64,000 bases of DNA, taken from contig JAOASJ010000126.1 in the NCBI GenBank assembly GCA_030158725.1, positions 1 to 64,000 of the forward strand. Reading direction: 5' to 3'. A program made the translations under genes and the position numbers. The notes beneath the pieces are model-generated. The model was not told where the DNA came from. It did not search any database and saw only the letters and a list, made by a program, of their open reading frames with translations. Position 1 is the stretch's first letter; each line of letters opens with the position of its first letter. Source of the DNA: Bacteroidia bacterium. GTDB taxonomy: Bacteria > Bacteroidota > Bacteroidia > NS11-12g > UBA955. Below, in pieces: positions 1 to 64,000 of the stretch.

Positions 1-3
1 CCC

Positions 4-20
4 GCAGGCGCAAAGCCTGC
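4..20. repeat. Short perfect inverted repeat at the window edge
   Basis: GCAGGC (4-9) and GCCTGC (15-20) form a perfect 6-bp stem with a 5-nt loop, 27 nt downstream of the map stop codon. It could be the stem of a map terminator, but the flank where a reverse-strand T-run would lie is outside the window, so the role is open. Confidence 0.35.
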
Positions 21-46
21 AAAAAGAGTTTTAGTAATACGTCGAT

Positions 47-811
47 TTAGAAATCGCCGTATACATCTGTCAATGCTTCACACCCATCCTCTGTTATAAG
101 AATAGTATGCTCAAATTGAGCCGATAATTTACCATCAATAGTCCTTGCAGTCCAACCATCTTTACGGTCTACCTTACAACGGGCTTTCCCAGCATTGATC
201 ATAGGCTCTATTGTAAACGTCATGCCCGGTCTAAGCACTACGCCACTATTTTTCTTAGCCACGTGGTCAACTTGTGGGTCTTCATGAAAGCGGATACCTA
301 CACCATGGCCACAAAATTCAAATACCACACTGTATCCATTTTTAACGGCGTGTTCATTGATAACGTAGCCAATATTGCCTAAATGATTACCTGGTTTGCA
401 TTCTGCAATGCCTAAGCGCAAACATTCTTTGGTGGTTTGCACCAATTTCTTTGCATAGTCGCTTACCTCACCAACCAAATACATGCGGCAGGTGTCACCG
501 AAATATCCGTTTAGAATACAAGTAACATCAATGTTGATGATGTCGCCATCTTTTACAACATAATCGTTTGGAACCCCATGACAAACCACATCATTTGGAG
601 AAATGCAGCTTGCGTGCTTGTAGCCTCTGTAACCTTTAGTTGCAGCAGTAGCACCATGCTTTAACACAAAGGCTTCTATAAGTCCATCCAGTTCGATGGT
701 CTTAACCCCTGGTTTAACAAACGGTTCAATATATTTTAAAGTTTCAGCCGCTAATTGGCTGCTTTTTCTAATCCCTTCAATTTGTTCGGGCGTTTTAATT
801 ATGATCGCCAT
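47..811 (-). CDS. map: Methionine aminopeptidase, type I
   Basis: It removes the initiator methionine from nascent proteins in the cytoplasm. The 254-residue protein is full length for type Ia enzymes and has the whole metal site: D95 (NIDVT), D106 (GYFGD), H169 (CGHGVG), E202 (TIEPM) and E234 (QFEHT), with the substrate-contacting H79 in VCHGV. It is the last of three same-strand genes (hpd, BtuF-like protein, map) with gaps of 3 and 6 nt, so it is probably co-transcribed with them. The usual secY-map ribosomal context is absent, so map has been relocated or is a second copy. Confidence 0.97.
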   Translation of the reverse strand: MAIIIKTPEQIEGIRKSSQLAAETLKYIEPFVKPGVKTIELDGLIEAFVLKHGATAATKGYRGYKHASCISPNDVVCHGVPNDYVVKDGDIINIDVTCILNGYFGDTCRMYLVGEVSDYAKKLVQTTKECLRLGIAECKPGNHLGNIGYVINEHAVKNGYSVVFEFCGHGVGIRFHEDPQVDHVAKKNSGVVLRPGMTFTIEPMINAGKARCKVDRKDGWTARTIDGKLSAQFEHTILITEDGCEALTDVYGDF

Positions 812-817
812 ATCTTT

Positions 818-1612
818 TTATCTTTTAATTTTGTGCAATTGTCTTTGCAGTTCGTTGAAATACGGCTGCGAATTTAGCAATCGACTTCCATACCAACTAA
901 ATAATTCACCATCTACCGTCAATATTTTTGAATTCGGGAGTAAAGTTTGTAATTCTTCAACATGCTTTTCCTTGAAAGGGTAGGGTTCAGAGGAAAGGAG
1001 CAGAACTTCGGGATTCAGCAATTGTAGTTCATCCAAATTCAATTCTGGATAGCGTTGTTCTTTTATCAAATTATTAAAACCAGCGCGTTGCAACATGTGG
1101 TTGATAAAGGTATCGCAGCCAACAGCCATGTATGGGTTGCGCCATACCAAATACAAACAGTTGTATTGGTGTCTTATTTTCTTTTGGTTTAAACTCAGGG
1201 TGATTTTTCGAAGCAAATCTTCTGCTTCATTTTTTACATCTAACAGCTCTGCTAGACTGCGCATCATGTAAAAAGCATCATCGATGTTTTTTATATCACT
1301 AACCCAAACTGGATATTTTTTGGCAAGGGTTTCAACAATTTCCTCATTGTTTTCTTCCTTATTGCAAATAATTAAGTCTGGTTGTAGTTCATCCAATTCT
1401 TCATAACGGATTTTCTTGGTGCCTCCAATTTTGGTGGCTTTTTTAAAATGCGATTTAGGATGAACACAGAAAACAGTTTGTGCAACTATTTTGTCTTTTA
1501 ATCCAAGTTCATAAAGAAATTCAGTTTGAGAAGGCACCAAAGAAACAATACGTTGTATTGGTTTTTGGATGTTTACAACCCTTCCCAGCATATCTACAAT
1601 GCTGACAGGCAT
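818..1612 (-). CDS. BtuF/TroA-like helical-backbone substrate-binding protein without signal peptide
   Basis: The 264-residue protein matches the class III (helical backbone) periplasmic binding fold used for cobalamin, siderophores and metals. The typical start DMLGRVV is followed by RIVSLVPSQTE and later QPDLIICNKEEN and LYLVWRNPYMAVG. The N-terminus begins directly with the domain (MPVSIVDMLGR), with no signal peptide or lipobox, so as read the protein would stay in the cytoplasm. No permease or ATPase is adjacent; an orphan FecCD-type permease and ATPase lie at 20006-21651. It sits between hpd and map in a tight array. The family is clear, the ligand unknown; cobalamin or a chelated metal are the usual guesses. 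Confidence 0.75.
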   Translation of the reverse strand: MPVSIVDMLGRVVNIQKPIQRIVSLVPSQTEFLYELGLKDKIVAQTVFCVHPKSHFKKATKIGGTKKIRYEELDELQPDLIICNKEENNEEIVETLAKKYPVWVSDIKNIDDAFYMMRSLAELLDVKNEAEDLLRKITLSLNQKKIRHQYNCLYLVWRNPYMAVGCDTFINHMLQRAGFNNLIKEQRYPELNLDELQLLNPEVLLLSSEPYPFKEKHVEELQTLLPNSKILTVDGELFSWYGSRLLNSQPYFNELQRQLHKIKR

Positions 1613-1615
1613 TGA

Positions 1616-2716
1616 TTATAAGTTGCCGCGTTCGGCTTGTTCGCGTTCTATGGCCTCAAATAATGCTTTGAAATTACCTTTACCGAATGATTTAGCCCCT
1701 TTACGTTGTATGATTTCATAGAACATAGTTGGTCTATCTTCAACAGGCTTGGTAAACAATTGTAACAAATAACCTTCATCGTCGCGGTCTACCAATATGC
1801 CTAATTCTTTTAAAGGCTCGATATCTTCTTCTATTGGACCAACACGGTCTAATAAATCGTCGTAATATGAACTTGGAACTTTAAGAAACTCAACACCACG
1901 CTCCATTAATTGTTTAACTGTAGAAACGATATCAAGGGTAGCAATAGCAACGTGCTGGGTGCCTTCACCTTCGTAGAACTCAAGGTATTCTTCTACCTGT
2001 GATTTCTTTTTGCCTTCAGCAGGTTCGTTGATAGGGAATTTAACAAAACCATTTCCATTACTCATCACTTTACTCATTAGTGCTGAGTATTCAGTTGAAA
2101 TGTCATTGTCATCGAAAGATAAAATATTCTTAAAGCCCATTACGTCTTCATAGAATTTTACCCAAGGATTCATTTGATCCCAACCAACATTTCCAACGCA
2201 ATGGTCAACGTACAACAAACCGGTAGGACCAGGGTTGTAGGCACTTTCCCATTTTCTATAACCTGGCATAAATATGCCATTGTAATTTTTACGTTCAATA
2301 AACAAATGCACCACTTCACCATAGGTGTGAATACCACTCATGCGAACTTCACCATTTTCATCAGAAAGGGTAGTAGGTTCTAGGCATGACTTACCACCGC
2401 GTTTGGTGGTTTGTTCATGAGCATCGTAGGCGTCATCAACCATTAAGGCTAAAGTTTTAACACCGTCACCATGTTTGAAATGGTGTTTTGCGATTTCTGA
2501 ATCAGAGTGCAATGGCGTGGTTAAAACCAAGCGCATTTTATTTTGCACCAATACATAACTAACACGGTCTTTAACTCCAGTTTCTGGTCCAGCGTAGGCT
2601 AAACTTTGAAAACCAAAGGCTGTTTTGTAATAGTGGGCAGCTTGTTTAGCATTGCCAACATACAATTCAATATAGTCGGTACCGTGTAAGGGCAGGAAAT
2701 CTGTTTCTGAACTCAT
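1616..2716 (-). CDS. hpd: 4-hydroxyphenylpyruvate dioxygenase
   Basis: This non-heme Fe(II) enzyme converts 4-hydroxyphenylpyruvate to homogentisate in tyrosine breakdown. The 366-residue length is normal. Two glyoxalase/VOC-type halves are visible, and the three iron ligands of the C-terminal half are in place: H172 (YVDHCVGN), H255 (TQHVAIAT) and E334 (MFYEIIQR). The C-terminal GYLLQLFTKP and FGKGNFKALFE segments are family hallmarks. It opens the reverse-strand hpd, BtuF-like, map array. No other homogentisate pathway gene (hmgA, fahA) is in the window. Confidence 0.96.
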   Translation of the reverse strand: MSSETDFLPLHGTDYIELYVGNAKQAAHYYKTAFGFQSLAYAGPETGVKDRVSYVLVQNKMRLVLTTPLHSDSEIAKHHFKHGDGVKTLALMVDDAYDAHEQTTKRGGKSCLEPTTLSDENGEVRMSGIHTYGEVVHLFIERKNYNGIFMPGYRKWESAYNPGPTGLLYVDHCVGNVGWDQMNPWVKFYEDVMGFKNILSFDDNDISTEYSALMSKVMSNGNGFVKFPINEPAEGKKKSQVEEYLEFYEGEGTQHVAIATLDIVSTVKQLMERGVEFLKVPSSYYDDLLDRVGPIEEDIEPLKELGILVDRDDEGYLLQLFTKPVEDRPTMFYEIIQRKGAKSFGKGNFKALFEAIEREQAERGNL

Positions 2717-2755
2717 AAATAGGTTTTGTTAATAGATTACTTTAAGGAAAAACTA

Positions 2756-4855
2756 TTAATAGAATTTGTAACGTTCGTCTTTAACATCAGCAGCTTTTTT
2801 AAGGGCTTCGAATACTGAGTTATAAGCTTGTTGTTTCTTTTGGTCGTATAAGATTTTCTTTCTTGAGCTAAGATCGCTAGGAATGTCAGCTTTACTTGAA
2901 CTTTCAACCAAGATAATGTGCACACCATCGTTGCTCACAATTGGTTTACTCATTACATTTTGTTTCAATCCGCAAACATAACCTACAAGTTTTAAATCGT
3001 TACCAGCAAATTGAACGTTGGTAGAGTAGAAATTAATGTTGTAGAAAGGTTGAACCATTGATTTTACGCTAGTTGCTACTTCGTCAATTGATTTAGACTT
3101 TTTCATGCCATCTTCAAATTGTGTGGTCAAGATCGCAGCTTTCTTTTCGTTCATTACCAAACGGGTTACTTTTTCTCTAACATCTTCAACATCTGAAGTA
3201 CCTTCTTCTCTAACTTTAGAAAGTTTAGCAACGATTAATAGATTACCTGCAGAGATTACATCTGAGTATTCACCTACTTCTCTTTTTTCGTTGTATGCCC
3301 ATCTAACTACATCCATGGTACCTGGGATACCAGTCATAGAACGGTCGCTTTCTTTTACGTTGTTTGCTATACTCTTAACCAAGCCAAATTTCTTAACTTG
3401 TTGTTCGAACTCATCTTTATTTTCACCTGTAAGTGCAGATCTGAAATTGCTTGCTTTTTGGTAAGCTTCATCTTCAGTTGATTTAAGTGCTTCGATTGGT
3501 TTTCTAACTTCAGCAATTTTGATTAGCTCAGATGATTTTGGTTCTACCAATTTGATTAATGATAAACCATACATAGATTTAACTACAGTTGATTGACCCA
3601 TGCCAAGCGTTTTAACCGCTTTGTTGATTTCATCTACTTGTGAACCATCTCTTACCCATCCTAAGTCTTGAGCATATGTTACATCACCTGTGCTGGTTTT
3701 GCTGTTGAAGAAATCAAGTGCGTTTGGACTAGAATTAGATTCTGCACCTAATTTTTTTCCGTTAGCAATTGCTTTTAAAGTATCTTCTTTGGTAACACCT
3801 TTAACTGCTAACTCAACTTTTATAGCGTGGTAATAGAAAGCAGAGTCAGTTTTTTTGTCTAGTACTTTGAATAAACTGAATCCACCATCATAATATATTG
3901 GTCCGATTACGCTGTCTTTTGGAGCAGCAAATAATTTAGATTCGTATTCTTTGTTGTATGAACCATGTGATTGGAACAAGTCAGAATAAGGAACAGAACT
4001 GTTTAATTGAACATACACTGAATCTACTTCAGCGTTTTTGAATTCGTTCATTTCAGCAACTAAAGAGTTTCTAACTTCTAAAGTATCTTGTTTAGATGGA
4101 GATACATTGATTAAAACATATTCTAAATCTCTAGAAGCTTTTTGTTTGAACTCATCTTTGTGACGGTTGATGTAATCTTTCAAATCAGCATCTTCAATTT
4201 TAATTGATTTGTCATCAATAGAAGCGAAATTCAAGGTTACAGTTTTTCCATTGTAGTTAACTGTTGCTGCAAAATAGTCATCTTCAGCATCCAAACTGGT
4301 TGCGTAAAGTGATTTTGCAATTAATGAATTGTATTTTCTACTTTGAACTTCCATGAAAACTTGTTTTAAGATAAGTTCAAATTGAGCCATCATTTTGGCA
4401 TCTTTTTTCGCAACTTGGTTTTTGAAGTTGATAACGTTTGATGGAGAAAATTGACCATCTCTGCTAAAATATTGTTTAATGGTAGAGTGTGCATCATCAG
4501 AGTAAAGCAATTTTCCTGCTTCAGCAACTGAAATGTCTAAACCTAAAGTTTCAAATTCTTTATCTACAATCAATGATTGAATAAATTGATTCCAAGCATA
4601 AGAAGAAGCTTGTTCTCTAGTTTGTTCATTTTCACCTGTGCCATTTGAATTTAATTGAGCCAAAAGTTCTTTGTATTTGGCATCGAATTCAATAACAGAA
4701 ATTTCAGTTCCCGCAATTTCACCTACGTTTTGAGCGCCGCCAAAACTAAATTTGCTTTTACTGGAGAAATAGTCGCTAACAACAAAAAGGACAAGGGATA
4801 CTAGGATGAGCATTAGCACCCATGTTGAATTTCTAAGTTTATTTAATATGGACAT
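2756..4855 (-). CDS. PpiD/SurA-type membrane-anchored peptidyl-prolyl isomerase/chaperone
   Basis: The 699-residue protein has a short cytoplasmic N-terminus, one membrane segment (about residues 11-28) and a long periplasmic part. This is the layout of PpiD, which assists folding of proteins leaving the Sec translocon. A SurA_N-like helical region (about 40-200, with IAGTEIS and EFDAKYKELL) is followed by parvulin-like segments at about 280-450, including the QDLGWVRDG stretch. It is transcribed away from the 5110 gene. A weak -7-like sequence on the reverse strand lies near 4881-4888. I am sure of the class; isomerase activity cannot be judged because many such parvulin domains are inactive. 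Confidence 0.85.
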   Translation of the reverse strand: MSILNKLRNSTWVLMLILVSLVLFVVSDYFSSKSKFSFGGAQNVGEIAGTEISVIEFDAKYKELLAQLNSNGTGENEQTREQASSYAWNQFIQSLIVDKEFETLGLDISVAEAGKLLYSDDAHSTIKQYFSRDGQFSPSNVINFKNQVAKKDAKMMAQFELILKQVFMEVQSRKYNSLIAKSLYATSLDAEDDYFAATVNYNGKTVTLNFASIDDKSIKIEDADLKDYINRHKDEFKQKASRDLEYVLINVSPSKQDTLEVRNSLVAEMNEFKNAEVDSVYVQLNSSVPYSDLFQSHGSYNKEYESKLFAAPKDSVIGPIYYDGGFSLFKVLDKKTDSAFYYHAIKVELAVKGVTKEDTLKAIANGKKLGAESNSSPNALDFFNSKTSTGDVTYAQDLGWVRDGSQVDEINKAVKTLGMGQSTVVKSMYGLSLIKLVEPKSSELIKIAEVRKPIEALKSTEDEAYQKASNFRSALTGENKDEFEQQVKKFGLVKSIANNVKESDRSMTGIPGTMDVVRWAYNEKREVGEYSDVISAGNLLIVAKLSKVREEGTSDVEDVREKVTRLVMNEKKAAILTTQFEDGMKKSKSIDEVATSVKSMVQPFYNINFYSTNVQFAGNDLKLVGYVCGLKQNVMSKPIVSNDGVHIILVESSSKADIPSDLSSRKKILYDQKKQQAYNSVFEALKKAADVKDERYKFY

Positions 4856-5094
4856 ATCAGATTTTTTGAAAAATGAGTCGCAAAATAATGCTTTTAATCG
4901 TTAAAAATCAAATTACAATTAAAAAAAGGCGTAATTCAAGTGTAATAAATTTGATTAAGAGGCAAAATAATTGAGATTTGAGTTTATTAAATCAAGAAAA
5001 CGACTAAATATTTGGGCTTATAAAAGTTGGTTTAGTTTGTGTTTTAATACAAATTAATTAATGTATTTTTATGATTATTGTTGAAAATCATTCT

Positions 5095-5102
5095 TACCTT
5101 TG
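5095..5102 (+). promoter_or_regulatory. Bacteroidota -7 element for the 5110 gene
   Basis: TACCTTTG matches TAnnTTTG and ends 7 nt before the ATG, so the transcript would be leaderless or nearly so. No well-spaced -33 TTG was found. Confidence 0.55.
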
Positions 5103-5109
5103 AAGGCTC

Positions 5110-5676
5110 ATGCACGACATAGAACCACACTACCATTGGTTGCATCTGTACAATTCAGTTGAAGATGAACGTTCCCCATTTTTTGAAACCATACATAGTG
5201 AGTTCGAATACAGCAATACCATATACAATTACTTAATACATCCTCAATGGGATAATTTTGGTTCACCTACTTTATACCTGAAAGTTTTATTTGCAGATTA
5301 TGAGGCTGGATACACAATTATTGAGCTAATTGGTGAATGGAACGATGTAATTCAAAATGACATCATGACTTTTAAACGCGATTTAATTGAATTAATGCAA
5401 GATGAAGGCATCAATAAGTTCATATTAATCGGCGATAATGTGCTCAATTTTCATGCATCAGACGACAGTTATTACGAAGAATGGTACAATGATATTGAAG
5501 ATGGATGGGTAGCTTTAGTCAATTTTAGAGAACATGTTTTGGAGGAATTCAAACAACACCGAATAGATTATTATCTCAATTTTGGAGGAGAACTTGATAA
5601 TTTGTTGTGGAGAAAATTTACGCCATTGCAAATGTTTAAGAAAGTTGATGAAATCATTCAACATAGATTGGGCTAG
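5110..5676 (+). CDS. Conserved hypothetical acidic cytoplasmic protein
   Basis: I do not recognise a characterised family for this 188-residue protein. It is acidic, rich in aromatics (Tyr, Trp, Phe), has no signal peptide or membrane segment, and looks like one alpha/beta domain with a central KFILIGDNVL strand-turn. The ATG at 5110 is chosen because the next in-frame Met is more than 100 codons away and a -7 promoter element ends just upstream. It is a single-gene unit between the divergent PpiD-like gene and the T9SS cargo gene. Confidence 0.7.
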   Translation: MHDIEPHYHWLHLYNSVEDERSPFFETIHSEFEYSNTIYNYLIHPQWDNFGSPTLYLKVLFADYEAGYTIIELIGEWNDVIQNDIMTFKRDLIELMQDEGINKFILIGDNVLNFHASDDSYYEEWYNDIEDGWVALVNFREHVLEEFKQHRIDYYLNFGGELDNLLWRKFTPLQMFKKVDEIIQHRLG

Positions 5677-5803
5677 GGTTCTAGAACCATTGGCGATTAT
5701 TTAATCCAACTTTTTCAATACTTTTTTTCAATCTGTCTGATAATCAATGTCAAATTTTTGTCATTTTTGATATTTGTTACAACATATATTGAGCAATCTC
5801 ATC

Positions 5804-5812
5804 TATTTTTGC
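5804..5812 (+). promoter_or_regulatory. -7 element for the T9SS cargo gene
   Basis: TATTTTTGC is a perfect TAnnTTTGC match ending 13 nt before the ATG at 5826. Confidence 0.6.
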
Positions 5813-5825
5813 ATTCAATACGCTT

Positions 5826-8366
5826 ATGAGAAATATATACTTAAGAAATTTACTTTTCGGATCTGCTTTTGTCATTATACTGTGTAGCGCAGTTATGAAT
5901 GCAGGTGGACCAAATCCATCTTTAACCAATGCTCCAGGAGATAATGGAAATTGTACTTCATGTCATGGAGGAACTATAGTTACCTCTGGTAGCAATTTAA
6001 ACAACGTTCGTTTGAAATCTAATTTCACCGGAAATGGTTATATCCCAGATTCAACCTATACCATGGAATTAACCTACAAACAAACAGGTATTGTGAAATT
6101 TGGTTTTCAAGTTACATGCTTAGACAAAAACAACAGTCCTGCAGGTACATTAACCAGCACCACTTCTAGGACTGGTAAATCTACTGCTGTAATTAGCGGG
6201 CAAACTAGAGAATATATATCCCACACATCTACAGGTACTGCAAGTGTTGGTACAGATAGCACAAGATGGGTGTTTACTTGGAAAGCGCCATCTACCAACA
6301 TTGGTCCAGTTAAATTCCACTTGGTGGTAATGGCTACCAACAACAACAGCAACGATGATCCAGGTGATGCCGTTTATGGTAAATCGTTCCAAATTAATCC
6401 ATCGACTCTTTTACCTGTTGCTAAAGCAAAAAGTAATGATACCATTACTTGTACCAATTACAATGTACAATTACAAGGTACAGGAACAAATTCACCAAGT
6501 ACCTATACTTGGAAAATGACAGGTGGTTCACCTTCAACCAGTACTGCTCAAAATCCAACCGTGACTTATTTATCGCCAGGATTAAAGCAAGTAATTTTAA
6601 CTGTTAAAAACAGTAAGGGTGTCAGTTTTCCTGATACCATGGATATCTTAGTTAATACCTCTCCAGCTGCTACTATTTTAAATGGTTCTGCCGCTAGCAT
6701 TTGTCAAGGTGACTCCTTGCTTTTGAGTGCTAATACTGGAGCGGGCTTGACCTATTTATGGTTGAACAACAATAAAACCGTTCGTAACATCTATGTTAAA
6801 GACTCTGCTTCTTATACGGTTAAGGTAACTAGTACCAGCAACCAATGTGCAAAGACAAGTGCACCATTTAAATTAAGTTGGTATGGAAAACCGACCATCT
6901 CTTTATCGAAAACAAGCAATGACACTATATGTGGTCCTTACAATGAAACAATTACTGCAAGTGGTAATTTGATAGACAGTGTTCTGTGGTATGTAAATGG
7001 AGTACTTAGTAGAAGAACCAAAACCTTAACTACTGTATTTACTGGCACTAATAATATTAGTGTCACAGCGATTGCTAAAAGTGTAAATGGCTGCAGAAGC
7101 GCATTTGCAAGTCCTCTGAAATTGGTATCAATACCTAAACTTTATCCTAGCAACATACAAACAACTAAGTCAACCTCAACCATAGACTTTAGCTGGAATA
7201 AAAACAATGGAGCAATAGCTTATAGATATTCAATTAATGGGGGTTCTTTTTCAAACACCACCACTGATTCATCTCTTAATTTATCAGGGTTACAACCAAA
7301 TACCAGTTACAATATCACTTTAAGAACCTTACAGCTTTCTCCTTGTCAGTTTACCGATACAAGTTTTGTAATCAAAACAAATTTCTGTTCTAATATTGCC
7401 TTTAGTGTTAATTTAGATTCTAGAATTTGTAAAGGAAGTTCAATAACTGCTTTAGTCACTAAATTATATGCAGCTAAATACAGCATTGCCTTCGATAACC
7501 AAGCTTATGGAAAAGATACATCGTATACTTTTACACCAAACAAATCAGACAGTTTGACCATTTCAATTATAGACAGTTTAAGTCCTACTTGTCCTGCAAT
7601 AGTTGAAAAGTATGGTTACAGTGTTGATACCTTGTTCGATAATTCAATTGCAACTGCCACGCAAGAAAGCAGTTGTGTAAACCAATACAACATGAGTATT
7701 ATATCTGGTTATGGCACCTATGAGTTTTATAAAAATGGAGTGCTTCAAAATTCAGGTACAAGCAACTCGTATTTATTTACCGGTTTAAGTACTGGCGATA
7801 AACTTTCAGCAATTGGTAAAATAAACTCTTGCTCTAAATCATACGGTCAAGTTACTTTCACATTAAATCCTGCTGCAGTTTCTACCTATACCTATACACG
7901 TGCTTTTAAAAACTATACTTTCACCGCTGATGCCCAATCAAATGCATCTTATTCATGGAAAGTTGGTCAAACCGTGATTGGCAACACCGCAAGCTTTACC
8001 AAAGATATGAGTGCCTATGACAACTCTACTATTGCGGTAAGTTTGATCTCCACAACAGCCAATAATTGCATAGACTCTAGTGTTCAAAATATTACAGTAC
8101 CTAACTTCTCATCTATAGAAAACATAGGCAATTCAAACTTCAAAGTTTATCCAAATCCGTTTAATGAAAAATTAAACATTGAAGGTGCAATGAATGGTTT
8201 CACCGTAAGATTGCTTGATCATTTAGGAAGAATTGTACTAGAACAAAGTACCGATGAAAATTCATTAATCATTTCAAGTTCAGAATTAGCAAATGGAGTA
8301 TACCACATACTAATTCAAGACAATGATGGTGGAATGAACAGCTTCACTTTTGTGAAAGCCCAATAA
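5826..8366 (+). CDS. T9SS-exported multidomain protein (choice-of-anchor V-like, PKD/Fn3-like)
   Basis: An 846-residue secreted protein. A hydrophobic signal peptide (about 8-26) is followed by GGPNPSLTNAPGDNGN and a CTSCH motif (43-47), as in choice-of-anchor V domains. PKD/Ig-like units follow from about 195 (YTWKMTGG, then SKGVSFPDT), then an Fn3-like unit near 440-520 (LSGLQPNTSYNITL). The last 75 or so residues carry the type A T9SS sorting domain (KVYPNPFNEKLNI, ANGVYHILIQ), which directs export across the outer membrane. The CXXCH could bind c-type heme or a metal; this is not proven. The window also encodes T9SS plug and PorX. A bidirectional terminator follows. Confidence 0.88.
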   Translation: MRNIYLRNLLFGSAFVIILCSAVMNAGGPNPSLTNAPGDNGNCTSCHGGTIVTSGSNLNNVRLKSNFTGNGYIPDSTYTMELTYKQTGIVKFGFQVTCLDKNNSPAGTLTSTTSRTGKSTAVISGQTREYISHTSTGTASVGTDSTRWVFTWKAPSTNIGPVKFHLVVMATNNNSNDDPGDAVYGKSFQINPSTLLPVAKAKSNDTITCTNYNVQLQGTGTNSPSTYTWKMTGGSPSTSTAQNPTVTYLSPGLKQVILTVKNSKGVSFPDTMDILVNTSPAATILNGSAASICQGDSLLLSANTGAGLTYLWLNNNKTVRNIYVKDSASYTVKVTSTSNQCAKTSAPFKLSWYGKPTISLSKTSNDTICGPYNETITASGNLIDSVLWYVNGVLSRRTKTLTTVFTGTNNISVTAIAKSVNGCRSAFASPLKLVSIPKLYPSNIQTTKSTSTIDFSWNKNNGAIAYRYSINGGSFSNTTTDSSLNLSGLQPNTSYNITLRTLQLSPCQFTDTSFVIKTNFCSNIAFSVNLDSRICKGSSITALVTKLYAAKYSIAFDNQAYGKDTSYTFTPNKSDSLTISIIDSLSPTCPAIVEKYGYSVDTLFDNSIATATQESSCVNQYNMSIISGYGTYEFYKNGVLQNSGTSNSYLFTGLSTGDKLSAIGKINSCSKSYGQVTFTLNPAAVSTYTYTRAFKNYTFTADAQSNASYSWKVGQTVIGNTASFTKDMSAYDNSTIAVSLISTTANNCIDSSVQNITVPNFSSIENIGNSNFKVYPNPFNEKLNIEGAMNGFTVRLLDHLGRIVLEQSTDENSLIISSSELANGVYHILIQDNDGGMNSFTFVKAQ

Positions 8367-8391
8367 AATATTCTCTTACAGTATGAATGCG

Positions 8392-8423
8392 AAGATCCCG
8401 GGTCTGAAAAGGCTCGGGTTCTT
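8392..8423. terminator. Bidirectional terminator between convergent genes
   Basis: The arms 8392-8402 and 8413-8423 pair over 11 positions, with one mismatch and one G-U, around a 10-nt loop. It lies between the T9SS cargo gene (+) and the acyl-CoA reductase gene (-). Confidence 0.55.
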
Positions 8424-8436
8424 TGCTTTATAGGGT

Positions 8437-9426
8437 TTATGAAAGAAATTCCAACAAATTGATATTGTCGGCATAATCTGTTAGACCAGGTTTTTGGGTT
8501 TGTCCCAAACCAACAGCTTGCTTTATTTCTGGCATATCTGAAGCAACACATTGCCACTGCTCTTTGTGTTGTTCTAAATAATTGTGAACTTCGTCAATAT
8601 CGTCGTAGTAATGGTAATTTAAAGTCGCAATAGGAGCGTGTGGCTCTTGCTTTTCTTGAAACAACATAAAGCCATTGTCGTAATGTTTGTCGAGATTCAT
8701 CAACAAAATTGACTTATGGTACATGTAGTTGTTGTAATATTTATGATGGTTCACATGGTCCATATACACATCGTATGCTTCGTATAATGGGCGTAATTCA
8801 AAACCTCTTGGCAAAATTAAATGAGAAACATTTCTGCACCCTAAGCCATAATAACTATAGATGTCATCGGCTAATCGTTTTAAAGTTTCTTCATTTTCAT
8901 TGCCACTTAATACGGCAATTGAAGTTCTGTTTTTGCGAATAACAGAAGGCACATCTTTGAAGTAGTACTCAAAATATCTTGCAGAATTATTGCTGCCAGT
9001 GGCGATTAAATAATGGATGCCATTTAATTTACCCTCGGTATTGATTCTGTTTTCTAATTCGGGGCTAAATTCAATAAGCTTTTGAATGGCATATTTCATC
9101 AAGACCTCATCGTTTGATGACAGTTTAGCTGAAATTTTTAATCCTTTTGCTAAGCCAGCAAGTAGGTCGTGCAAACCGACAAATGGAATGTTTCCAGCCA
9201 TTATAATTCCTAAAGTTTGCTCTCTCAATTCACATGTTTCATCCTTTAACCACTCTTCGATTTTTTCTTTGCTTAAAGCCTCCGACCAGCTGTTGGCAGA
9301 TAGTTGAATAAAGGTTTGGGTAAACCAAGGATTCATAATTTGAGCCTTCTCTTTAATGTCTTGAGGAATGTCTAATAAAGCCTGACCCAATTGGTAAAAA
9401 CTATTGATTATGTTTGTTTTTTGCAC
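8437..9426 (-). CDS. LuxC-like acyl-CoA reductase
   Basis: The 329-residue protein resembles the LuxC/acyl-CoA reductase branch of the aldehyde dehydrogenase fold. That branch reduces acyl-CoA or acyl-enzyme thioesters to aldehydes with NADPH. Markers are IMAGNIPFVGLHDLL, LIATGSNNSARYFEYYF, FKDVPSVIRKNRTSIAVL and the putative nucleophile Cys in YYGLGCRNVSHL. The start is GTG at 9426; a -7 element lies 17 nt upstream. No luciferase, LuxD or LuxE-like partner is nearby, so it acts alone or with distant partners. Aldehyde product and role are unknown. Confidence 0.85.
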   Translation of the reverse strand: MQKTNIINSFYQLGQALLDIPQDIKEKAQIMNPWFTQTFIQLSANSWSEALSKEKIEEWLKDETCELREQTLGIIMAGNIPFVGLHDLLAGLAKGLKISAKLSSNDEVLMKYAIQKLIEFSPELENRINTEGKLNGIHYLIATGSNNSARYFEYYFKDVPSVIRKNRTSIAVLSGNENEETLKRLADDIYSYYGLGCRNVSHLILPRGFELRPLYEAYDVYMDHVNHHKYYNNYMYHKSILLMNLDKHYDNGFMLFQEKQEPHAPIATLNYHYYDDIDEVHNYLEQHKEQWQCVASDMPEIKQAVGLGQTQKPGLTDYADNINLLEFLS

Positions 9427-9443
9427 GGTGTAAAATGAGGTAA

Positions 9444-9451
9444 CAAAATTA
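9444..9451 (-). promoter_or_regulatory. -7 element for the acyl-CoA reductase gene
   Basis: The reverse strand reads TAATTTTG, a TAnnTTTG match, 17 nt before the GTG start at 9426. Confidence 0.45.
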
Positions 9452-9502
9452 AAGATAATCCGTTACATATTGGAAATGATTATAAGTTCTAAAAAAAATG
9501 TG

Positions 9503-9530
9503 TTTGTAAACAAAAAAAATGATAGGTTTG
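9503..9530 (+). promoter_or_regulatory. -33/-7 promoter for the 9536 gene
   Basis: TTTG (9503-9506), a 16-nt spacer and TAGGTTTG (9523-9530). The -7 element ends 5 nt before the ATG at 9536, which rules out the upstream in-frame ATG at 9470 and predicts a leaderless mRNA. Confidence 0.55.
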
Positions 9531-9535
9531 TACTA

Positions 9536-10243
9536 ATGATTTCAAGATCCATTTTAGCTGTGTTTTTGTTGAGTTTAAGCGCTACTTGCTTTGCGCAAGA
9601 GGGTTTTAAATTTGGGCCTTCAGTAGCTTTTATCAGTTCTAGAACCCATGTTTTAGATAAGTTACCAGACAATTACAATTTCAGATTCAAGTCTGGGTTT
9701 AAATTTGGATTCACTGCCCAATACGGTTTTACACCAAAGTTTGTTCTTGGTACTGGTTTGTCTTTTGTAAACAAAGGATACCGTGTATTTAATGACACCA
9801 ACAGCAAAGGAAATCTTTTGAAAAGTAATTTAAGCCATATTGAACTTCCTGTTAACATGATTTTCAAATTCAGAATGGGTGCTTCATCGAGAATGCGTTT
9901 TTTATTGGGTGGAACTTTAAACTATCAAATTAAAACCAATGAAAAATTATTGGTAAACACAGGAGAGACATTTGTTATCAGAGAAAAAAATGAGCAACAA
10001 ATTTATCCGATGTTGAATACAGGGGTAGAAATTGCTAGCGAAAACAAGGCTGGAAATGTATTTGTTTTTGGGATTTACTATAGCCAAGCATTCAGCAACC
10101 AAAGTGTTTTGCATATTTCAGGATCTAAAACAGCTAGCTCAGACATATTTGCTTTAGGCTACAGAGGTTCTTATATCGGAATAGGATTGTCTTATTTGTT
10201 TGATCTTAAGAACTTTAAGAAAGAAGAAGTATTCTTCTATTAA
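9536..10243 (+). CDS. Outer-membrane beta-barrel protein (PorT-like family)
   Basis: A 235-residue protein with a clear signal peptide (ISRSILAVFLLSLSATCFA, then QEGFKFGP). Alternating amphipathic strands follow (FGFTAQYGF, FVLGTGLSFVNKGY, YIGIGLSYLF). This is the pattern of the small outer-membrane beta-barrels called PorT-like in Bacteroidota. I chose ATG 9536 over the upstream ATGs because the signal peptide begins there and a promoter -7 element ends 5 nt before it. The C-terminus is KKEEVFFY, so the last strand is followed by a short charged tail. The gene stands alone; specific function unknown. Confidence 0.75.
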   Translation: MISRSILAVFLLSLSATCFAQEGFKFGPSVAFISSRTHVLDKLPDNYNFRFKSGFKFGFTAQYGFTPKFVLGTGLSFVNKGYRVFNDTNSKGNLLKSNLSHIELPVNMIFKFRMGASSRMRFLLGGTLNYQIKTNEKLLVNTGETFVIREKNEQQIYPMLNTGVEIASENKAGNVFVFGIYYSQAFSNQSVLHISGSKTASSDIFALGYRGSYIGIGLSYLFDLKNFKKEEVFFY

Positions 10244-10245
10244 TT

Positions 10246-10308
10246 AAAGCGCTTTTATCGGGTTTTCTTCCAAAGGATTTAGTCATTGACTTCTTTGGAA
10301 TTCGCTTT
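10246..10308 (+). terminator. Nested 3' hairpin after the beta-barrel gene
   Basis: The inner stem TTCCAAAG (10268-10275) / CTTTGGAA (10293-10300) is perfect over 8 bp. Outer arms AAAGCG (10246-10251) and CGCTTT (10303-10308) can also pair. A T-rich segment follows. It is probably the end of the 9536 transcript. Confidence 0.35.
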
Positions 10309-10362
10309 GTTTTCCAATGTTATTTTTTTATTAATATCAATTAAACTCTCATTTAAGTTTGT

Positions 10363-10371
10363 TACATTTGC
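10363..10371 (+). promoter_or_regulatory. -7 element for the arginine decarboxylase-like gene
   Basis: TACATTTGC, a perfect TAnnTTTGC match, 36 nt before the ATG at 10408. Confidence 0.55.
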
Positions 10372-10407
10372 ATAAATTTTGCAATCTAAGTAACTTACAT
10401 TTTAATT

Positions 10408-11802
10408 ATGAAAGACAAATATGTTGATTTAATCAACCAAACTTTTGATTTTCCTGTCGATGAATTTAGTCTAAATGATGACAAGGAATTAACTTTTCAC
10501 GATATTCCATTAATGGATTTGGTGGAGCAATACGGCACTCCGCTTAAGTTTACGTATTTGCCTAGAATTTCTGAAAACATAAAAAAGGCACGTACTTGGT
10601 TCAATGTTGCTATGGCCAAAGTTGATTACAAGGCGAAATATCACTATTGTTATTGTACCAAAAGTTCACATTTTGCCCATGTACTAGAAGAGGTACTTCG
10701 CAACGATGTGCACCTTGAGACTTCGTCTGCTTTTGATATTAACTTGATTTTATCGCTTTTTGAACAAGGTTTAATCAGCAAAGAAAAATATATTGTGTGC
10801 AACGGATTCAAATTGCAACCCTATGTTGACAATATCGCAATGATTATAAATGAAGGGTTTAGCAATGTTATTCCTGTTATTGATAACATAAGGGAAATCG
10901 ATTTGTTGGCCAATGCAGTGCAAGGTAATTTCAAAGTAGGTTTGCGTATTGCTGCAGAAGAAGAACCTAAGTTTCCTTTCTATACTTCTAGATTGGGAAT
11001 TGGTTACAAGGATATTGTTCCTTTATATAAAGAGAAGATTCAAAAGAACAAACACATGAGTTTGAAGATGCTCCATTTCTTTATTAATACAGGAATTGAG
11101 GATGATGCTTACTATTGGAATGAGCTACACAAGTGCTTAAATGTGTATTGTGAATTGAAGAAAATGTGCCCAGAATTGGATAGTTTGAACATCGGGGGAG
11201 GATTCCCAATTAAGAATTCCTTGAAGTTTGATTTCGATTACGAGTACATGGCGTCTGAAATTGTTGCACAAGTAAAACAAGTATGCGACAGCAATGGAGT
11301 GCCAGAACCAGATATCTTTACTGAGTTTGGTTCATTTACTGTTGGTGAAAGTGGAGGAGCTATCTTCAAAATTGAATATCAAAAAGTTCAGAATGACAGA
11401 GAGAAATGGAATATGATTGACAGCAGTTTCATGACCACACTTCCTGATTCTTGGGCTATTAATAAGAAATTTATTATGTTCCCATTGAACAATTGGGAAA
11501 AGAACTATGAACGTGTATTGTTAGGTGGTATTACTTGCGATAGCGACGATTACTACAACAGTGAGCAACATGCAAATGCAATTTATTTACCTGTATTTGA
11601 TGAGGCAGATCCACTTTATATCGGATATTTCCATTGTGGTGCTTACCAAGAAAGCATTGGTGGTTTTGGAGGAATTCAGCACTGTTTGACTCCTTCTCCA
11701 AAGCATATTATAATTTCTATTGACGAAAATGGAGATTACAACACCAAGTTGTTTTCAAAAGAACAGACGTATAAGAGTATGCTAAAAACCTTAGGATACT
11801 AA
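10408..11802 (+). CDS. speA: PLP-dependent decarboxylase, probably arginine decarboxylase (SpeA-like)
   Basis: A 464-residue fold-type III (alanine racemase/ODC-like) decarboxylase. The PLP lysine is in CYCTKSSHF, the phosphate-binding glycines in LNIGGGFPI, and the second-subunit active-site cysteine probably in YFHCGAYQESIGG. The protein is shorter than E. coli SpeA (about 660), as in the Bacteroidota form annotated as biosynthetic arginine decarboxylase. The usual EPGR motif reads TEFGSFTVGESG here. It would make agmatine for polyamine synthesis. No agmatinase or agmatine deiminase is adjacent, so the substrate (arginine rather than another basic amino acid) is inferred from family only. 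Confidence 0.75.
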   Translation: MKDKYVDLINQTFDFPVDEFSLNDDKELTFHDIPLMDLVEQYGTPLKFTYLPRISENIKKARTWFNVAMAKVDYKAKYHYCYCTKSSHFAHVLEEVLRNDVHLETSSAFDINLILSLFEQGLISKEKYIVCNGFKLQPYVDNIAMIINEGFSNVIPVIDNIREIDLLANAVQGNFKVGLRIAAEEEPKFPFYTSRLGIGYKDIVPLYKEKIQKNKHMSLKMLHFFINTGIEDDAYYWNELHKCLNVYCELKKMCPELDSLNIGGGFPIKNSLKFDFDYEYMASEIVAQVKQVCDSNGVPEPDIFTEFGSFTVGESGGAIFKIEYQKVQNDREKWNMIDSSFMTTLPDSWAINKKFIMFPLNNWEKNYERVLLGGITCDSDDYYNSEQHANAIYLPVFDEADPLYIGYFHCGAYQESIGGFGGIQHCLTPSPKHIIISIDENGDYNTKLFSKEQTYKSMLKTLGY

Positions 11803-11818
11803 AGAATATTTATCCCAT

Positions 11819-11847
11819 AAAAAAACCCGCTTTAAGCGGGTTTTTTT
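11819..11847. terminator. Bidirectional rho-independent terminator
   Basis: The stem AAAAACCCGC (11821-11830) / GCGGGTTTTT (11836-11845) has a 5-nt loop, with an A-run before and a T-run after. It lies between speA (+) and the DUF3467 gene (-). Confidence 0.9.
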
Positions 11848-11862
11848 ATGGTTATTAATGTT

Positions 11863-12189
11863 TTAAGCTTGGCCAGTCATGCCACCAAAGTTAATTGGAA
11901 AGCCATTGTTGCCTCCATTACCTTCAATATCTACTTCACCAAAGTTGGATTCAAATTTTTGCATGTTATCACCCAAAGCAAACAACAATCTTTTTGCATG
12001 TTGTGGGGTCATTATGATGCGGCTTTTTACTTTCCCTTTTGGAATTCCTGGTAATATGCGCACAAAGTCAATGATGAACTCTGCTTGACTATGGGTAATT
12101 ATAGCCAAGTTGCTATAGGTGCCTTCTGCTACTTCTTCAGACAATTCGATGTCAATTGGTTGTTCGATTATTTCGTTTTTATTGCTCAT
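11863..12189 (-). CDS. DUF3467 family protein
   Basis: A 108-residue acidic soluble protein matching DUF3467. Hallmarks are YSNLAIITHSQAEFIIDF, RILPGIPKGKVKSRIIM and TPQHAKRLLFAL, then a Gly/Asn-rich tail. The family is widespread in Bacteroidota and has no established function. It is divergent from the DUF4920 gene, and a reverse-strand -7 element lies 14 nt upstream of its ATG. Confidence 0.85.
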   Translation of the reverse strand: MSNKNEIIEQPIDIELSEEVAEGTYSNLAIITHSQAEFIIDFVRILPGIPKGKVKSRIIMTPQHAKRLLFALGDNMQKFESNFGEVDIEGNGGNNGFPINFGGMTGQA

Positions 12190-12203
12190 GGTGATTTGAT
12201 GTT

Positions 12204-12211
12204 CAAATATA
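12204..12211 (-). promoter_or_regulatory. -7 element for the DUF3467 gene
   Basis: The reverse strand reads TATATTTG, 14 nt before the ATG at 12189. It belongs to a divergent promoter region with 12221-12254. Confidence 0.55.
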
Positions 12212-12220
12212 AATCCTAAT

Positions 12221-12254
12221 TTTGATAATTAAATCTTAATTCCAATTAAATTTG
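12221..12254 (+). promoter_or_regulatory. -33/-7 promoter for the DUF4920 gene
   Basis: TTTG (12221-12224), a 22-nt spacer and TAAATTTG (12247-12254), 20 nt before the ATG. The spacing fits the Flavobacterium-type consensus. Confidence 0.65.
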
Positions 12255-12274
12255 TAAAATCATTTTAAATAAAC

Positions 12275-12640
12275 ATGAATAAAATATTTGCTTTAATCCT
12301 TGTCCTTGCCTTAGCGGCTTGCCAATCAAATTCTAAAACCAATACTTTCGGTGAGAAATTTGAAAACAAAGGTTCTGTTGATTTCAAATCTGCAATCGCT
12401 TCATACAACGAAGGGAAAGATACTACCTACATTATAACCGGTACAATTGAAAATGTTTGCCAAGGTGAAGGTTGCTGGTTGTCTTTTAAAAATGATTCAA
12501 ACGAGTTTGTGGTAAATACCCACGAAAAATTTTCAATGCCGAAAGACAGTAAAGGTAAAAAAGCTACTGCTAAAGGTCGTTTCGTAAAAACTGAAGACGG
12601 TGAATTGGAGTTTTCTCCAACAGGTGTAATTATAGATTAA
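12275..12640 (+). CDS. DUF4920 lipoprotein
   Basis: A 121-residue predicted lipoprotein: the signal peptide ends in the lipobox LALAAC, with acylated Cys at about residue 16. The mature domain has the DUF4920 pattern, ITGTIENVCQGEGCWLSF, an OB-like strand set, and KKATAKGRFVKTEDG. The paired Cys in VCQGEGCW is conserved in the family and could bind metal or be redox active; this is inference. It converges on the histidine kinase gene with only 2 nt between stops. Confidence 0.8.
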   Translation: MNKIFALILVLALAACQSNSKTNTFGEKFENKGSVDFKSAIASYNEGKDTTYIITGTIENVCQGEGCWLSFKNDSNEFVVNTHEKFSMPKDSKGKKATAKGRFVKTEDGELEFSPTGVIID

Positions 12641-12642
12641 TT

Positions 12643-13680
12643 CTAAAGACTTTTCTTTAGTGAAAAAGAAAAGGTAGTACCTTTTCCAATGGTGCTCGTA
12701 ACGTCTATGGTTTGGTTATGGGCTTCAATGATATGTTTCACAATTGATAGTCCCAAGCCACTGCCACCACTGTTTCTTGACCTGCTTTTGTCTGTGCGGT
12801 AAAAACGTTCAAATAGGCGAGGTAAATGTTCTGCTTCTATACCTTCACCATTGTCGGTAACTTCAATTAAGATGTTTTGATGCATGTCATATAGACCAAT
12901 AGATGTAGTTCCTTTCTCTCTGCCATATGCTATGCTGTTTCCTATAAGGTTGTTTAAGACTTGACGAATCCTGTCTTTGTCCGCCAACACTTTATATGGA
13001 TGGTCGCAATCTTCTTTAAACTGTAGGGTAGTGGAACGTTCTTTTGCTTGTTTTTGATAGCTTTCAAATACTTCTTTGCAAAGTTCGGTGATATCAAATT
13101 CACTTACCCTTAACTTCATAGCATTGCTTTCCATCTTACTGATGTCTAGCAAATCGTTAACGAGTGTGTTTAATCTTTCGGCACTGGCTGCAGCTTTCTT
13201 CAAGAATAAAACCCTTACTTCGTCATCATCCATTGCGCCATCTAAAAGTGTTTCTAGATAGCCTTGAATATTGAAGATTGGAGTCTTTAATTCATGCGAC
13301 ACATTGCCCAAGAATTCTTTACGGTATTGCTCGGTAGCACGTAGTTGGGAAATCTCTTGCTTTTGATCGTTTGCCCATTCAATTACCTCTTCATTTACAC
13401 GCTTAATAGGGTCTAAATTGTATTCATCGATGTAGTTTGTTTTCTTTAAACTACTGGTCTTGAAATGGTGTATGGTTTTATAAATTAATTTGATTTTTCG
13501 GTAAATGAATGCCTCTAAACCAAATAAAATAATAATAAAGGTAAGTGAGCCAAAGGTAAATAAGGCTATTAGAAACTGTAAAAATGGAATTCTGAAATAG
13601 AGTAGAAAACCTGTAAATATGGCACTTAACAACAAAGTTGTTAGCAGTGTAATTCTTTCAGGAGTTGGGTTTTTAATCAC
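12643..13680 (-). CDS. Membrane sensor histidine kinase (PhoR-like)
   Basis: A 345-residue kinase with two N-terminal membrane segments (about 10-28 and 33-55), a short linker, HisKA with phosphoacceptor H129 (NVSHELKTP) and HATPase with NNLIGNSIAYG (N box), DNGEGIE (G1), FERFYR (F box) and GGSGLGLSI (G2). Almost no periplasmic loop is present, so it likely senses within the membrane or via a partner, like PhoR. It starts at GTG 13680 and overlaps the response regulator stop by 4 nt (GTGA), so the pair is translationally coupled. Phosphate sensing is a guess from similarity only. Confidence 0.9.
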   Translation of the reverse strand: MIKNPTPERITLLTTLLLSAIFTGFLLYFRIPFLQFLIALFTFGSLTFIIILFGLEAFIYRKIKLIYKTIHHFKTSSLKKTNYIDEYNLDPIKRVNEEVIEWANDQKQEISQLRATEQYRKEFLGNVSHELKTPIFNIQGYLETLLDGAMDDDEVRVLFLKKAAASAERLNTLVNDLLDISKMESNAMKLRVSEFDITELCKEVFESYQKQAKERSTTLQFKEDCDHPYKVLADKDRIRQVLNNLIGNSIAYGREKGTTSIGLYDMHQNILIEVTDNGEGIEAEHLPRLFERFYRTDKSRSRNSGGSGLGLSIVKHIIEAHNQTIDVTSTIGKGTTFSFSLKKSL

Positions 13681-14390
13681 ACTTCAAATTTATAGCCTAC
13701 GCCTTTAATTGTTTGTATAAAATTATCATCTAATTTTTCGCGGATTTTTCTAATGTGAACATCAATGGTTCTGTCAACCACCAACACATCGTCACCCCAT
13801 ATAGATTCTAAAATTTGTTCTCTTGTAAATACTTTTCCAGGTTTGCTAGCCAACAAAGAAAGCAATTCAAATTCTTTCTTAGGAAATTGTAATACTTTGC
13901 CTAAATAGGTAACTGAAAAACTTTCTCTATCAATTTTAAGGTCTGGAAATTCCATTTTTTCATTGGCATTATTGTCAGCAATGTTGCGTCTCAATATGGC
14001 TTTTAGTCTTGAAATTAAAACCCTTGGTTTAATTGGTTTGATGATGTAGTCATCAGCGCCAGCTTCGAATCCAGCCAATTCGCTAAACTCTTCGCCTCTA
14101 GCAGTAAGAAATATTAATGGAATGTTTTTTAACTGTGGTATGGCTTTTATTTGTCTGCAAGATTCAATTCCATCCATTTCTGGCATCATTACATCCATTA
14201 AAATAATGTCTGGTTTTATTTTGCTTGCAATATTAATCGCCTCTTTTCCATTCATTGCCGCAACAACGGTAAAGTTTTCCTTTTTTAAATTATAACTAAG
14301 TAATTCTATTATGTCAATTTCATCATCAACAATCAGAATCTTATAAGAAGTATGTGAACTCATATTATTTGATGGTTCAAAATAAGACAT
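13677..14390 (-). CDS. OmpR/PhoB-family response regulator
   Basis: A 237-residue regulator. The receiver carries the acidic pair D22/D23, phosphoacceptor D66 (ILMDVMMPEMDG), the Thr of FLTARGEE and Lys of DYIIKPI. A C-terminal winged helix (FPKKEFELLSLLAS, DVHIRKIREKL, GVGYKF) binds DNA. ATG 14390 is used, but the receiver begins only at residue 17, so the in-frame ATG nine codons later is also possible. It lies 39 nt downstream of the TlpA-like gene and overlaps its cognate kinase gene. Confidence 0.93.
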   Translation of the reverse strand: MSYFEPSNNMSSHTSYKILIVDDEIDIIELLSYNLKKENFTVVAAMNGKEAINIASKIKPDIILMDVMMPEMDGIESCRQIKAIPQLKNIPLIFLTARGEEFSELAGFEAGADDYIIKPIKPRVLISRLKAILRRNIADNNANEKMEFPDLKIDRESFSVTYLGKVLQFPKKEFELLSLLASKPGKVFTREQILESIWGDDVLVVDRTIDVHIRKIREKLDDNFIQTIKGVGYKFEV

Positions 14391-14429
14391 AATAACTGAA
14401 CAAATAGTTAATTGTAGATTAAATAATCA

Positions 14430-15617
14430 TTACGGGAATAACTCTTCTAGTTTTTTCTCTAGATCTTCTCCTCTCAAATTCTTAGCAATAATTTTACCTT
14501 CCTTGTCAATTAAAACGGTAAATGGTATGCCAGAAACTTTATAGGTTTTTGCAGGTGCACAATTCCAAAATTTCAAGTCACTTACGTGCTTCCAGGTTAG
14601 ACCAAGGCTATTGATAGAGCCAACCCAAGATGGTTTGTCTTTGTCTAATGATACACCGTAAATCTCAAATCCTTTTGATTTGAAACGGGCGTATAGTGCT
14701 TTTACATTCGGGAATTCAGCTCTACATGGTCCACACCAACTTGCCCAAAAATCAATTAAAACAATTTTACCTCTTAGATCTGACAATTTTAAAATGCTAC
14801 CATCTACTTGTGGTAACTCTATTTCTGGCGCCAATTCACCAACTTCTAAAAGTTTGTTGTTGTCGTAAATCGTTTTTAAATCGGTGTAGTAACTGCTCTT
14901 AATATCTTGAGGTTCCATGCGTATTTTAAGCGCTTTTATTTTTTGGAAATCTTGCTCTTCCATAAAATTGAACAATACAAAATATGATTCTAGTGGTGCA
15001 TGGAATTTTAACATTGAATCAATGCTGTTTCTGAAATCTTCTTGTTTACTTCCAAACACCATTTGTAACTCATACATTTTGGTGCCATCTGGTTCTTCTG
15101 CAATGGCTCTGTCTAGCGCAGCCAACTCATTGTTAGATCGTGTGTACTGACGGATGAAGTTGTATAGGTTTTTTGATTTCTCAGACTTAACACCAGATAC
15201 ATCATAATTTAATCCATTTGGGGTCGGGAATATCTTTACGTTTAATTTTGCCCCATTTTCAACGACTAAAGGAACTGCTGATTGTGTATTGTATTGAATG
15301 TATAATATACTTGCTTCAGAAATTGGTTTTTTAAAGGTAAAATAACCACTGTCGTTGGTCATAGTTGAATCCACCAATTCAAGTGAATTTACTCTGAATT
15401 TATTAAGTATTACCAAGTGGTTTGGATATCCTTCTATCTTTCCAGTGATGGTATAAACAACTTTTTTTACTGGAGCTTTAGCAACTGGTTTAGCTGGCGT
15501 TTTAGTGCTGCTGCTGCTTTTTGGAGTGGCTTTATTTGTCGCAGTCTTGGGCTTATTTTGTGCTTGAACTATGAGCAAACCAGCAATTATAAATGCTGTG
15601 AAAGTCTTTTTAAACAT
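14430..15617 (-). CDS. TlpA-like thiol:disulfide oxidoreductase with DUF4369 domain
   Basis: A 395-residue exported protein. Signal peptide (FTAFIIAGLLIVQAQ), then a Lys/Thr/Pro/Ala-rich low-complexity linker (about 20-50), a DUF4369-like beta domain (about 52-150), a helical region, and a C-terminal thioredoxin domain (about 255-395). That domain has the active site WASWCGPCRAE and the cis-Pro segment SGIPFTVLID. In this phylum such proteins keep periplasmic cysteines reduced or act in cytochrome c maturation and stress; the exact partner is unknown. Its -7 element ends only 4 nt before the ATG. Confidence 0.88.
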   Translation of the reverse strand: MFKKTFTAFIIAGLLIVQAQNKPKTATNKATPKSSSSTKTPAKPVAKAPVKKVVYTITGKIEGYPNHLVILNKFRVNSLELVDSTMTNDSGYFTFKKPISEASILYIQYNTQSAVPLVVENGAKLNVKIFPTPNGLNYDVSGVKSEKSKNLYNFIRQYTRSNNELAALDRAIAEEPDGTKMYELQMVFGSKQEDFRNSIDSMLKFHAPLESYFVLFNFMEEQDFQKIKALKIRMEPQDIKSSYYTDLKTIYDNNKLLEVGELAPEIELPQVDGSILKLSDLRGKIVLIDFWASWCGPCRAEFPNVKALYARFKSKGFEIYGVSLDKDKPSWVGSINSLGLTWKHVSDLKFWNCAPAKTYKVSGIPFTVLIDKEGKIIAKNLRGEDLEKKLEELFP

Positions 15618-15621
15618 ATTG

Positions 15622-15629
15622 CAAATTTA
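15622..15629 (-). promoter_or_regulatory. -7 element for the TlpA-like gene
   Basis: The reverse strand reads TAAATTTG and ends 4 nt before the ATG at 15617, inside the 20-nt gap after gmhB. A leaderless transcript is predicted. Confidence 0.55.
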
Positions 15630-15637
15630 CTTTTTTT

Positions 15638-16135
15638 TTATTGATTGATTTTAACAATTTCTTCCTCTAGTAGACGAAATTTGTTTGAATTAGGTTGTAT
15701 AAGTAATCCGTGAATGCCTGCTTTATGAGCTGCTTCTATATCTCTAGTGGTATCACCTATCATTAAGCTTTTGTTTTTATCAATGTTGTATTTGGCCATT
15801 GCTTTCTCCAACATCAATGAATCTGGTTTACGGCATAAGCATTTACCAGAAATAGGGTGGTGGGGGCAATAATAAAAGTCATCTATTTTTGTGCCATTTT
15901 TTAAACAGGCATCTTGTAACTTTTGATGGAAAGAATTTAACTCTTCTGGAGAATAAAGTTTTTTGCCAATTCCTCCTTGATTGGTAATTACAATGGCTAA
16001 AAAACCAAGTGATTTGGCCAGTTTAATGCAATCAACAGCATCGGGTAAGATTTCAAAATCATCTATTTGACATACGTAGTCTCCTATTTCTTTGTTTAAT
16101 ACCCCATCTCTATCGAAAAAAATTGCCTTTTGCAT
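15638..16135 (-). CDS. gmhB: D,D-heptose 1,7-bisphosphate phosphatase (HAD family)
   Basis: A 165-residue HAD phosphatase of the GmhB/HisB-N type. It removes the C7 phosphate of heptose bisphosphate in ADP-heptose synthesis for LPS. Motif I is FFDRDGVLN (nucleophile and acid Asp), motif II VITNQGG, the zinc loop CPHHP...CLC, and motif IV MIGDTTRDIEAA. The window has no other heptose gene, so a histidinol-phosphatase-like role cannot be excluded. I use the ATG at 16135; a TTG codon immediately upstream in frame is possible but unneeded. Confidence 0.85.
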   Translation of the reverse strand: MQKAIFFDRDGVLNKEIGDYVCQIDDFEILPDAVDCIKLAKSLGFLAIVITNQGGIGKKLYSPEELNSFHQKLQDACLKNGTKIDDFYYCPHHPISGKCLCRKPDSLMLEKAMAKYNIDKNKSLMIGDTTRDIEAAHKAGIHGLLIQPNSNKFRLLEEEIVKINQ

Positions 16136-16202
16136 CAAATCCTGTTTTTAAAGCTACGAAATAAGTACTATTTTGCACCGTTTTTATATAAATTTTATTG
16201 AT

Positions 16203-16925
16203 TTGTCCACGAACATTGTTATAATCCCCACCTACAACGAAAAAGAGAACGTTGAAGCCATAATTAGAAAGGTTATGTCGCTTCCAATTTCTTTCGATAT
16301 TTTAATAGTCGACGACAACTCTCCCGACGGAACCGCAAATATTGTCAAACAATTGCAATTGGAATTTGCTGACAAACTTCATTTATTGCAAAGAATGGAG
16401 AAAAATGGTTTAGGCACTGCCTATATCGCTGGGTTCAAATGGTGTTTGGAACGCTCTTACAAATTCATTTTCGAAATGGACGCAGACTTTTCTCATAACC
16501 CAGAAGATTTAATCAAACTTCTGGATGCCTGCGAAAACAAAGAAGCTGGTTTAGCCGTCGGTTCTAGATACATTACAGGTGTGAATGTTGTAAATTGGCC
16601 TATGAGTCGTGTTATTATGAGTTATTACGCAAGTGTTTACGTGAGATTTATAACTGGAATGACCATTCGTGACGCTACAGCTGGTTTTGTATGCTACACC
16701 AGGGAAACTTTAGAGAAAATCAACTTGGATAAAATTAAATTTAAAGGCTATGCCTTCCAAATTGAAATGAAATTCAAAGCCTGGTTGCAAAAGGTTAAAA
16801 TCACTGAAGTGCCAATTATCTTTACCGATAGAACTCTAGGTACATCAAAAATGAGCAAGAAGATTTTTAGAGAAGCTTTCTTTGGTGTTATCGAACTGAA
16901 AATAAACTCTTGGTTTCGTAAATAA
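16203..16925 (+). CDS. Polyprenol-phosphate mannosyltransferase-like GT2 glycosyltransferase
   Basis: A 240-residue GT-A enzyme of the Dpm1 type: IVIIPTYNEKENV, DILIVDDNSPDGT, GLGTAYIAGF, FEMDADFSHNPE (DxD-like), DATAGFVCY and GYAFQIEMKF. Dpm1-like enzymes transfer a hexose from a nucleotide sugar to undecaprenyl phosphate on the cytoplasmic face. No multi-membrane C-terminal domain is present. The start is TTG at 16203, giving MSTNIVIIP like family members. A TTG at 16173 is in frame but lies inside a -7-like sequence. The pdxH ATG shares the last base of its stop (TAATG). Confidence 0.85.
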   Translation: MSTNIVIIPTYNEKENVEAIIRKVMSLPISFDILIVDDNSPDGTANIVKQLQLEFADKLHLLQRMEKNGLGTAYIAGFKWCLERSYKFIFEMDADFSHNPEDLIKLLDACENKEAGLAVGSRYITGVNVVNWPMSRVIMSYYASVYVRFITGMTIRDATAGFVCYTRETLEKINLDKIKFKGYAFQIEMKFKAWLQKVKITEVPIIFTDRTLGTSKMSKKIFREAFFGVIELKINSWFRK

Positions 16926-17569
16926 TGACACACAACGAGCAAATAGCTGCCTTAAGAAAAGACTACAGACATTCTGAATTGTTGGAATCGGATGTAGATG
17001 CAGATCCAATCATGCTGTTTCACAAATGGTTTAAGCAAGCCATAGAAGCGGAAATTACAGAACCTAATGCCATGTGTTTGTCGACTGTAGCCAATGGGAA
17101 ACCAGAAAGCCGCATCGTTTTACTAAAAGGTATAGAACACCATGGGTTTGTTTTTTATACCAATTACAATAGCCATAAAGGTCAGCAAATTGATAACAAT
17201 CCAAATGTACATCTTAATTTTGCTTGGTTGGAACTTGAAAGACAAATAAGAATCAGTGGAACTGCGCATAAAATAAGTGAAGCAGAAAGCGATTTGTACT
17301 TTGCTTCTAGACCATTTGAAAGTAGAGTAGGTGCCATAGTAAGTGCGCAAAGTCAAGCCATAGAATCTAGAGAAGCTTTGGAAAAATCAATGTCTGAAGC
17401 ATTGGCAAAATACGAGGGAAGCAATCCTCCTAGACCAGAACATTGGGGTGGTTACGCCGTAATTCCAGATTCTATAGAGTTTTGGCAAGGTAGAACCGGT
17501 CGTTTACACGACAGACTACTTTATACAAAAGAAGACCAAGCTTGGAAAATTAGCAGGTTGTGCCCTTAA
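16925..17569 (+). CDS. pdxH: Pyridoxamine/pyridoxine 5'-phosphate oxidase
   Basis: This FMN enzyme makes pyridoxal 5'-phosphate from PNP or PMP. The 214 residues are the standard length. Family features: ANGKPESRIVLLKG and FYTNYNSHKGQQI (FMN phosphate binding), FAWLELERQIRISG, YFASRPFESRVGAIVSAQS, and the C-terminal EFWQGRTGRLHDRLLY and WKISRLCP. It is translationally coupled to the preceding glycosyltransferase (TAATG) and converges on ribBA with 10 nt between stops. pdxJ, encoding the enzyme that makes PNP, is at 59032-59760. Confidence 0.96.
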   Translation: MTHNEQIAALRKDYRHSELLESDVDADPIMLFHKWFKQAIEAEITEPNAMCLSTVANGKPESRIVLLKGIEHHGFVFYTNYNSHKGQQIDNNPNVHLNFAWLELERQIRISGTAHKISEAESDLYFASRPFESRVGAIVSAQSQAIESREALEKSMSEALAKYEGSNPPRPEHWGGYAVIPDSIEFWQGRTGRLHDRLLYTKEDQAWKISRLCP

Positions 17570-17579
17570 GGGTTTTAAA

Positions 17580-18788
17580 TTAAATTTCGTGACCCATTTT
17601 CTCACGCTTAGTATTCAAATACTCTGCGTTGTGAGCGTTTGGAGAAGTAATAATTGGAATGTTTTCGATGATCTCCAATCCATAACCAATTAAACCCGTA
17701 CGTTTTTTAGGGTTATTGCTTATAAGCTTCATTTTTGAAACGCCTAGGTCGCGCAATATTTGAGCACCTATACCATAATCGCGTTCATCCATTTTAAATC
17801 CAAGTTCAATATTGGCATCAACTGTATCCATGCCTTGTTCTTGAAGTTTATACGCTTTTAATTTGTTTAACAAACCAATTCCACGTCCTTCTTGGTTCAT
17901 GTACAACACAACTCCTTTTCCAGTTTTTTGAATTAGGTTCATTGATTGGTGTAATTGTTCTCCGCAATCGCAACGGCAACTTCCAAATATATCACCAGTC
18001 ATACAACTGCTGTGAACACGCACCAATATTGGTTCGTCTTTTTCCCATTCACCTTTCTTCATTACCAAGTGTTGGGTGCCATCGCTAACTTGCGAATAGG
18101 CTATCATTTCAAAATCGCCGAAAGAGGTTGGCATGTTAACAGTGATTTCACGTTTCACATGGCTTTCGTTTTTGATGCGGTATTTAATTAAATCCTCGAT
18201 TGAAACAATTTTCAAATCGAATTTTTTAGCAATCTCAATCAATTCTGGTAGGCGAGCCATTTCACCATCTTCTTTCAAAATTTCCACAATACAACCTGCG
18301 GGTTCGAATCCTGCCAAACGGGCAAAATCGATTGCAGCTTCAGTGTGTCCAGCTCTTTTTAAAACACCTTCTTTTTGTGCTTTTAAAGGAAAAATATGTC
18401 CTGGTCTAGCCAAATCAGTTGATATGGTATCTGCATGCACCAAGGCTTGTATTGTTTTGCTTCTGTCAGAGGCAGAAATTCCAGTAGTGGTTCCATGTCC
18501 TTTCAAATCCACCGAAACGGTAAAAGGTGTTTCGTGTACTGAATCGTTGCTACTAACCATCATGTCCAAACCAAGATCTAAGCAACGCTCTGGTAATAAA
18601 GGAACGCATATCAAACCACGTCCTTCTCTTGCCATGAAGTTAATCATTTCTGGAGTCACATTGGCTGCAGCGGTTAAAAAATCACCTTCATTCTCACGGT
18701 CTTCATCATCAACGACAATAATTACTTTGCCGTTTTTTATATCTTCTATTGCAGATTCTATGGTGTTTAATTGGTATGGATTTGACAT
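17580..18788 (-). CDS. ribBA: Bifunctional 3,4-DHBP synthase / GTP cyclohydrolase II
   Basis: It provides both entry reactions of riboflavin synthesis. The N-terminal RibB domain (about 1-200) has [33 protein letters not shown]. The C-terminal RibA domain (about 205-403) has the zinc cysteines in [26 protein letters not shown] and NNPKKRTGL. Both active sites look intact. The ATG at 18788 is used; the preceding GTG is an unnecessary extension. A -7 element lies 16 nt upstream. No FMN riboswitch is evident in the short leader. Confidence 0.96.
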
Positions 18789-18804
18789 CACTCAGATTTT
18801 GCTG

Positions 18805-18812
18805 CAAAATTA
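18805..18812 (-). promoter_or_regulatory. -7 element for ribBA
   Basis: The reverse strand reads TAATTTTG, 16 nt before the ribBA ATG. Confidence 0.45.
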
Positions 18813-18832
18813 AGCAAAACCATAAACTTATC

Positions 18833-19315
18833 TTATATCTTCTTAAACAAGATGGATAGATTATTTTTATAATTTTCAAAGGGTATTATTTTGCCTTTTT
18901 TTTCTATCTGAACTGCAGTATTTGTTTGAATGTTTTTAACAATGACATTTTCCAGTTCATAGAAGCAATCGTCTGAAAGTCCATTCTCTCGGTGCAAGAT
19001 TTTTCCATTTCTCTCCATCACGATAAAACTTGGGAATGTATTGATGTGGTAAAACAAAGCCGTTCTTTTTTCGTCGTAACAGAGCTCAAAATCTATGTTC
19101 ATGCTTTTCTGGTATTGTTGTATGTCTTCTTGGCTGTTGAAAGGATTGAGACCAACAATTCTCAATGGTAAGCCTACAGTTTTTCTTTGTAAGGTTTTTA
19201 ATGATTCAAATACTCTTGCGTTGTGGCGGTTGCTGATAAACCAGTAAACCAATAAGATTAGTTCATTGCTTGAGTTTGCTTTGTTTTGTTCAGGGTTTAG
19301 GATTTTAATGTTCAT
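18833..19315 (-). CDS. Thioredoxin-fold protein lacking the CXXC motif
   Basis: A 160-residue protein with the order of a thioredoxin/TlpA fold: strand ELILLVYWF, then NRHNARVFESLKTLQ, strand LRIVGLNPF, then HINTFPSFIVMERNGKILHRENG with the cis-Pro. The position of WCxxC reads WFISNRH, so it has no redox-active cysteines and probably acts as a binding or scaffolding protein. No signal peptide is seen when the ATG at 19315 is used; the longer reading begins with unrelated residues. A long structured intergenic region lies upstream. Function unknown. Confidence 0.65.
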   Translation of the reverse strand: MNIKILNPEQNKANSSNELILLVYWFISNRHNARVFESLKTLQRKTVGLPLRIVGLNPFNSQEDIQQYQKSMNIDFELCYDEKRTALFYHINTFPSFIVMERNGKILHRENGLSDDCFYELENVIVKNIQTNTAVQIEKKGKIIPFENYKNNLSILFKKI

Positions 19316-19394
19316 ATTGTAAGTGGTAAAATTTATTGTGGGTACACAGCACAAACACATTACATCTATTGAACTTAGGACATTCGTCGAAGCC

Positions 19395-19416
19395 GCCCCA
19401 ATTGTAAAATTGGAGC
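19395..19416. repeat. Hairpin with GTAA loop
   Basis: The arms 19395-19403 and 19408-19416 pair at 8 of 9 positions (core CCAATT/AATTGG) around GTAA, a GNRA-type loop if transcribed on the + strand. Confidence 0.45.
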
Positions 19417-19475
19417 AAACTTCTAGAATGAGTCGTTTTTATCTTTTATTTAACTAATGAGTAAATCCAAACAAG

Positions 19476-19538
19476 AAGGGGAATGAAAAACCTATAAATT
19501 CAGAAAACAAGCAAGCAACGCATTCTTCATTCCTCCTT
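19476..19538. repeat. Long-loop inverted repeat covering an SD-like sequence
   Basis: AAGGGGAATGAA (19476-19487) pairs with TTCATTCCTCCTT (19526-19538) over 12 bp with one bulged T; the loop is 38 nt. On the reverse strand one arm contains AAGGAGG, so the fold would sequester it. Confidence 0.5.
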
Positions 19539-19561
19539 CAAGTCAGGAAGCATTCATAGTT

Positions 19562-19822
19562 TTAGTTTTTATAGTTTACTAAAGGGGTATCAAGCGTGAT
19601 TGCTTGGAATTGCTCGGTTTGGAAATGCTGTCTGCTCCAATTGTTCAAAGTGGCAATGATTAGATTTTTTGTGAAATCACCATCAGTGAAATCATCTTCT
19701 AATGCATCGTCTTGCAAAATTGAATTTGAATTTTGTTGCTTAAGATTTTGTTTGCTTGAATGGTCAAAACTGCCAGTATTTTGATGGCTAGAATTAGATT
19801 TAAGAAAGTAATTTGTTTTCAT
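19562..19822 (-). CDS. Small orphan ORF, hypothetical
   Basis: An 86-residue reading frame from ATG 19822. The first half is rich in Ser, Asn, Gln and Lys (NYFLKSNSSHQNTGSF), the middle acidic (DDALEDDFTDGDF), the end more hydrophobic (NLIIATLNNWS). No signal peptide, membrane segment or known motif was recognised. The composition is protein-like, and a charged first half followed by a distinct core is seen in some peptide precursors, but no modification enzyme is nearby. A longer TTG start (19852) is possible. It may be a real small protein or chance. Confidence 0.4.
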   Translation of the reverse strand: MKTNYFLKSNSSHQNTGSFDHSSKQNLKQQNSNSILQDDALEDDFTDGDFTKNLIIATLNNWSRQHFQTEQFQAITLDTPLVNYKN

Positions 19823-20005
19823 GTTAATTAGTTTATTAAAGTTTTGTAACACAAATTTGAAAAATTAGAATTACACAATTGATAAACAATTTACACGGTA
19901 TTGGTAGAGAAAATTAAATGGTCATTTAGCGAAATAAGTGGACTTTTTTGTATTAAAAAATCCAATTTTTCAATAGTTCTATTGGTTTATTTGTTAGAAT
20001 TACAA

Positions 20006-20689
20006 TCAAATACGCCAAGTTGGCGATTCTTGTAAAATGTCTAATTTGCCTTGGTCGATATGCCAATAAGAACTTGCAAATTCTTTAACACTATCGATAT
20101 CGTGGGTAGATACTATAATCGTTTTGTTTTGTGTCAAACATATTTCCTTCAGATCTCTGTATAAGCGCATTCTAGAAGGGTAGTCTAAAAAGGCGGTTGG
20201 CTCATCCATTAGAATTAAGTCTGTTTTTTGTGCCAATACACGGGCAATATTTGCTTTTTGCCATTCACCATCACTTACTTGATTCAAGTATTTGTTGCGG
20301 ATTTTATCAATCCCCATGAGTGTAATAGCCTTTTCAACTTCATTGTTGTTGTTTTCGCTTTCGCTTAATTGTAGGTAAGGAAATTGTCCAAAACGAACCA
20401 CATCTTCAATTCGAATGTAGTCTTCTCGAATTCTTTGGGTGCTTGCAAAGGCAAGTTTTTCTGCACGTTTTTTTTGCGGGAGCAGGGAAATTGATTCGCC
20501 AGAAATAAATATCTCACCAGATAGGACTTTGTATATACCTGCTATTGTTTTGAGTAAAGTAGATTTTCCGCTGCCATTTTCGCCTGTCAAAACAATTAAA
20601 TCATTCTTAAAAGCTTGCGCATTGATGGCTTCTACAATTGGCGTTTCTTGCCCAATACTTAAGTTGACGATATTTAAAACTGGTTTCAT
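20006..20689 (-). CDS. FecE/BtuD-type ABC transporter ATPase
   Basis: A 227-residue ABC ATPase for uptake of an iron chelate, heme or cobalamin. Walker A is GENGSGKST, the signature VSDGEWQKANIAR (a variant of LSGGQ), Walker B LILMDEPTAFLD, and the switch His is in VSTHD. The ATG at 20689 overlaps the permease stop as TAATG, so the two are translationally coupled; the longer upstream reading lies inside the permease gene and is rejected. No substrate-binding protein or TonB receptor gene is adjacent. Confidence 0.9.
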   Translation of the reverse strand: MKPVLNIVNLSIGQETPIVEAINAQAFKNDLIVLTGENGSGKSTLLKTIAGIYKVLSGEIFISGESISLLPQKKRAEKLAFASTQRIREDYIRIEDVVRFGQFPYLQLSESENNNNEVEKAITLMGIDKIRNKYLNQVSDGEWQKANIARVLAQKTDLILMDEPTAFLDYPSRMRLYRDLKEICLTQNKTIIVSTHDIDSVKEFASSYWHIDQGKLDILQESPTWRI

Positions 20690-21651
20690 TACCTTTTTCT
20701 TCTTAGTAAAATATAAATAATGAAAGGACCTCCTATTAAAGCAGTGCACACATTAATAGGAATATTGAAACTCAATATTTCAGCAGAGGAAATGATATCG
20801 CTTACCAAGGCCATAGCAGCGCCTAGAATGGCGTTGACCAATAGCATAAATCTAAAATTGACGGTCTTGATTAACAATCTTGAAACATTAGGAATGGCCA
20901 TGCCTATAAATGCGATGGGCCCACAAAATGCCGTTGCAATTCCACTGAGTATACCTGTGCAAATAAGCAGTTGAATTGATATGCTTTTGGTGTTTACACC
21001 TAAGGTATAAGCTACTTCATCACCTAATAACATGGTAGACAATTGAGGCATAATTAGAAAAGCCCAGAACATTCCCAATAGGGCCGATAGGCCAAAAAAC
21101 AATAAGTCAAATTCTATAACTTGGCTAAAAGAACCCATACTCCAAAGGGTAAAGTTTTTCAAGTCGCCTGGCACAGCCATATAATTTAATAGACCTTGCA
21201 AGGCTCCGGTAATTTGGCCAATAATAACGCCAAACAATAATATAATTGCACCAGTTCCAAAGCGCGATGATACCAGCATAACCAGCAAAAGAACCATACT
21301 TGCGCCGACGAATCCCGCGAATGAAATGCCGATTCCATGGTTGAGGAAAGGAAAATAGTGGCTTCCAATAATAAGAATAGCTACGGCTAGAGAGGCACCA
21401 GAACTAACACCCAAAATATAGGGGCCAGCGAGGTTGTTTCTATACAGTTGTTGAAGTATAAAGCCTGAAACAGATAGGGAAGCCCCTGCAATAAGGGCCG
21501 TGATGGTCTTGGGTAATCGGTAATTCCACAATAAATCAGCTTCTATGCCTTCAGTTTGAAAGGGAGAAATCCATTCAGGTATAGCCAAGGCGCTGACAAT
21601 TAGCAGTATACATAAGCCCACTAAGGCAAATAATAGTTTATAAATTTGCAT
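20689..21651 (-). CDS. FecCD/BtuC-type ABC transporter permease
   Basis: A 320-residue polytopic membrane protein of the FecCD family. It has the conserved RLPKTITALIAGASLSVSG, LAGPYILGVSSGASLA and AFCGPIAFIGMAIPN motifs and about ten membrane segments. It forms the inner-membrane channel with the ATPase encoded directly downstream. The ligand cannot be told. The only class III binding protein in the window is the signal-less BtuF-like protein at 818-1612. No clear TAnnTTTG box was found upstream. Confidence 0.92.
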   Translation of the reverse strand: MQIYKLLFALVGLCILLIVSALAIPEWISPFQTEGIEADLLWNYRLPKTITALIAGASLSVSGFILQQLYRNNLAGPYILGVSSGASLAVAILIIGSHYFPFLNHGIGISFAGFVGASMVLLLVMLVSSRFGTGAIILLFGVIIGQITGALQGLLNYMAVPGDLKNFTLWSMGSFSQVIEFDLLFFGLSALLGMFWAFLIMPQLSTMLLGDEVAYTLGVNTKSISIQLLICTGILSGIATAFCGPIAFIGMAIPNVSRLLIKTVNFRFMLLVNAILGAAMALVSDIISSAEILSFNIPINVCTALIGGPFIIYILLRRKR

Positions 21652-21755
21652 GAATTACCTTGTTCAAAACAACATTAAAAGCATGGATTTTCTGTGTTTT
21701 AAGTATGATATATATCAACAACTTAGCAATATTATGGAAACTTGATTTTTTTTAG

Positions 21756-21764
21756 TAAATTTGC
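21756..21764 (+). promoter_or_regulatory. -7 element for pckA
   Basis: TAAATTTGC, a perfect match, 25 nt before the ATG at 21790. It lies within the longer reading of the frame that begins at 21742 and so supports the shorter start. Confidence 0.6.
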
Positions 21765-21789
21765 AACCCTAATTTTATACAAAAAACAA

Positions 21790-23379
21790 ATGACAAACCA
21801 AGACATTTTATCAGGCGTTGTTGCAGCAGCAGGCAATGCATTTGTTAATCTTACACCAGATGAACTTATTCAAAAAGCATTAGAAAGAAACGAAGGTATT
21901 CTTACCGACAGAGGTGCTTTGGCAGCTGATACAGGTGAATTCACTGGCCGTTCTCCAAAAGACAAATTCACTGTTTGCGACGATAAAACCGAAAACACAG
22001 TTTGGTGGGGTCCAGTTAATTTCAAATTTGAGCCATCTAAATTTGATGCATTGTTGGATAAAGTATTAAACCACTATAAAGGTAAAGACCTTTTTATCCG
22101 CGATGCTTATGCTTGCGCACACCCTGATTTTAAATTAAATATTAAAGTTGTAACTGAAACAGCTTACCAAAATTTATTCGCAAACAATTTGTTTTTGCGT
22201 CCAAATGAAGGTGAAAACAACCCAACAGAATGGTTGATTTTAGCTGCTCCATCATTTTTAGCCAATGCTGCTGAAGATGGAACAAGACAACACAACTTCT
22301 CTATCATCAATTTTTCTAAAAAAATCATCTTAATTGGTGGTTCAGGTTATACAGGTGAAATCAAAAAAGGAATTTTCACCGTATTGAATTATATTCTTCC
22401 TCAAGAAAGAGGCGTATTGTCTATGCACTGCTCAGCTAACATCGGTGCTAAAGGTGATACTGCTATTTTCTTCGGATTGTCAGGTACTGGTAAAACAACT
22501 TTATCAGCAGATCCAGACCGTAAATTAATCGGTGACGATGAACACGGTTGGGCTGACGATTCAGTGTTTAACTTCGAAGGTGGTTGCTATGCAAAATGTA
22601 TTGACCTAACTGAAGAAAAAGAACCACAAATTTGGAATGCAATTAAACGTGGTGCCTTGGTTGAAAACGTTAGATTCTTCGAAGGAAGCAACAAAGTTAA
22701 TTACGAAGATGTTTCTGTTACAGAAAACACCCGCGTTGCTTACCCAATTGATTTTATTGATAACATCGCAGTTCCTTCAGTTGGAAAATCGCCTAAAAAC
22801 ATTTTCTTCCTTACTTGTGATGCTTATGGTGTATTGCCTCCAATTTCTAAATTAACTGCTGAACAAGCAATGTACCACTTCGTTTCTGGTTATACCAGTA
22901 AAGTAGCAGGTACTGAAGCTGGTATCACTGAACCACAAAGTACTTTCTCTGCTTGTTTCGGTCAAGCTTTCTTGCCTTTACACCCAGCTAAATATGCTGA
23001 ATTGTTAGGTGCAAAATTAAATGCTGATTCTAGCATCAACGTATGGTTGGTTAACACAGGCTGGAGCGGTGGTGGATACGGTGTTGGTAGCAGAATGAAA
23101 TTGTCTTTCACTAGAGCGATGCTAACTGCAGCGTTAAACGGTGAGTTGGATTCAATTGAATACACCAAACATCCTGTATTCGGTATGTTAATGCCGAACT
23201 CTTGTCCAAATGTTCCTCAAGAAATTTTACACCCAAGAAACACTTGGGCTGATAAAGCAGCTTACGATCAAACAGCAAATTCATTGGCAGACAAATTCAA
23301 TGAGAATTTCAAAAAGTTTGAAGATGGTAGCAGCGAAGCAATTAAAAATGCTGCGCCTAAAGCCGTTCAAGCTCAATAA
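21790..23379 (+). CDS. pckA: Phosphoenolpyruvate carboxykinase (ATP)
   Basis: It interconverts oxaloacetate + ATP and PEP + CO2 + ADP, for gluconeogenesis or anaplerosis. The 529-residue protein has the kinase P-loop GLSGTGKTT (229-237), the metal/nucleotide motif LIGDDEHGW (247-254), EGGCYAK and the N-terminal FTGRSPKDKF. I start at ATG 21790 (MTNQDILSG); the extra upstream codons overlap the promoter. Codon use is cleaner than in neighbours, as expected for a highly expressed gene. A strong terminator follows. Confidence 0.97.
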   Translation: MTNQDILSGVVAAAGNAFVNLTPDELIQKALERNEGILTDRGALAADTGEFTGRSPKDKFTVCDDKTENTVWWGPVNFKFEPSKFDALLDKVLNHYKGKDLFIRDAYACAHPDFKLNIKVVTETAYQNLFANNLFLRPNEGENNPTEWLILAAPSFLANAAEDGTRQHNFSIINFSKKIILIGGSGYTGEIKKGIFTVLNYILPQERGVLSMHCSANIGAKGDTAIFFGLSGTGKTTLSADPDRKLIGDDEHGWADDSVFNFEGGCYAKCIDLTEEKEPQIWNAIKRGALVENVRFFEGSNKVNYEDVSVTENTRVAYPIDFIDNIAVPSVGKSPKNIFFLTCDAYGVLPPISKLTAEQAMYHFVSGYTSKVAGTEAGITEPQSTFSACFGQAFLPLHPAKYAELLGAKLNADSSINVWLVNTGWSGGGYGVGSRMKLSFTRAMLTAALNGELDSIEYTKHPVFGMLMPNSCPNVPQEILHPRNTWADKAAYDQTANSLADKFNENFKKFEDGSSEAIKNAAPKAVQAQ

Positions 23380-23397
23380 TATTAATCTTATCAATAG

Positions 23398-23427
23398 AAA
23401 GGCAGTGATTTATCACTGCCTTTTTTT
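23398..23427 (+). terminator. Rho-independent terminator of pckA
   Basis: GGCAGTGAT (23401-23409) / ATCACTGCC (23412-23420) is a perfect 9-bp stem, A-run before and seven T after. Confidence 0.9.
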
Positions 23428-23600
23428 ATGCCCTTTTTACACTATTTTCTTTTCGTTTGTTAATTCAAATGCCTAGAAAACTCTGAATTTTTTTTCGAAT
23501 TTAAATGGGTGTTCAACCTCACTAATTATCAATACCTTATAAATTTATTTGATTCTTTTTAATACATAATGTATTGAAAAACTGACATTAATCACAACTA

Positions 23601-23636
23601 TTTGTAATTAGTCTAAATAAAAACTTATATATTTGC
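23601..23636 (+). promoter_or_regulatory. -33/-7 promoter of the porin-Rieske-imelysin-diheme operon
   Basis: TTTG (23601-23604), a 23-nt spacer and TATATTTGC (23628-23636). The -7 element ends just before the ATG at 23641, predicting a leaderless message. The dyad at 23606-23618 lies between the two elements. Confidence 0.65.
23606..23618. promoter_or_regulatory. Candidate operator dyad (TTAG-N-CTAA)
   Basis: AATTAGTCTAAAT has a perfect TTAG/CTAA dyad around a central T and sits in the promoter spacer, where a bound repressor would block RNA polymerase. The same 13-mer occurs at 39969-39981 upstream of the DsbA-monooxygenase operon. The regulator is unknown; Fur or an iron/redox regulator is a guess. 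Confidence 0.4.
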
Positions 23637-23640
23637 CCCG

Positions 23641-24858
23641 ATGAAAAAATTAATTTTATTACTAAGTATAGGATTCTGCTTTAATGCATCTGTTAAAGCA
23701 CAAATATTAACTAAAGAGGATTCTCTTGCTGCGGGTCTGCAAATGAGTGGAAAAACCACTGTGTTGAGTGGATACGGTGAAAGCATGTTTTCATATGATA
23801 AGGGTCAAAAGACGGCTAATATAAATGTGACTAGATTTGTTACTTTCTTCGGTCACAGATTTAGCAAAAGCATTACTTTGTTTTCTGAATTGGAATTGGA
23901 AAATGCCAAGGTAGCTAACGGTAGTCCTAGTGGAGAGTTTTCTCTAGAGCAAATGTTCTTGAAATTTGATTTAAACCGCTCAAACTACATCGTTGCGGGT
24001 TTATTTATTCCGAGGATTGGTATCATTAATGAAAACCATTTGCCTACAACTTATAATGGCAACAACAGGCATTTTGTTGAATCAAGAATGATTCCATCTA
24101 CATGGAGAGAATTGGGTGTAGGATTGTATGGTAAGTTTGACCGCCTGCCAGGTTTTAACTACTATGTAGGATTAACCAATGGTCTGAATAGTGCTGCCTT
24201 CACCCGTCAAACTGGAATTCGCGAAGGAAGATATGAAGGAAGCAATGCATCAGCAACCAATGTTGCAATTAGCGCTGCTGCCTTGTATTACTATAGAAAT
24301 TTTAGAATTCAAGCTTCCGGATACTATGGTGGAAGCGCTGGTGTTACGCCTAAACAAGCCGATAGTTTGATGTTAATCAGTGGGCCTTTCGGGACACCTG
24401 TAGCATTGGCTGAAATGAATGTTCAGTACACAGGTAAAAGATGGGGCTTTAAATCTTTAATCGGTACTGTATCCATAGCGGATGCTTATGGTGTTAATAG
24501 AGCTTATGCGAACAATGTGGCAAGAAACATGTTGGGTGCTTTTACCGAGGTTTCTTACAACATTATCCATTCAAGCGATATGATGGCTAAAAGATTAACT
24601 GCTTTTGCTCGATACGAGTGGTTTGATTTGAATTATAGAATGCCTCTCAATGGTATTAAAGACAATGCCCTTAACCAACAGTTTTTTGTCTATGGTTTTA
24701 CCTACAGACCAACCGTTGGTGTTGCAATTAAATTAGATGCCGTGAACAAAATAACTGGAACACCTAACAGTGCATTCAATATTACGCCATTCCCACAATT
24801 GCCAGTTTACTATAAAAACAATTGGTTCTTTAATTTAGGCTTGGCTTATAATTTCTAA
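23641..24858 (+). CDS. Outer-membrane porin-like beta-barrel protein
   Basis: A 405-residue protein with signal peptide (LILLLSIGFCFNASVKA, then QILTKEDS). Porin-like alternating strands follow: SITLFSELELENAKV, FSLEQMFLKFDLN, YIVAGLFIPRIGIINENHLP, and a terminal WFFNLGLAYNF ending in Phe, the usual signal for the Bam machinery. The FIPRIGIINENH region resembles anion/phosphate-selective porin-like proteins of the phylum. It is the first gene of a tight operon with Rieske, imelysin and di-heme lipoproteins (gap 1 nt, then two ATGA overlaps), so it probably supplies outer-membrane passage or a platform for that module. Confidence 0.8.
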   Translation: MKKLILLLSIGFCFNASVKAQILTKEDSLAAGLQMSGKTTVLSGYGESMFSYDKGQKTANINVTRFVTFFGHRFSKSITLFSELELENAKVANGSPSGEFSLEQMFLKFDLNRSNYIVAGLFIPRIGIINENHLPTTYNGNNRHFVESRMIPSTWRELGVGLYGKFDRLPGFNYYVGLTNGLNSAAFTRQTGIREGRYEGSNASATNVAISAAALYYYRNFRIQASGYYGGSAGVTPKQADSLMLISGPFGTPVALAEMNVQYTGKRWGFKSLIGTVSIADAYGVNRAYANNVARNMLGAFTEVSYNIIHSSDMMAKRLTAFARYEWFDLNYRMPLNGIKDNALNQQFFVYGFTYRPTVGVAIKLDAVNKITGTPNSAFNITPFPQLPVYYKNNWFFNLGLAYNF

Positions 24859-24859
24859 A

Positions 24860-25288
24860 ATGAAAAGAAAAGAATTTGTAAAAACGAGTTGCAGTATTTG
24901 CATAGGTGCTTTGGCCGGTGTTTCTGTATTGAGTTTGATGCAGTCGTGCGCTACTGGTAGAATTATAAAAATGGAACCTCAGAACAATGTGTTAAGTGTG
25001 ATGAAATCTGAATTTACACCTGAGCAAAATTTCGTGCTCTTGCGCACCAGCAATTTAAACTTTGATGTTTTGTTGTATAAAAAATCAGAGACTGAATACA
25101 AAGCATTATTAATGCAATGTACCCATTATGACAATCCAGTTTTTGCAAATAAAAAAGAGATTTTTTGTCCCTCACATGGCAGCACTTTTAGCTTCGAAGG
25201 TAAAGTGCAAAAAGAGCCTGCGAGCCGCGATTTGAAGTCTTATAAAACAGAAATATTAAACGATAAAATAAATATAAACCTAGTATGA
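24860..25288 (+). CDS. Rieske [2Fe-2S] lipoprotein
   Basis: A 142-residue protein with both Rieske cluster boxes: CTHYDN (C87, H89) and CPSHGSTF (C103, H106). The N-terminus has MKRKEFVKTS, a hydrophobic stretch and a lipobox LMQSC (C30), so it looks like a membrane-anchored, possibly lipid-modified periplasmic electron carrier. Classical quinol oxidase Rieske proteins come with cytochrome b; none is here. Its gene overlaps that of an imelysin by ATGA (25285-25288), suggesting electron transfer within this iron-linked module. Confidence 0.88.
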   Translation: MKRKEFVKTSCSICIGALAGVSVLSLMQSCATGRIIKMEPQNNVLSVMKSEFTPEQNFVLLRTSNLNFDVLLYKKSETEYKALLMQCTHYDNPVFANKKEIFCPSHGSTFSFEGKVQKEPASRDLKSYKTEILNDKININLV

Positions 25289-26334
25289 GAAATCTATATA
25301 TAATTACATGTATTTTGGTGCTTATTTCATGTGAAAAAGAGAAAGCTACCAATAATGTAGTAAGCACGCAATCTGATGTATTACGCGATTTAAGTTTAAA
25401 TGTTTACTTAAGCACTTATGAAAATTTAAGTCTAAGAACCAATAAATTTCACCAAGATGTTCAATCATTCATTAATAATCCTACTCAAGAGAATCTAGAC
25501 CTATGCCGCAGCGGTTGGAAAAGTGCTAGAGAAGCTTGGGAAAACTCTGAAGCTTGGCTGTTTGGCCCCGTTTCTACCAATAGCATAGACCCAAGTATTG
25601 ATACTTGGCCAGTAGATTTTATTCGACTTGACTCTGTGCTTTCTAGTACTGCGGTTTTTGACAATACCTATATTAATAATTTAGAAGAATCATTAAAGGG
25701 ATTTCATCCAATTGAATATATTTTATTTGGTTTTAATGGCAATAAATCAGCCAACCAAATTACCAGCCGACAAAAGGAATACTTGCTTGCTTTGTCAGAA
25801 AATTTACGCCAACTAACTCTTGACCTGCATAATTCTTGGGCGCTTCAAGGGGGTAATTATGTTACTGAAATTTTGAATGCAGGTAGTTCAAATTTATTTC
25901 CAAGCAAACTTAGTGCTTATCAAGAAATAGCCAATGCTATGATTGGTATATGCGATGAAGTAGCCAATGGAAAAATTGGTGATGTGTTTACCACCTTAGA
26001 TTCTATGGGTGAAGAATCGCCTTTTGCAAAAAACTCTATGGTCGACTTTAAAAACAATATACTAGGTGTTGAAGCTGTTTATTTGGGCAATATCAATGGC
26101 TCAGACAACAAAGGAATGGAGGATTTTGTACGTATGTACAATCTGAGTTTGGATGGAAAAATCAAACAAAAGATTAGCCAATCCAAAGCTGCATTAGCCC
26201 AAATTACACTTCCATTTGGTCGCGCCATTTTCGAACAACCTATACAGGTACAACAAGCCATAGATGCGATTAATAGCTTGAAAACCGAATTAGAAGAAGG
26301 TCTGTTGCCACTAATACAAATGCATGTCAAATGA
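25285..26334 (+). CDS. Imelysin (M75) family lipoprotein
   Basis: A 349-residue lipoprotein (signal peptide then LVLISC, C16) of the imelysin/EfeO-like family. It has the conserved GFHPIEYILFG (H141 and E144, the GxHxxE motif) and RSGWKSAREAWENSEAW. Imelysins are iron-regulated periplasmic or surface proteins thought to bind iron in uptake systems; protease activity is doubtful. Its start overlaps the Rieske stop and its stop overlaps the di-heme gene start (ATGA at 26331-26334). Confidence 0.9.
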   Translation: MRNLYIITCILVLISCEKEKATNNVVSTQSDVLRDLSLNVYLSTYENLSLRTNKFHQDVQSFINNPTQENLDLCRSGWKSAREAWENSEAWLFGPVSTNSIDPSIDTWPVDFIRLDSVLSSTAVFDNTYINNLEESLKGFHPIEYILFGFNGNKSANQITSRQKEYLLALSENLRQLTLDLHNSWALQGGNYVTEILNAGSSNLFPSKLSAYQEIANAMIGICDEVANGKIGDVFTTLDSMGEESPFAKNSMVDFKNNILGVEAVYLGNINGSDNKGMEDFVRMYNLSLDGKIKQKISQSKAALAQITLPFGRAIFEQPIQVQQAIDAINSLKTELEEGLLPLIQMHVK

Positions 26335-27713
26335 GCATAAGAACTAAATTCATACTTTCAATTGTATTGGTTTCTTCTTTAATAATTACCTCATGTAGAA
26401 AATACAATGAGTCTTATGAAGATCCAGACGAGGAATGGTTCTCTGGCGGAAGTCAGACTTTCTTTGATGGAAATACCAGTGGATTTGACCATGCTTTTAC
26501 CGGATTAGATGCCCGTCAGATGCAAAACCATGAAGTGGGTGATAAAGCCTTCGATGCAGCTTTTGTAACTGCGCCTGCGCCTTTAAATTCTGGTCTAGGC
26601 CCATTGTACAACAATGTCTCTTGCGTGAGCTGTCATGTAAACGATGGAAGGGGTAAACCGCCTGTAAATGGGGAGTCATTATCGAGTATGCTTATTCGTG
26701 TAAGTATTCCAGGTGCCAATTCTCACGGAGGACCTAATGGTATTCCTGGTTTTGGTGGTCAGCTACAACAGCGTTCTATTGCCGGAAAAATGCCGGAGGC
26801 TGATGTGCAAATTTCGTACACCAATATCAATGGGACTATGGACGATGGAACTCCTTATACCTTGCGTCAGCCATCGTACACCTTAAACAATGCGTATACA
26901 AGTTTGCCTCCTAACTATTTAATGTCAGCCCGCGTTGCACCGCCTGTTTTTGGTCTGGGACTATTAGAAGCTATTTCAGATTATGACATCATAAAATATG
27001 CCGATGAAAACGATATGAACGGAGATGGCATAAGTGGCAAACCAAATAGAGTATGGGATGTTTTAACTGCCTCTTATCGATTGGGTCGTTTTGGTTGGAA
27101 AGCTGGTCAGCCAAGCCTTTTGCAACAATCAGCTGGGGCTTATAATGAAGATATGGGTGTTACAAATTTTGTGTTTCCAGTTGAAAATTCATTTTCTCAA
27201 ATTCAACACGATGGTATAAATGATGAAACTGAAATAAGTGATTCAATTATGCATGCAGTTGCCTTTTATATGCAAACCCTAGGTGTTCCTGCACGCAGAA
27301 ATGCAAAGGATCCTGTAGTACTTGAAGGCAAACGGATTTTTAACCAAATCCAATGTGCTTCTTGTCATATTGCCAAACATGTTACGGCTACCGATATGGC
27401 ATTTACATCAAGAAGCAATCAAAAAATATTTCCTTACACCGATTTGTTGTTGCACGACATGGGTCCTGGTTTGGCCGATATGCGTTCAGAATTTCAAGCC
27501 GATGGATACGAATGGCGCACACCTGCTTTGTGGGGCATTGGTTTAACCCAGAAAATAAATGGACATGCTTATTTCTTGCACGATGGTAGGGCGCGTAATT
27601 TAACAGAAGCCATTTTGTGGCATGGTGGGGAAGCGGAGGCGAGTAAAAACAAGTTTAAAAAGCTAAGTGCCGATGAGCGCAATGCTGTTTTAAAGTTTCT
27701 AGAATCGCTTTAA
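26331..27713 (+). CDS. Di-heme oxidoreductase-like (DHOR/MauG-CcpA class) lipoprotein
   Basis: A 460-residue lipoprotein (lipobox LIITSC, C22) with two c-type heme motifs: CVSCH (98-102) and CASCH near residue 345. Other family marks are AFDAAFVTAPAPLNSGLGP near heme 1 and LHDGRARNLTEAILWHGGEA near the end, typical of the so-called thiol oxidoreductase/DHOR family. It would transfer electrons in the periplasm and, with the Rieske protein, may set the redox state of iron bound by imelysin; that pairing is inference. Its TAA abuts the TTA (reverse stop) of the next gene with no terminator. Confidence 0.88.
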   Translation: MSIRTKFILSIVLVSSLIITSCRKYNESYEDPDEEWFSGGSQTFFDGNTSGFDHAFTGLDARQMQNHEVGDKAFDAAFVTAPAPLNSGLGPLYNNVSCVSCHVNDGRGKPPVNGESLSSMLIRVSIPGANSHGGPNGIPGFGGQLQQRSIAGKMPEADVQISYTNINGTMDDGTPYTLRQPSYTLNNAYTSLPPNYLMSARVAPPVFGLGLLEAISDYDIIKYADENDMNGDGISGKPNRVWDVLTASYRLGRFGWKAGQPSLLQQSAGAYNEDMGVTNFVFPVENSFSQIQHDGINDETEISDSIMHAVAFYMQTLGVPARRNAKDPVVLEGKRIFNQIQCASCHIAKHVTATDMAFTSRSNQKIFPYTDLLLHDMGPGLADMRSEFQADGYEWRTPALWGIGLTQKINGHAYFLHDGRARNLTEAILWHGGEAEASKNKFKKLSADERNAVLKFLESL

Positions 27714-29522
27714 TTACCAATAAATATAATCGAAGAAATAGATGTTTGGTTGATTGCCATTTTCTGTTTCTTCTATTACTTTTTCTATCTCACCTTTTTC
27801 ATTGTAGGTGATGGTTTTTTTAGAGCTTTGTTTGTCTCTATAGTATCTCGTTTCACTTACTATACGGGCTTGATCATCGTAGGCATAAATATAACTTTGG
27901 TCATCGTCATGCTCTATAGAAATTAAAAGGCCTGAGTCATTGTAAACAAAATGGGTCCCGTCTTCAGGCACATTATGTATTCCACTGGTAATGAAGAGTA
28001 TTTTCTTGTTCTTAAATAAATAATAATTGCTGTAATTACTGCTGTTTTGATTGTATTGCTTTTTGTCTTTTAAAAAGCCACTGTCGGTGAATGAAAACAC
28101 GGAATAATCTATATCTATTTTTCCATTAAATACTGAATACGATTCTAGATAGCACACATTGTCTTTGTAATAGTAATAACGGGTCTCGTCACTTGTAGGG
28201 TTGCCGGTTTGAGTTGAGGTTAATATATTGCCTTTCGTATTGTAGGTGAAATCAAATGCCTCAGAGATTACCTCTCTTTTGAATTCAGAAATCTTAATTA
28301 ATTGACCTAGCGAGTCGAACAAATAACTTTCTGAATAGTATTTCTTTCCAGAAGAAAAATTTACTTTTTCTAGCACTTGACCAGACTTGGAAATTGAAAT
28401 TTCTCTAAATGGAATTACCGTGTCTTTTTTAGTATAACGGTCCTTTTGTTTGATGATTACCGTCTTAATGTTATGGGGATAAAATTTAGGCAATTCCTCT
28501 AAGAAAGGGATGTTAATTTTAGCCTCTACATATGGACTTTTATACGTGTTAATGGTGTGCTTGTTAGGGAAAATGAAATTGTTAATTTCCTTTGGCATAG
28601 TTGTGTTTATCAAGGAACCATAAGGACCATTAGGGTTTAAGAAGGGTTTAATTTCTTCAAAACTTAAACGAATTTCTGCATCCAAACCGCCAGTGTTGTA
28701 CATACACGATTGCCATTGAGGAATGTAATATGAAAAAGAGAAGATCTTAGGGAAAATGAAGCCGTTTTTAAGTGCAGAAAAACCACTGACTTTCATAGGT
28801 TTTTTTGATTGCGCATATTCTAGTGTAGCATCTTCATAAAAATCAGATGGATCTTGTTTGTTTTTTTGATTCTGCTGCACATAATTGTTGAGTTTTAAAC
28901 TGATTTTCTTTTCAAGAAGCTCATTGAATTGCTTTATACTGCTTTGCTTATATATAGCAGAAGCATTGTATTCTTTGCCTGTATTTACATTGATATAATA
29001 GGTTTGCGTGTACTCGAATTTGTTGATTTTAAAACGGTTGTACACCGCTTGGTATTTAAATACCGCTTGAAAAACCAAGATGCCATTGTAGTAGGATAAA
29101 AACTGATGTTTTATGTAGGTTAGTTCAGGAGAGAATCTGGTTTCATTGTCTTGGTATAGGCCTAAATCATCATAGTCTTCGTCGCGGTTATTTAAATACA
29201 TATGTACACTTTCTTTGCAGTGCGCATTGATTTTTAATTTGAAAGAATCAGACTCCAATTGTGAAAATAATATGTTCTCAAACCGTTTGTTGATCTTCTT
29301 TTGAATGTTGCTGTCTTTTAAATCAATGAGGATAGGAATTGATACATCCAACTCTTCATAAAAATTGATTTTAGAATTATTCAGGGTTTGATATTTGCTA
29401 ATGTAGGTGACTTTTTTGTTGTTCAATAAATCATGAACTTCTAAGCCATCATTGTATGCACTAAGTGTTTGAATTGAGCATAGGCTCAATAAAAGTATAA
29501 GTATAAATTGTGTTTTTCTCAT
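27714..29522 (-). CDS. Exported hypothetical protein with DUF3298-like and YD-type repeat regions
   Basis: A 602-residue protein with a signal peptide (MRKTQFILILLLSLCSIQTLSA). The N-terminal half has segments like DUF3298 (YYNGILVFQAVFKYQAVY, TYYINVNTGKEYNASAI). The C-terminal third has short RHS/YD-like units (FDSLGQLIKISEF, YNTKGNILTSTQTG, YDDQARIVSETRYY, YNEKGEIEKVIEE), which form beta-sheet repeat structures. The gene starts 2 nt after the stop of the YwqK-repeat protein and both begin MRK, so the two are one transcription unit and likely act together. Function unknown. Confidence 0.7.
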   Translation of the reverse strand: MRKTQFILILLLSLCSIQTLSAYNDGLEVHDLLNNKKVTYISKYQTLNNSKINFYEELDVSIPILIDLKDSNIQKKINKRFENILFSQLESDSFKLKINAHCKESVHMYLNNRDEDYDDLGLYQDNETRFSPELTYIKHQFLSYYNGILVFQAVFKYQAVYNRFKINKFEYTQTYYINVNTGKEYNASAIYKQSSIKQFNELLEKKISLKLNNYVQQNQKNKQDPSDFYEDATLEYAQSKKPMKVSGFSALKNGFIFPKIFSFSYYIPQWQSCMYNTGGLDAEIRLSFEEIKPFLNPNGPYGSLINTTMPKEINNFIFPNKHTINTYKSPYVEAKINIPFLEELPKFYPHNIKTVIIKQKDRYTKKDTVIPFREISISKSGQVLEKVNFSSGKKYYSESYLFDSLGQLIKISEFKREVISEAFDFTYNTKGNILTSTQTGNPTSDETRYYYYKDNVCYLESYSVFNGKIDIDYSVFSFTDSGFLKDKKQYNQNSSNYSNYYLFKNKKILFITSGIHNVPEDGTHFVYNDSGLLISIEHDDDQSYIYAYDDQARIVSETRYYRDKQSSKKTITYNEKGEIEKVIEETENGNQPNIYFFDYIYW

Positions 29523-29524
29523 GA

Positions 29525-32500
29525 TTAGTTGGCTTTAAAATAAATGTAGAATACGTATTCTGATTTTTCATTGTCGTACTCACTGTAAACTGAATAAAAG
29601 CCTTTTTCTTTCAGTTTGTTTTCAACGCTCTTAGGAATAAATGAATAGTCTTTTCCCTTGTATTTAAACTCATAAAATAATGCAGCACCTACTTTCGCTT
29701 TTATGGCAAATGAGGCTATGATATAATTGTTTTCAATAAGGGTGTTGCGGCCAATTACCATCATGTTTGTGTCTGTATTGAAAACATCTTTAGGAAAGCC
29801 TAATTGAGCAGAATCAATGAATATCCCAACAAATTTACTTAAGGCTGATTCTTTTTTGCCATAGGAGCCTGGATTGTTTGTGCCATAGCTACCTCTACCG
29901 CCGCCATCACCATAGCCCCGTGAGCTTCCTCTCGAATACGTGCTTTCATATTCATCTTCCCCATAATAATAGTAATTTCCATAGCGTTCAAAACTCAAGG
30001 CCTCTATTTGATAAGGGTTTCTGCTAATATCTAAGTCGAGAACAAAATCATTGAAATCTATACTCACGCCGGAATGACCAATTTCAGATTTTGGAAAACA
30101 AATGTCACTGGCATTTGATACTTCGAAATGGGCATCTTTGTTATATCTGATTTCTTTGGCTTTAAACAAAAGAGGAGAGGGTAAGTATACGTCAAATTGT
30201 CTAGCGGTATTGCTGTATTCATTCACCTGTTTGTTCTTGTACAAGAGGGAAGTATCCCAGCGGTGGAAAAGGTTTTTTGAAAATTGTATACTTAAATATT
30301 TCGGATAAATACTTACCCTAGTTTGCGCTTTGTCTTTGGTGTTCACATTTACCATAAAGGGTATAGAACTAATTGAATTCGCTTTGGTATAACATGGGTT
30401 TAGGCAAAGTTCTAGTCCATTGTAATTGGGTATTTTAATGTTCAGTTTTTCGAAGGACAACAAATCAAAGGAAGCAAAACTGGCATTTTCATTGTTGTTG
30501 AATTGCAAGTTTTTATAGAACAATCTGTTAAGGTATTCGTCAATAGGTGCATGGAAATTAAAACTCCATTCGCGCAACTTGGTTTGACTCACCAAATCTT
30601 TTAAACCTGGGGCATAAGAAATTCTTGAGCTTGTTGTGTCTAGGCATTCACATTCCAATTGAGAAAAAGACTTTAAAGAATAACCATTCTTATATTGGAT
30701 TTCTTTGTTGAATGAGCCATCTTCATTGTAAAAAGTCCAGGTGCTGTCAGACTTGCCGTTTTTATACCAAGCAACTGTTTTTGGTTTTCCGTTATTCCAC
30801 CATTGCAGATAAGGACCATTTTGTTTGTGGTTTTCCCATTCTTCATATTGGGTTTTTATACCATTGATGTTAAAGCTCTCAATAATTTGATGTTTTAAAT
30901 TTGAGGTGGTGAAATAACTGCTTGACTTTAATTGTCCATTTTTGTGAAAGTTTTTATAGCCAATATTTATACCTGAATCGTAGTTGATTTCAGTTTCAAT
31001 TTTGCCATTTGGGTACCACAAGGTGTGTGTGCCGTGCATTTTATTGTCTAGGTAAAAAGCCAACATTTTAATTTGCCCCGAATCGTACCATTCTCTTTTT
31101 TCTATAGATTTGTTGTTCAAACTAATTTCCATGAAGGATTTAAATCCGCTAGGATAATAACTGTAGCTGGTATCATTGTATTTGCCAAAATGTTCGGTTT
31201 CTTCCTTAAAAACGTTGCCATTGGCATGGTAAATTTTGAATGGTCCGTAGGCTTTTTGATTCTCTAAATAACAATCCACCATTTTGTTCCCATTGGGATA
31301 AAAGAGGTTTAATTTAACGTGTTCGCCAAATTCATATTTAAAAAATGAACGGGCTGCAGGGTTGGCAAGTCGGTCGGGATCCCGGGAGATGTCTATGTTT
31401 TTTTGCTTAACTGTCTTATTGTAAAGTGTATAAAAATGATTGATTAAGGTGTCTGTTTGACGCATGGTCGAGTCCTTATACAAAGCTTTTAATACACTGC
31501 CATCAGAGGCCCAAAACAGATCGTAATCCATTGCTCTGCCATGCACATCATAATCCGTTAAGCTTTTTAAATTTCCATTGTAATAATACTTTAAAACTCT
31601 GCCAACTCGGTGGGAATGGTATAAAATTTCCAGTTCTTTCAACTTGCCGTTGTTGTGAAATTTTAGGCTATATAAAAAATCGGTTGAGCTATACGCTTGG
31701 GTGTTTTTAAGGTTAATATGGTATTGTATTTCATTATTGATATTGTTTTCGTAATACTGAATACGTTTAAAGACATGGTCCCCATTATAGTAAGTAACTG
31801 TTTTTGGCATACCTGTTTTGTAATATTCAAAATGGGTTTTCAAATAATCCATTTTGTTGTTTAGTGTATTGCGGGCAGAGTCAACTTGAATCATTGAGCT
31901 TATTTTGCCATCTTTGTCGTAAGTTTTAACTTCTCCATTTGGGAGGTTGTGCTTGAAATACCTAGACTCCATTAATTGTCCATTCTCATACCAAATAAGC
32001 CATTGTCCTTCTTTAAAGCCCATCACATAATTGCCTTTTTCAATTAAGTTTCCGTTTTCCGCATATATAAGTTGCTCCCCATCTTTAACAGAACAAAAGG
32101 TGTCTTTTTTTAGCACATAATTTTCTACAGTTCTTATAATGTTGTTGTCATTCCAGTAAGTAGCCTTGCCGATTTTTTGTCCGTTTTTATACATTACCTC
32201 GCTAGACTTAATGCCATTGAGAAAGTAGTTGGTAAAAAGGCCATCTTCCTTGCCGTGTATGTATTTGCCTATGCTTTTCTTATTGCCATTGTTGTAATAT
32301 GTTTGATAGTTTCCATGGTAAATGGTTCTGTGGTATTTGCGTATGCTATCATATTTGTCGTACGACTCAGTAAATTGAGAAAGATTGCCGTTGCTTTCCC
32401 ATGTTTTATTGATACCGTCAACACGGTCTAGTTTGTAGTTTGTTTCTTGCTTTTTTAAACCGCTTTCATACCACAATTCATACAAGCCATTTTTTTTGCC

Positions 32501-33211
32501 AAACACATAATTGCAATGCTCGGACATTTTGCCGTTTTCAAAATATGTAATTTGCTCTCCATTCTTTATTTCTCTTTTGTATCTTTTGCTGGTGTCTTGT
32601 GCATAATGATAAACATACCTCAGTTTTCCACTTGTATACCAAGCCTTGCTGCTTAAGGTCTCGTCGTTTTTATACGTTATTTCCGATCTTTTACTTCCTG
32701 TTTCATAGTATTCTATCCATTTTCCATACCTGGCACCCGCTTTGTAATTGCCAGAGGTTTGAATGCCTCCACTTTTGTAATACTTTAAATATTTACCATC
32801 TAGTTTGGTGTAATAATCATTAATAGGTTTATTGTATTTAACATCAACAACGACATCGTATTTAGCCTTTATGTAATGCTCTTCACTTTGCATTTGACCA
32901 TTGTCATACCATTCTTTGATAGACATACATAGGTCATTCACATAAATATGCTCGCGTCGAACTTGGCCGTTGTCGTACCAGAAAAGGTGTTTGCCTTCTT
33001 TTAAACTGTCGATTATAAATTCTTCACTGGCCAAATTTCCACTAATATGGTAAGTGCGGATGGTGGTTTTATTCCCTTCCTTAGTGGTGATCGATTGAAT
33101 TGCTTTTTTATTGTACCTAGAATATACCGTATCAGAATGGAAATTTGATTGGCCAATTCCACAAGTAATACTTGTGAAAATGATTAAAAATAGCAGATAA
33201 ATTTTACGCAT
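29525..33211 (-). CDS. Giant exported YwqK/MORN-like repeat protein
   Basis: A 1228-residue protein with signal peptide (IYLLFLIIFTSITCGIGQ). Residues about 40-870 are built from roughly twenty 20-30-residue units of the form G-x-x-x-x-W/Y-Y-x-N-G-x-x-x-x-x-x-Y. Examples are HLFWYDNGQVRREHIY, GQWLIWYENGQLMESRYF and HTLWYPNGKIETEINY. These are the MORN-variant units annotated as YwqK antitoxin-like. The C-terminal 350 residues differ: a CECLDTTSS segment, then a Tyr/Gly/Ser-rich stretch (about 1110-1145) and a beta-rich end. No T9SS sorting domain was seen. It is probably a periplasmic or surface protein; no antitoxin role is supported. Confidence 0.78.
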   Translation of the reverse strand: MRKIYLLFLIIFTSITCGIGQSNFHSDTVYSRYNKKAIQSITTKEGNKTTIRTYHISGNLASEEFIIDSLKEGKHLFWYDNGQVRREHIYVNDLCMSIKEWYDNGQMQSEEHYIKAKYDVVVDVKYNKPINDYYTKLDGKYLKYYKSGGIQTSGNYKAGARYGKWIEYYETGSKRSEITYKNDETLSSKAWYTSGKLRYVYHYAQDTSKRYKREIKNGEQITYFENGKMSEHCNYVFGKKNGLYELWYESGLKKQETNYKLDRVDGINKTWESNGNLSQFTESYDKYDSIRKYHRTIYHGNYQTYYNNGNKKSIGKYIHGKEDGLFTNYFLNGIKSSEVMYKNGQKIGKATYWNDNNIIRTVENYVLKKDTFCSVKDGEQLIYAENGNLIEKGNYVMGFKEGQWLIWYENGQLMESRYFKHNLPNGEVKTYDKDGKISSMIQVDSARNTLNNKMDYLKTHFEYYKTGMPKTVTYYNGDHVFKRIQYYENNINNEIQYHINLKNTQAYSSTDFLYSLKFHNNGKLKELEILYHSHRVGRVLKYYYNGNLKSLTDYDVHGRAMDYDLFWASDGSVLKALYKDSTMRQTDTLINHFYTLYNKTVKQKNIDISRDPDRLANPAARSFFKYEFGEHVKLNLFYPNGNKMVDCYLENQKAYGPFKIYHANGNVFKEETEHFGKYNDTSYSYYPSGFKSFMEISLNNKSIEKREWYDSGQIKMLAFYLDNKMHGTHTLWYPNGKIETEINYDSGINIGYKNFHKNGQLKSSSYFTTSNLKHQIIESFNINGIKTQYEEWENHKQNGPYLQWWNNGKPKTVAWYKNGKSDSTWTFYNEDGSFNKEIQYKNGYSLKSFSQLECECLDTTSSRISYAPGLKDLVSQTKLREWSFNFHAPIDEYLNRLFYKNLQFNNNENASFASFDLLSFEKLNIKIPNYNGLELCLNPCYTKANSISSIPFMVNVNTKDKAQTRVSIYPKYLSIQFSKNLFHRWDTSLLYKNKQVNEYSNTARQFDVYLPSPLLFKAKEIRYNKDAHFEVSNASDICFPKSEIGHSGVSIDFNDFVLDLDISRNPYQIEALSFERYGNYYYYGEDEYESTYSRGSSRGYGDGGGRGSYGTNNPGSYGKKESALSKFVGIFIDSAQLGFPKDVFNTDTNMMVIGRNTLIENNYIIASFAIKAKVGAALFYEFKYKGKDYSFIPKSVENKLKEKGFYSVYSEYDNEKSEYVFYIYFKAN

Positions 33212-33222
33212 AATAGAAATAC

Positions 33223-33867
33223 TTAGATTTTCGTTTCTTCAGCGTAAGCTTGGTCTAGTGTTCTTGTAAATACCTCCAAAGGTTGCGCGCCTGAAATCCC
33301 GTATTTGCGGTTGAATACAAAGAAAGGAACTCCGCGCACACCAATTTGTTGGGCTTCATAAGCATCGAATTCAACTTGCTCTGAAAATTGTTTTTCATCT
33401 AAAACCTTTTCTGCTTCAGCGGCATTTAAACCAATAGACACAGCAATTTCAATTAGTTCAGTCTTGCTGTCAATGTTTTTGCCTTCCATGAAATAGGCTT
33501 TAAACAAGGCCTCCTCAATGGCATCGCCTAAATTTTGAGTTTTCGCAAATTGAATTATGCGGTGGGCATTAAAGGTGTTAGCAACCACAGTAGCGTCCAT
33601 GTTGTAATTCAAACCAACTTCTTCAGCCATGGCTGTAACTTGCTCACCCATTTGTTTGGCATATTCAATAGTCCAACCTTTGGCTTCGGCTAAATATTCG
33701 TGTATGCTTTGGATTTTATTGGTTTTAAGTTCTGGATTTAACTGAAAGCTTTTCCATTCTATTTCTACATCCGATTGGTGTTCAAATCCATTCAATGCTT
33801 CTTCCAAACGGCGTTTTCCAATATAGCAAAAGGGGCAGGCTACATCGCTCCAAATTTCAATTTTCAT
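33223..33867 (-). CDS. DsbA-family oxidoreductase (FrnE/2-hydroxychromene isomerase-like)
   Basis: A 214-residue cytoplasmic DsbA-fold protein: KIEIWSDVACPFCYIGKRRLE (C11 and C14), NTFNAHRIIQFAK, and cis-Pro segment GVRGVPFFVFNRKYGISGAQP. FrnE-like proteins are linked to polyketide or oxidative-stress thiol chemistry, but partners vary. The start is ATG 33867; the upstream TTG lies inside the -7 element that ends 6 nt before the ATG. It precedes the YwqK-repeat gene by 11 nt and may share its transcript. Confidence 0.9.
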   Translation of the reverse strand: MKIEIWSDVACPFCYIGKRRLEEALNGFEHQSDVEIEWKSFQLNPELKTNKIQSIHEYLAEAKGWTIEYAKQMGEQVTAMAEEVGLNYNMDATVVANTFNAHRIIQFAKTQNLGDAIEEALFKAYFMEGKNIDSKTELIEIAVSIGLNAAEAEKVLDEKQFSEQVEFDAYEAQQIGVRGVPFFVFNRKYGISGAQPLEVFTRTLDQAYAEETKI

Positions 33868-33873
33868 ATGCCA

Positions 33874-33881
33874 CAAATATA
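33874..33881 (-). promoter_or_regulatory. -7 element for the FrnE-like gene
   Basis: The reverse strand reads TATATTTG, 6 nt before the ATG at 33867; a leaderless transcript is predicted. Confidence 0.6.
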
Positions 33882-34115
33882 AGGCTTATATGCTTTTTTA
33901 TTTCGGATATTAGACTGTAAATTTAAGTGTTAAAAAATTTGATTTATTGGTGTTTTGAGCGCTGTTTCGAGGAATTAAAATTCAAGTTCAAGAGTAAAAT
34001 TTGTCGTTTTTGTCTCTGAAATTCATGCAATTAGTTCAAAATTAAGAAGTTTTTCTTTTTCTTTTCTTAAAATAGTTAAAACGTAATTGTTTGAATTTTA
34101 AATAATAAAAAATAT

Positions 34116-34129
34116 TTTGTTTAAACAAA
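34116..34129. promoter_or_regulatory. Perfect palindrome TTTGTTTAAACAAA
   Basis: A 14-nt perfect palindrome about 70 nt upstream of the kinase -7 element. It could be an operator or a chance event in A/T-rich DNA. Confidence 0.3.
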
Positions 34130-34197
34130 GTTGCACAATACTCAATAATATGACATTTATTTCATAAATAATTAGAATTATTCACAAGTAAGAATTG

Positions 34198-34205
34198 TAT
34201 ATTTG
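34198..34205 (+). promoter_or_regulatory. -7 element for the GAF-PAS kinase gene
   Basis: TATATTTG, predicting a start near 34209 and a 5' leader of about 150 nt, unusually long for this window. Confidence 0.5.
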
Positions 34206-34346
34206 TGTAGAATCTAAACTGAAATTATTGAATATTTATAATTGAATTACAATTACTTTAATAACGTAACAATTGTTTTAACTTTCACAAAACTTGGGAA
34301 TGCTTTTAGAGTTTCATCTTTTTCTGTTTCAAACTTAATTTTAGAA

Positions 34347-34353
34347 AAGGAGG
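34347..34353 (+). promoter_or_regulatory. Canonical Shine-Dalgarno before the GAF-PAS kinase gene
   Basis: AAGGAGG lies 6 nt before the ATG at 34360. Strong SD sites are rare in Bacteroidota, whose anti-SD is usually occluded in the ribosome; it fixes the start codon. Confidence 0.7.
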
Positions 34354-34359
34354 GTAGTA

Positions 34360-36357
34360 ATGGATAGAGATAGGGCTTGTGATCCTAAACGCCTGAATGC
34401 CTTGAGTCAATTCCAGATTATGGATAGTGAATCTGAGAAGGAATTCGATGACATTGTCAAATTGGCGGCAGAATATACCGAATGTCCAATAGCCTATATT
34501 TCTTTTGTTGACGATAAGCGCTCTTGGTTTAAGGCCAGAATAGGAATAGATGTAAATGAAGTTAGCATGGAACATTCATTTTGTGCTCAGTATACAGGTG
34601 TAGATCCATATTTATTAATAAACGATATTGATTCAAAGTCTGAATACAAAAACTTTCCGATACTAAAGCAATATCCTAACTTGAAATTTTATGCCGGTAT
34701 CCCAATTATTACAGTTGATGGATACATGCTGGGTTTTTTATCTGTAATGGATAACAAGTCAAGAGAAATTTCAGATGTTCAATTAAAATTCATGGGTTTG
34801 TTGCGCGATCAGGTTTTGAATTTGTTGCGTCTGAATTTAAAAGCGATAAACATTGAAAAATTAAGACAAGAGTCTGCAAGGAAATCAGTACATCTGAGAA
34901 ATTTATTTAACTATTCAATTGATGGGGTTATGATTTTTGATTCAGATTTTAAAGTCATAGAATGGAATCCAGTTTTAGAAAATATTTTTCAAATAAAATC
35001 GGTTGATGCAACCGGTAAAATGTTTTTAGATTTGATTTTTGATGGACAACAAGCCAGAGAATTTGAGAAAAATGTAGAGACCTTTATGGCTGGTGGATAT
35101 AAAACCCAGGGCAATGTTGTGTTTGAACAATCTGGAAAAGATCGCGCTGGTAATATTAAATATTTATCCATTGGTGTGTCAAGTTTTATCGGACAAAGAG
35201 GGCAATATTTTCCTTGCTTTATTTCTGACAGGACGGAATATATTTCAGCTCAAAAGGAAATAGCCAATCAAAAGCGTTTTTATGAAACGGTAATAAACAA
35301 TATACCTACGGACATCGTTGTATTTGATCGGAATCACCGTTACGTTTTTGTTAATCCAGAAGGAATTAAAAATCCTGAATTACGTGCTTTTGCAATTGGT
35401 AAAGATGATATTGAATACGCAAAGCACCTCAATAGAAGTATTGAGCCAGCCTTGCAAAGGAGAAAATTTTTTAATGAAGCTATAGAAACCAAACATCAAA
35501 TTGGTTGGGAGGAATCAGCCTACGGTTTAGATGGTCAGAGTTATACCAAACTCAGACGCTTTTTCCCAATTGTAGACGAGAACAATGAAGTGAATTTAGT
35601 TATAGGTTATGGGCTTGATATTTCGGATAGAAAACGCTTAGAGGAGGAACAAAAAAGTTTGATGGAAAAACTATCCTATCAAAACTTACAGCTCAGCGAT
35701 TTTTGCAATATTATTTCCCATAATTTACGTGCTCCTCTGGTGAGTATGACTATGCTCACTGAGTTTATTCATACAGCGGAAGACCAAGAAGAGCAAAAAT
35801 TATTGGTTTCAAAATTGGATCCTGTACTTAACAGTTTGAATGAAACCTTTGACGAATTGGTAAACTCACTTCAAATTCAACAAGACACAAAAATCCCAGT
35901 TGAGAAAAATGATTTGCACGACAGCATTCAAAGAGTGCTAAATGCTATGGATTTTGATATTTTACACAACAATGTAAAATTTGAATTTGAAATAGAGTCT
36001 ACACCCATAATCTCTTTCCCTGTTAAATACATGAACAGTATTTTGCAAAATTTAATCAGCAATGCAATTAAATACCGTTCATTGGAACGTGACCCAATTA
36101 TTAAAATATCAAGTAAAAAATTTGAAGACGAAATCGAATTATATGTATCTGACAATGGATTAGGAATAGACATTAATAGATACAAAGACCAAATCTTTAA
36201 AATAGGAAAAATATTTCACCGCCACCCCAATGCAAAAGGTTTTGGTTTGTTTATGACTAAAGCGCAAGTTGAAGCCATGGGTGGAAAAATTGAAATAGAC
36301 AGTAAAATCAACGAAGGAACAACATTTAAAATCACATTTATAGATCAGCAAATATGA
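34360..36357 (+). CDS. Cytoplasmic GAF-PAS-PAS sensor histidine kinase
   Basis: A 665-residue soluble kinase with no membrane segment. Domains in order: GAF (about 20-160; CPIAYISFVDDKRSWFKA, FYAGIPIITVDGYMLG), PAS (about 185-300; SIDGVMIFDSDF), PAS (about 310-425; INNIPTDIVVFDRNHRYVFV), then a kinase core with phosphoacceptor His in NIISHNLRAPL, N box NLISNAIKYRS, DNGLGID and a G2-like KGFGLFMTKAQVE. ISHNLRAP is the Bacteroidota-type H box. It overlaps the downstream receiver gene by ATGA. The signal is unknown; the GAF family includes small-molecule and redox sensors. Confidence 0.92.
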   Translation: MDRDRACDPKRLNALSQFQIMDSESEKEFDDIVKLAAEYTECPIAYISFVDDKRSWFKARIGIDVNEVSMEHSFCAQYTGVDPYLLINDIDSKSEYKNFPILKQYPNLKFYAGIPIITVDGYMLGFLSVMDNKSREISDVQLKFMGLLRDQVLNLLRLNLKAINIEKLRQESARKSVHLRNLFNYSIDGVMIFDSDFKVIEWNPVLENIFQIKSVDATGKMFLDLIFDGQQAREFEKNVETFMAGGYKTQGNVVFEQSGKDRAGNIKYLSIGVSSFIGQRGQYFPCFISDRTEYISAQKEIANQKRFYETVINNIPTDIVVFDRNHRYVFVNPEGIKNPELRAFAIGKDDIEYAKHLNRSIEPALQRRKFFNEAIETKHQIGWEESAYGLDGQSYTKLRRFFPIVDENNEVNLVIGYGLDISDRKRLEEEQKSLMEKLSYQNLQLSDFCNIISHNLRAPLVSMTMLTEFIHTAEDQEEQKLLVSKLDPVLNSLNETFDELVNSLQIQQDTKIPVEKNDLHDSIQRVLNAMDFDILHNNVKFEFEIESTPIISFPVKYMNSILQNLISNAIKYRSLERDPIIKISSKKFEDEIELYVSDNGLGIDINRYKDQIFKIGKIFHRHPNAKGFGLFMTKAQVEAMGGKIEIDSKINEGTTFKITFIDQQI

Positions 36358-36764
36358 GGCAACTAAAAATATTTATTATTGACGACGACAGTGTAATCGC
36401 TTTTTTAGCTAAAAAAACGATAGACTCCAGCAATGTCTCAAGTAAAATCAGAGATTTCCAAGAGGGTAGCGATGCCTTAGCTTTTTTAAAAGAATTTTGT
36501 GATGTCGCAGAGGAATTACCTGACATAATTTTACTAGATATCAGTATGCCAATTATGGATGGTTGGCACTTCCTAGAGGAATACGCTAAGTTAATGCCTA
36601 AAATGTCTAAGAAGAATAATTTATATATGTTCTCATCATCAATTAGTCAAATCGACATAGAACGCGCTAAAAGTAATCCTTTGGTAAAAGACTATATTTT
36701 CAAACCATTGCAAAAAGAAAGATTTTTAGCTATGGTTGAAGAACTTGGTGAAACCATGAACTAG
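36354..36764 (+). CDS. Single-domain response regulator
   Basis: A 136-residue stand-alone receiver: FIIDDDS (acidic D10-D12), phosphoacceptor D62 (ILLDISMPIMDGW), the Ser of MFSSSIS and Lys of YIFKPLQ. There is no output domain, so it relays phosphate or acts by protein binding. It is translationally coupled to the GAF-PAS kinase gene (ATGA). Its TAG shares the palindrome CTAG (36761-36764) with the TAG of the convergent aminotransferase gene. Confidence 0.92.
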   Translation: MRQLKIFIIDDDSVIAFLAKKTIDSSNVSSKIRDFQEGSDALAFLKEFCDVAEELPDIILLDISMPIMDGWHFLEEYAKLMPKMSKKNNLYMFSSSISQIDIERAKSNPLVKDYIFKPLQKERFLAMVEELGETMN

Positions 36765-37936
36765 ATAAAAAACTCTTTTTTTGAATTGATTCGTTCAAAT
36801 GCTTCACTCAAAATTGCCTCTGAGCTAGCATAACAGATTCTTAAATAGCCTTCTGATTTAGACTCAAACCAATTATTACCTCCAGGTACTAACGCTACAT
36901 TGCTAATGTCTAATATATTTTTTACCAATTCTTCTGAATTGATTTCTTGTCTTATTTTAGGGAACATCAAATAGGTTGAATCACTTTCAACGGGGTGAAG
37001 AAATCCTGAGTTTTTTACAAAATTCTGACTCAGTGTTTTCATTTTACCCAAGTGTTTTCTGAAACCATTTAACCAATCGTCGCACTCACTTAGCGCACTA
37101 ATACCAGCCGCTTGTGCTAAGGGTGACAATCCAAAGGCTGTAGATTGGTGTAAAGAGTTTTCAAGTACTTTTCGGTAAAAGGTATTATTGGGGCTAATAA
37201 TATAGCCGATACGCAGTCCCGCTAATCCAAAGTTTTTAGATAAACCCGAAATTACAACCGTCTTTTCGTAAGGAATACTTGAAGAATTTAAAACACTAAT
37301 GACCTTTTTGTCGTAGTAAATATCTGCCCATATTTCATCTGCTATCAACCATAAATCATGCTTTTTTGCAAACGATTTTAGCTTGTTTATTTGTTCTAAA
37401 GTATAACTTTTGCCTAGAGGATTATTTGGATTACAAAGCATGATTGCTTTGGTTTTGGAATTGATTTTTTGCTCCAGTTCAATAAAATCGTATTCTGCAG
37501 TATCCATATTTACTTCACAAGGAATCGCGCTTCCTTTTGCATACTCTATAGATTTTCTAAAAAGAAAGTCTACCGGATTGGGGATAATTGCTTGCTCGCC
37601 TTCTTTCAATATGGTTTTCATAACCACAAACAAAGCATAAGCAGCGCTGTTAACAGGTAAAATAAACTCTGGGTTACAATCTGCTAAATGCTGTCTTTTA
37701 TACCAATTTGAGATGGCTTGTTTAAATTCATACAAACCTTCTGCTGGTCCGTAAGAAAAGTAGCCATCTTCTATATATTTTTTAATGCTTTCTTTGATAG
37801 GAGGGGCAACAGGGAAATCGGGGTCAGCTGCAGTTAAAGGTATTATACCCTTGGGGTGTACAGCCCAACGGTAATTAAATGCTTTTTTTTCTAAAGCATC
37901 AATGTTTACATTTTCATTTGAGAAAAATCTATCCAT
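36761..37936 (-). CDS. Fold-type I PLP enzyme (class I/II aminotransferase, MalY/PatB-like)
   Basis: A 391-residue PLP enzyme: AADPDFPVAPPIKE near the start, YSYGPAEGL-type segment (SYGPAEGLYEF), AIMLCNPNNPLGK (Asn for the PLP ring hydroxyl), IADEIWADIYYD (PLP nitrogen Asp at D200) and Schiff-base K234 in SGLSKNFGLAGLRIGY. The start and size fit both aminotransferases and MalY/PatB C-S lyases. Its ATG follows the stop of the DsbA-monooxygenase fusion after 1 nt, so the two form an operon. A sulfur-amino-acid substrate would fit a thiol-linked partner, but is inference. Confidence 0.8.
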   Translation of the reverse strand: MDRFFSNENVNIDALEKKAFNYRWAVHPKGIIPLTAADPDFPVAPPIKESIKKYIEDGYFSYGPAEGLYEFKQAISNWYKRQHLADCNPEFILPVNSAAYALFVVMKTILKEGEQAIIPNPVDFLFRKSIEYAKGSAIPCEVNMDTAEYDFIELEQKINSKTKAIMLCNPNNPLGKSYTLEQINKLKSFAKKHDLWLIADEIWADIYYDKKVISVLNSSSIPYEKTVVISGLSKNFGLAGLRIGYIISPNNTFYRKVLENSLHQSTAFGLSPLAQAAGISALSECDDWLNGFRKHLGKMKTLSQNFVKNSGFLHPVESDSTYLMFPKIRQEINSEELVKNILDISNVALVPGGNNWFESKSEGYLRICYASSEAILSEAFERINSKKEFFI

Positions 37937-37937
37937 T

Positions 37938-39905
37938 TTAATGTAATGATATTGGAATTTTTAATTGTTCAACATTGGTGAGATTTAAAAAATCTTTAAC
38001 CAAGTCATCACCTTCGTTAATATAAAATTGAATCTGTTCTTTTCTATCTTGATAATATTGGTCAAATACGTCCTCTAAACTTTGGTTTTCGCCTTGTTTT
38101 GACAAATTGGATAGCAAACAAGAGACATCTTCGAGTGCTGAGTTTGCTCCCTGACTGGTAAATGCAATTAATGGGTGTGCGGCATCTCCCGCTAAAACCA
38201 AATTGCTTGAATGGAATGAAGGCAATAAATCCATTCGTTTGGCCACCCAAAGAACAGACTTTGCTGGATCGCTATATTTCACCACATTTTGAAATTCTAT
38301 TGGATAGTTTTTAACTGTGTCTAATGCATAATTTTTAATGCTTTCAGGGTCTCTGTCATTTAATGGATGTGTGGAATTGTTAAATTGAATAAACCATATA
38401 TAATCGCCACCACCAAGAGGAATTAAGCCCATGTTTTTGCCATTTTCTTTGTCAATTATTTTTAGAAATTCATCGCTAGGAATATTTAATTCATGCTGGT
38501 TTAATATTCCTACAATTTCCCTTTCATTGATTTCTTCCAATATTAGATTTGGGAAAATTTGTGACCTGATTTTTGAGTGAATACCATCACAAGCAAAGTA
38601 AATATCATTTTGAATCGTTTGCCCATTTTGCATACTCAAGCTTTCAATTTTGTTTTCTGAATTGTAGTTGATATTTGCTACCTGATTTTCCATTAAGAGA
38701 TGGTCATCGCCAACTTCATCTTGTAAAATTTTCAGGAAATTTTCACGGCTAATTGCAGTGCATTCTTCAAGGATTTGGGTAAATAAAAGTTGTCCTTTGG
38801 GGTTAATGGCTTTAAAGAAATTAAGCGTATTGCTGTTTTTTAACAGAATATTCTTTAAACCCAATAGGCGCATTGCTTCCATGCCATTTTCAAGAAGCAA
38901 GAAGCCTAAGCCACCCGATTTAAATACATCATTTTTTTCGTAAATTTTAAAATCAATTTTATACCTTTTTAAATGCAGAGCTAGAAAGTAACCACAAACA
39001 CCGCCACCAATTATGGCCGCGTTTTTAAACTTCAATCCATTCTTATTTATTTTATAAGGAGAGTTGTTTATACTCCAATAGTTTATTTCGGTATTCTCTT
39101 CTTTAATTACTTCTCCTTTGTCAAAGGACTCTTGAAGGTCTGCATTTACTTTGTCAATACCTTCTTCGTTAATTGAATTTAGCTCTGATGTTGTCATTCC
39201 GTAAAAATTTTCTAAAATTTTAATCGCACTTGTTTTTGCCGTCTTCTTTGTTATTTCTCCATTCGATAATTCGAACATGATGTCTTCCCAATCTTTATAT
39301 ATTTCTTCTCCTCTGGTATTGTTGTTAATGTGTTTTACGTATTTTTTGTATTGGAAACTTTCATTGTAGAATACCATGCTTGGGTATGAGGTGATTTTCC
39401 AAATATCTCTTTCAATTAGATCGCGTTTAAAATCGTGTTCTGCAATTCCACTTTTGAAATCGGTAACAAACTGCGCTAAGTCTAATTTGCATTGTATTGC
39501 TGCACTTATTACATGGTGTTCTTTGCTAATGTCTTTGTGTTGAAGAAAAACCATTTCTCTAAGTGTGTGCAAAAAATGTAGGGCTTTCTTATTGCCTTGT
39601 TTTTTCGCTGCATAGTAGGCAATACAAGCAGGGAAGGAAGACTGAATAGGGTAGTCTGTCCAAATTTTCCCATCCATTATAACACCATATTTTCGACCGA
39701 GACTGGTCCACATCTCTGAAAGATATAAATCTTTAGGCATGGTCGTATTAGAAGGTTGGTAATATTCCCATGATTCTAAAAGCCCACCCATTCTTACCTC
39801 TATATCAATGTCATCGCCGTATTCAATGAGTAATTTATTTAAAAATGGTTCCGCTAGCCAGCAACTAGAACAGATGGGGTCGGTATAATAAACCAGTTTA
39901 ACCAT
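37938..39905 (-). CDS. Fusion of a DsbA-family domain with an FAD-dependent monooxygenase
   Basis: A 655-residue two-enzyme fusion. Residues 1-215: DsbA/SpxH-like domain with CSSC (12-15) in TDPICSSCWLAEP and cis-Pro P175 (TSYPSMVFY). Residues about 220-290: a charged helical linker. Residues about 292-650: class A flavin monooxygenase with dinucleotide motif IIGGGVCGYFLALHL (GGGVCG at 300-305), the DG-like stretch ACDGIHSKIR and FAD motif LAGDAAHPLIAFTSQGAN (GD 573-574). There is no signal peptide, so it is cytoplasmic. The frame is uninterrupted and the linker long, so it is a genuine fusion. Together with the downstream PLP enzyme it suggests oxidation of a thiol- or sulfur-containing substrate; substrate unknown. 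Confidence 0.88.
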   Translation of the reverse strand: MVKLVYYTDPICSSCWLAEPFLNKLLIEYGDDIDIEVRMGGLLESWEYYQPSNTTMPKDLYLSEMWTSLGRKYGVIMDGKIWTDYPIQSSFPACIAYYAAKKQGNKKALHFLHTLREMVFLQHKDISKEHHVISAAIQCKLDLAQFVTDFKSGIAEHDFKRDLIERDIWKITSYPSMVFYNESFQYKKYVKHINNNTRGEEIYKDWEDIMFELSNGEITKKTAKTSAIKILENFYGMTTSELNSINEEGIDKVNADLQESFDKGEVIKEENTEINYWSINNSPYKINKNGLKFKNAAIIGGGVCGYFLALHLKRYKIDFKIYEKNDVFKSGGLGFLLLENGMEAMRLLGLKNILLKNSNTLNFFKAINPKGQLLFTQILEECTAISRENFLKILQDEVGDDHLLMENQVANINYNSENKIESLSMQNGQTIQNDIYFACDGIHSKIRSQIFPNLILEEINEREIVGILNQHELNIPSDEFLKIIDKENGKNMGLIPLGGGDYIWFIQFNNSTHPLNDRDPESIKNYALDTVKNYPIEFQNVVKYSDPAKSVLWVAKRMDLLPSFHSSNLVLAGDAAHPLIAFTSQGANSALEDVSCLLSNLSKQGENQSLEDVFDQYYQDRKEQIQFYINEGDDLVKDFLNLTNVEQLKIPISLH

Positions 39906-39968
39906 TTTTAATATTTTTAATCATTTCTAAGGTTGTTGAAACAAGTAATTTTAATCTCCTCAGTACTA

Positions 39969-39981
39969 AATTAGTCTAAAT
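39969..39981. promoter_or_regulatory. Second copy of the 13-nt candidate operator
   Basis: AATTAGTCTAAAT, identical to 23606-23618, 64 nt upstream of the fusion gene ATG. Confidence 0.4.
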
Positions 39982-40033
39982 ACTCTACGCTTTCAAAATA
40001 TTAAAATTGTTTTTTGTTTAAAATTAAAACATT

Positions 40034-40046
40034 GATTATCATAATC
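40034..40046. promoter_or_regulatory. Fur-box-like palindrome
   Basis: GATTATCATAATC is a perfect odd palindrome made of NATWAT-type hexamers, as in Fur boxes. It lies between the divergent fusion and ABC-F genes; a Fur-family gene is at 47949-48455. Confidence 0.4.
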
Positions 40047-40082
40047 TTAAAAATAAAACAAATTCAACAAAGAAGAAAAGTA

Positions 40083-40128
40083 CTAATACTTGAACTTAAT
40101 AAAAAGGGCATAAAAAGTCGAGTATTAG
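40083..40128. repeat. 11-bp stem-loop
   Basis: CTAATACTTGA (40083-40093) pairs with TCGAGTATTAG (40118-40128); one T-G wobble, 24-nt loop. On the reverse strand it is followed by a T-rich segment. It could be a terminator, an attenuator or a protein site. Confidence 0.5.
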
Positions 40129-40230
40129 CCGAAAACTCAGTTTTTGAACTATTTAAATTGCTTTTTTGAGGCCTTAATTAACTCTAGAATTTAGCCCAAA
40201 AATAGCCTCAGAAATCCGCCAATTTTTACG

Positions 40231-40239
40231 TATTTTTGC
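40231..40239 (+). promoter_or_regulatory. -7 element for the ABC-F gene
   Basis: TATTTTTGC, a perfect match, 9 nt before the ATG at 40249. Confidence 0.6.
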
Positions 40240-40248
40240 ACGTTTTAC

Positions 40249-42150
40249 ATGTTAACTTTAAATGAATTATCGTTCGACTTTGGTGGTCGTTATTTATACA
40301 GTGATGTCAATTGGCAAATAAAGCCAGGTGAGAGAATTGGATTGGTGGGTCAAAATGGTACTGGGAAGTCAACCCTTTTGCGCATTATTACAGGAGAGTA
40401 CAAGCCAACAGAAGGTGTGCTTTCCAAATCAAAAGATTGTACCATAGGATTTTTAAATCAAGATCTATTGAGCTATGAAAGTACTGAAAGTATTTACCAT
40501 GTGGCTCTGCAGGCATTTGATAAAGCTTTAAAGCTTCAAACTGAAATTGACCAAATTCTCGAAAGAATGGAAACAGACCATTCCGATGAAATACTCAACC
40601 AACTTGGAGATAAACAAGAGCAATTTGAAGCACTTGACGGTTATAATATCCAATTTAAAACCGAAGAGATTTTAGAAGGTTTAGGTTTTAAAACAGCCGA
40701 TTTGGAACGTCCTCTTAACGAATTCAGTGGAGGATGGAGAATGCGTGTGATGTTGGCCAAACTCTTGTTGCAAAACCCGCGTCTACTTTTACTGGATGAG
40801 CCTACCAACCACTTGGACTTACCTTCAATTGAATGGATAGAAGAATATTTACAATCATACCAAGGAACGGTAATCATCGTATCGCATGACCGTTATTTCT
40901 TGGATAGAATGGTAACCAAAATTGTTGAAGTTGCTAATAGGAAAGTATACCAATGGGCAGGGAATTATTCTAAATTTTTAGAACTAAAAGTTGAACGTGA
41001 CGATCTGCAACAAAGGGCTTTCGACAACCAACAGTCTTTTATCAAACAACAAGAGCGTTTAATTGACCGTTTCAAAGCCAAGGCTAGTAAAGCGACTATG
41101 GCCCAAAGTAGGATGAAGATGTTGGACAAAATTGAACGCATTGAAGAAGTACAGAACGATGAATCTGTAATGAATCTTAAGTTTAAAGTTAGACAACAAC
41201 CAGGTAAAGTAATTGTTGCCATTAAAAATTTGTCAAAGCAATACGGCGACCAAGTTATCTTCGATCATACGAATGCTGAGATATTAAGAGGTGATAAAAT
41301 TGCCTTGATTGGAGCCAATGGTAAAGGTAAATCAACCTTGTTGAGAATAGTCGATCAAAGTGAATCTTTTGAGGGAACTGTTGAAAATGGGTACAATGTA
41401 GAAAAGACATTCTATGCCCAGCACCAATTAGAATCATTGAATGTAAACAATGAAATTCTAGAAGAAATGGTTCAAATGGGTTCGGTTAAAACCGAAAATG
41501 AATTGAGAACCATACTAGGTTGTTTCTTGTTTACGGGCGACGATTCATTTAAGAAAATTAAAGTACTTAGTGGTGGTGAAAAAGCCAGAGTTGCTCTAGC
41601 AAAAGCTTTGGTTAACGAAGCAAATTTCATGTTGCTGGATGAGCCTACCAACCACTTGGATATTCAAAGTATGAATATCTTGATACAAGCTTTACAACAA
41701 TTTGAAGGTACTTTCATTACCGTTTCCCACGACCGTTATTTTATTTCAAACATAGCCAATAAGATTTGGTGGATAGAAGAGGATCAAATCAAAGAATATT
41801 TAGGTACTTACGATGAATGGAAGTATTTCATGCAACAACGTGAGAAGAACGGATTGGCGCCTAAACCAAAGCAAGAAAAGTCTAGCAATAAATCTGCACC
41901 AGTCCAAGAAATCAATACCCCTGATGCCAATAGCAAATTGAAAAAACAATTGCAAAAGCAAGCGGATGAAATTGAACAAGCTTTGGAAAAATTGAAGATT
42001 CAAAAACTTGATGTGGAAAAACAAATTTCAGAAATGAACGATCAATCCAAAATTGGTACACTTTCTGAACAATACAAAGTGTTAGAAGATTCAATTGTTA
42101 GTAAAAATAAAGAGTTCGAAACAATATTCGAACAATTACTGAGTTTATAA
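40249..42150 (+). CDS. ABC-F family ATPase (Uup/EttA-like)
   Basis: A 633-residue soluble protein with two ABC cassettes and no membrane domain. Cassette 1: GLVGQNGTGKST, FSGGWRMRVMLAK, LLLLDEPTNHLDL. Linker of about 80 residues with QSFIKQQERLIDRFKAKASKA. Cassette 2: ALIGANGKGKST, LSGGEKARVALAK, MLLDEPTNHLDI. The C-terminal 80 residues form a Lys/Glu-rich coiled coil as in Uup. ABC-F proteins act on the ribosome, resolving stalled translation or protecting from antibiotics; nothing here marks it as a resistance form. The plug gene follows after 10 nt. Confidence 0.93.
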   Translation: MLTLNELSFDFGGRYLYSDVNWQIKPGERIGLVGQNGTGKSTLLRIITGEYKPTEGVLSKSKDCTIGFLNQDLLSYESTESIYHVALQAFDKALKLQTEIDQILERMETDHSDEILNQLGDKQEQFEALDGYNIQFKTEEILEGLGFKTADLERPLNEFSGGWRMRVMLAKLLLQNPRLLLLDEPTNHLDLPSIEWIEEYLQSYQGTVIIVSHDRYFLDRMVTKIVEVANRKVYQWAGNYSKFLELKVERDDLQQRAFDNQQSFIKQQERLIDRFKAKASKATMAQSRMKMLDKIERIEEVQNDESVMNLKFKVRQQPGKVIVAIKNLSKQYGDQVIFDHTNAEILRGDKIALIGANGKGKSTLLRIVDQSESFEGTVENGYNVEKTFYAQHQLESLNVNNEILEEMVQMGSVKTENELRTILGCFLFTGDDSFKKIKVLSGGEKARVALAKALVNEANFMLLDEPTNHLDIQSMNILIQALQQFEGTFITVSHDRYFISNIANKIWWIEEDQIKEYLGTYDEWKYFMQQREKNGLAPKPKQEKSSNKSAPVQEINTPDANSKLKKQLQKQADEIEQALEKLKIQKLDVEKQISEMNDQSKIGTLSEQYKVLEDSIVSKNKEFETIFEQLLSL

Positions 42151-42160
42151 ACCCGATTAA

Positions 42161-43456
42161 ATGAAGAACTATTCAACTTCAATATTTGTAAAACAAGGCC
42201 GCCTCGCTGCCTTGTTTGTTTTTTTATTTCCCATGCTTGCTCATGCAGCTTACCTTCCAATCGCATATACAAATTCTGCGTATGAGAGTAATATCAAAAC
42301 AGCAATCATGACACAGTCAGGAAGCTACGAACGTTTCCCTGCCATCGATTTAAATAGCAACCAACAGTTGAATCTTCAATTTGATGATATGATGCCAGAA
42401 AGCGACAATTATCAATTTACCTTTATACATTGCAGCTCTGATTGGAAACCTTCCAGTTTAAAACCCAACGAATATTTAACAGGTGCAATGTTTGAAAACA
42501 TCACCAATTATACTTTTTCAACCACCACCTTTCAAGTTTATACCCACTACAACGTAAATTTCCCTTCTGCAGAAATGAAGCCGAAGCTATCAGGAAATTA
42601 CATCTTGAAAATCTTTCGCAACTTTGATGAGAATGATTTGATTCTAACCCATCGCTTCATGGTGGTTGATGATAAATTTGTTTTAACCCCAAGTGTAAAA
42701 ATAGCTACCAACCCTAGTGTTCGATTTACTTCACAAGAATTGGACTTTAGTGTAAACATGGGCGACAATGTGGTGCCGAATCCAATGACTGATGTTAAAG
42801 CCACTTTGATGCAGAACTTGAGATGGGACAACGCAATCTTTGACCTTAAACCACGCTTTATTAATGGAAAGATCTTAGACTACAACTACGAAAGTGGTAA
42901 TGTTTTCCTAGGTGGAAATGAATTTAGATATTTTGATATTAGAAACTTAAGGTTCTTAAGTTTTAACGTTAGAAGAAAATACGATGAGAACAACATCAAA
43001 AATGCGGTGCTATACAGCGATGCAAGTAAGATGTCTGCGCCGTATTTGCAAACCATAGATTTTAACGGTAAGATAGTTGTCGATAATAGAGACGGTGCCG
43101 TAAAGGGTGAAATTGGAGCCGACTATGCTGCAGTGCATTTTACTTTTGTTAGCGATAAATTAAGTAAGGATGTATACATTTTCGGAGAGTTGACCGATTG
43201 GCAACTTAAAGAAGAATTTAAAATGGAATGGAATGAAAAGGCCATGCAATATGAAAAAGTAGTTATGCTTAAACAAGCGTATTACAACTATTATTATGCA
43301 ACACCTGACGATAAAGGACAAGCCGATTTGAAGTATACTGAAAACAATTTCAGCAATACAGAGAACGATTACTATATCATGGTTTACAATAAAAATCCTT
43401 TTATGCAATACGATGAATTACTTGCAACCATTCATTGTAATACCATGTCAAAATAA
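42161..43456 (+). CDS. Type IX secretion system plug protein (DUF5103)
   Basis: A 431-residue exported protein with signal peptide (LAALFVFLFPMLAHA). It matches the DUF5103 family: QLNLQFDDMM, YQFTFIHCSSDWKPS, PNEYLTGAMFENI, FGELTDWQL near the end. In Flavobacterium johnsoniae the plug protein seals the periplasmic side of the SprA translocon channel when no substrate is being moved. It is encoded 12 nt upstream of porX, another T9SS component, which strengthens the call. Confidence 0.9.
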   Translation: MKNYSTSIFVKQGRLAALFVFLFPMLAHAAYLPIAYTNSAYESNIKTAIMTQSGSYERFPAIDLNSNQQLNLQFDDMMPESDNYQFTFIHCSSDWKPSSLKPNEYLTGAMFENITNYTFSTTTFQVYTHYNVNFPSAEMKPKLSGNYILKIFRNFDENDLILTHRFMVVDDKFVLTPSVKIATNPSVRFTSQELDFSVNMGDNVVPNPMTDVKATLMQNLRWDNAIFDLKPRFINGKILDYNYESGNVFLGGNEFRYFDIRNLRFLSFNVRRKYDENNIKNAVLYSDASKMSAPYLQTIDFNGKIVVDNRDGAVKGEIGADYAAVHFTFVSDKLSKDVYIFGELTDWQLKEEFKMEWNEKAMQYEKVVMLKQAYYNYYYATPDDKGQADLKYTENNFSNTENDYYIMVYNKNPFMQYDELLATIHCNTMSK

Positions 43457-43468
43457 AAACAAACTATA

Positions 43469-45025
43469 ATGAGCGATAAAATTAAGATTCTATGGGCCGA
43501 CGATGAAATCGATTTGCTTAAACCACATATACTTTTTCTAGAACAAAAAGGCTACGAATTAATAACGGTTAACAATGGCAATGCGGCGGTTGCAAAAGCA
43601 ATAAGCGAAAAACCAGACTTGGTGTTCTTGGATGAAAATATGCCAGGTATTAGTGGACTTGAAACACTGCGTCAAATTAAAGCTATTCAAGCCGATGTGA
43701 AAGTGGTTATGATAACCAAAAGCGAAGAGGAGTACATTATGGATGATGCCATAGGTTCTCAAATTGCCGATTATCTAATTAAACCAGTAAACCCGAATCA
43801 AATTCTACACTCCATTAAGAAACTAATGGACAAGAGTAGATTGGTAACTGAAAAAACCAATCAAAACTATCAAATAGATTTTCGAAACATCAGCAATATG
43901 CTTATGGATTCTCAGAGTTTGGACGATTGGAAAGATTTGTACAACAAACTAATTTATTGGGAACTTGAGCTTGGTAAAAGCACTGATAAAAGCATGAATG
44001 AAGTGTATGAAAATCAGAAAAAGGAAGCCAACCACAATTTTGGAAAGTTTATCGTTAAAAACTATTTTAATTATTTACAACCAACCGGTGACAATGGTCC
44101 TGTAATGAGTCATAATTTGTTTAGACGTAAAGTAAAGCAGCATATTGATGAAAAGGTTCCAGTATTCTTCATTTTGATAGACAATCTCCGTTTGGATCAA
44201 TGGAAAACCATTGCACCAATATTGAAAGAGAAATTTAAAATAGACGAGGAAGATCAATATTTAACCATATTACCAACGACTACCCAATACTGCAGAAATG
44301 CAATTTTTAGCGGTTTGCTTCCTAGTGAAATAGAAAAAAGGTTCCCTGATAAATGGAGCAACGACGAAGACGAAGGGGGTAAAAATAATTTTGAAGAAGA
44401 CTTCTTTAAAGACATGCTTCAACGTTTGCAGATCAAAGGTAAAAACAGTTATACCAAGGTTACAAATCTAGATGGCGGAAAGGCTATGGTCGATAAAATT
44501 TCTAATTTGTTTCAGAACGCTATCAATGTTATTGTCTACAATTTTGTTGATGCATTTTCACATGCTAGGACTGATGTTAGTATTATCAGAGAGTTGGCTG
44601 AAGATGAAGCTGCTTATCGTTCAGTAACCGAAAGCTGGTTTAAACACTCGCCACTATGGGAAGCCTTGCAAATGATTTCTGAAAAGAAATGTAAGGTTAT
44701 TATTACCACCGACCATGGTTCTGTAAGGGTTAATAAACCGGTTAAGATTATTGGTGACAAAAACACAAATTCAAATTTGCGTTACAAACAAGGTAAAAAC
44801 TTAAGCTATGATGCCAAAGATGTTTTTGAAATCAAAAAACCAGAAATGGCCTTTTTGCCCAAAGTCAACGTGAGTCAGTCGTTCGTTGTTTGTAAAGAAG
44901 ACGATTTTTTTGCTTACCCAAACAACTACAATTATTATGTAAAATACTACAGCAATACCTTCCAACACGGGGGGATTTCATTAGAAGAAATGATGGTTCC
45001 CTACATCGTAATGGAGTCAAGATAA
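43469..45025 (+). CDS. porX: T9SS regulator PorX (receiver plus PglZ domain)
   Basis: A 518-residue regulator. The N-terminal CheY-like receiver (LWADDEID, phosphoacceptor D55 in VFLDENMPGISG, YLIKPVNP) is followed by a three-helix linker and an alkaline-phosphatase-superfamily PglZ domain (about 210-518; ILIDNLRLDQW, TTTQYCRNAIF, ITTDHGSVRV with metal-binding D and H). PorX controls T9SS genes together with the kinase PorY and sigma factor SigP. It is reported to have phosphodiesterase activity dependent on zinc. No porY-type kinase is adjacent. Confidence 0.95.
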   Translation: MSDKIKILWADDEIDLLKPHILFLEQKGYELITVNNGNAAVAKAISEKPDLVFLDENMPGISGLETLRQIKAIQADVKVVMITKSEEEYIMDDAIGSQIADYLIKPVNPNQILHSIKKLMDKSRLVTEKTNQNYQIDFRNISNMLMDSQSLDDWKDLYNKLIYWELELGKSTDKSMNEVYENQKKEANHNFGKFIVKNYFNYLQPTGDNGPVMSHNLFRRKVKQHIDEKVPVFFILIDNLRLDQWKTIAPILKEKFKIDEEDQYLTILPTTTQYCRNAIFSGLLPSEIEKRFPDKWSNDEDEGGKNNFEEDFFKDMLQRLQIKGKNSYTKVTNLDGGKAMVDKISNLFQNAINVIVYNFVDAFSHARTDVSIIRELAEDEAAYRSVTESWFKHSPLWEALQMISEKKCKVIITTDHGSVRVNKPVKIIGDKNTNSNLRYKQGKNLSYDAKDVFEIKKPEMAFLPKVNVSQSFVVCKEDDFFAYPNNYNYYVKYYSNTFQHGGISLEEMMVPYIVMESR

Positions 45026-45088
45026 TTGCGAACTAAAAGTATTTTTAATAATAAATTAAAAATGTTTTGATTTATTAACTCAGAATTG

Positions 45089-45097
45089 TATATTTGC
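45089..45097 (+). promoter_or_regulatory. -7 element for the 49-residue protein gene
   Basis: TATATTTGC, 19 nt before the ATG at 45117. Confidence 0.65.
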
Positions 45098-45116
45098 ACC
45101 CTTAAAAATTAATATC

Positions 45117-45266
45117 ATGGCTGTTACCAGACTTAAACGTAAAGATAGAAGAAATAAAGAGTTTACTCGTATTAGAAAAACAAATCTTAAGAATGTAAAC
45201 AAACTGGTATACATCCAGTCACCTTATAAAGGTACTTCAGGTATTGTTCTAGAAGACCAAGCATAA
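45117..45266 (+). CDS. Small very basic protein (49 aa), Bacteroidota type
   Basis: A 49-codon gene with strong Lys/Arg content in the first half (MAVTRLKRKDRRNKEFTRIR), then KNVNKLVYIQSPYKGTSG and an acidic tail LEDQA. It has its own perfect -7 element and its own terminator, which argues that it is expressed. The composition and length are those of small ribosomal or ribosome-associated proteins, and the start resembles short basic proteins I associate with this phylum, but I cannot name the family with certainty. Function inferred only. Confidence 0.65.
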   Translation: MAVTRLKRKDRRNKEFTRIRKTNLKNVNKLVYIQSPYKGTSGIVLEDQA

Positions 45267-45292
45267 TAAGCATTATCGCTTTTACAATATTT

Positions 45293-45322
45293 AAAAACCT
45301 TGTCCTTGGGCAAGGTTTTTTT
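45293..45322 (+). terminator. Rho-independent terminator
   Basis: AAAAACCTTG (45293-45302) / CAAGGTTTTT (45311-45320), 8-nt loop, T-run after. It ends the 49-residue protein transcript. Confidence 0.85.
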
Positions 45323-45357
45323 TATTTATTGGGTATCCAAAATATCAAGTTAAATTT

Positions 45358-45366
45358 TATATTTGC
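45358..45366 (+). promoter_or_regulatory. -7 element for icd
   Basis: TATATTTGC, 23 nt before the ATG at 45390. Confidence 0.6.
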
Positions 45367-45389
45367 AGAAATAACCCTATCCTTTAAAC

Positions 45390-46625
45390 ATGAACAAAAT
45401 CAAAGTAGCGAATCCTGTAGTGGAGCTAGACGGCGACGAAATGACCAGAATAATCTGGAAATTTATTAAAGACAAATTAATCCTTCCGTATTTAGACTTA
45501 GATATTAAGTATTACGATTTGGGTGTTGAATACCGCGACCAAACCAATGACCAAGTTACCATCGATGCAGCTGAGGCCATTAAAAAATATAATGTAGGTA
45601 TCAAATGTGCTACAATCACACCTGATGAAGCCCGTGTGGTTGAGTTTAACTTAAAGCAAATGTGGAAATCACCTAACGGAACCATTCGTAATATCTTAGA
45701 TGGTACTGTTTTCCGTGAACCAATTGTTTGTAAAAATGTTCCTAGATTGGTGCCAAACTGGACTGCTCCAATTTGTATTGGACGTCACGCTTTTGGTGAT
45801 CAATACCGTGCAACCGATTTCGTTACCAAAGGAAAAGGTAAATTAACGGTTAAGTTCGAAGGTGAAGATGGAACTGTTCAAGAATTTGAAGTATATAATT
45901 TCAAAGGTGATGGCGTAGCAATGGCTATGTACAATACTGATGAGTCTATCAGAGGTTTTGCTCATTCTTGCTTCAATACGGCTTTACAAAAAGGCTGGCC
46001 TTTATATTTGTCAACTAAAAACACCATCTTGAAAAAATACGATGGCCGTTTTAAAGATATATTTGAAGAAATTTACAATGCTGACTACAAAGCAAGATAT
46101 GAAGCTGCTGGTATCGTATACGAGCACCGCTTAATTGATGATATGGTAGCATCTGCGTTGAAATGGAACGGTAACTTCGTTTGGGCTTGTAAAAACTATG
46201 ATGGTGACGTTCAATCTGATACTGTTGCTCAAGGTTTTGGTTCACTAGGTTTGATGACTTCAGTATTGGTTACTCCAGATGGAAAAACCATGGAAGCTGA
46301 AGCAGCTCACGGAACTGTAACAAGACACTTCCGCGATCACCAAGCGGGTAAACCAACTTCTACAAATCCAATTGCTTCAATTTTTGCTTGGACTAGAGGT
46401 TTAGAGTTTAGAGGTAAACTTGACAACAACCAAGAATTAATCAATTTCTGCCATACATTAGAGAAAGTTTGTATCGATGTAGTAGAAAGTGGAAAAATGA
46501 CTAAAGACTTAGCCGTTTGCATACATGGAAATAAAGTAAGCCATGGTGAGCACTACTTGTATACCGAAGAGTTCTTAGATGAGCTAGATAAAGGTTTAAA
46601 AGCAAGTTTAGGCCAAACTGCTTAA
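45390..46625 (+). CDS. icd: Isocitrate dehydrogenase (NADP+), eukaryotic-like type
   Basis: It oxidises isocitrate to 2-oxoglutarate in the TCA cycle. The 411-residue protein matches the subfamily shared with eukaryotic NADP enzymes, not the E. coli type. Marks are [13 protein letters not shown], the substrate loop [10 protein letters not shown] (Ser and Asn), [26 protein letters not shown] (metal Asp) and [10 protein letters not shown] (coenzyme). All key residues look present. It is monocistronic: own promoter and strong terminator. Confidence 0.96.
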
Positions 46626-46640
46626 AATACTAATTGCATA

Positions 46641-46673
46641 AAAAAGGCGCTTTTATTAAAAGCGCCTTTTTTT
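46641..46673. terminator. Bidirectional terminator between icd and purA
   Basis: GGCGCTTT/AAAGCGCC stem (46646-46653 / 46659-46666), A-run before and T-run after, between convergent genes. Confidence 0.9.
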
Positions 46674-46687
46674 ATGTTTAATTTTTT

Positions 46688-47956
46688 TTAATCTACTATG
46701 GTTTGCTCTCTGTCTGGACCAACCGAAATAATATGTATTGGCATGCCCAATTCAGATTCTAAGAAATCGATATAGGTTTTGAAATTTGCAGGCAATTCAG
46801 ATTTTTTACGACAAATGGTTAAATCTTCTGTCCAACCTTTGAAACTTTGGTATACAGGTTCAACAGTTTCGTTGCACAGATCGTAAGGGATATGTGTGCT
46901 TATTTCTCCGTTTACTTTATATCCTGTGCAAACTTTAACTTCTTCAAAGCCACTTAATACATCACTTTTCATCATAATTAAATAGTCTACACCACTTAAC
47001 ATGATGGCATATTTAAGTGCCACTAAATCCATCCATCCACATCTTCTCGGTCTGCCAGTTGTGGCGCCAAATTCATTTCCTTTTTTGCGCAACTCTTCAC
47101 CAACCTCATCGTTTAACTCAGTAGGGAATGGGCCACTTCCAACACGGGTACAATATGCTTTAAAAATACCATGCACGCGACCAATGTGTTGAGGTGCTAT
47201 ACCTAGTCCATTGCAAACGCCGCCACTAATAGTGTTGCTAGAGGTTACAAATGGATAACTTCCGAAATCAATATCCAACATACTGCCTTGTGCACCTTCT
47301 GCTAATATCTTTTCGGTTTTCATTTTTTCATTGACAAGGTATTCAGTGTCAACAAAAGTAAATCCTTTTAAAAATTCACAAGCTTCGTAGAATTCAGTTT
47401 CTAATGTATTGATGTCAAAATCTGAATAACCAAGAAAATCAATTAGCTTTAAATGCTCGTCTTTAATTGCTTGGTATTTATTTTTAAAATCAGGATGAAC
47501 AATATCACCTATGCGTATGCCATTTCTGCCAATTTTGTCTCTGTAAGTTGGGCCAATTCCACGAAGAGTAGAACCAATTTTAGCCGCGCCTTTTGCATGC
47601 TCACTTGCCGCATCTAATAATCTATGGGTTGGCAAAATAACGTGGGCTTTTCTAGAAAAAACTAAGTGTTTCTTTACATCTGCACCTGCAGCCTCTACAC
47701 GCTCTATTTCAGCTTTAATTCTCACTGGGTCAACAACAACGCCATTGCCTATAATATTTAAACTTCCACTGTGGAAAATGCCTGATGGTATGGTGTTCAA
47801 TACATGGGTTTGTCCATTGAATTTTAAAGAATGACCAGCATTTGGACCTCCTTGAAAACGGGCAATTACATTGTATTGTGGAGTAAGAAAATCTGCTATT
47901 TTCCCTTTGCCTTCATCACCCCATTGTAGTCCTAATACGACATCTACTTTATTCAT
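46688..47956 (-). CDS. purA: Adenylosuccinate synthetase
   Basis: It makes adenylosuccinate from IMP, aspartate and GTP, the first step to AMP. The 422-residue protein has the GTP loop QWGDEGKGK (11-19), [44 protein letters not shown] and [10 protein letters not shown]. The start overlaps the end of the Fur-family gene by 8 nt, so translation is coupled. (p)ppGpp is a known inhibitor of PurA, and rel/spoT lies just upstream in the same direction. Confidence 0.97.
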
Positions 47957-48455
47957 CTTTATTGATTACTTCTTTATGACAACTTTTACATTGATTGTTA
48001 TTCTCCAATAATGGGTTTGCATACAGGTGCAGTGAATGGTGATTCACTTCAAAACCTAGCAATTCGCCCATTGTATTTTTAATTTGTTGAATTCTTGGAT
48101 CGCAGAATTCTAATACTTTGTTGCAATGCAAGCATATTAAATGGTCATGTTGACTGTAACCATAACTTTGCTCATACATTGCCATGTTTTGTCCAAATTG
48201 ATGGCGTTTCACCAAACCGCTGTCAAGAAGTAAATCTAAGGTATTGTATACCGTTGCTCTACTTACGCGGTATTTTCTGTTTTTCATGTGAATAAACAGA
48301 GTGTCTACATCAAAATGTTCTTTATGCGTGTAAATTTCATCAAGTATAGCATAGCGTTCCGGAGTTTTTCTTTGTTTGTTTTTCTCCAGATATGCAGTAA
48401 AGATTTTTCTAACCTCTAGCTTTACTTTTTTTATTTTATCGACTGAGGTTTGCAT
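47949..48455 (-). CDS. Fur-family transcriptional regulator
   Basis: A 168-residue metalloregulator: N-terminal winged helix ([33 protein letters not shown]) and a C-terminal metal-binding/dimer domain ([15 protein letters not shown] with one CXXC, CKSCHKE with the second CXXC for structural zinc, [11 protein letters not shown]). Whether it is Fur, PerR or Zur cannot be decided. The start is ATG 48455; the longer TTG reading is rejected because a -7 element ends 6 nt before this ATG. It overlaps purA by 8 nt, an arrangement that couples a metal regulator to a purine gene. Confidence 0.88.
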
Positions 48456-48461
48456 AAAGCG

Positions 48462-48469
48462 CAAATATA
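48462..48469 (-). promoter_or_regulatory. -7 element for the Fur-family gene and purA
   Basis: The reverse strand reads TATATTTG, 6 nt before the ATG at 48455; a leaderless transcript is predicted. Confidence 0.6.
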
Positions 48470-48548
48470 CATTCAATTTTTTTATGAATCCGGGCAATTA
48501 TCACAATCTTTTGCACGGAATTCAACAGAATTAGAATTGCTATTTTAA

Positions 48549-50777
48549 TTAAGAGGTTAATTCCATTCTGAATACATCCATCATTGGGTGCTTTTGTTTG
48601 ATATTGGCGATCAAATCATCGAGATGCTTAGTGTCTTCAACAAATACTGAAATCATGCCTTCAAAGGTGCCTTCATGACTTTCAATGGTTATTGCCTTCA
48701 TATTTACCCCCATGTTTTTACTGATGATTTCAGACAATGAACTCACAATTCCAACATCATCTATTCCAATAATCTTGATACCAGCAAGGAACCTCGATTC
48801 AGTTTTTACCAAGGTGTTTTTCCACTGCGATTTAATGATTCTATATCCATAGTTACTCATTAAAGATACCGCATTAGGGCAACTGGTTCTATGTATTTTG
48901 ACGCCCTCACCAATGGTAATAAATCCAAAAATATCATCACCTGGAATTGGGTTGCAACATTTGGCCAAACTGTAAGGCAAATCATATTCATCACCCACCA
49001 CAATTTCATTCTTTTTTGAATTGGTGTTTGGTGCGGTATTGGTCTTAACTGGAGGCGGGGTAACTACAATCTTCTTGTTTAGGATATTGCTAATTTCCAG
49101 TTTGTCCGAGCTTATTAGTTCTTTGGCAACTGAGTAATACAGGTCAAGTGAACTTTGTACCTTGAAATAACGAACTAGTTTTTGAATATTGTCATCAATG
49201 AATTCAACTTTCTCTTTGTGAAAGCGTTTCTTCAATTGTTCTTTGCCTTTTTCAGCAACTTCTCTTTTTGATTCTCTTAAGAAGTTTCGAATTCTGGCAA
49301 TCGCTTTACCCGTTATTACATATTGTAACCATTCGTCTCTAGGGTGTTGTTTTTCTGAAGTTAGAATTTCTACTTGGTCGCCATTAGAAAGGGTATGGCT
49401 TAATGGTACCAATCGGTTGTTTACTTTAGCCCCAATACATTTGCTGCCTACTTGGGTGTGGATTTCAAATGCAAAGTCAAGCGTACTTGCACCTTTTGGT
49501 AGTTTCTTTAAATCACCATTTGGGGTAAATACAAAAATTTCTTCATGAATTAATTGGAGTTTAAAATCATCTAAAAATTCAAGTGCATTTGACGATGGGT
49601 TGTCTAATATATCTTTAATACGGGCCAACCATCCATCGACTCCAGTTTGAGCTTCATTTTCTATACCTTCTTTACTATCCTTGTATTTCCAATGGGCAGC
49701 ATAGCCTTTTTCAGCTATTTCATCCATACGCTCGGTCCTGATTTGTACTTCAACCCATTTCCCGTCATTTCCCATTACAGTGGTATGCAAACTCTCATAA
49801 CCGTTGCTTTTAGGCGTTGTAATCCAGTCGCGCGTCCTTGAAGGGTTAGGCTTGTAAATATCCGTTACAATAGAGTATGCTGTCCAACAATCTGATTTCT
49901 CTTTTTCAGGTAAGGAATCAACAATAATTCGAATGGCAAATAAATCAAATACCTGTTCAAAAGGAATGTCCTGTTGGTTCATCTTTTTCAATATTGAATA
50001 GATGCTTTTTGGACGGCCTTTAATGGTGTATTTTACATTGGCTTCATCGAGTTTCTTTTTAATTGGCTCAATGAATTTTCGGATATAACGGTCTCTTGCT
50101 GCTTTCTTAGCATTTAATTTTACCGATATTTCTTTATAGGCTTCTCTTTGGGTGTATTTAATAGAAAGGTCTTCTAACTCCGACTTCACGTTATACAAGC
50201 CAAGTCTATGCGCTAAAGGGGCATATAAGAACAAAGTTTCACTTGCAATTTTTAATTGGTTTTTTCGGCTCATGCTGTCTAGCGTTCGCATATTGTGCAA
50301 ACGGTCGCAGAGCTTTACCAAAATTACCCTAACATCATCGCTCAGGGTTAATAGCATCTTTCTGAAATTCTCAGCTTGCATGCTATCGGTGTGGTCAAAG
50401 ACTTCTTTTATTTTTGTTAAACCGTCTACAATCTTAGCGGTCTTTTCGCCGAATTTCCTTTTAATGTCTTGAACAGTGTAATTGCTGTCTTCAACTACGT
50501 CGTGTATCAGACCGCAAACGACTGAAGTGGTGCCTAGACCGATTTCTTGAGCAGCAATTTTTGCAACAGCAATAGGATGGTAAATATAAGGTTCACCGGT
50601 TTTGCGGCGCATGTCTTTGTGCGCATCAAGGGCTAGATCGAAGGCTGAACGTATGGTTTTCTTTTGTTCGTTGGTTAAGTCGTGTCGAATAGACCTCAAC
50701 AATGATTTATACCGTTTAAGGATTTCTTTTCTTTCAAGTTCTTCGCGAACCGCAACAGACATTTCTAGTTCAGACAT
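48549..50777 (-). CDS. rel: Bifunctional (p)ppGpp synthetase/hydrolase (Rel/SpoT)
   Basis: A 742-residue long RSH enzyme. Domains: HD hydrolase (about 45-200; YHPIAVAK, LIHDVVEDS with H92-D93), synthetase (about 250-370; GRPKSIYSILKKM, TPKSNGYESLHTTV, EVQIRTERMDEIAEKGYAAHW), TGS (about 405-465; IFVFTPNGDLKKLPKGAST), a zinc-finger-like CCNPIPGDDIFG, and C-terminal ACT (about 665-742). Both catalytic sites look complete. It has a near-ideal -33/-7 promoter. Fur and purA follow in the same direction. Confidence 0.96.
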   Translation of the reverse strand: MSELEMSVAVREELERKEILKRYKSLLRSIRHDLTNEQKKTIRSAFDLALDAHKDMRRKTGEPYIYHPIAVAKIAAQEIGLGTTSVVCGLIHDVVEDSNYTVQDIKRKFGEKTAKIVDGLTKIKEVFDHTDSMQAENFRKMLLTLSDDVRVILVKLCDRLHNMRTLDSMSRKNQLKIASETLFLYAPLAHRLGLYNVKSELEDLSIKYTQREAYKEISVKLNAKKAARDRYIRKFIEPIKKKLDEANVKYTIKGRPKSIYSILKKMNQQDIPFEQVFDLFAIRIIVDSLPEKEKSDCWTAYSIVTDIYKPNPSRTRDWITTPKSNGYESLHTTVMGNDGKWVEVQIRTERMDEIAEKGYAAHWKYKDSKEGIENEAQTGVDGWLARIKDILDNPSSNALEFLDDFKLQLIHEEIFVFTPNGDLKKLPKGASTLDFAFEIHTQVGSKCIGAKVNNRLVPLSHTLSNGDQVEILTSEKQHPRDEWLQYVITGKAIARIRNFLRESKREVAEKGKEQLKKRFHKEKVEFIDDNIQKLVRYFKVQSSLDLYYSVAKELISSDKLEISNILNKKIVVTPPPVKTNTAPNTNSKKNEIVVGDEYDLPYSLAKCCNPIPGDDIFGFITIGEGVKIHRTSCPNAVSLMSNYGYRIIKSQWKNTLVKTESRFLAGIKIIGIDDVGIVSSLSEIISKNMGVNMKAITIESHEGTFEGMISVFVEDTKHLDDLIANIKQKHPMMDVFRMELTS

Positions 50778-50794
50778 GGTTTTAGATACTTATG

Positions 50795-50823
50795 CAAAGG
50801 TAGTGTATAATTTGAAAGTCAAA
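50795..50823 (-). promoter_or_regulatory. -33/-7 promoter for rel
   Basis: On the reverse strand: TTTG (50820-50823), a 17-nt spacer, TACCTTTG (50795-50802), 17 nt before the ATG. Confidence 0.7.
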
Positions 50824-50892
50824 ATAAGGGCAGATTACAAATTGAAAACATTGAATTGAAAAGTGTCTGAAAAACAAGAAGGATAGGGGCAT

Positions 50893-50922
50893 AAAAAAAG
50901 GCGACCTATTGGTCGCCTTTTT
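50893..50922 (-). terminator. Rho-independent terminator of rpsA
   Basis: The GGCGACC/GGTCGCC stem with TATT loop and a reverse-strand T-run lies 17 nt after the rpsA stop. Confidence 0.9.
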
Positions 50923-50938
50923 GATGATTTAAATTTAA

Positions 50939-53044
50939 TTAAGCTTTCAAAGCTTTAGCTTCTTCCATCCAAGTATGCCATTGCTCAAGGCTGGTCATGC
51001 TGTCTTGGGTTTCTAATTCAGCGATTTTCTCATCTGTAAGATTGATTAAATCGTCGTAGCTAATGATTCCTAAAGCGTTAAGTCTTTTTTCGAAAGCAGG
51101 ACCTACGCCAGTGATCTTTTTAAGATCATCTTTACCTTCAGCGGCTTCAGCTTTTTCTTTCTTTTCAACTTTTACTTTTTCGTCTTTAACACCAGCGCTA
51201 TCGAACATTGCTTTCAAATCACTGAATGCATCCAATTCACCAAGAGTTGATTTTTCATTGGTTTTGTTTGGAGCTTTGCTTGATTTGTTGTTTGCTCTGT
51301 CTCTAACAACTTGGTCTTCTGCAGCTTTAACTTTGTCGTCAGCTTTCCAAGTGTTGGTATGTGATAAAACGATGCTTTTGTTTTCTTTGTTGAATTCGAT
51401 TACTTCGAATACCAATGCATCACCATCTTTAATTTTGCCACCGTTCTCTCTTACAAGATGACGTTTTGGAGCAAAACCTTCGATTCCATATTGCAATTGT
51501 ACGTTAGCACCTTTGTCGTTAACACCAACAACTGTACCTTCATGTTTGCTATGTAAATAGAAAATGGTTTCAAAAGTATCCCAAGGATTTTCTTCAAGTT
51601 GTTTATGACCTAAAGACAATCTGCGGTTTTCAGAATCTACTTCAAGAACTACAACATCAATTTTCTCATCTTTCTTAATGAATTCAGATGGATGCTTGAT
51701 TTTTTTAGTCCATGATAAATCAGAAACGTGAACCAATCCGTCAACACCTTCTTCTAGTTCGATGAATAAACCATAGCTGGTTAAATTCTTAACGATACCA
51801 GTGTGTTTGCTTCCAACTTTGTATTTTTCAACAATGCTAGACCATGGATCAGGAGTTAATTGTTTAATGCCTAAAGACATTTTGTGTTCGTCTTTTTCAA
51901 GCGCAGTGATGATAGCTTCAACTTCATCGCCAGCTTTTAAGAAATCATGTGGACTTCTTAAGTGACTTGACCAGCTCATTTCAGATACGTGTACTAAACC
52001 TTCAACACCTGGAGTGATTTCGATAAATGCACCGTAATCTGTAACTGTAACAACTTTACCTTTTATTTTAGCACCAACTACAAACTCAGCACCTAGAGAA
52101 TCCCAAGGGTGCTCAGAAAGTTGTTTCATGCCTAATGAAATACGTTTTTTGTCTTCATCAAAATCCAATACTACTACAGTTATTTTTTGTTCTAATTGTA
52201 ATAATTCTTCTGGATGGTTGATACGACCCCATGACATATCAGTGATATGCAATAAACCGTCGATACCACCTAAATCAACAAATGCACCAAATGGAGCGAT
52301 ATTTTTAACAATACCTTCTAACACTTGACCTTTTTCTAATTTAGATAAGATGTCTGATTTTTGAGCCTCGATATCATCTTCGATAAGCGCTTTGTGAGAA
52401 ATAACTACGTTTTTGAACACGTCGTTTACTTTCACTATTTTGAATTCCATGTCTTTACCAACATATTGATCGTAATCTTTAATTGGTTTAACATCGATTT
52501 GTGAACCTGGTAAGAATGCATCGATGCCCATTACATCAACTACCAATCCACCTTTAGTTCTTGTTTTAACTAATCCAGTCATCACAGTTCCTTCTTCCAT
52601 TGCTTTAATGATGAAGTCCCATGCTTTTTCTTGAATTGCACGTTTACGGGAAATGATCAATTGTCCATCTTGATCTTCTACATTTTCTAGATATACTTCT
52701 ACAGTGTCACCAACTTTAAGATCGTTTAAATCTTTAAATTCGTTTCTAGAAATGATACCGTCAGATTTGAAACCAACGTTTACCACGACTTCTCTTTCAG
52801 AAATTGCTACTACTGTACCTGAAATTAATTCATTTTGAGTAAGTGATTTAAGAGAGGTTGAATAGAGATTTACCATCTCTTGATGCTTTGCGGTATTGTA
52901 ATTACCGAATCCTGCTTTGTCCATGCTCCAATCGAAATCTTCCGCAGCTGGAGCAGCTGGGGTTTTAGTGCGGGTCTTTGTTGTTTCTGTGGCGGTATCA
53001 ACTCCGGTTGACACGGTGCCGTCTTGTAATTGTTCTTCTGTCAA
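50939..53044 (-). CDS. rpsA: 30S ribosomal protein S1 with C-terminal helix-hairpin-helix extension
   Basis: A 701-residue S1 with six S1/OB repeats (for example VGFKSDGIISRNEFKDL, GIVKNIAPFGAFVDLGGIDG, VTDYGAFIEITPGVEGLVHV, LTSYGLFIELEEGVDG). A low-complexity Lys/Glu linker (about 585-640) leads to a helix-hairpin-helix module (about 642-701; DLKKITGVGPAFEKRLNALGI), the type seen at the end of some L21 proteins. The start is TTG at 53044 preceded by AAGGAGG, unusual for this phylum. It helps mRNA binding and initiation. Confidence 0.95.
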   Translation of the reverse strand: MTEEQLQDGTVSTGVDTATETTKTRTKTPAAPAAEDFDWSMDKAGFGNYNTAKHQEMVNLYSTSLKSLTQNELISGTVVAISEREVVVNVGFKSDGIISRNEFKDLNDLKVGDTVEVYLENVEDQDGQLIISRKRAIQEKAWDFIIKAMEEGTVMTGLVKTRTKGGLVVDVMGIDAFLPGSQIDVKPIKDYDQYVGKDMEFKIVKVNDVFKNVVISHKALIEDDIEAQKSDILSKLEKGQVLEGIVKNIAPFGAFVDLGGIDGLLHITDMSWGRINHPEELLQLEQKITVVVLDFDEDKKRISLGMKQLSEHPWDSLGAEFVVGAKIKGKVVTVTDYGAFIEITPGVEGLVHVSEMSWSSHLRSPHDFLKAGDEVEAIITALEKDEHKMSLGIKQLTPDPWSSIVEKYKVGSKHTGIVKNLTSYGLFIELEEGVDGLVHVSDLSWTKKIKHPSEFIKKDEKIDVVVLEVDSENRRLSLGHKQLEENPWDTFETIFYLHSKHEGTVVGVNDKGANVQLQYGIEGFAPKRHLVRENGGKIKDGDALVFEVIEFNKENKSIVLSHTNTWKADDKVKAAEDQVVRDRANNKSSKAPNKTNEKSTLGELDAFSDLKAMFDSAGVKDEKVKVEKKEKAEAAEGKDDLKKITGVGPAFEKRLNALGIISYDDLINLTDEKIAELETQDSMTSLEQWHTWMEEAKALKA

Positions 53045-53053
53045 ATTTAATTT

Positions 53054-53060
53054 CCTCCTT
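53054..53060 (-). promoter_or_regulatory. Canonical Shine-Dalgarno before rpsA
   Basis: The reverse strand reads AAGGAGG, 9 nt before the TTG start at 53044. It decides the start codon and may allow special control of S1 synthesis. Confidence 0.7.
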
Positions 53061-53070
53061 TGTGGGGCGG

Positions 53071-53078
53071 CAAATTTA
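53071..53078 (-). promoter_or_regulatory. -7 element for rpsA
   Basis: The reverse strand reads TAAATTTG(C), 26 nt before the TTG start, leaving room for the SD in the leader. Confidence 0.6.
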
Positions 53079-53121
53079 ATACAGAAGTTTCAATTTTCCT
53101 ACTTGTTTAAACCTTTCTTCC

Positions 53122-53457
53122 TTAAAATTTTTTTGCAATGAAAAAAACACTTAAAAAAAGTAAAATAAATCCCACAATATGGTTCCATTTTAATGGCTCC
53201 TTTAAAACAAATACCGCAAATACGATAAAGATAATAATAGTAATGGCTTCCTGAGTTATTTTTAATTGATAACCTGACATGCCCTCAAGTTTTCCTATTC
53301 TATTTGCTGGAATCATAAAGCTGTATTCAATAAATGCAATTAACCAACTAATAACAACAATTTTCCATAATGATACATTTTCGAATTTTAAATGCCCATA
53401 CCAGGCTATCGTCATGAAAATATTTGAAATTATGAGTAATATTATGGTCTTTAACAT
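53122..53457 (-). CDS. DMT-superfamily membrane protein (DUF486)
   Basis: A 111-residue protein with four membrane helices (about 3-20, 30-48, 70-88, 92-108), matching DUF486: NIFMTIAWYGHLKF, ISWLIAFIEYSFMIPANRIG, KITQEAITIIIFIVFAVFVLKE. It is related to small multidrug-resistance-like transporters, but the substrate is unknown. Its ATG overlaps the stop of the upstream lipoprotein gene as TAATG, so they are co-translated. Confidence 0.88.
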   Translation of the reverse strand: MLKTIILLIISNIFMTIAWYGHLKFENVSLWKIVVISWLIAFIEYSFMIPANRIGKLEGMSGYQLKITQEAITIIIFIVFAVFVLKEPLKWNHIVGFILLFLSVFFIAKKF

Positions 53458-53927
53458 TATTGTTTGGGTTTTAATTGTCGGTTTGAACGCAAAAAATGAA
53501 TATCACTTTTGATTGATGCAATCTCTAATTTTATCTCAATAGGGTATTCCGTGCTTTGTTCTAATTTTTCGTTTTGAAGCTCTATTTCTTCAAATATTTG
53601 GTCCAAATACTTGCGCTGTGATTCAATTGAATCGCTATACTTTTTCGTTGTCATTAAAAGATTGGTGTAAACATCTAAGACATTCTCGATACTTAAGTCC
53701 TTAATATCGTATTTTGGTTTCAATGGCTTCAACGCTATTTGATTCAGCGATATTTTGTCAAGCTCACTTAAGCCCTCATCGCTTGAATACATATTGGTAT
53801 CAATCGTAAATGAATCCTCTGCTATCATTTTTCTTATTTCATCTGATGGCCCATCAGTTGATTGCTTAGAACTCTGATTAGAAGTACAAGCTGATAAGAT
53901 GATTCCTATAATAATGTATAAGCGCAT
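53457..53927 (-). CDS. Hypothetical lipoprotein
   Basis: A 156-residue predicted lipoprotein: very short signal peptide MRLYIIIGIILSAC with Cys at 14. The mature part is acidic, Ser-rich at first, and helical after about residue 70 (IENVLDVYTNLLM, QRKYLDQIFEEIELQNEKLE), suggesting a coiled coil. No known domain recognised. Translationally coupled to the DUF486 gene. It lies downstream of a terminator, so it needs its own promoter, which I could not identify. Confidence 0.65.
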   Translation of the reverse strand: MRLYIIIGIILSACTSNQSSKQSTDGPSDEIRKMIAEDSFTIDTNMYSSDEGLSELDKISLNQIALKPLKPKYDIKDLSIENVLDVYTNLLMTTKKYSDSIESQRKYLDQIFEEIELQNEKLEQSTEYPIEIKLEIASIKSDIHFLRSNRQLKPKQ

Positions 53928-53942
53928 GGTTTTCTTTTATAT

Positions 53943-53974
53943 AAAAAAAGAGGCTGGGTTACCCCAACCTCTTT
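53943..53974 (-). terminator. Rho-independent terminator
   Basis: AAAGAGG/CCTCTTT outer stem with TGGG/CCCA inner pairing and a reverse-strand T-run, 19 nt after the stop of the 53993-54391 gene. Confidence 0.8.
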
Positions 53975-53992
53975 CGTCAAATATAGTTAGAA

Positions 53993-54391
53993 TTATTTAT
54001 TAGATTTCAATACTTGCTCAACAACTGGCATGCTGTCTTTTGCTGTTGAATCCATTGCTGCTGCTTCTAAAGCTGCTTTTTTGCTGTTTTCCATTCCTGA
54101 AAGGTAAGATTCGCCAATGCCTTCCCAAGTGCTTTGGATAGTGCCATAAGTGGTTCTTGTAGCTTCATCTAATTCAGTTTCATTGATGCCTTCTTTAGCC
54201 GTGTTAAAACCTTCTGAGTATCCAGCCCATGTAGCTGAATCAAAAGTGCTAGATGATGATACTAAGTTTTTTACAGAATCAACCCATTTACCTAAGTCAG
54301 CAACTTTCATTGCAGATTCAGATAGTTCCGGAGAATTGTTGCAAGCAGCAAAGAAAGCTGCGAAAACAGTAAGGATAAATAATTTTTTCAT
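53993..54391 (-). CDS. Small lipoprotein, hypothetical
   Basis: A 132-residue lipoprotein (MKKLFILTVFAAFFAAC, Cys 17). The mature part is helical, with two similar-looking helices (KVADLGKWVDSVKNLVS and GYSEGFNTAKEGIN) and an Ala/Ser/Lys-rich end. I do not recognise a characterised family. It has one of the best promoters in the window and its own terminator, so it is a monocistronic, probably well expressed envelope protein. Confidence 0.7.
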   Translation of the reverse strand: MKKLFILTVFAAFFAACNNSPELSESAMKVADLGKWVDSVKNLVSSSSTFDSATWAGYSEGFNTAKEGINETELDEATRTTYGTIQSTWEGIGESYLSGMENSKKAALEAAAMDSTAKDSMPVVEQVLKSNK

Positions 54392-54418
54392 TCTTTTTGT
54401 TTATTAATAAAATTTACG

Positions 54419-54449
54419 CAAATCTAATTTTAAAGTTAGATATTGCAAA
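54419..54449 (-). promoter_or_regulatory. -33/-7 promoter for the 54391 lipoprotein gene
   Basis: On the reverse strand: TTTG (54446-54449), a 19-nt spacer, TAGATTTG (54419-54426). The spacing is ideal. Confidence 0.75.
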
Positions 54450-54466
54450 ACATTTTTTAACCGAAA

Positions 54467-56569
54467 TTGAAACGCGATTTTCTTAGTACACCAATAGAAT
54501 ACCTCAAAGGGGTCGGTCCGCAAAAAGCAGAAGTTTTGCAAGCTGAAATCAATGTGTTTAGGTATGGTGATTTACTGCGTTTTTTCCCTTTTAGATATAT
54601 TGATAAATCGAAAATTACTTCCATTTCAGAATTAAATGAAGAATCTGCTGCCATTCAATTAAGGGGTAAATTGTCAAATATTCGTGTTATTGGTGCTGAC
54701 AGGGGGAAGCGTCTTGTTGCCAATCTAATTGACAAAACGGGTGTAATTGAATTGCTTTGGTTTAAAAACTACCAATACATCCTTAAGGTTTTAAAAGAAG
54801 ATGCTCACTATACCGTTTATGGTAAAGTAAACGCTTTTATGGGTAAATTAAGTATTGCCCACCCTGAGATAAAATTATACGATCCCAAAGACGATGAAAA
54901 AGGTTACCAAATGGAACCTGTTTATCCTTTGACCGAAAAGTTGAAATCGAGGTTTATGGATTCAAAGTATATTCTCAGTTTGGTGAAACAGATTCTTCAA
55001 AGTCCGGAATTTGAATGTCTTGACCATATTCCTGATTCTGTATTAAAGCCCCTGAATTTAATCAGTCGGAAGTCGGCCTTATACCACATGCATTTGCCTA
55101 GTTCCGAACAAGCGGCATTGGCTTCAGCGAGGCGAATAAAGTTTGAGGAAATGTTTACCCTTGCCATGCGTTCTGAAAAAATCAAAAGCAAAAGATGGCA
55201 AGAAATGAACGGTTTCAAAATGACCCAATCTGGTGTTTTGCTAAAAGAATTTTACCATAACCATTTATCGTTTGAATTAACCGATGCTCAAAAAAGGGTT
55301 ATAAAAGAAATTCGAACAGATATGAGAAGTGGGCATCAAATGAACCGTTTGCTTCAAGGGGATGTTGGAAGTGGAAAAACAATAGTTGCACTTTTTTGCA
55401 TGCTAATGTGTATTGACAACAATGCCCAAGCTTGTATGATGGCACCAACGGAAATATTGGCCACACAACATTATATAACACTCAAAGACCAAGTTCAAGG
55501 TTTGCCCATTAAAGTTGAATTGCTTACCGGTTCAACCAGTAAAAAGAAACGCAACTCTATACTCGAGGAACTGAAATCGGGCGACATACATATTTTAATT
55601 GGAACCCATGCATTAATTGAGAACGATGTTGAATTTCAAAAACTAGGCTTGGCCGTAATAGATGAACAGCACCGCTTCGGTGTGGCTCAAAGGGCAGAAC
55701 TTTGGAATAAATACAAAACCAAGCCCCATGTTTTAGTCATGACGGCAACACCTATTCCTAGAACCTTGGCCATGACCATTCATGGTGAATTAGAGGTTTC
55801 AGTAATTGACGAACTGCCTAAAAACCGTAAGCCAATTAGGACGGTTCAAAGGGAGGAGCGATACCGTTCAGAAGTTATGGAGTTCCTGAAATTGGAAATA
55901 CTAAAAGGCAGGCAAGCCTATATTGTATATCCTTTGATAGAGGAGTCAGGCAAGCTTAATTTAAATGACTTGATGAATGGCTACGATTTGGTTTGTAGTT
56001 TTTTCCCAATTCCTCAATATCAAATTAGTTTAATGCACGGCAAACTGAAGCCTGAAGTGAAAGCTTTAGAAATGCAAAGGTTTAAAGATGGCGTTACCCA
56101 AATTATGATTTCTACCACTGTAATCGAGGTGGGTGTTAACGTGCCCAATGCTTCGGTGATGGTAATAGAAGATTCTAATCGTTTTGGTCTATCGCAATTG
56201 CATCAATTGCGCGGTCGCGTAGGTAGGGGAGCGGAACAGAGTTATTGTATATTAATGACCAAAGAAGATTTAAATTATCCAGCCAAAAGGCGCATTCAGA
56301 CAATGTGTGCAACCAATAATGGTTTCGATATTTCTGAAGTCGATTTGGAGCTCAGAGGTCCTGGAGATGTTATGGGGACTAGGCAAAGCGGTTTGCCTGA
56401 ATTTAAACTATTAGATTTGGTAAAGGATACAGAGATAATTGATTTGGCAAAGCGGGCAGCTGCTTATATTATAAAAAACGATCCCACGCTCGAAAAGGCT
56501 GAGCATAGCTTATTGCTAGAGTATCTCTTGGCCCATCAAGACGACCATTTCTGGAGTAGGGTGAGTTAA
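54467..56569 (+). CDS. recG: ATP-dependent DNA helicase RecG
   Basis: A 700-residue branch-migration helicase acting on stalled forks and Holliday junctions. The N-terminal wedge OB domain (about 55-160) is followed by helicase motor 1 with Walker A GDVGSGKT (298-305) and DEQHRFGV. Motor 2 has motif VI QLRGRVGRG and the RecG-specific ELRGPGDVMGTRQSGLP. The start is TTG at 54467; the next Met is far inside. No obvious -7 element was found. Confidence 0.95.
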   Translation: MKRDFLSTPIEYLKGVGPQKAEVLQAEINVFRYGDLLRFFPFRYIDKSKITSISELNEESAAIQLRGKLSNIRVIGADRGKRLVANLIDKTGVIELLWFKNYQYILKVLKEDAHYTVYGKVNAFMGKLSIAHPEIKLYDPKDDEKGYQMEPVYPLTEKLKSRFMDSKYILSLVKQILQSPEFECLDHIPDSVLKPLNLISRKSALYHMHLPSSEQAALASARRIKFEEMFTLAMRSEKIKSKRWQEMNGFKMTQSGVLLKEFYHNHLSFELTDAQKRVIKEIRTDMRSGHQMNRLLQGDVGSGKTIVALFCMLMCIDNNAQACMMAPTEILATQHYITLKDQVQGLPIKVELLTGSTSKKKRNSILEELKSGDIHILIGTHALIENDVEFQKLGLAVIDEQHRFGVAQRAELWNKYKTKPHVLVMTATPIPRTLAMTIHGELEVSVIDELPKNRKPIRTVQREERYRSEVMEFLKLEILKGRQAYIVYPLIEESGKLNLNDLMNGYDLVCSFFPIPQYQISLMHGKLKPEVKALEMQRFKDGVTQIMISTTVIEVGVNVPNASVMVIEDSNRFGLSQLHQLRGRVGRGAEQSYCILMTKEDLNYPAKRRIQTMCATNNGFDISEVDLELRGPGDVMGTRQSGLPEFKLLDLVKDTEIIDLAKRAAAYIIKNDPTLEKAEHSLLLEYLLAHQDDHFWSRVS

Positions 56570-56610
56570 GATAAAATGAATTTTATATTTTTCTCTCTCA
56601 GTTTTATTCT

Positions 56611-56619
56611 TATCTTTGC
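56611..56619 (+). promoter_or_regulatory. -7 element for nusB
   Basis: TATCTTTGC, 20 nt before the ATG at 56640. It overlaps a spurious in-frame TTG at 56616, so the shorter start is preferred. Confidence 0.6.
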
Positions 56620-56639
56620 GGCCCCAATTACGTTCATAC

Positions 56640-57584
56640 ATGTTATCGCGCAGGAATATCCGCATTAAAGTTCTTCAACAATTATATGCTTTTCAGCAAC
56701 AAGACGCTAAGTCTGTTCCTGTGTTTCAAAAAGCATTAGAAAATCAGTTTACAGATTTTTACAAATTTTACTATTTTAGTTTACAATTTCTTATCGATTT
56801 TAACACTTTCATGGAAAGTGAAAAGGAGTTAGAGTTGGAAAAATACTTCCCAAATAAAACGCATATCAGAAATGCAGACGTTTTAAAAAGGGTTGAATTC
56901 TTTAAAACATTATCAGAGAGCACAAATTTCCAAGAAGTTTGTGGCAAATTGCCTTACGATTGGAGAAGACATGGTGACATGTTTAACCGCATATTTATTG
57001 ACATCGTTCAATACGATTTCTTTATTGATTTTTGTGTGTTTGACGAACCAAGTCCAGAAGTTCAAAAGGAGTTTTTAATCAACTTATATGAGTTTTTATT
57101 CAACGAATTGGAGTTGTTCGATCAATCAATGGAAGATGAGTATATTTATTGGGAAGATGATTCTGCTGATATTTTAAAATCTGTGGTCAACACCATTGAT
57201 ACATATTACACCAAGAATAAGCTTAAAATTGAAATCATCAACGACAAGCAAAGAGAAGATATTCAATTTGGTGTTTCATTGTTTCAAAATTGTATTGTAA
57301 ACAAAGAATCTCTTGATGAAATTATCCATCAAAACACATCTAACTGGGATGCAGAGCGCTTAACAGTTAATGATATCATTATGCTTAGAATGGCATTGTC
57401 TGAGTTTTTATATTTTGAGACCATTCCACCAAAAGTAAGCATCAATGAATACTTGGATATCGCCAAATCATATTCTACACCTAAGAGTCATTTGTTCTTA
57501 AATGGCGTATTAGATAAAATAAGAATCACTCTTACTCAAAGTGGTAAATTAAATAAAACGGGTAGGGGATTGAAAAACGAATAA
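56640..57584 (+). CDS. nusB: Transcription antitermination factor NusB
   Basis: A 314-residue protein, twice the length of E. coli NusB, as usual in Bacteroidota. It starts LSRRNIRIKVLQQLYAFQQ and carries the typical NusB helices near the end: NWDAERLTVNDIIMLRMALSEFLYF and SINEYLDIAKSYSTPKSHLFLNGVLDKI. The middle is a lineage-specific helical insert. With NusE (S10) it binds boxA RNA in rRNA antitermination. A promoter between this gene and the DUF1573 gene suggests separate units. Confidence 0.93.
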   Translation: MLSRRNIRIKVLQQLYAFQQQDAKSVPVFQKALENQFTDFYKFYYFSLQFLIDFNTFMESEKELELEKYFPNKTHIRNADVLKRVEFFKTLSESTNFQEVCGKLPYDWRRHGDMFNRIFIDIVQYDFFIDFCVFDEPSPEVQKEFLINLYEFLFNELELFDQSMEDEYIYWEDDSADILKSVVNTIDTYYTKNKLKIEIINDKQREDIQFGVSLFQNCIVNKESLDEIIHQNTSNWDAERLTVNDIIMLRMALSEFLYFETIPPKVSINEYLDIAKSYSTPKSHLFLNGVLDKIRITLTQSGKLNKTGRGLKNE

Positions 57585-57591
57585 TTCGATT

Positions 57592-57600
57592 TATTTTTGC
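57592..57600 (+). promoter_or_regulatory. -7 element for the DUF1573-yajC-coaE unit
   Basis: TATTTTTGC, 22 nt before the ATG at 57623. Confidence 0.6.
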
Positions 57601-57622
57601 CTCAACAATCAATATTTAATAT

Positions 57623-58111
57623 ATGAAACAAATTAGCTTTTGTGTTTTAGCCTTTTTATTTTTGGCTTCTTGCAATACCAAATCAGGTAGCAATGAAAAT
57701 TCAAACTCAACAACTGAGAATAGCACTGAAATTTCAAACGAGCAAATCAACAATCCTGCTACAGCGAGCAATCCTACAGCTACTCCAACAGAATTTGCTA
57801 TTATGAGTTTTAAAAACACTGAACACAATTTCGGAGATATTTTAGAAAATCAAAAAGTTGAAACAACATATGAATTTACCAATACCGGTAAAGTTGATTT
57901 GTTGATTAACGATTGCCGAGCTTCTTGTGGTTGCACTGTTCCTAATTGGCCAAAAACACCAATCAAACCAGGTGCTTCTGGTGTCATTAAAGTTGTATTT
58001 GACAGTGCAGGTAAATCTGGTGAGAACAATAAAATAGTTACCGTATTGGCTAACATTAAAGAAGGTTCAATTGAACTTAAATTTAAAGCATCTGTACGTT
58101 CACTTAAATAA
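57623..58111 (+). CDS. DUF1573 lipoprotein
   Basis: A 162-residue lipoprotein (CVLAFLFLASC, Cys 17). An Asn/Ser/Thr-rich linker leads to one DUF1573 domain (about 60-162), an Ig-like beta sandwich: FKNTEHNFGDILENQKVETTYEFTN has the family's HxFG pattern, followed by ASCGCTVPNWP and KPGASGVIKVVF. Such proteins are common periplasmic Bacteroidota proteins of unknown role. It leads an operon with yajC (10-nt gap) and coaE. Confidence 0.88.
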   Translation: MKQISFCVLAFLFLASCNTKSGSNENSNSTTENSTEISNEQINNPATASNPTATPTEFAIMSFKNTEHNFGDILENQKVETTYEFTNTGKVDLLINDCRASCGCTVPNWPKTPIKPGASGVIKVVFDSAGKSGENNKIVTVLANIKEGSIELKFKASVRSLK

Positions 58112-58121
58112 TTAAACAAAC

Positions 58122-58451
58122 ATGGACAATTCAATTATAATTTTACAAGCTCCTGCTTCAGGAGGTTCAAGCAGCTTCATGATCATGATGGGCTTGATGT
58201 TGGTGGTGATGTATTTTTTTATGATCAGACCTCAACAAAAGAAAATGAAAGCTCAAAAGAAATTCATTGACGAAATGAAAAAAGGTGATTTAGTTGTTAC
58301 CACTGGTGGTATTCACGGTAAAGTAGTTTCTCTAGATGAAGGTTCTACGCTTGTGATTGATTCTGAAGGTACAAGATTGAAAATTGAAAAATCTTCAATT
58401 TCATCTGATTTAAGCGCACCTTTGAACGCAGTAGCAACAGCAAAAGCATAA
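58122..58451 (+). CDS. yajC: Preprotein translocase subunit YajC
   Basis: A 109-residue membrane protein of the SecDF-YajC complex. One membrane segment (about 19-36, FMIMMGLMLVVMYFFMI) is followed at once by the hallmark RPQQKKMKAQKKF and the cytoplasmic domain GDLVVTTGGIHGKVVSLDEG. Position between a DUF1573 gene and coaE is familiar in this phylum. Confidence 0.95.
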   Translation: MDNSIIILQAPASGGSSSFMIMMGLMLVVMYFFMIRPQQKKMKAQKKFIDEMKKGDLVVTTGGIHGKVVSLDEGSTLVIDSEGTRLKIEKSSISSDLSAPLNAVATAKA

Positions 58452-58455
58452 TTCT

Positions 58456-59040
58456 ATGCTCAGGGTTGGTATAACTGGAGGTATTGGAAGCGGAAAAACA
58501 ACAGTTTGTTCAATATTTGAAAGACTTGGAGTTCCTGTTTATTACGCCGATTCAAGAGCCAAAGAATTAGTTAATACCAATTCAGAATTACAAAACAAAA
58601 TTACAAATGCCTTCGGGCAAAACTCTTTTATAGAAGGCGCGTATAATCGCGCCTTCATTGCTTCTATCGTTTTTTCTGATAAGGAAAAACTTGAATTGTT
58701 AAATTCAATTATCCATCCCTTTGTCTTAAATGATTGGGAAGTTTTTTGTCATGAACATGCACATTGCTCTTATGTAATTAAGGAGGCTGCTATTATGCTT
58801 GAAACAGATAGCAAAAACTCAATCGACCATATTGTTCTTGTTCATTCGCCATTGGAAACAAGAATTCAAAGAATTCAAAAAAGAGATAAGGTCTCTGAAG
58901 CTGAAATCAAAGCTAGAATTGAATCTCAGATGTCTGAAGATGATAAAATGAAATTGGCAGATTCAGTGATTTATAACGACCAAGAACATTCATTAATTGA
59001 ACAGGTTCTGGCTTTGCATCAAAAATTCAACTTACTTTAA
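58456..59040 (+). CDS. coaE: Dephospho-CoA kinase
   Basis: A 194-residue P-loop kinase for the last step of CoA synthesis. It has GITGGIGSGKTT (5-16), the acidic DxxR-type YYADSRAKELV, the HPFVLNDW segment, and the lid region with QRIQKRDKVSEAEIKARIESQMS. It begins 4 nt after yajC and its end overlaps the convergent pdxJ gene by 9 nt. Confidence 0.95.
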   Translation: MLRVGITGGIGSGKTTVCSIFERLGVPVYYADSRAKELVNTNSELQNKITNAFGQNSFIEGAYNRAFIASIVFSDKEKLELLNSIIHPFVLNDWEVFCHEHAHCSYVIKEAAIMLETDSKNSIDHIVLVHSPLETRIQRIQKRDKVSEAEIKARIESQMSEDDKMKLADSVIYNDQEHSLIEQVLALHQKFNLL

Positions 59041-59760
59041 TTGATTCAAATACATTTTAATTGTATTTGACATGCCGTATTCCAAGGCATCACAAATTAG
59101 TGCATGTCCAATGCTAACTTCTAATAAACCAGGGATATTTTGAGCAAAGTATTTTAAATTAAATAAGTCTAAATCGTGTCCAGCATTTATGCCTAGGCCA
59201 TATTCTAAAGCTTTTTCAGCTGTTTCTCTATAAGGCTTGATAGCAGCTTCTTTATTGCTTGGGAAATTTACTGCATAGTATTCAGTGTATAATTCTATTC
59301 TATCAGTGCCAGTGTTTGATGCTGATTCAATAAGTGAAGGGTCTGGATTTAAAAATATACTGCTTCTAATGCCTGCGGCTTTAAATTTTGCAATAGTTTC
59401 TTTTAAAAAGTCTAAATGTTTAACCGTGTCCCAACCTGCATTACTAGTCAACACATCTGGTGGATCTGGTACCAATGTTACTTGATGTGGTTTAACTTCT
59501 AAAACCATTTTAATAAAGTCTTCGCTGGGATAACCTTCAATGTTGTATTCGGTTTTAACCGTGTTTTTAAGGGCATATACATCGTCAAAACGGATATGCC
59601 TCTGATCCGGTCGCGGATGGATAGTTATGCCTTCAGCGCCATAAGATTCAATTTTCTCAGCGAATTTAATGATATCAGGATTGTTACCCCCTCTAGCATT
59701 CCTAATGGTTGCTAATTTATTGATGTTAACACTTAATTTGGTCTTATTTATAATTTCCAT
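59032..59760 (-). CDS. pdxJ: Pyridoxine 5'-phosphate synthase
   Basis: A 242-residue TIM-barrel enzyme making pyridoxine 5'-phosphate from DXP and 3-amino-1-phosphohydroxyacetone: KLSVNINKLATIRNARGG, GITIHPRPDQRHI (active-site His and phosphate site), QVTLVPDPP, GINAGHDL and ISIGHAL-type end (VSIGHALICDALEYG). With PdxH (16925-17569) it shows the DXP-dependent B6 route. Its start overlaps the HhH beta-barrel gene by 13 nt, so it may depend on that gene for translation. Confidence 0.95.
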   Translation of the reverse strand: MEIINKTKLSVNINKLATIRNARGGNNPDIIKFAEKIESYGAEGITIHPRPDQRHIRFDDVYALKNTVKTEYNIEGYPSEDFIKMVLEVKPHQVTLVPDPPDVLTSNAGWDTVKHLDFLKETIAKFKAAGIRSSIFLNPDPSLIESASNTGTDRIELYTEYYAVNFPSNKEAAIKPYRETAEKALEYGLGINAGHDLDLFNLKYFAQNIPGLLEVSIGHALICDALEYGMSNTIKMYLNQLK

Positions 59761-61733
59761 TGTAGTTGAAAAGTTAAGTCGCTTGTATGGGGTTGGTCTA
59801 TGTAATTTAATCCTGTTCCATTGCTTCCAACACCTGCAAATGAGCTGCGTGCAAATCTAAACCAAATTTGCAGATCTTTTTGTATTTGGTGCTTAATTAA
59901 TATGTAGGTTCTGCTTCCTTTTCCTATATATGCTGGAATATTAAAAGTACCCGGTACATCATTTTCATAAGCGAAGGTTCTTGTATTGTAATCGTCGGAG
60001 CTGAAATTGCTGTATCGAAAGCTTATGTTGGTCTTTGTATTGAGCATGAATTGAACGTCTTGGTAAATCAAACTCCCATTACTTGGACTGCGGTTTTCAA
60101 TTTGATAGTTTACAATTTCAATTCGATTTCTGAGTTTTATTTTATCAAATTTGGTCTCACTATGCAAACGAAATACTGTTTTTTGATGTCTTTCTAGGCT
60201 GTGGATATTGTCATACGAATCTTCATTCTGTTGATGCTCTGTATGTTTTAGTCTTAAGTAGATTGAAAATGCTTGTTTGGTTTTATAAGCAATTTCTAAC
60301 ATCTGTTCTGTTTGATAACTTTTCGCATCAACTCTGAATTTGGGTTTATCAAACTGACATAAATCGTTGTATAAACTCAAGGTAAATTTACCAGGTAACT
60401 GCGTGCTTAAGCCCAAATAAAATCCCTTTTCATTGCTATTGGTGCTAGAGCTTCCAAAGCCATTACTTAATCGTGTGTCATCGGCAACTGTATAATAACG
60501 GGTTAGTATACTTAAGTCTGACTTTTTTCCTAATGTTCTTAATAAGCCACATACCAATGACTTTCCGCTTTTTATTGGTAGTGAGAGTTCTCCAAAGATT
60601 AAATTGTTTTTGATGTGAAATTTCCAATCCAAACCCATTCTAATTTTGGAACTATTAATCATTTCAGTTTCTATTGCAGCGTATTTTGTTTTGGTAAAAG
60701 GATTTAATTTAATGCTGTTGTATATTAAACTTGAACCTATTTCCATTTTTTTAAATTTAAATAAAGTATGGCATCCACTTAAGTATTGATACAATTGATG
60801 TCTGCTTTTTTGTTCTTCACTATTTCTGTAATAACCGGTATTTAATATGCTTCCAATTGTGGTTTCGTTGCTGTCGTTTTTTATCTTGGTATCCAATTGT
60901 CGTATGCCAGTAAAGAGTATGGCTTCAACATTTGAACCAATGTTTTTTCGTATTGATAGCCCTCTTAAAAAACCTGTTTCATTGAATGATTTGTATGGTT
61001 TACATCCAATATTATTTTTCATTATTTGCATAACTAAGGCCGAAGTTCCGCTGGATATTCCAGTACCTAAACTGAGTCCTTGCGCAAAATTTATTTGTTG
61101 GTCGCCGATTAAAATACTCTGAATTTTATTCTTTGGCTTGATTAAAACATAAGCCGATTGAAACAACATTTTTTCGGGTTCACCTGCATCTTTTTCAATA
61201 TGTAATCCGTAATCTAAATTGATGGATTCTGATTGGTATAAGAATCCGATTTTAGAACGGTTTCCTGCAAATTTATTTGAGTCGTTGGAGCTGAAACCCA
61301 AAGATTTTTCCAATCTGTAGCTATATTTCAAACGCAATAACTCTTGGTGTTTTTGTTTGAGAATGGTTTGAAAGGAGAAGTCATTGACATCAAACACCGA
61401 TAGAATACGATTAATCTCAATGGAATCGAGTCCTTCAATGGTTTGTAATTCGTATTTAGATTTAATTGGACCATATGTTTTTTGATGTTCTAAAATGTGT
61501 TCCACTTGCCCATATGCAAGTAGATTTAATGAATGAAAATTAAGTTGGCTAATTTTGTTAAGGTTTAATTTTTTGTTCATCCATTGCTTATTGTCCAGTT
61601 CAGAATAGTCAATTTCGTTGTCGGAAATTAAATTACTAGATTCTATAAGTTTTTCGAATTCTGAATTGTCAGAATCTTGGGCCCGAATTTGGCCACAGAA
61701 AAGAATTATGAAAAGACTAAGACTTAATTTCAT
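59748..61733 (-). CDS. Outer-membrane beta-barrel-like protein with N-terminal helix-hairpin-helix region
   Basis: A 661-residue exported protein (signal peptide LSLSLFIILFCGQIRA). Residues about 45-120 look like tandem helix-hairpin-helix units of the ComEA type (LNLNKISQLNFHSLNLLAYGQVEHI, SKYELQTIEGLDSIEINRILS). The remaining 540 residues alternate polar and aromatic residues in strand-length blocks (LNLDYG-type, KFTLSLYNDLCQF, DLTFQLQWKL at the end), as in a large beta barrel. A family of this layout exists in the phylum, usually labelled only as helix-hairpin-helix domain protein. A role in handling DNA at the outer membrane is tempting but unproven. It overlaps its neighbours by 17 and 13 nt. 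Confidence 0.72.
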   Translation of the reverse strand: MKLSLSLFIILFCGQIRAQDSDNSEFEKLIESSNLISDNEIDYSELDNKQWMNKKLNLNKISQLNFHSLNLLAYGQVEHILEHQKTYGPIKSKYELQTIEGLDSIEINRILSVFDVNDFSFQTILKQKHQELLRLKYSYRLEKSLGFSSNDSNKFAGNRSKIGFLYQSESINLDYGLHIEKDAGEPEKMLFQSAYVLIKPKNKIQSILIGDQQINFAQGLSLGTGISSGTSALVMQIMKNNIGCKPYKSFNETGFLRGLSIRKNIGSNVEAILFTGIRQLDTKIKNDSNETTIGSILNTGYYRNSEEQKSRHQLYQYLSGCHTLFKFKKMEIGSSLIYNSIKLNPFTKTKYAAIETEMINSSKIRMGLDWKFHIKNNLIFGELSLPIKSGKSLVCGLLRTLGKKSDLSILTRYYTVADDTRLSNGFGSSSTNSNEKGFYLGLSTQLPGKFTLSLYNDLCQFDKPKFRVDAKSYQTEQMLEIAYKTKQAFSIYLRLKHTEHQQNEDSYDNIHSLERHQKTVFRLHSETKFDKIKLRNRIEIVNYQIENRSPSNGSLIYQDVQFMLNTKTNISFRYSNFSSDDYNTRTFAYENDVPGTFNIPAYIGKGSRTYILIKHQIQKDLQIWFRFARSSFAGVGSNGTGLNYIDQPHTSDLTFQLQWKL

Positions 61734-62520
61734 AGGCTAGGCTTAAACAAGTGCTAAATCCGAGAATAATATGGGCGGTAAAAGCAAAACCAAGTTCTAC
61801 TTTCTTCTTTTTCATACCAATGCCTAAACCTAATTGTCTGCCCGCATTGCTGCTGCATATATTTATATTAAATATAGAATCTTTTTGAACAGACAGGGCT
61901 GCTTTTAATTGAATGGGAATAAGTTTTGATTTTTCAATCTCAAGCAAAAGTTTGATTCTTTTCTCAATGTTATACGCAAGGCCCCAGACGATTGTTTGAT
62001 TGTGGTTAAATTCATTCCCTGTGTTTGTTTTGAAATGGATTAAATTTTTAACTAAGAAACTGGTTTTGATTTTAGAGTTTGGCACCACACTAATTGAGAG
62101 ATCGATGTTGTACCGTTTTCTAAGAGCATATTTTGTAATGGACATTAATTCGAGATGACCTTTAAGTCCCACACTTATGTCTTTACTTGGTTTTAATGCT
62201 GTGCTTAATCCAATCTTATTGAAATGATAGGCTTGATTTCCCTCGTTTTGCCAAGAAATACCTGCGCCAAAATGTGATGTTGAGGATTGCAGATTCATTC
62301 CCACTGCATATAAATCTTTTACACCATATGGATTGCTAATTGAATAGGAGAGTGTTGTTTTTGCATTTATCAATTCTGCGGGGTTGTTTAATGCTGCAAA
62401 ACATGAATTGCCTTGACTAATGCAAGAAGAGAATGCGTAATAACCATAGGCTTGGGCATTCGCATGATTCAGTTTACCCCATAGCAAAGCTGTAATCAAA
62501 AATATAGTTTTGAAATTCAT
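61717..62520 (-). CDS. Beta-barrel outer-membrane protein, partner of the HhH barrel
   Basis: A 267-residue exported protein (signal peptide to about residue 22, ALLWGKLNHANA). The mature part is strand-rich and barrel-like: TTLSYSISNPYGVKDLYAVGMNL, HFGAGISWQN, QLGLGIGMKKKKVELGFAF, ending STCLSLAYEIKS. The start NNPAEL is like PorV/FadL-type barrels, but the size is too small for those. Its gene overlaps that of the HhH barrel by 17 nt, which implies linked function. No specific family named. Confidence 0.65.
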   Translation of the reverse strand: MNFKTIFLITALLWGKLNHANAQAYGYYAFSSCISQGNSCFAALNNPAELINAKTTLSYSISNPYGVKDLYAVGMNLQSSTSHFGAGISWQNEGNQAYHFNKIGLSTALKPSKDISVGLKGHLELMSITKYALRKRYNIDLSISVVPNSKIKTSFLVKNLIHFKTNTGNEFNHNQTIVWGLAYNIEKRIKLLLEIEKSKLIPIQLKAALSVQKDSIFNINICSSNAGRQLGLGIGMKKKKVELGFAFTAHIILGFSTCLSLAYEIKS

Positions 62521-62535
62521 AGTGTTCGTTTAACC

Positions 62536-62566
62536 CAAAGATAGTAAAAGAAATTCAATGTTACAA
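62536..62566 (-). promoter_or_regulatory. -33/-7 promoter for the barrel-HhH-pdxJ unit
   Basis: On the reverse strand: TTG (62564-62566), a 20-nt spacer, TATCTTTG (62536-62543), 15 nt before the ATG at 62520. Confidence 0.65.
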
Positions 62567-62673
62567 CATAGGATTTAGGCCTTGGTCTTTAATGAAATTC
62601 CTTTTTTGAATACAGTTTTTATTGCCGGGGCTAAACATTTATGATATAATTCTAAAATATCCAACAAACCATT

Positions 62674-62681
62674 TAATTTTG
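62674..62681 (+). promoter_or_regulatory. -7 element for the KtrA-like gene
   Basis: TAATTTTG, 5 nt before the ATG at 62687; a leaderless transcript is predicted. Confidence 0.5.
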
Positions 62682-62686
62682 CATAA

Positions 62687-63382
62687 ATGATAAAAGCAAA
62701 ATTTGCAGTTATAGGTCTAGGTCGTTTCGGCGGAAAAATTGCAAGGCAACTCTCTAGAAGAGGTGCTGAGGTAGTTGCAATAGATGACAATGAAGATAAA
62801 GTAGAGGTGCTTAAAGAAGACGTAGCTATGGCAATAACCATGGATGCAACTGAAATAAATGCCCTAAAAAGTTTTAAAATTGAAGAGATGGATGCTGTCG
62901 TTGTCGCGATAGGAGAAAATTTTGAAGCATTGATTTTAACCGTGGTGAACTTAATGGAGTTAAAAATCAAACGTATTATTGCACGTGCAGGCTCACCTCA
63001 CCAAAAGTTGATTTTAGAAAAATTGGGTATAACCGAGACATTGTCTCCCGAAGAGGAAGTTGGTATCTTAGTAGCTGAAAGACTAATTCACCCAAGTGTG
63101 AAAACCTTTTTGCAATTGCCAGATGGTTATGAAATTGCTGAGATTTCGGCACCAAAGGGTATCAAGAATATGACAATCGAAAAAATTGAATTCGATGTGA
63201 AGTATAATTTGACTTTAATCACAATTAAACGTCTTTATGAGGTAGATAAAAGAGGAAAGATTGAACACGAAAGACATTTGCTAGGTGTTGTTCAATCCAA
63301 TACGGTAATTTACGAGCAAGATGAAATTATTGTAATGGGAAAAGAAATCGATATTGAAAGATTTATCGAACTAAACAAATAG
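62687..63382 (+). CDS. ktrA: KtrA/TrkA-type potassium channel regulatory subunit
   Basis: A 231-residue cytoplasmic RCK protein. The RCK_N Rossmann domain (about 1-130) has VIGLGRFGGKIA, VVAIDDNEDKV and the acidic turn, with DATEINALKSFKIEEMDAVVVAIGENFEA. The RCK_C domain (about 140-231) ends in an IIVMGKEIDIERF strand. Such subunits gate KtrB/TrkH membrane channels in response to ATP/ADP or NAD. The membrane partner is not in the window. It ends in a strong terminator. Confidence 0.9.
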   Translation: MIKAKFAVIGLGRFGGKIARQLSRRGAEVVAIDDNEDKVEVLKEDVAMAITMDATEINALKSFKIEEMDAVVVAIGENFEALILTVVNLMELKIKRIIARAGSPHQKLILEKLGITETLSPEEEVGILVAERLIHPSVKTFLQLPDGYEIAEISAPKGIKNMTIEKIEFDVKYNLTLITIKRLYEVDKRGKIEHERHLLGVVQSNTVIYEQDEIIVMGKEIDIERFIELNK

Positions 63383-63397
63383 AAAAATATTTAACAT

Positions 63398-63431
63398 AAA
63401 AAAAGCCCGAATATTAATTCGGGCTTTTTTT
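63398..63431. terminator. Bidirectional terminator after ktrA
   Basis: GCCCGAAT (63405-63412) / ATTCGGGC (63417-63424), 4-nt loop, flanked by A7 and T7. Confidence 0.92.
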
Positions 63432-63444
63432 ATGAAGTAAATAT

Positions 63445-63600
63445 CTAGACTTTATTGCTGCCTTTTATTACACGCAATAAAAATGCTATAACAGCTATGA
63501 CCAGTAAAACGTGAATAATGCCACTTGCATTATAACCAATGTAACCAATGGCCCATAATACAACCAAGACTACAGCTAATAAATATAAAGTATTTGACAT
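63445..63600 (-). CDS. Lmo0937-family small membrane protein
   Basis: A 51-residue protein with two hydrophobic helices (TLYLLAVVLVVLWAIGYIGY and GIIHVLLVIAVIAFLLRVI) and a short basic tail. The central GYIGYNASGIIHVLL pattern is the signature of the Lmo0937 family of tiny membrane proteins, often stress-linked. It was found by reading the reverse strand and is too short for most ORF filters. Its ATG is 1 nt after the stop of the upstream 106-residue gene. Confidence 0.82.
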   Translation of the reverse strand: MSNTLYLLAVVLVVLWAIGYIGYNASGIIHVLLVIAVIAFLLRVIKGSNKV

Positions 63601-63601
63601 A

Positions 63602-63922
63602 TTACAATAAGATAATAATTAAAATAATTAGCAGAACTGCACCAGTAGAAATATATATACCACTTCTAGATCCGTGTACTTGAGCTTTCATTCTTTTAAG
63701 TTCAGATTTTAATTGAGTTTTCTCTTTTTTTGAGAGTTTAGATTTATCCATTGCATTAATTTCATTTATTCTATTGATTAAAATACTTGAATTTTGTTTT
63801 GCGGATATTTCTGTTTGAGTAAGTGGTGCTGTCTCGTTATGCGACTTAGCATTTAAGTTATTTATTGAAAAATTACTTAGAATAATTGCAATAATGAATA
63901 TTGCTTTTTTGATGTTTTTCAT
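63602..63922 (-). CDS. Small exported protein with C-terminal membrane segment
   Basis: A 106-residue protein: signal peptide (AIFIIAIILSNFSINNLNA), a Lys/Ser-rich helical middle (INRINEINAMDKSKLSKKEKTQLKSEL is the core, about 48-75) and a C-terminal hydrophobic anchor (YISTGAVLLIILIIILL). Proteins of this shape recur in Bacteroidota next to Lmo0937-type genes. The role is unknown; co-transcription with the 51-residue gene (1-nt gap) suggests a two-protein membrane unit. Confidence 0.75.
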   Translation of the reverse strand: MKNIKKAIFIIAIILSNFSINNLNAKSHNETAPLTQTEISAKQNSSILINRINEINAMDKSKLSKKEKTQLKSELKRMKAQVHGSRSGIYISTGAVLLIILIIILL

Positions 63923-63938
63923 GTGCTTGAATTGTTTT

Positions 63939-64000
63939 TTAAAAATGTACTGCTACCCCAAAAGTTGAAACGCCTGTAGAAAGGTCAAGGAATAACCCTG
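63939..64000 (-). CDS. 3' end of a beta-barrel protein gene (cut by the window)
   Basis: Only the last 20 codons are inside. They read LFLDLSTGVSTFGVAVHF and a TAA stop. Alternating residues and a terminal Phe are typical of the last strand of an outer-membrane beta barrel. It is transcribed toward the 106-residue gene, 16 nt apart. Confidence 0.5.
   Translation of the reverse strand, partial: GLFLDLSTGVSTFGVAVHF

Follow-up and report, generated by a model that had tools for sequence, protein, structure and literature searches.

A conserved gene pair in Bacteroidia encoding a giant MORN_2-repeat protein and a YD-repeat partner: a candidate cell-envelope complex

A giant, apparently exported MORN_2-repeat protein and the protein encoded directly downstream of it constitute a conserved gene pair in Bacteroidia. 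Our best explanation, to which we give about an even chance of being right, is that the pair is one accessory operon for an exported, probably heteromeric cell-envelope complex made up of a ribbon scaffold and a binding head. Such a complex has probably not been described before. MORN_2 proteins, which are common among bacteria, are as a rule annotated as antitoxins on scant functional evidence. A member that is conserved, apparently exported and consistently paired with a ligand-binding-type partner offers a concrete test system for an envelope role. The pair also links bacterial MORN_2 ribbons to the unstudied DUF6603 proteins.

The locus

The pair lies in a window of 64,000 nucleotides (contig JAOASJ010000126.1) from a 2.67-Mb Bacteroidota metagenome assembly, GCA_030158725.1. 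Among named sequences, contig CANFXY010000005.1 ('Bacteroidetes bacterium isolate Jr-16oct17-93') is the nearest relative of the locus. The first-pass annotation of the window had described two adjacent open reading frames (ORFs) separated by 2 nt, a giant of 1228 residues followed by a partner of 602, each with an export signal. This layout was confirmed, and both N-termini, judged by eye, resemble type I signal peptides. A promoter and terminator scan of the locus gave results near chance level. The features are as follows.

29525..33211, minus strand: giant MORN_2-repeat protein, 1228 aa (ORF; Pfam MORN_2; dN/dS)
33152..33211, minus strand: apparent signal peptide of the giant, aa ~1-20, without lipobox (sequence by eye; orthologues alike)
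30677..33070, minus strand: MORN_2 array of the giant, ~28 units, aa 48-845 (unit profile)
29528..30661, minus strand: C-terminal module of the giant, aa 851-1228, with Cys854, Cys856, Cys940 and Cys1038 (alignments; profile-profile comparison)
29807..29938, minus strand: Tyr/Gly/Ser-rich insert of the giant, aa ~1092-1135 (low model confidence; not conserved)
27714..29522, minus strand: partner protein, 602 aa (ORF; homologue directly downstream of giants)
28593..29456, minus strand: N-terminal half of the partner, aa ~23-310, predicted DUF4163/DUF3298 (RsiV-like) fold (Foldseek)
27717..28475, minus strand: C-terminal half of the partner, aa ~350-602, ~10 YD/Rhs-like beta hairpins (profile and fold)
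33223..33876, minus strand: DsbA-family gene without apparent signal peptide, 11 nt upstream of the giant (family profile match)
26331-27713: DHOR gene, the neighbour on the other side of the pair

Conservation of the pair

Both genes were found in 15 loci from at least six families, counting loci in which the downstream region is present; a sixteenth copy (G003) ends at a contig edge. In all 15 the giant comes first and the partner follows directly downstream on the same strand, with a spacing of -4 to +9 nt (13 of the 15 loci measured). Among 395 genomes drawn from the class, a full-length partner (E below 1e-170) was present in eight, and these are exactly the eight with a full-length giant. 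Some partners were missed by the first profile used (A2) and were recovered with a wider one. The probability that giant and partner genomes coincide by chance is 7e-17, a figure that kinship among the genomes makes less extreme. The two proteins have correlated tree distances (0.91; 0 of 10000 permutations), and seven of nine splits are common to both trees; this correlation follows from joint inheritance as one operon and does not amount to proof of a complex or of contact.

Comparison with the G010 orthologues gave dN/dS values of 0.10 (giant) and 0.145 (partner), indicating purifying selection. Residues 851-1091 of the giant, with 0.057, are among its most constrained parts, and the C-termini of giants and partners align across families. 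The search for the pair in related genomes, proposed earlier as a check, thus found it conserved, and given this co-conservation and these dN/dS values, the contrary picture of genes not conserved together, with degenerate repeats free of purifying selection, does not apply.

The MORN_2 array

The giant matches Pfam MORN_2 (PF07661) with an E-value of 1.3e-36 and 120.7 bits, against a curated cut-off of 29.6, as do all 11 of 11 giant orthologues at the level of a Pfam match. Iterating a unit profile across the orthologues brought out 28 units in the window protein, compared with a mean of 0.65 and a maximum of 2 in shuffled protein. The repeats noted at first sight are therefore real, but 'about twenty' YYxNG-type units was an undercount. 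Profile matches were also obtained to OspA and SET7/9, which have ribbon folds; a single-sequence PDB search returned nothing useful.

Units are unevenly spaced. In the first ~457 residues most fall into triplets of 24+24+~32 aa, with one gap of 43. Every one of the 13 giants scanned, a set that includes the window protein, has between one and five detected triplets; G376, G299 and G209 have just one. This triplet layout is new here. In the G010 protein, 27 units align in register with those of the window giant, each being the best match of its own counterpart. In distant orthologues most units remain in register, although the unit at the corresponding position is frequently not the unique top match.

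Variation of the repeat number between strains had been named as something to look for; across the 13 giants the number is roughly constant, at 19-29 detected units, and protein length is near-constant as well (1109-1228 aa). No tandem repeats were found at the DNA level in the giant gene; the array is thus probably old, and the idea of a phase-variable repeat was dropped.

The C-terminal module

The repeats are followed by a module of ~375 aa. Its four cysteines are invariant in all 11 complete giants aligned; in a 15-row alignment with a partial row among its members, two of the cysteines remain invariant and the other two nearly so. The Tyr/Gly/Ser-rich segment within the module, already pointed out in the first-pass annotation, is indeed present, yet it is a variable insert absent from more distant relatives. 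A predicted model of the C-terminal part, computed from 15 aligned rows, has a moderate mean pLDDT of 75.5, and a fold search of the PDB and a viral library with it gave no confident match beyond MORN-type repeats.

Profile-profile comparison revealed homology between this module and the one at the N-terminus of DUF6603 proteins (PF20248; hhalign 99.4%, E 2e-21), a relationship that is new here. The N-terminal module alone is common to both; a Pfam scan of the giant gave no PF20248 match. Besides the opposite position of the module, DUF6603 proteins differ from the giant in that its LNPC cysteine is replaced (LNPG/S), their start has no apparent signal peptide whereas that of the giant is signal-like, and they reside in gene clusters other than the giant-partner pair. 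A literature search on DUF6603 found no paper.

The partner protein

The partner was modeled with a moderate mean pLDDT of 77.4, also from a 15-row alignment. Its N-terminal half is predicted to adopt an alpha/beta fold, for which Foldseek returned the DUF3298 entry 3s5t (E 4.4e-7, target-normalised TM 0.53), the RsiV-lysozyme complex entry 5jen (E 5.5e-6, target-normalised TM 0.47) and 3cyg. The proposed DUF3298-like half is thus upheld by the predicted fold but not by sequence: among 11 members of the partner family no Pfam DUF3298 match was seen at E 0.1, and one member gave a weak PdaC match (0.047). The partner further differs from RsiV in lacking an apparent transmembrane anti-sigma part and in having YD repeats fused on. 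RsiV is a lysozyme receptor, and Rv1980c, a DUF4163/DUF3298 protein, did not bind lysozyme (PMC5014341); as Rv1980c has the same fold, the ligand of the partner cannot be deduced from its fold.

For the C-terminal half, both the sequence profile and the predicted hairpin fold match Rhs/YD repeats, in agreement with the YD-like repeats reported earlier. Compared with Rhs/YD-repeat proteins, the partner has only ~10 hairpins and no recognised autoprotease domain.

Distribution and genomic position

Within the genus the pair is patchy, being clear in 4 of 17 genomes, or 5 when the cut copy in G003 is counted. In the window it sits exactly between the DHOR and DsbA-family genes, which in the genus relatives G015 and G005 are directly convergent with nothing between them. 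G012 and G002 carry the pair elsewhere in the genome. It is, accordingly, accessory. The G151 copy, from another family, is placed nearer to the window copy than some same-genus copies are, which hints at horizontal transfer, although the split concerned has weak support (29 and 74).

Lacking the pair, the junction in G015 and G005 serves as a clean site for comparison. Positions 23641-27713 of the window encode an outer-membrane-type protein, a Rieske protein, an imelysin and DHOR, a compact cluster that is kept in G010, G015 and G005.

Possible functions of the pair

Because full-length giant and full-length partner always occur together among the class genomes sampled, they probably form one cell-envelope complex. 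In such a complex the stacked MORN_2 units would build a long beta ribbon one layer thick, ~27-32 nm if straight, serving as scaffold or spacer and ending in a disulfide-stabilised cap. The short YD ribbon of the partner would dock on the giant and hold out a DUF4163/DUF3298 head of the RsiV type for binding a ligand in the envelope or outside the cell. The complex would most likely serve to protect the envelope or to allow attachment through it. A constrained, coupled and apparently exported pair fits the surface or periplasmic scaffold suggested in the first-pass annotation. A bolder version, in which a fixed-length MORN ribbon of about periplasm depth acts as ruler or bridge, with the disulfide cap and the DUF3298 head on its YD ribbon, and the whole represents a new class of envelope machine, seems unlikely to us.

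The main rival, a possibility with a real though minor share of the probability, is a surface adhesin: a ribbon displayed outside the cell that binds particles, polysaccharide or cells, with the partner as anchoring or binding subunit. The closest curated NCBIfam profile to the giant is that of the Leptospira LIC20035 family adhesin (NF033566), which aligns along the repeats with 53.8 bits (1.4e-14), far below its cut-off of 250, and has shown no matching end module or partner. MORN2 proteins also occur in outer-membrane vesicles of Fusobacterium, where a role in adhesion was suggested without proof (PMC10434195). However, the near-constant length and the absence of DNA tandem repeats are unlike many fast-varying adhesins, and no surface-targeting feature such as a T9SS sorting domain or a lipobox was found in the window pair (Por_Secre_tail, the T9SS C-terminal sorting domain, has no match in either protein at E 1). 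The lack of an anchor, lipobox or sorting domain in the window pair counts against the envelope-complex reading too, as it offers no explanation for attachment to the surface.

Much less probable is a toxin-immunity or contact-dependent system of the kind suggested by YwqJ-YwqK and by Rhs/YD-repeat toxins. In its favour, automatic annotation labels MORN_2 units as YwqK antitoxin; in Bacillus subtilis, ywqJ and ywqK make up a toxin-antitoxin pair (PMC8321402); and Rhs toxins contain YD repeats. The giant does have the unit sequence and ~24-residue period of the MORN_2/YwqK family, but differs in its long array, apparent export, triplet layout, four-cysteine end module and constant partner gene, and it gives no sign of antitoxin function. 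No toxin family, PADLOC or PHROG match was obtained; specifically, neither the partner nor any scanned flanking gene matches a toxin family that would supply a deaminase-type toxin beside the giant, and the few YD hairpins of the partner come with no recognised toxin domain. Instead of a variable C-terminal toxin domain, both proteins have conserved, non-polymorphic C-termini with low dN/dS, and both have signal-like N-termini. Given the conserved C-termini and the failure to find any toxin domain, a toxin, contact-dependent or antitoxin role, including the contact-dependent system offered earlier as an option, is poorly supported by the sequences. Least probable, and hardly credible, is that the DsbA-family gene, giant and partner work together as a redox unit on the cysteines of the giant. 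The thiol oxidoreductase gene reported just upstream is this DsbA-family gene; its 11-nt spacing is kept in G010, and it adjoins the pair in G003 too. Yet its product has no apparent signal peptide, it does not adjoin the pair in G012 or G002, and by eye it was not seen beside the pair at the loci of other families. Because it is a single-copy core gene of all 17 genus genomes, pair-less ones included (in G015 and G005 it adjoins the same neighbour without the pair), its adjacency in the window genome, G010 and G003 is probably incidental.

Related proteins

The window genome encodes other, shorter MORN_2 proteins at C127, C72, C4, C8, C50 and C32; a full-length partner was not seen at the five of these loci examined (all but C8). 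One viral contig, IMGVR_UViG_3300029267_002225, carries a locus of several small MORN-like ORFs (L029:4809-9523) and was rejected as an orthologue of the giant. Proteins of ~1300-2100 aa with an N-terminal module similar to the end module of the giant are found at loci L040, L082, L084, L085, L088 and L089, and the one scanned, from L040, carries Pfam DUF6603. Further large ORFs occur in these gene clusters; a Pfam scan of two from L040 and one from L082 gave no match. A 980-aa protein without MORN_2 array or partner (L083:6013-8952, in G217) combines SBBP beta-propeller matches with a module related to the end module of the giant.
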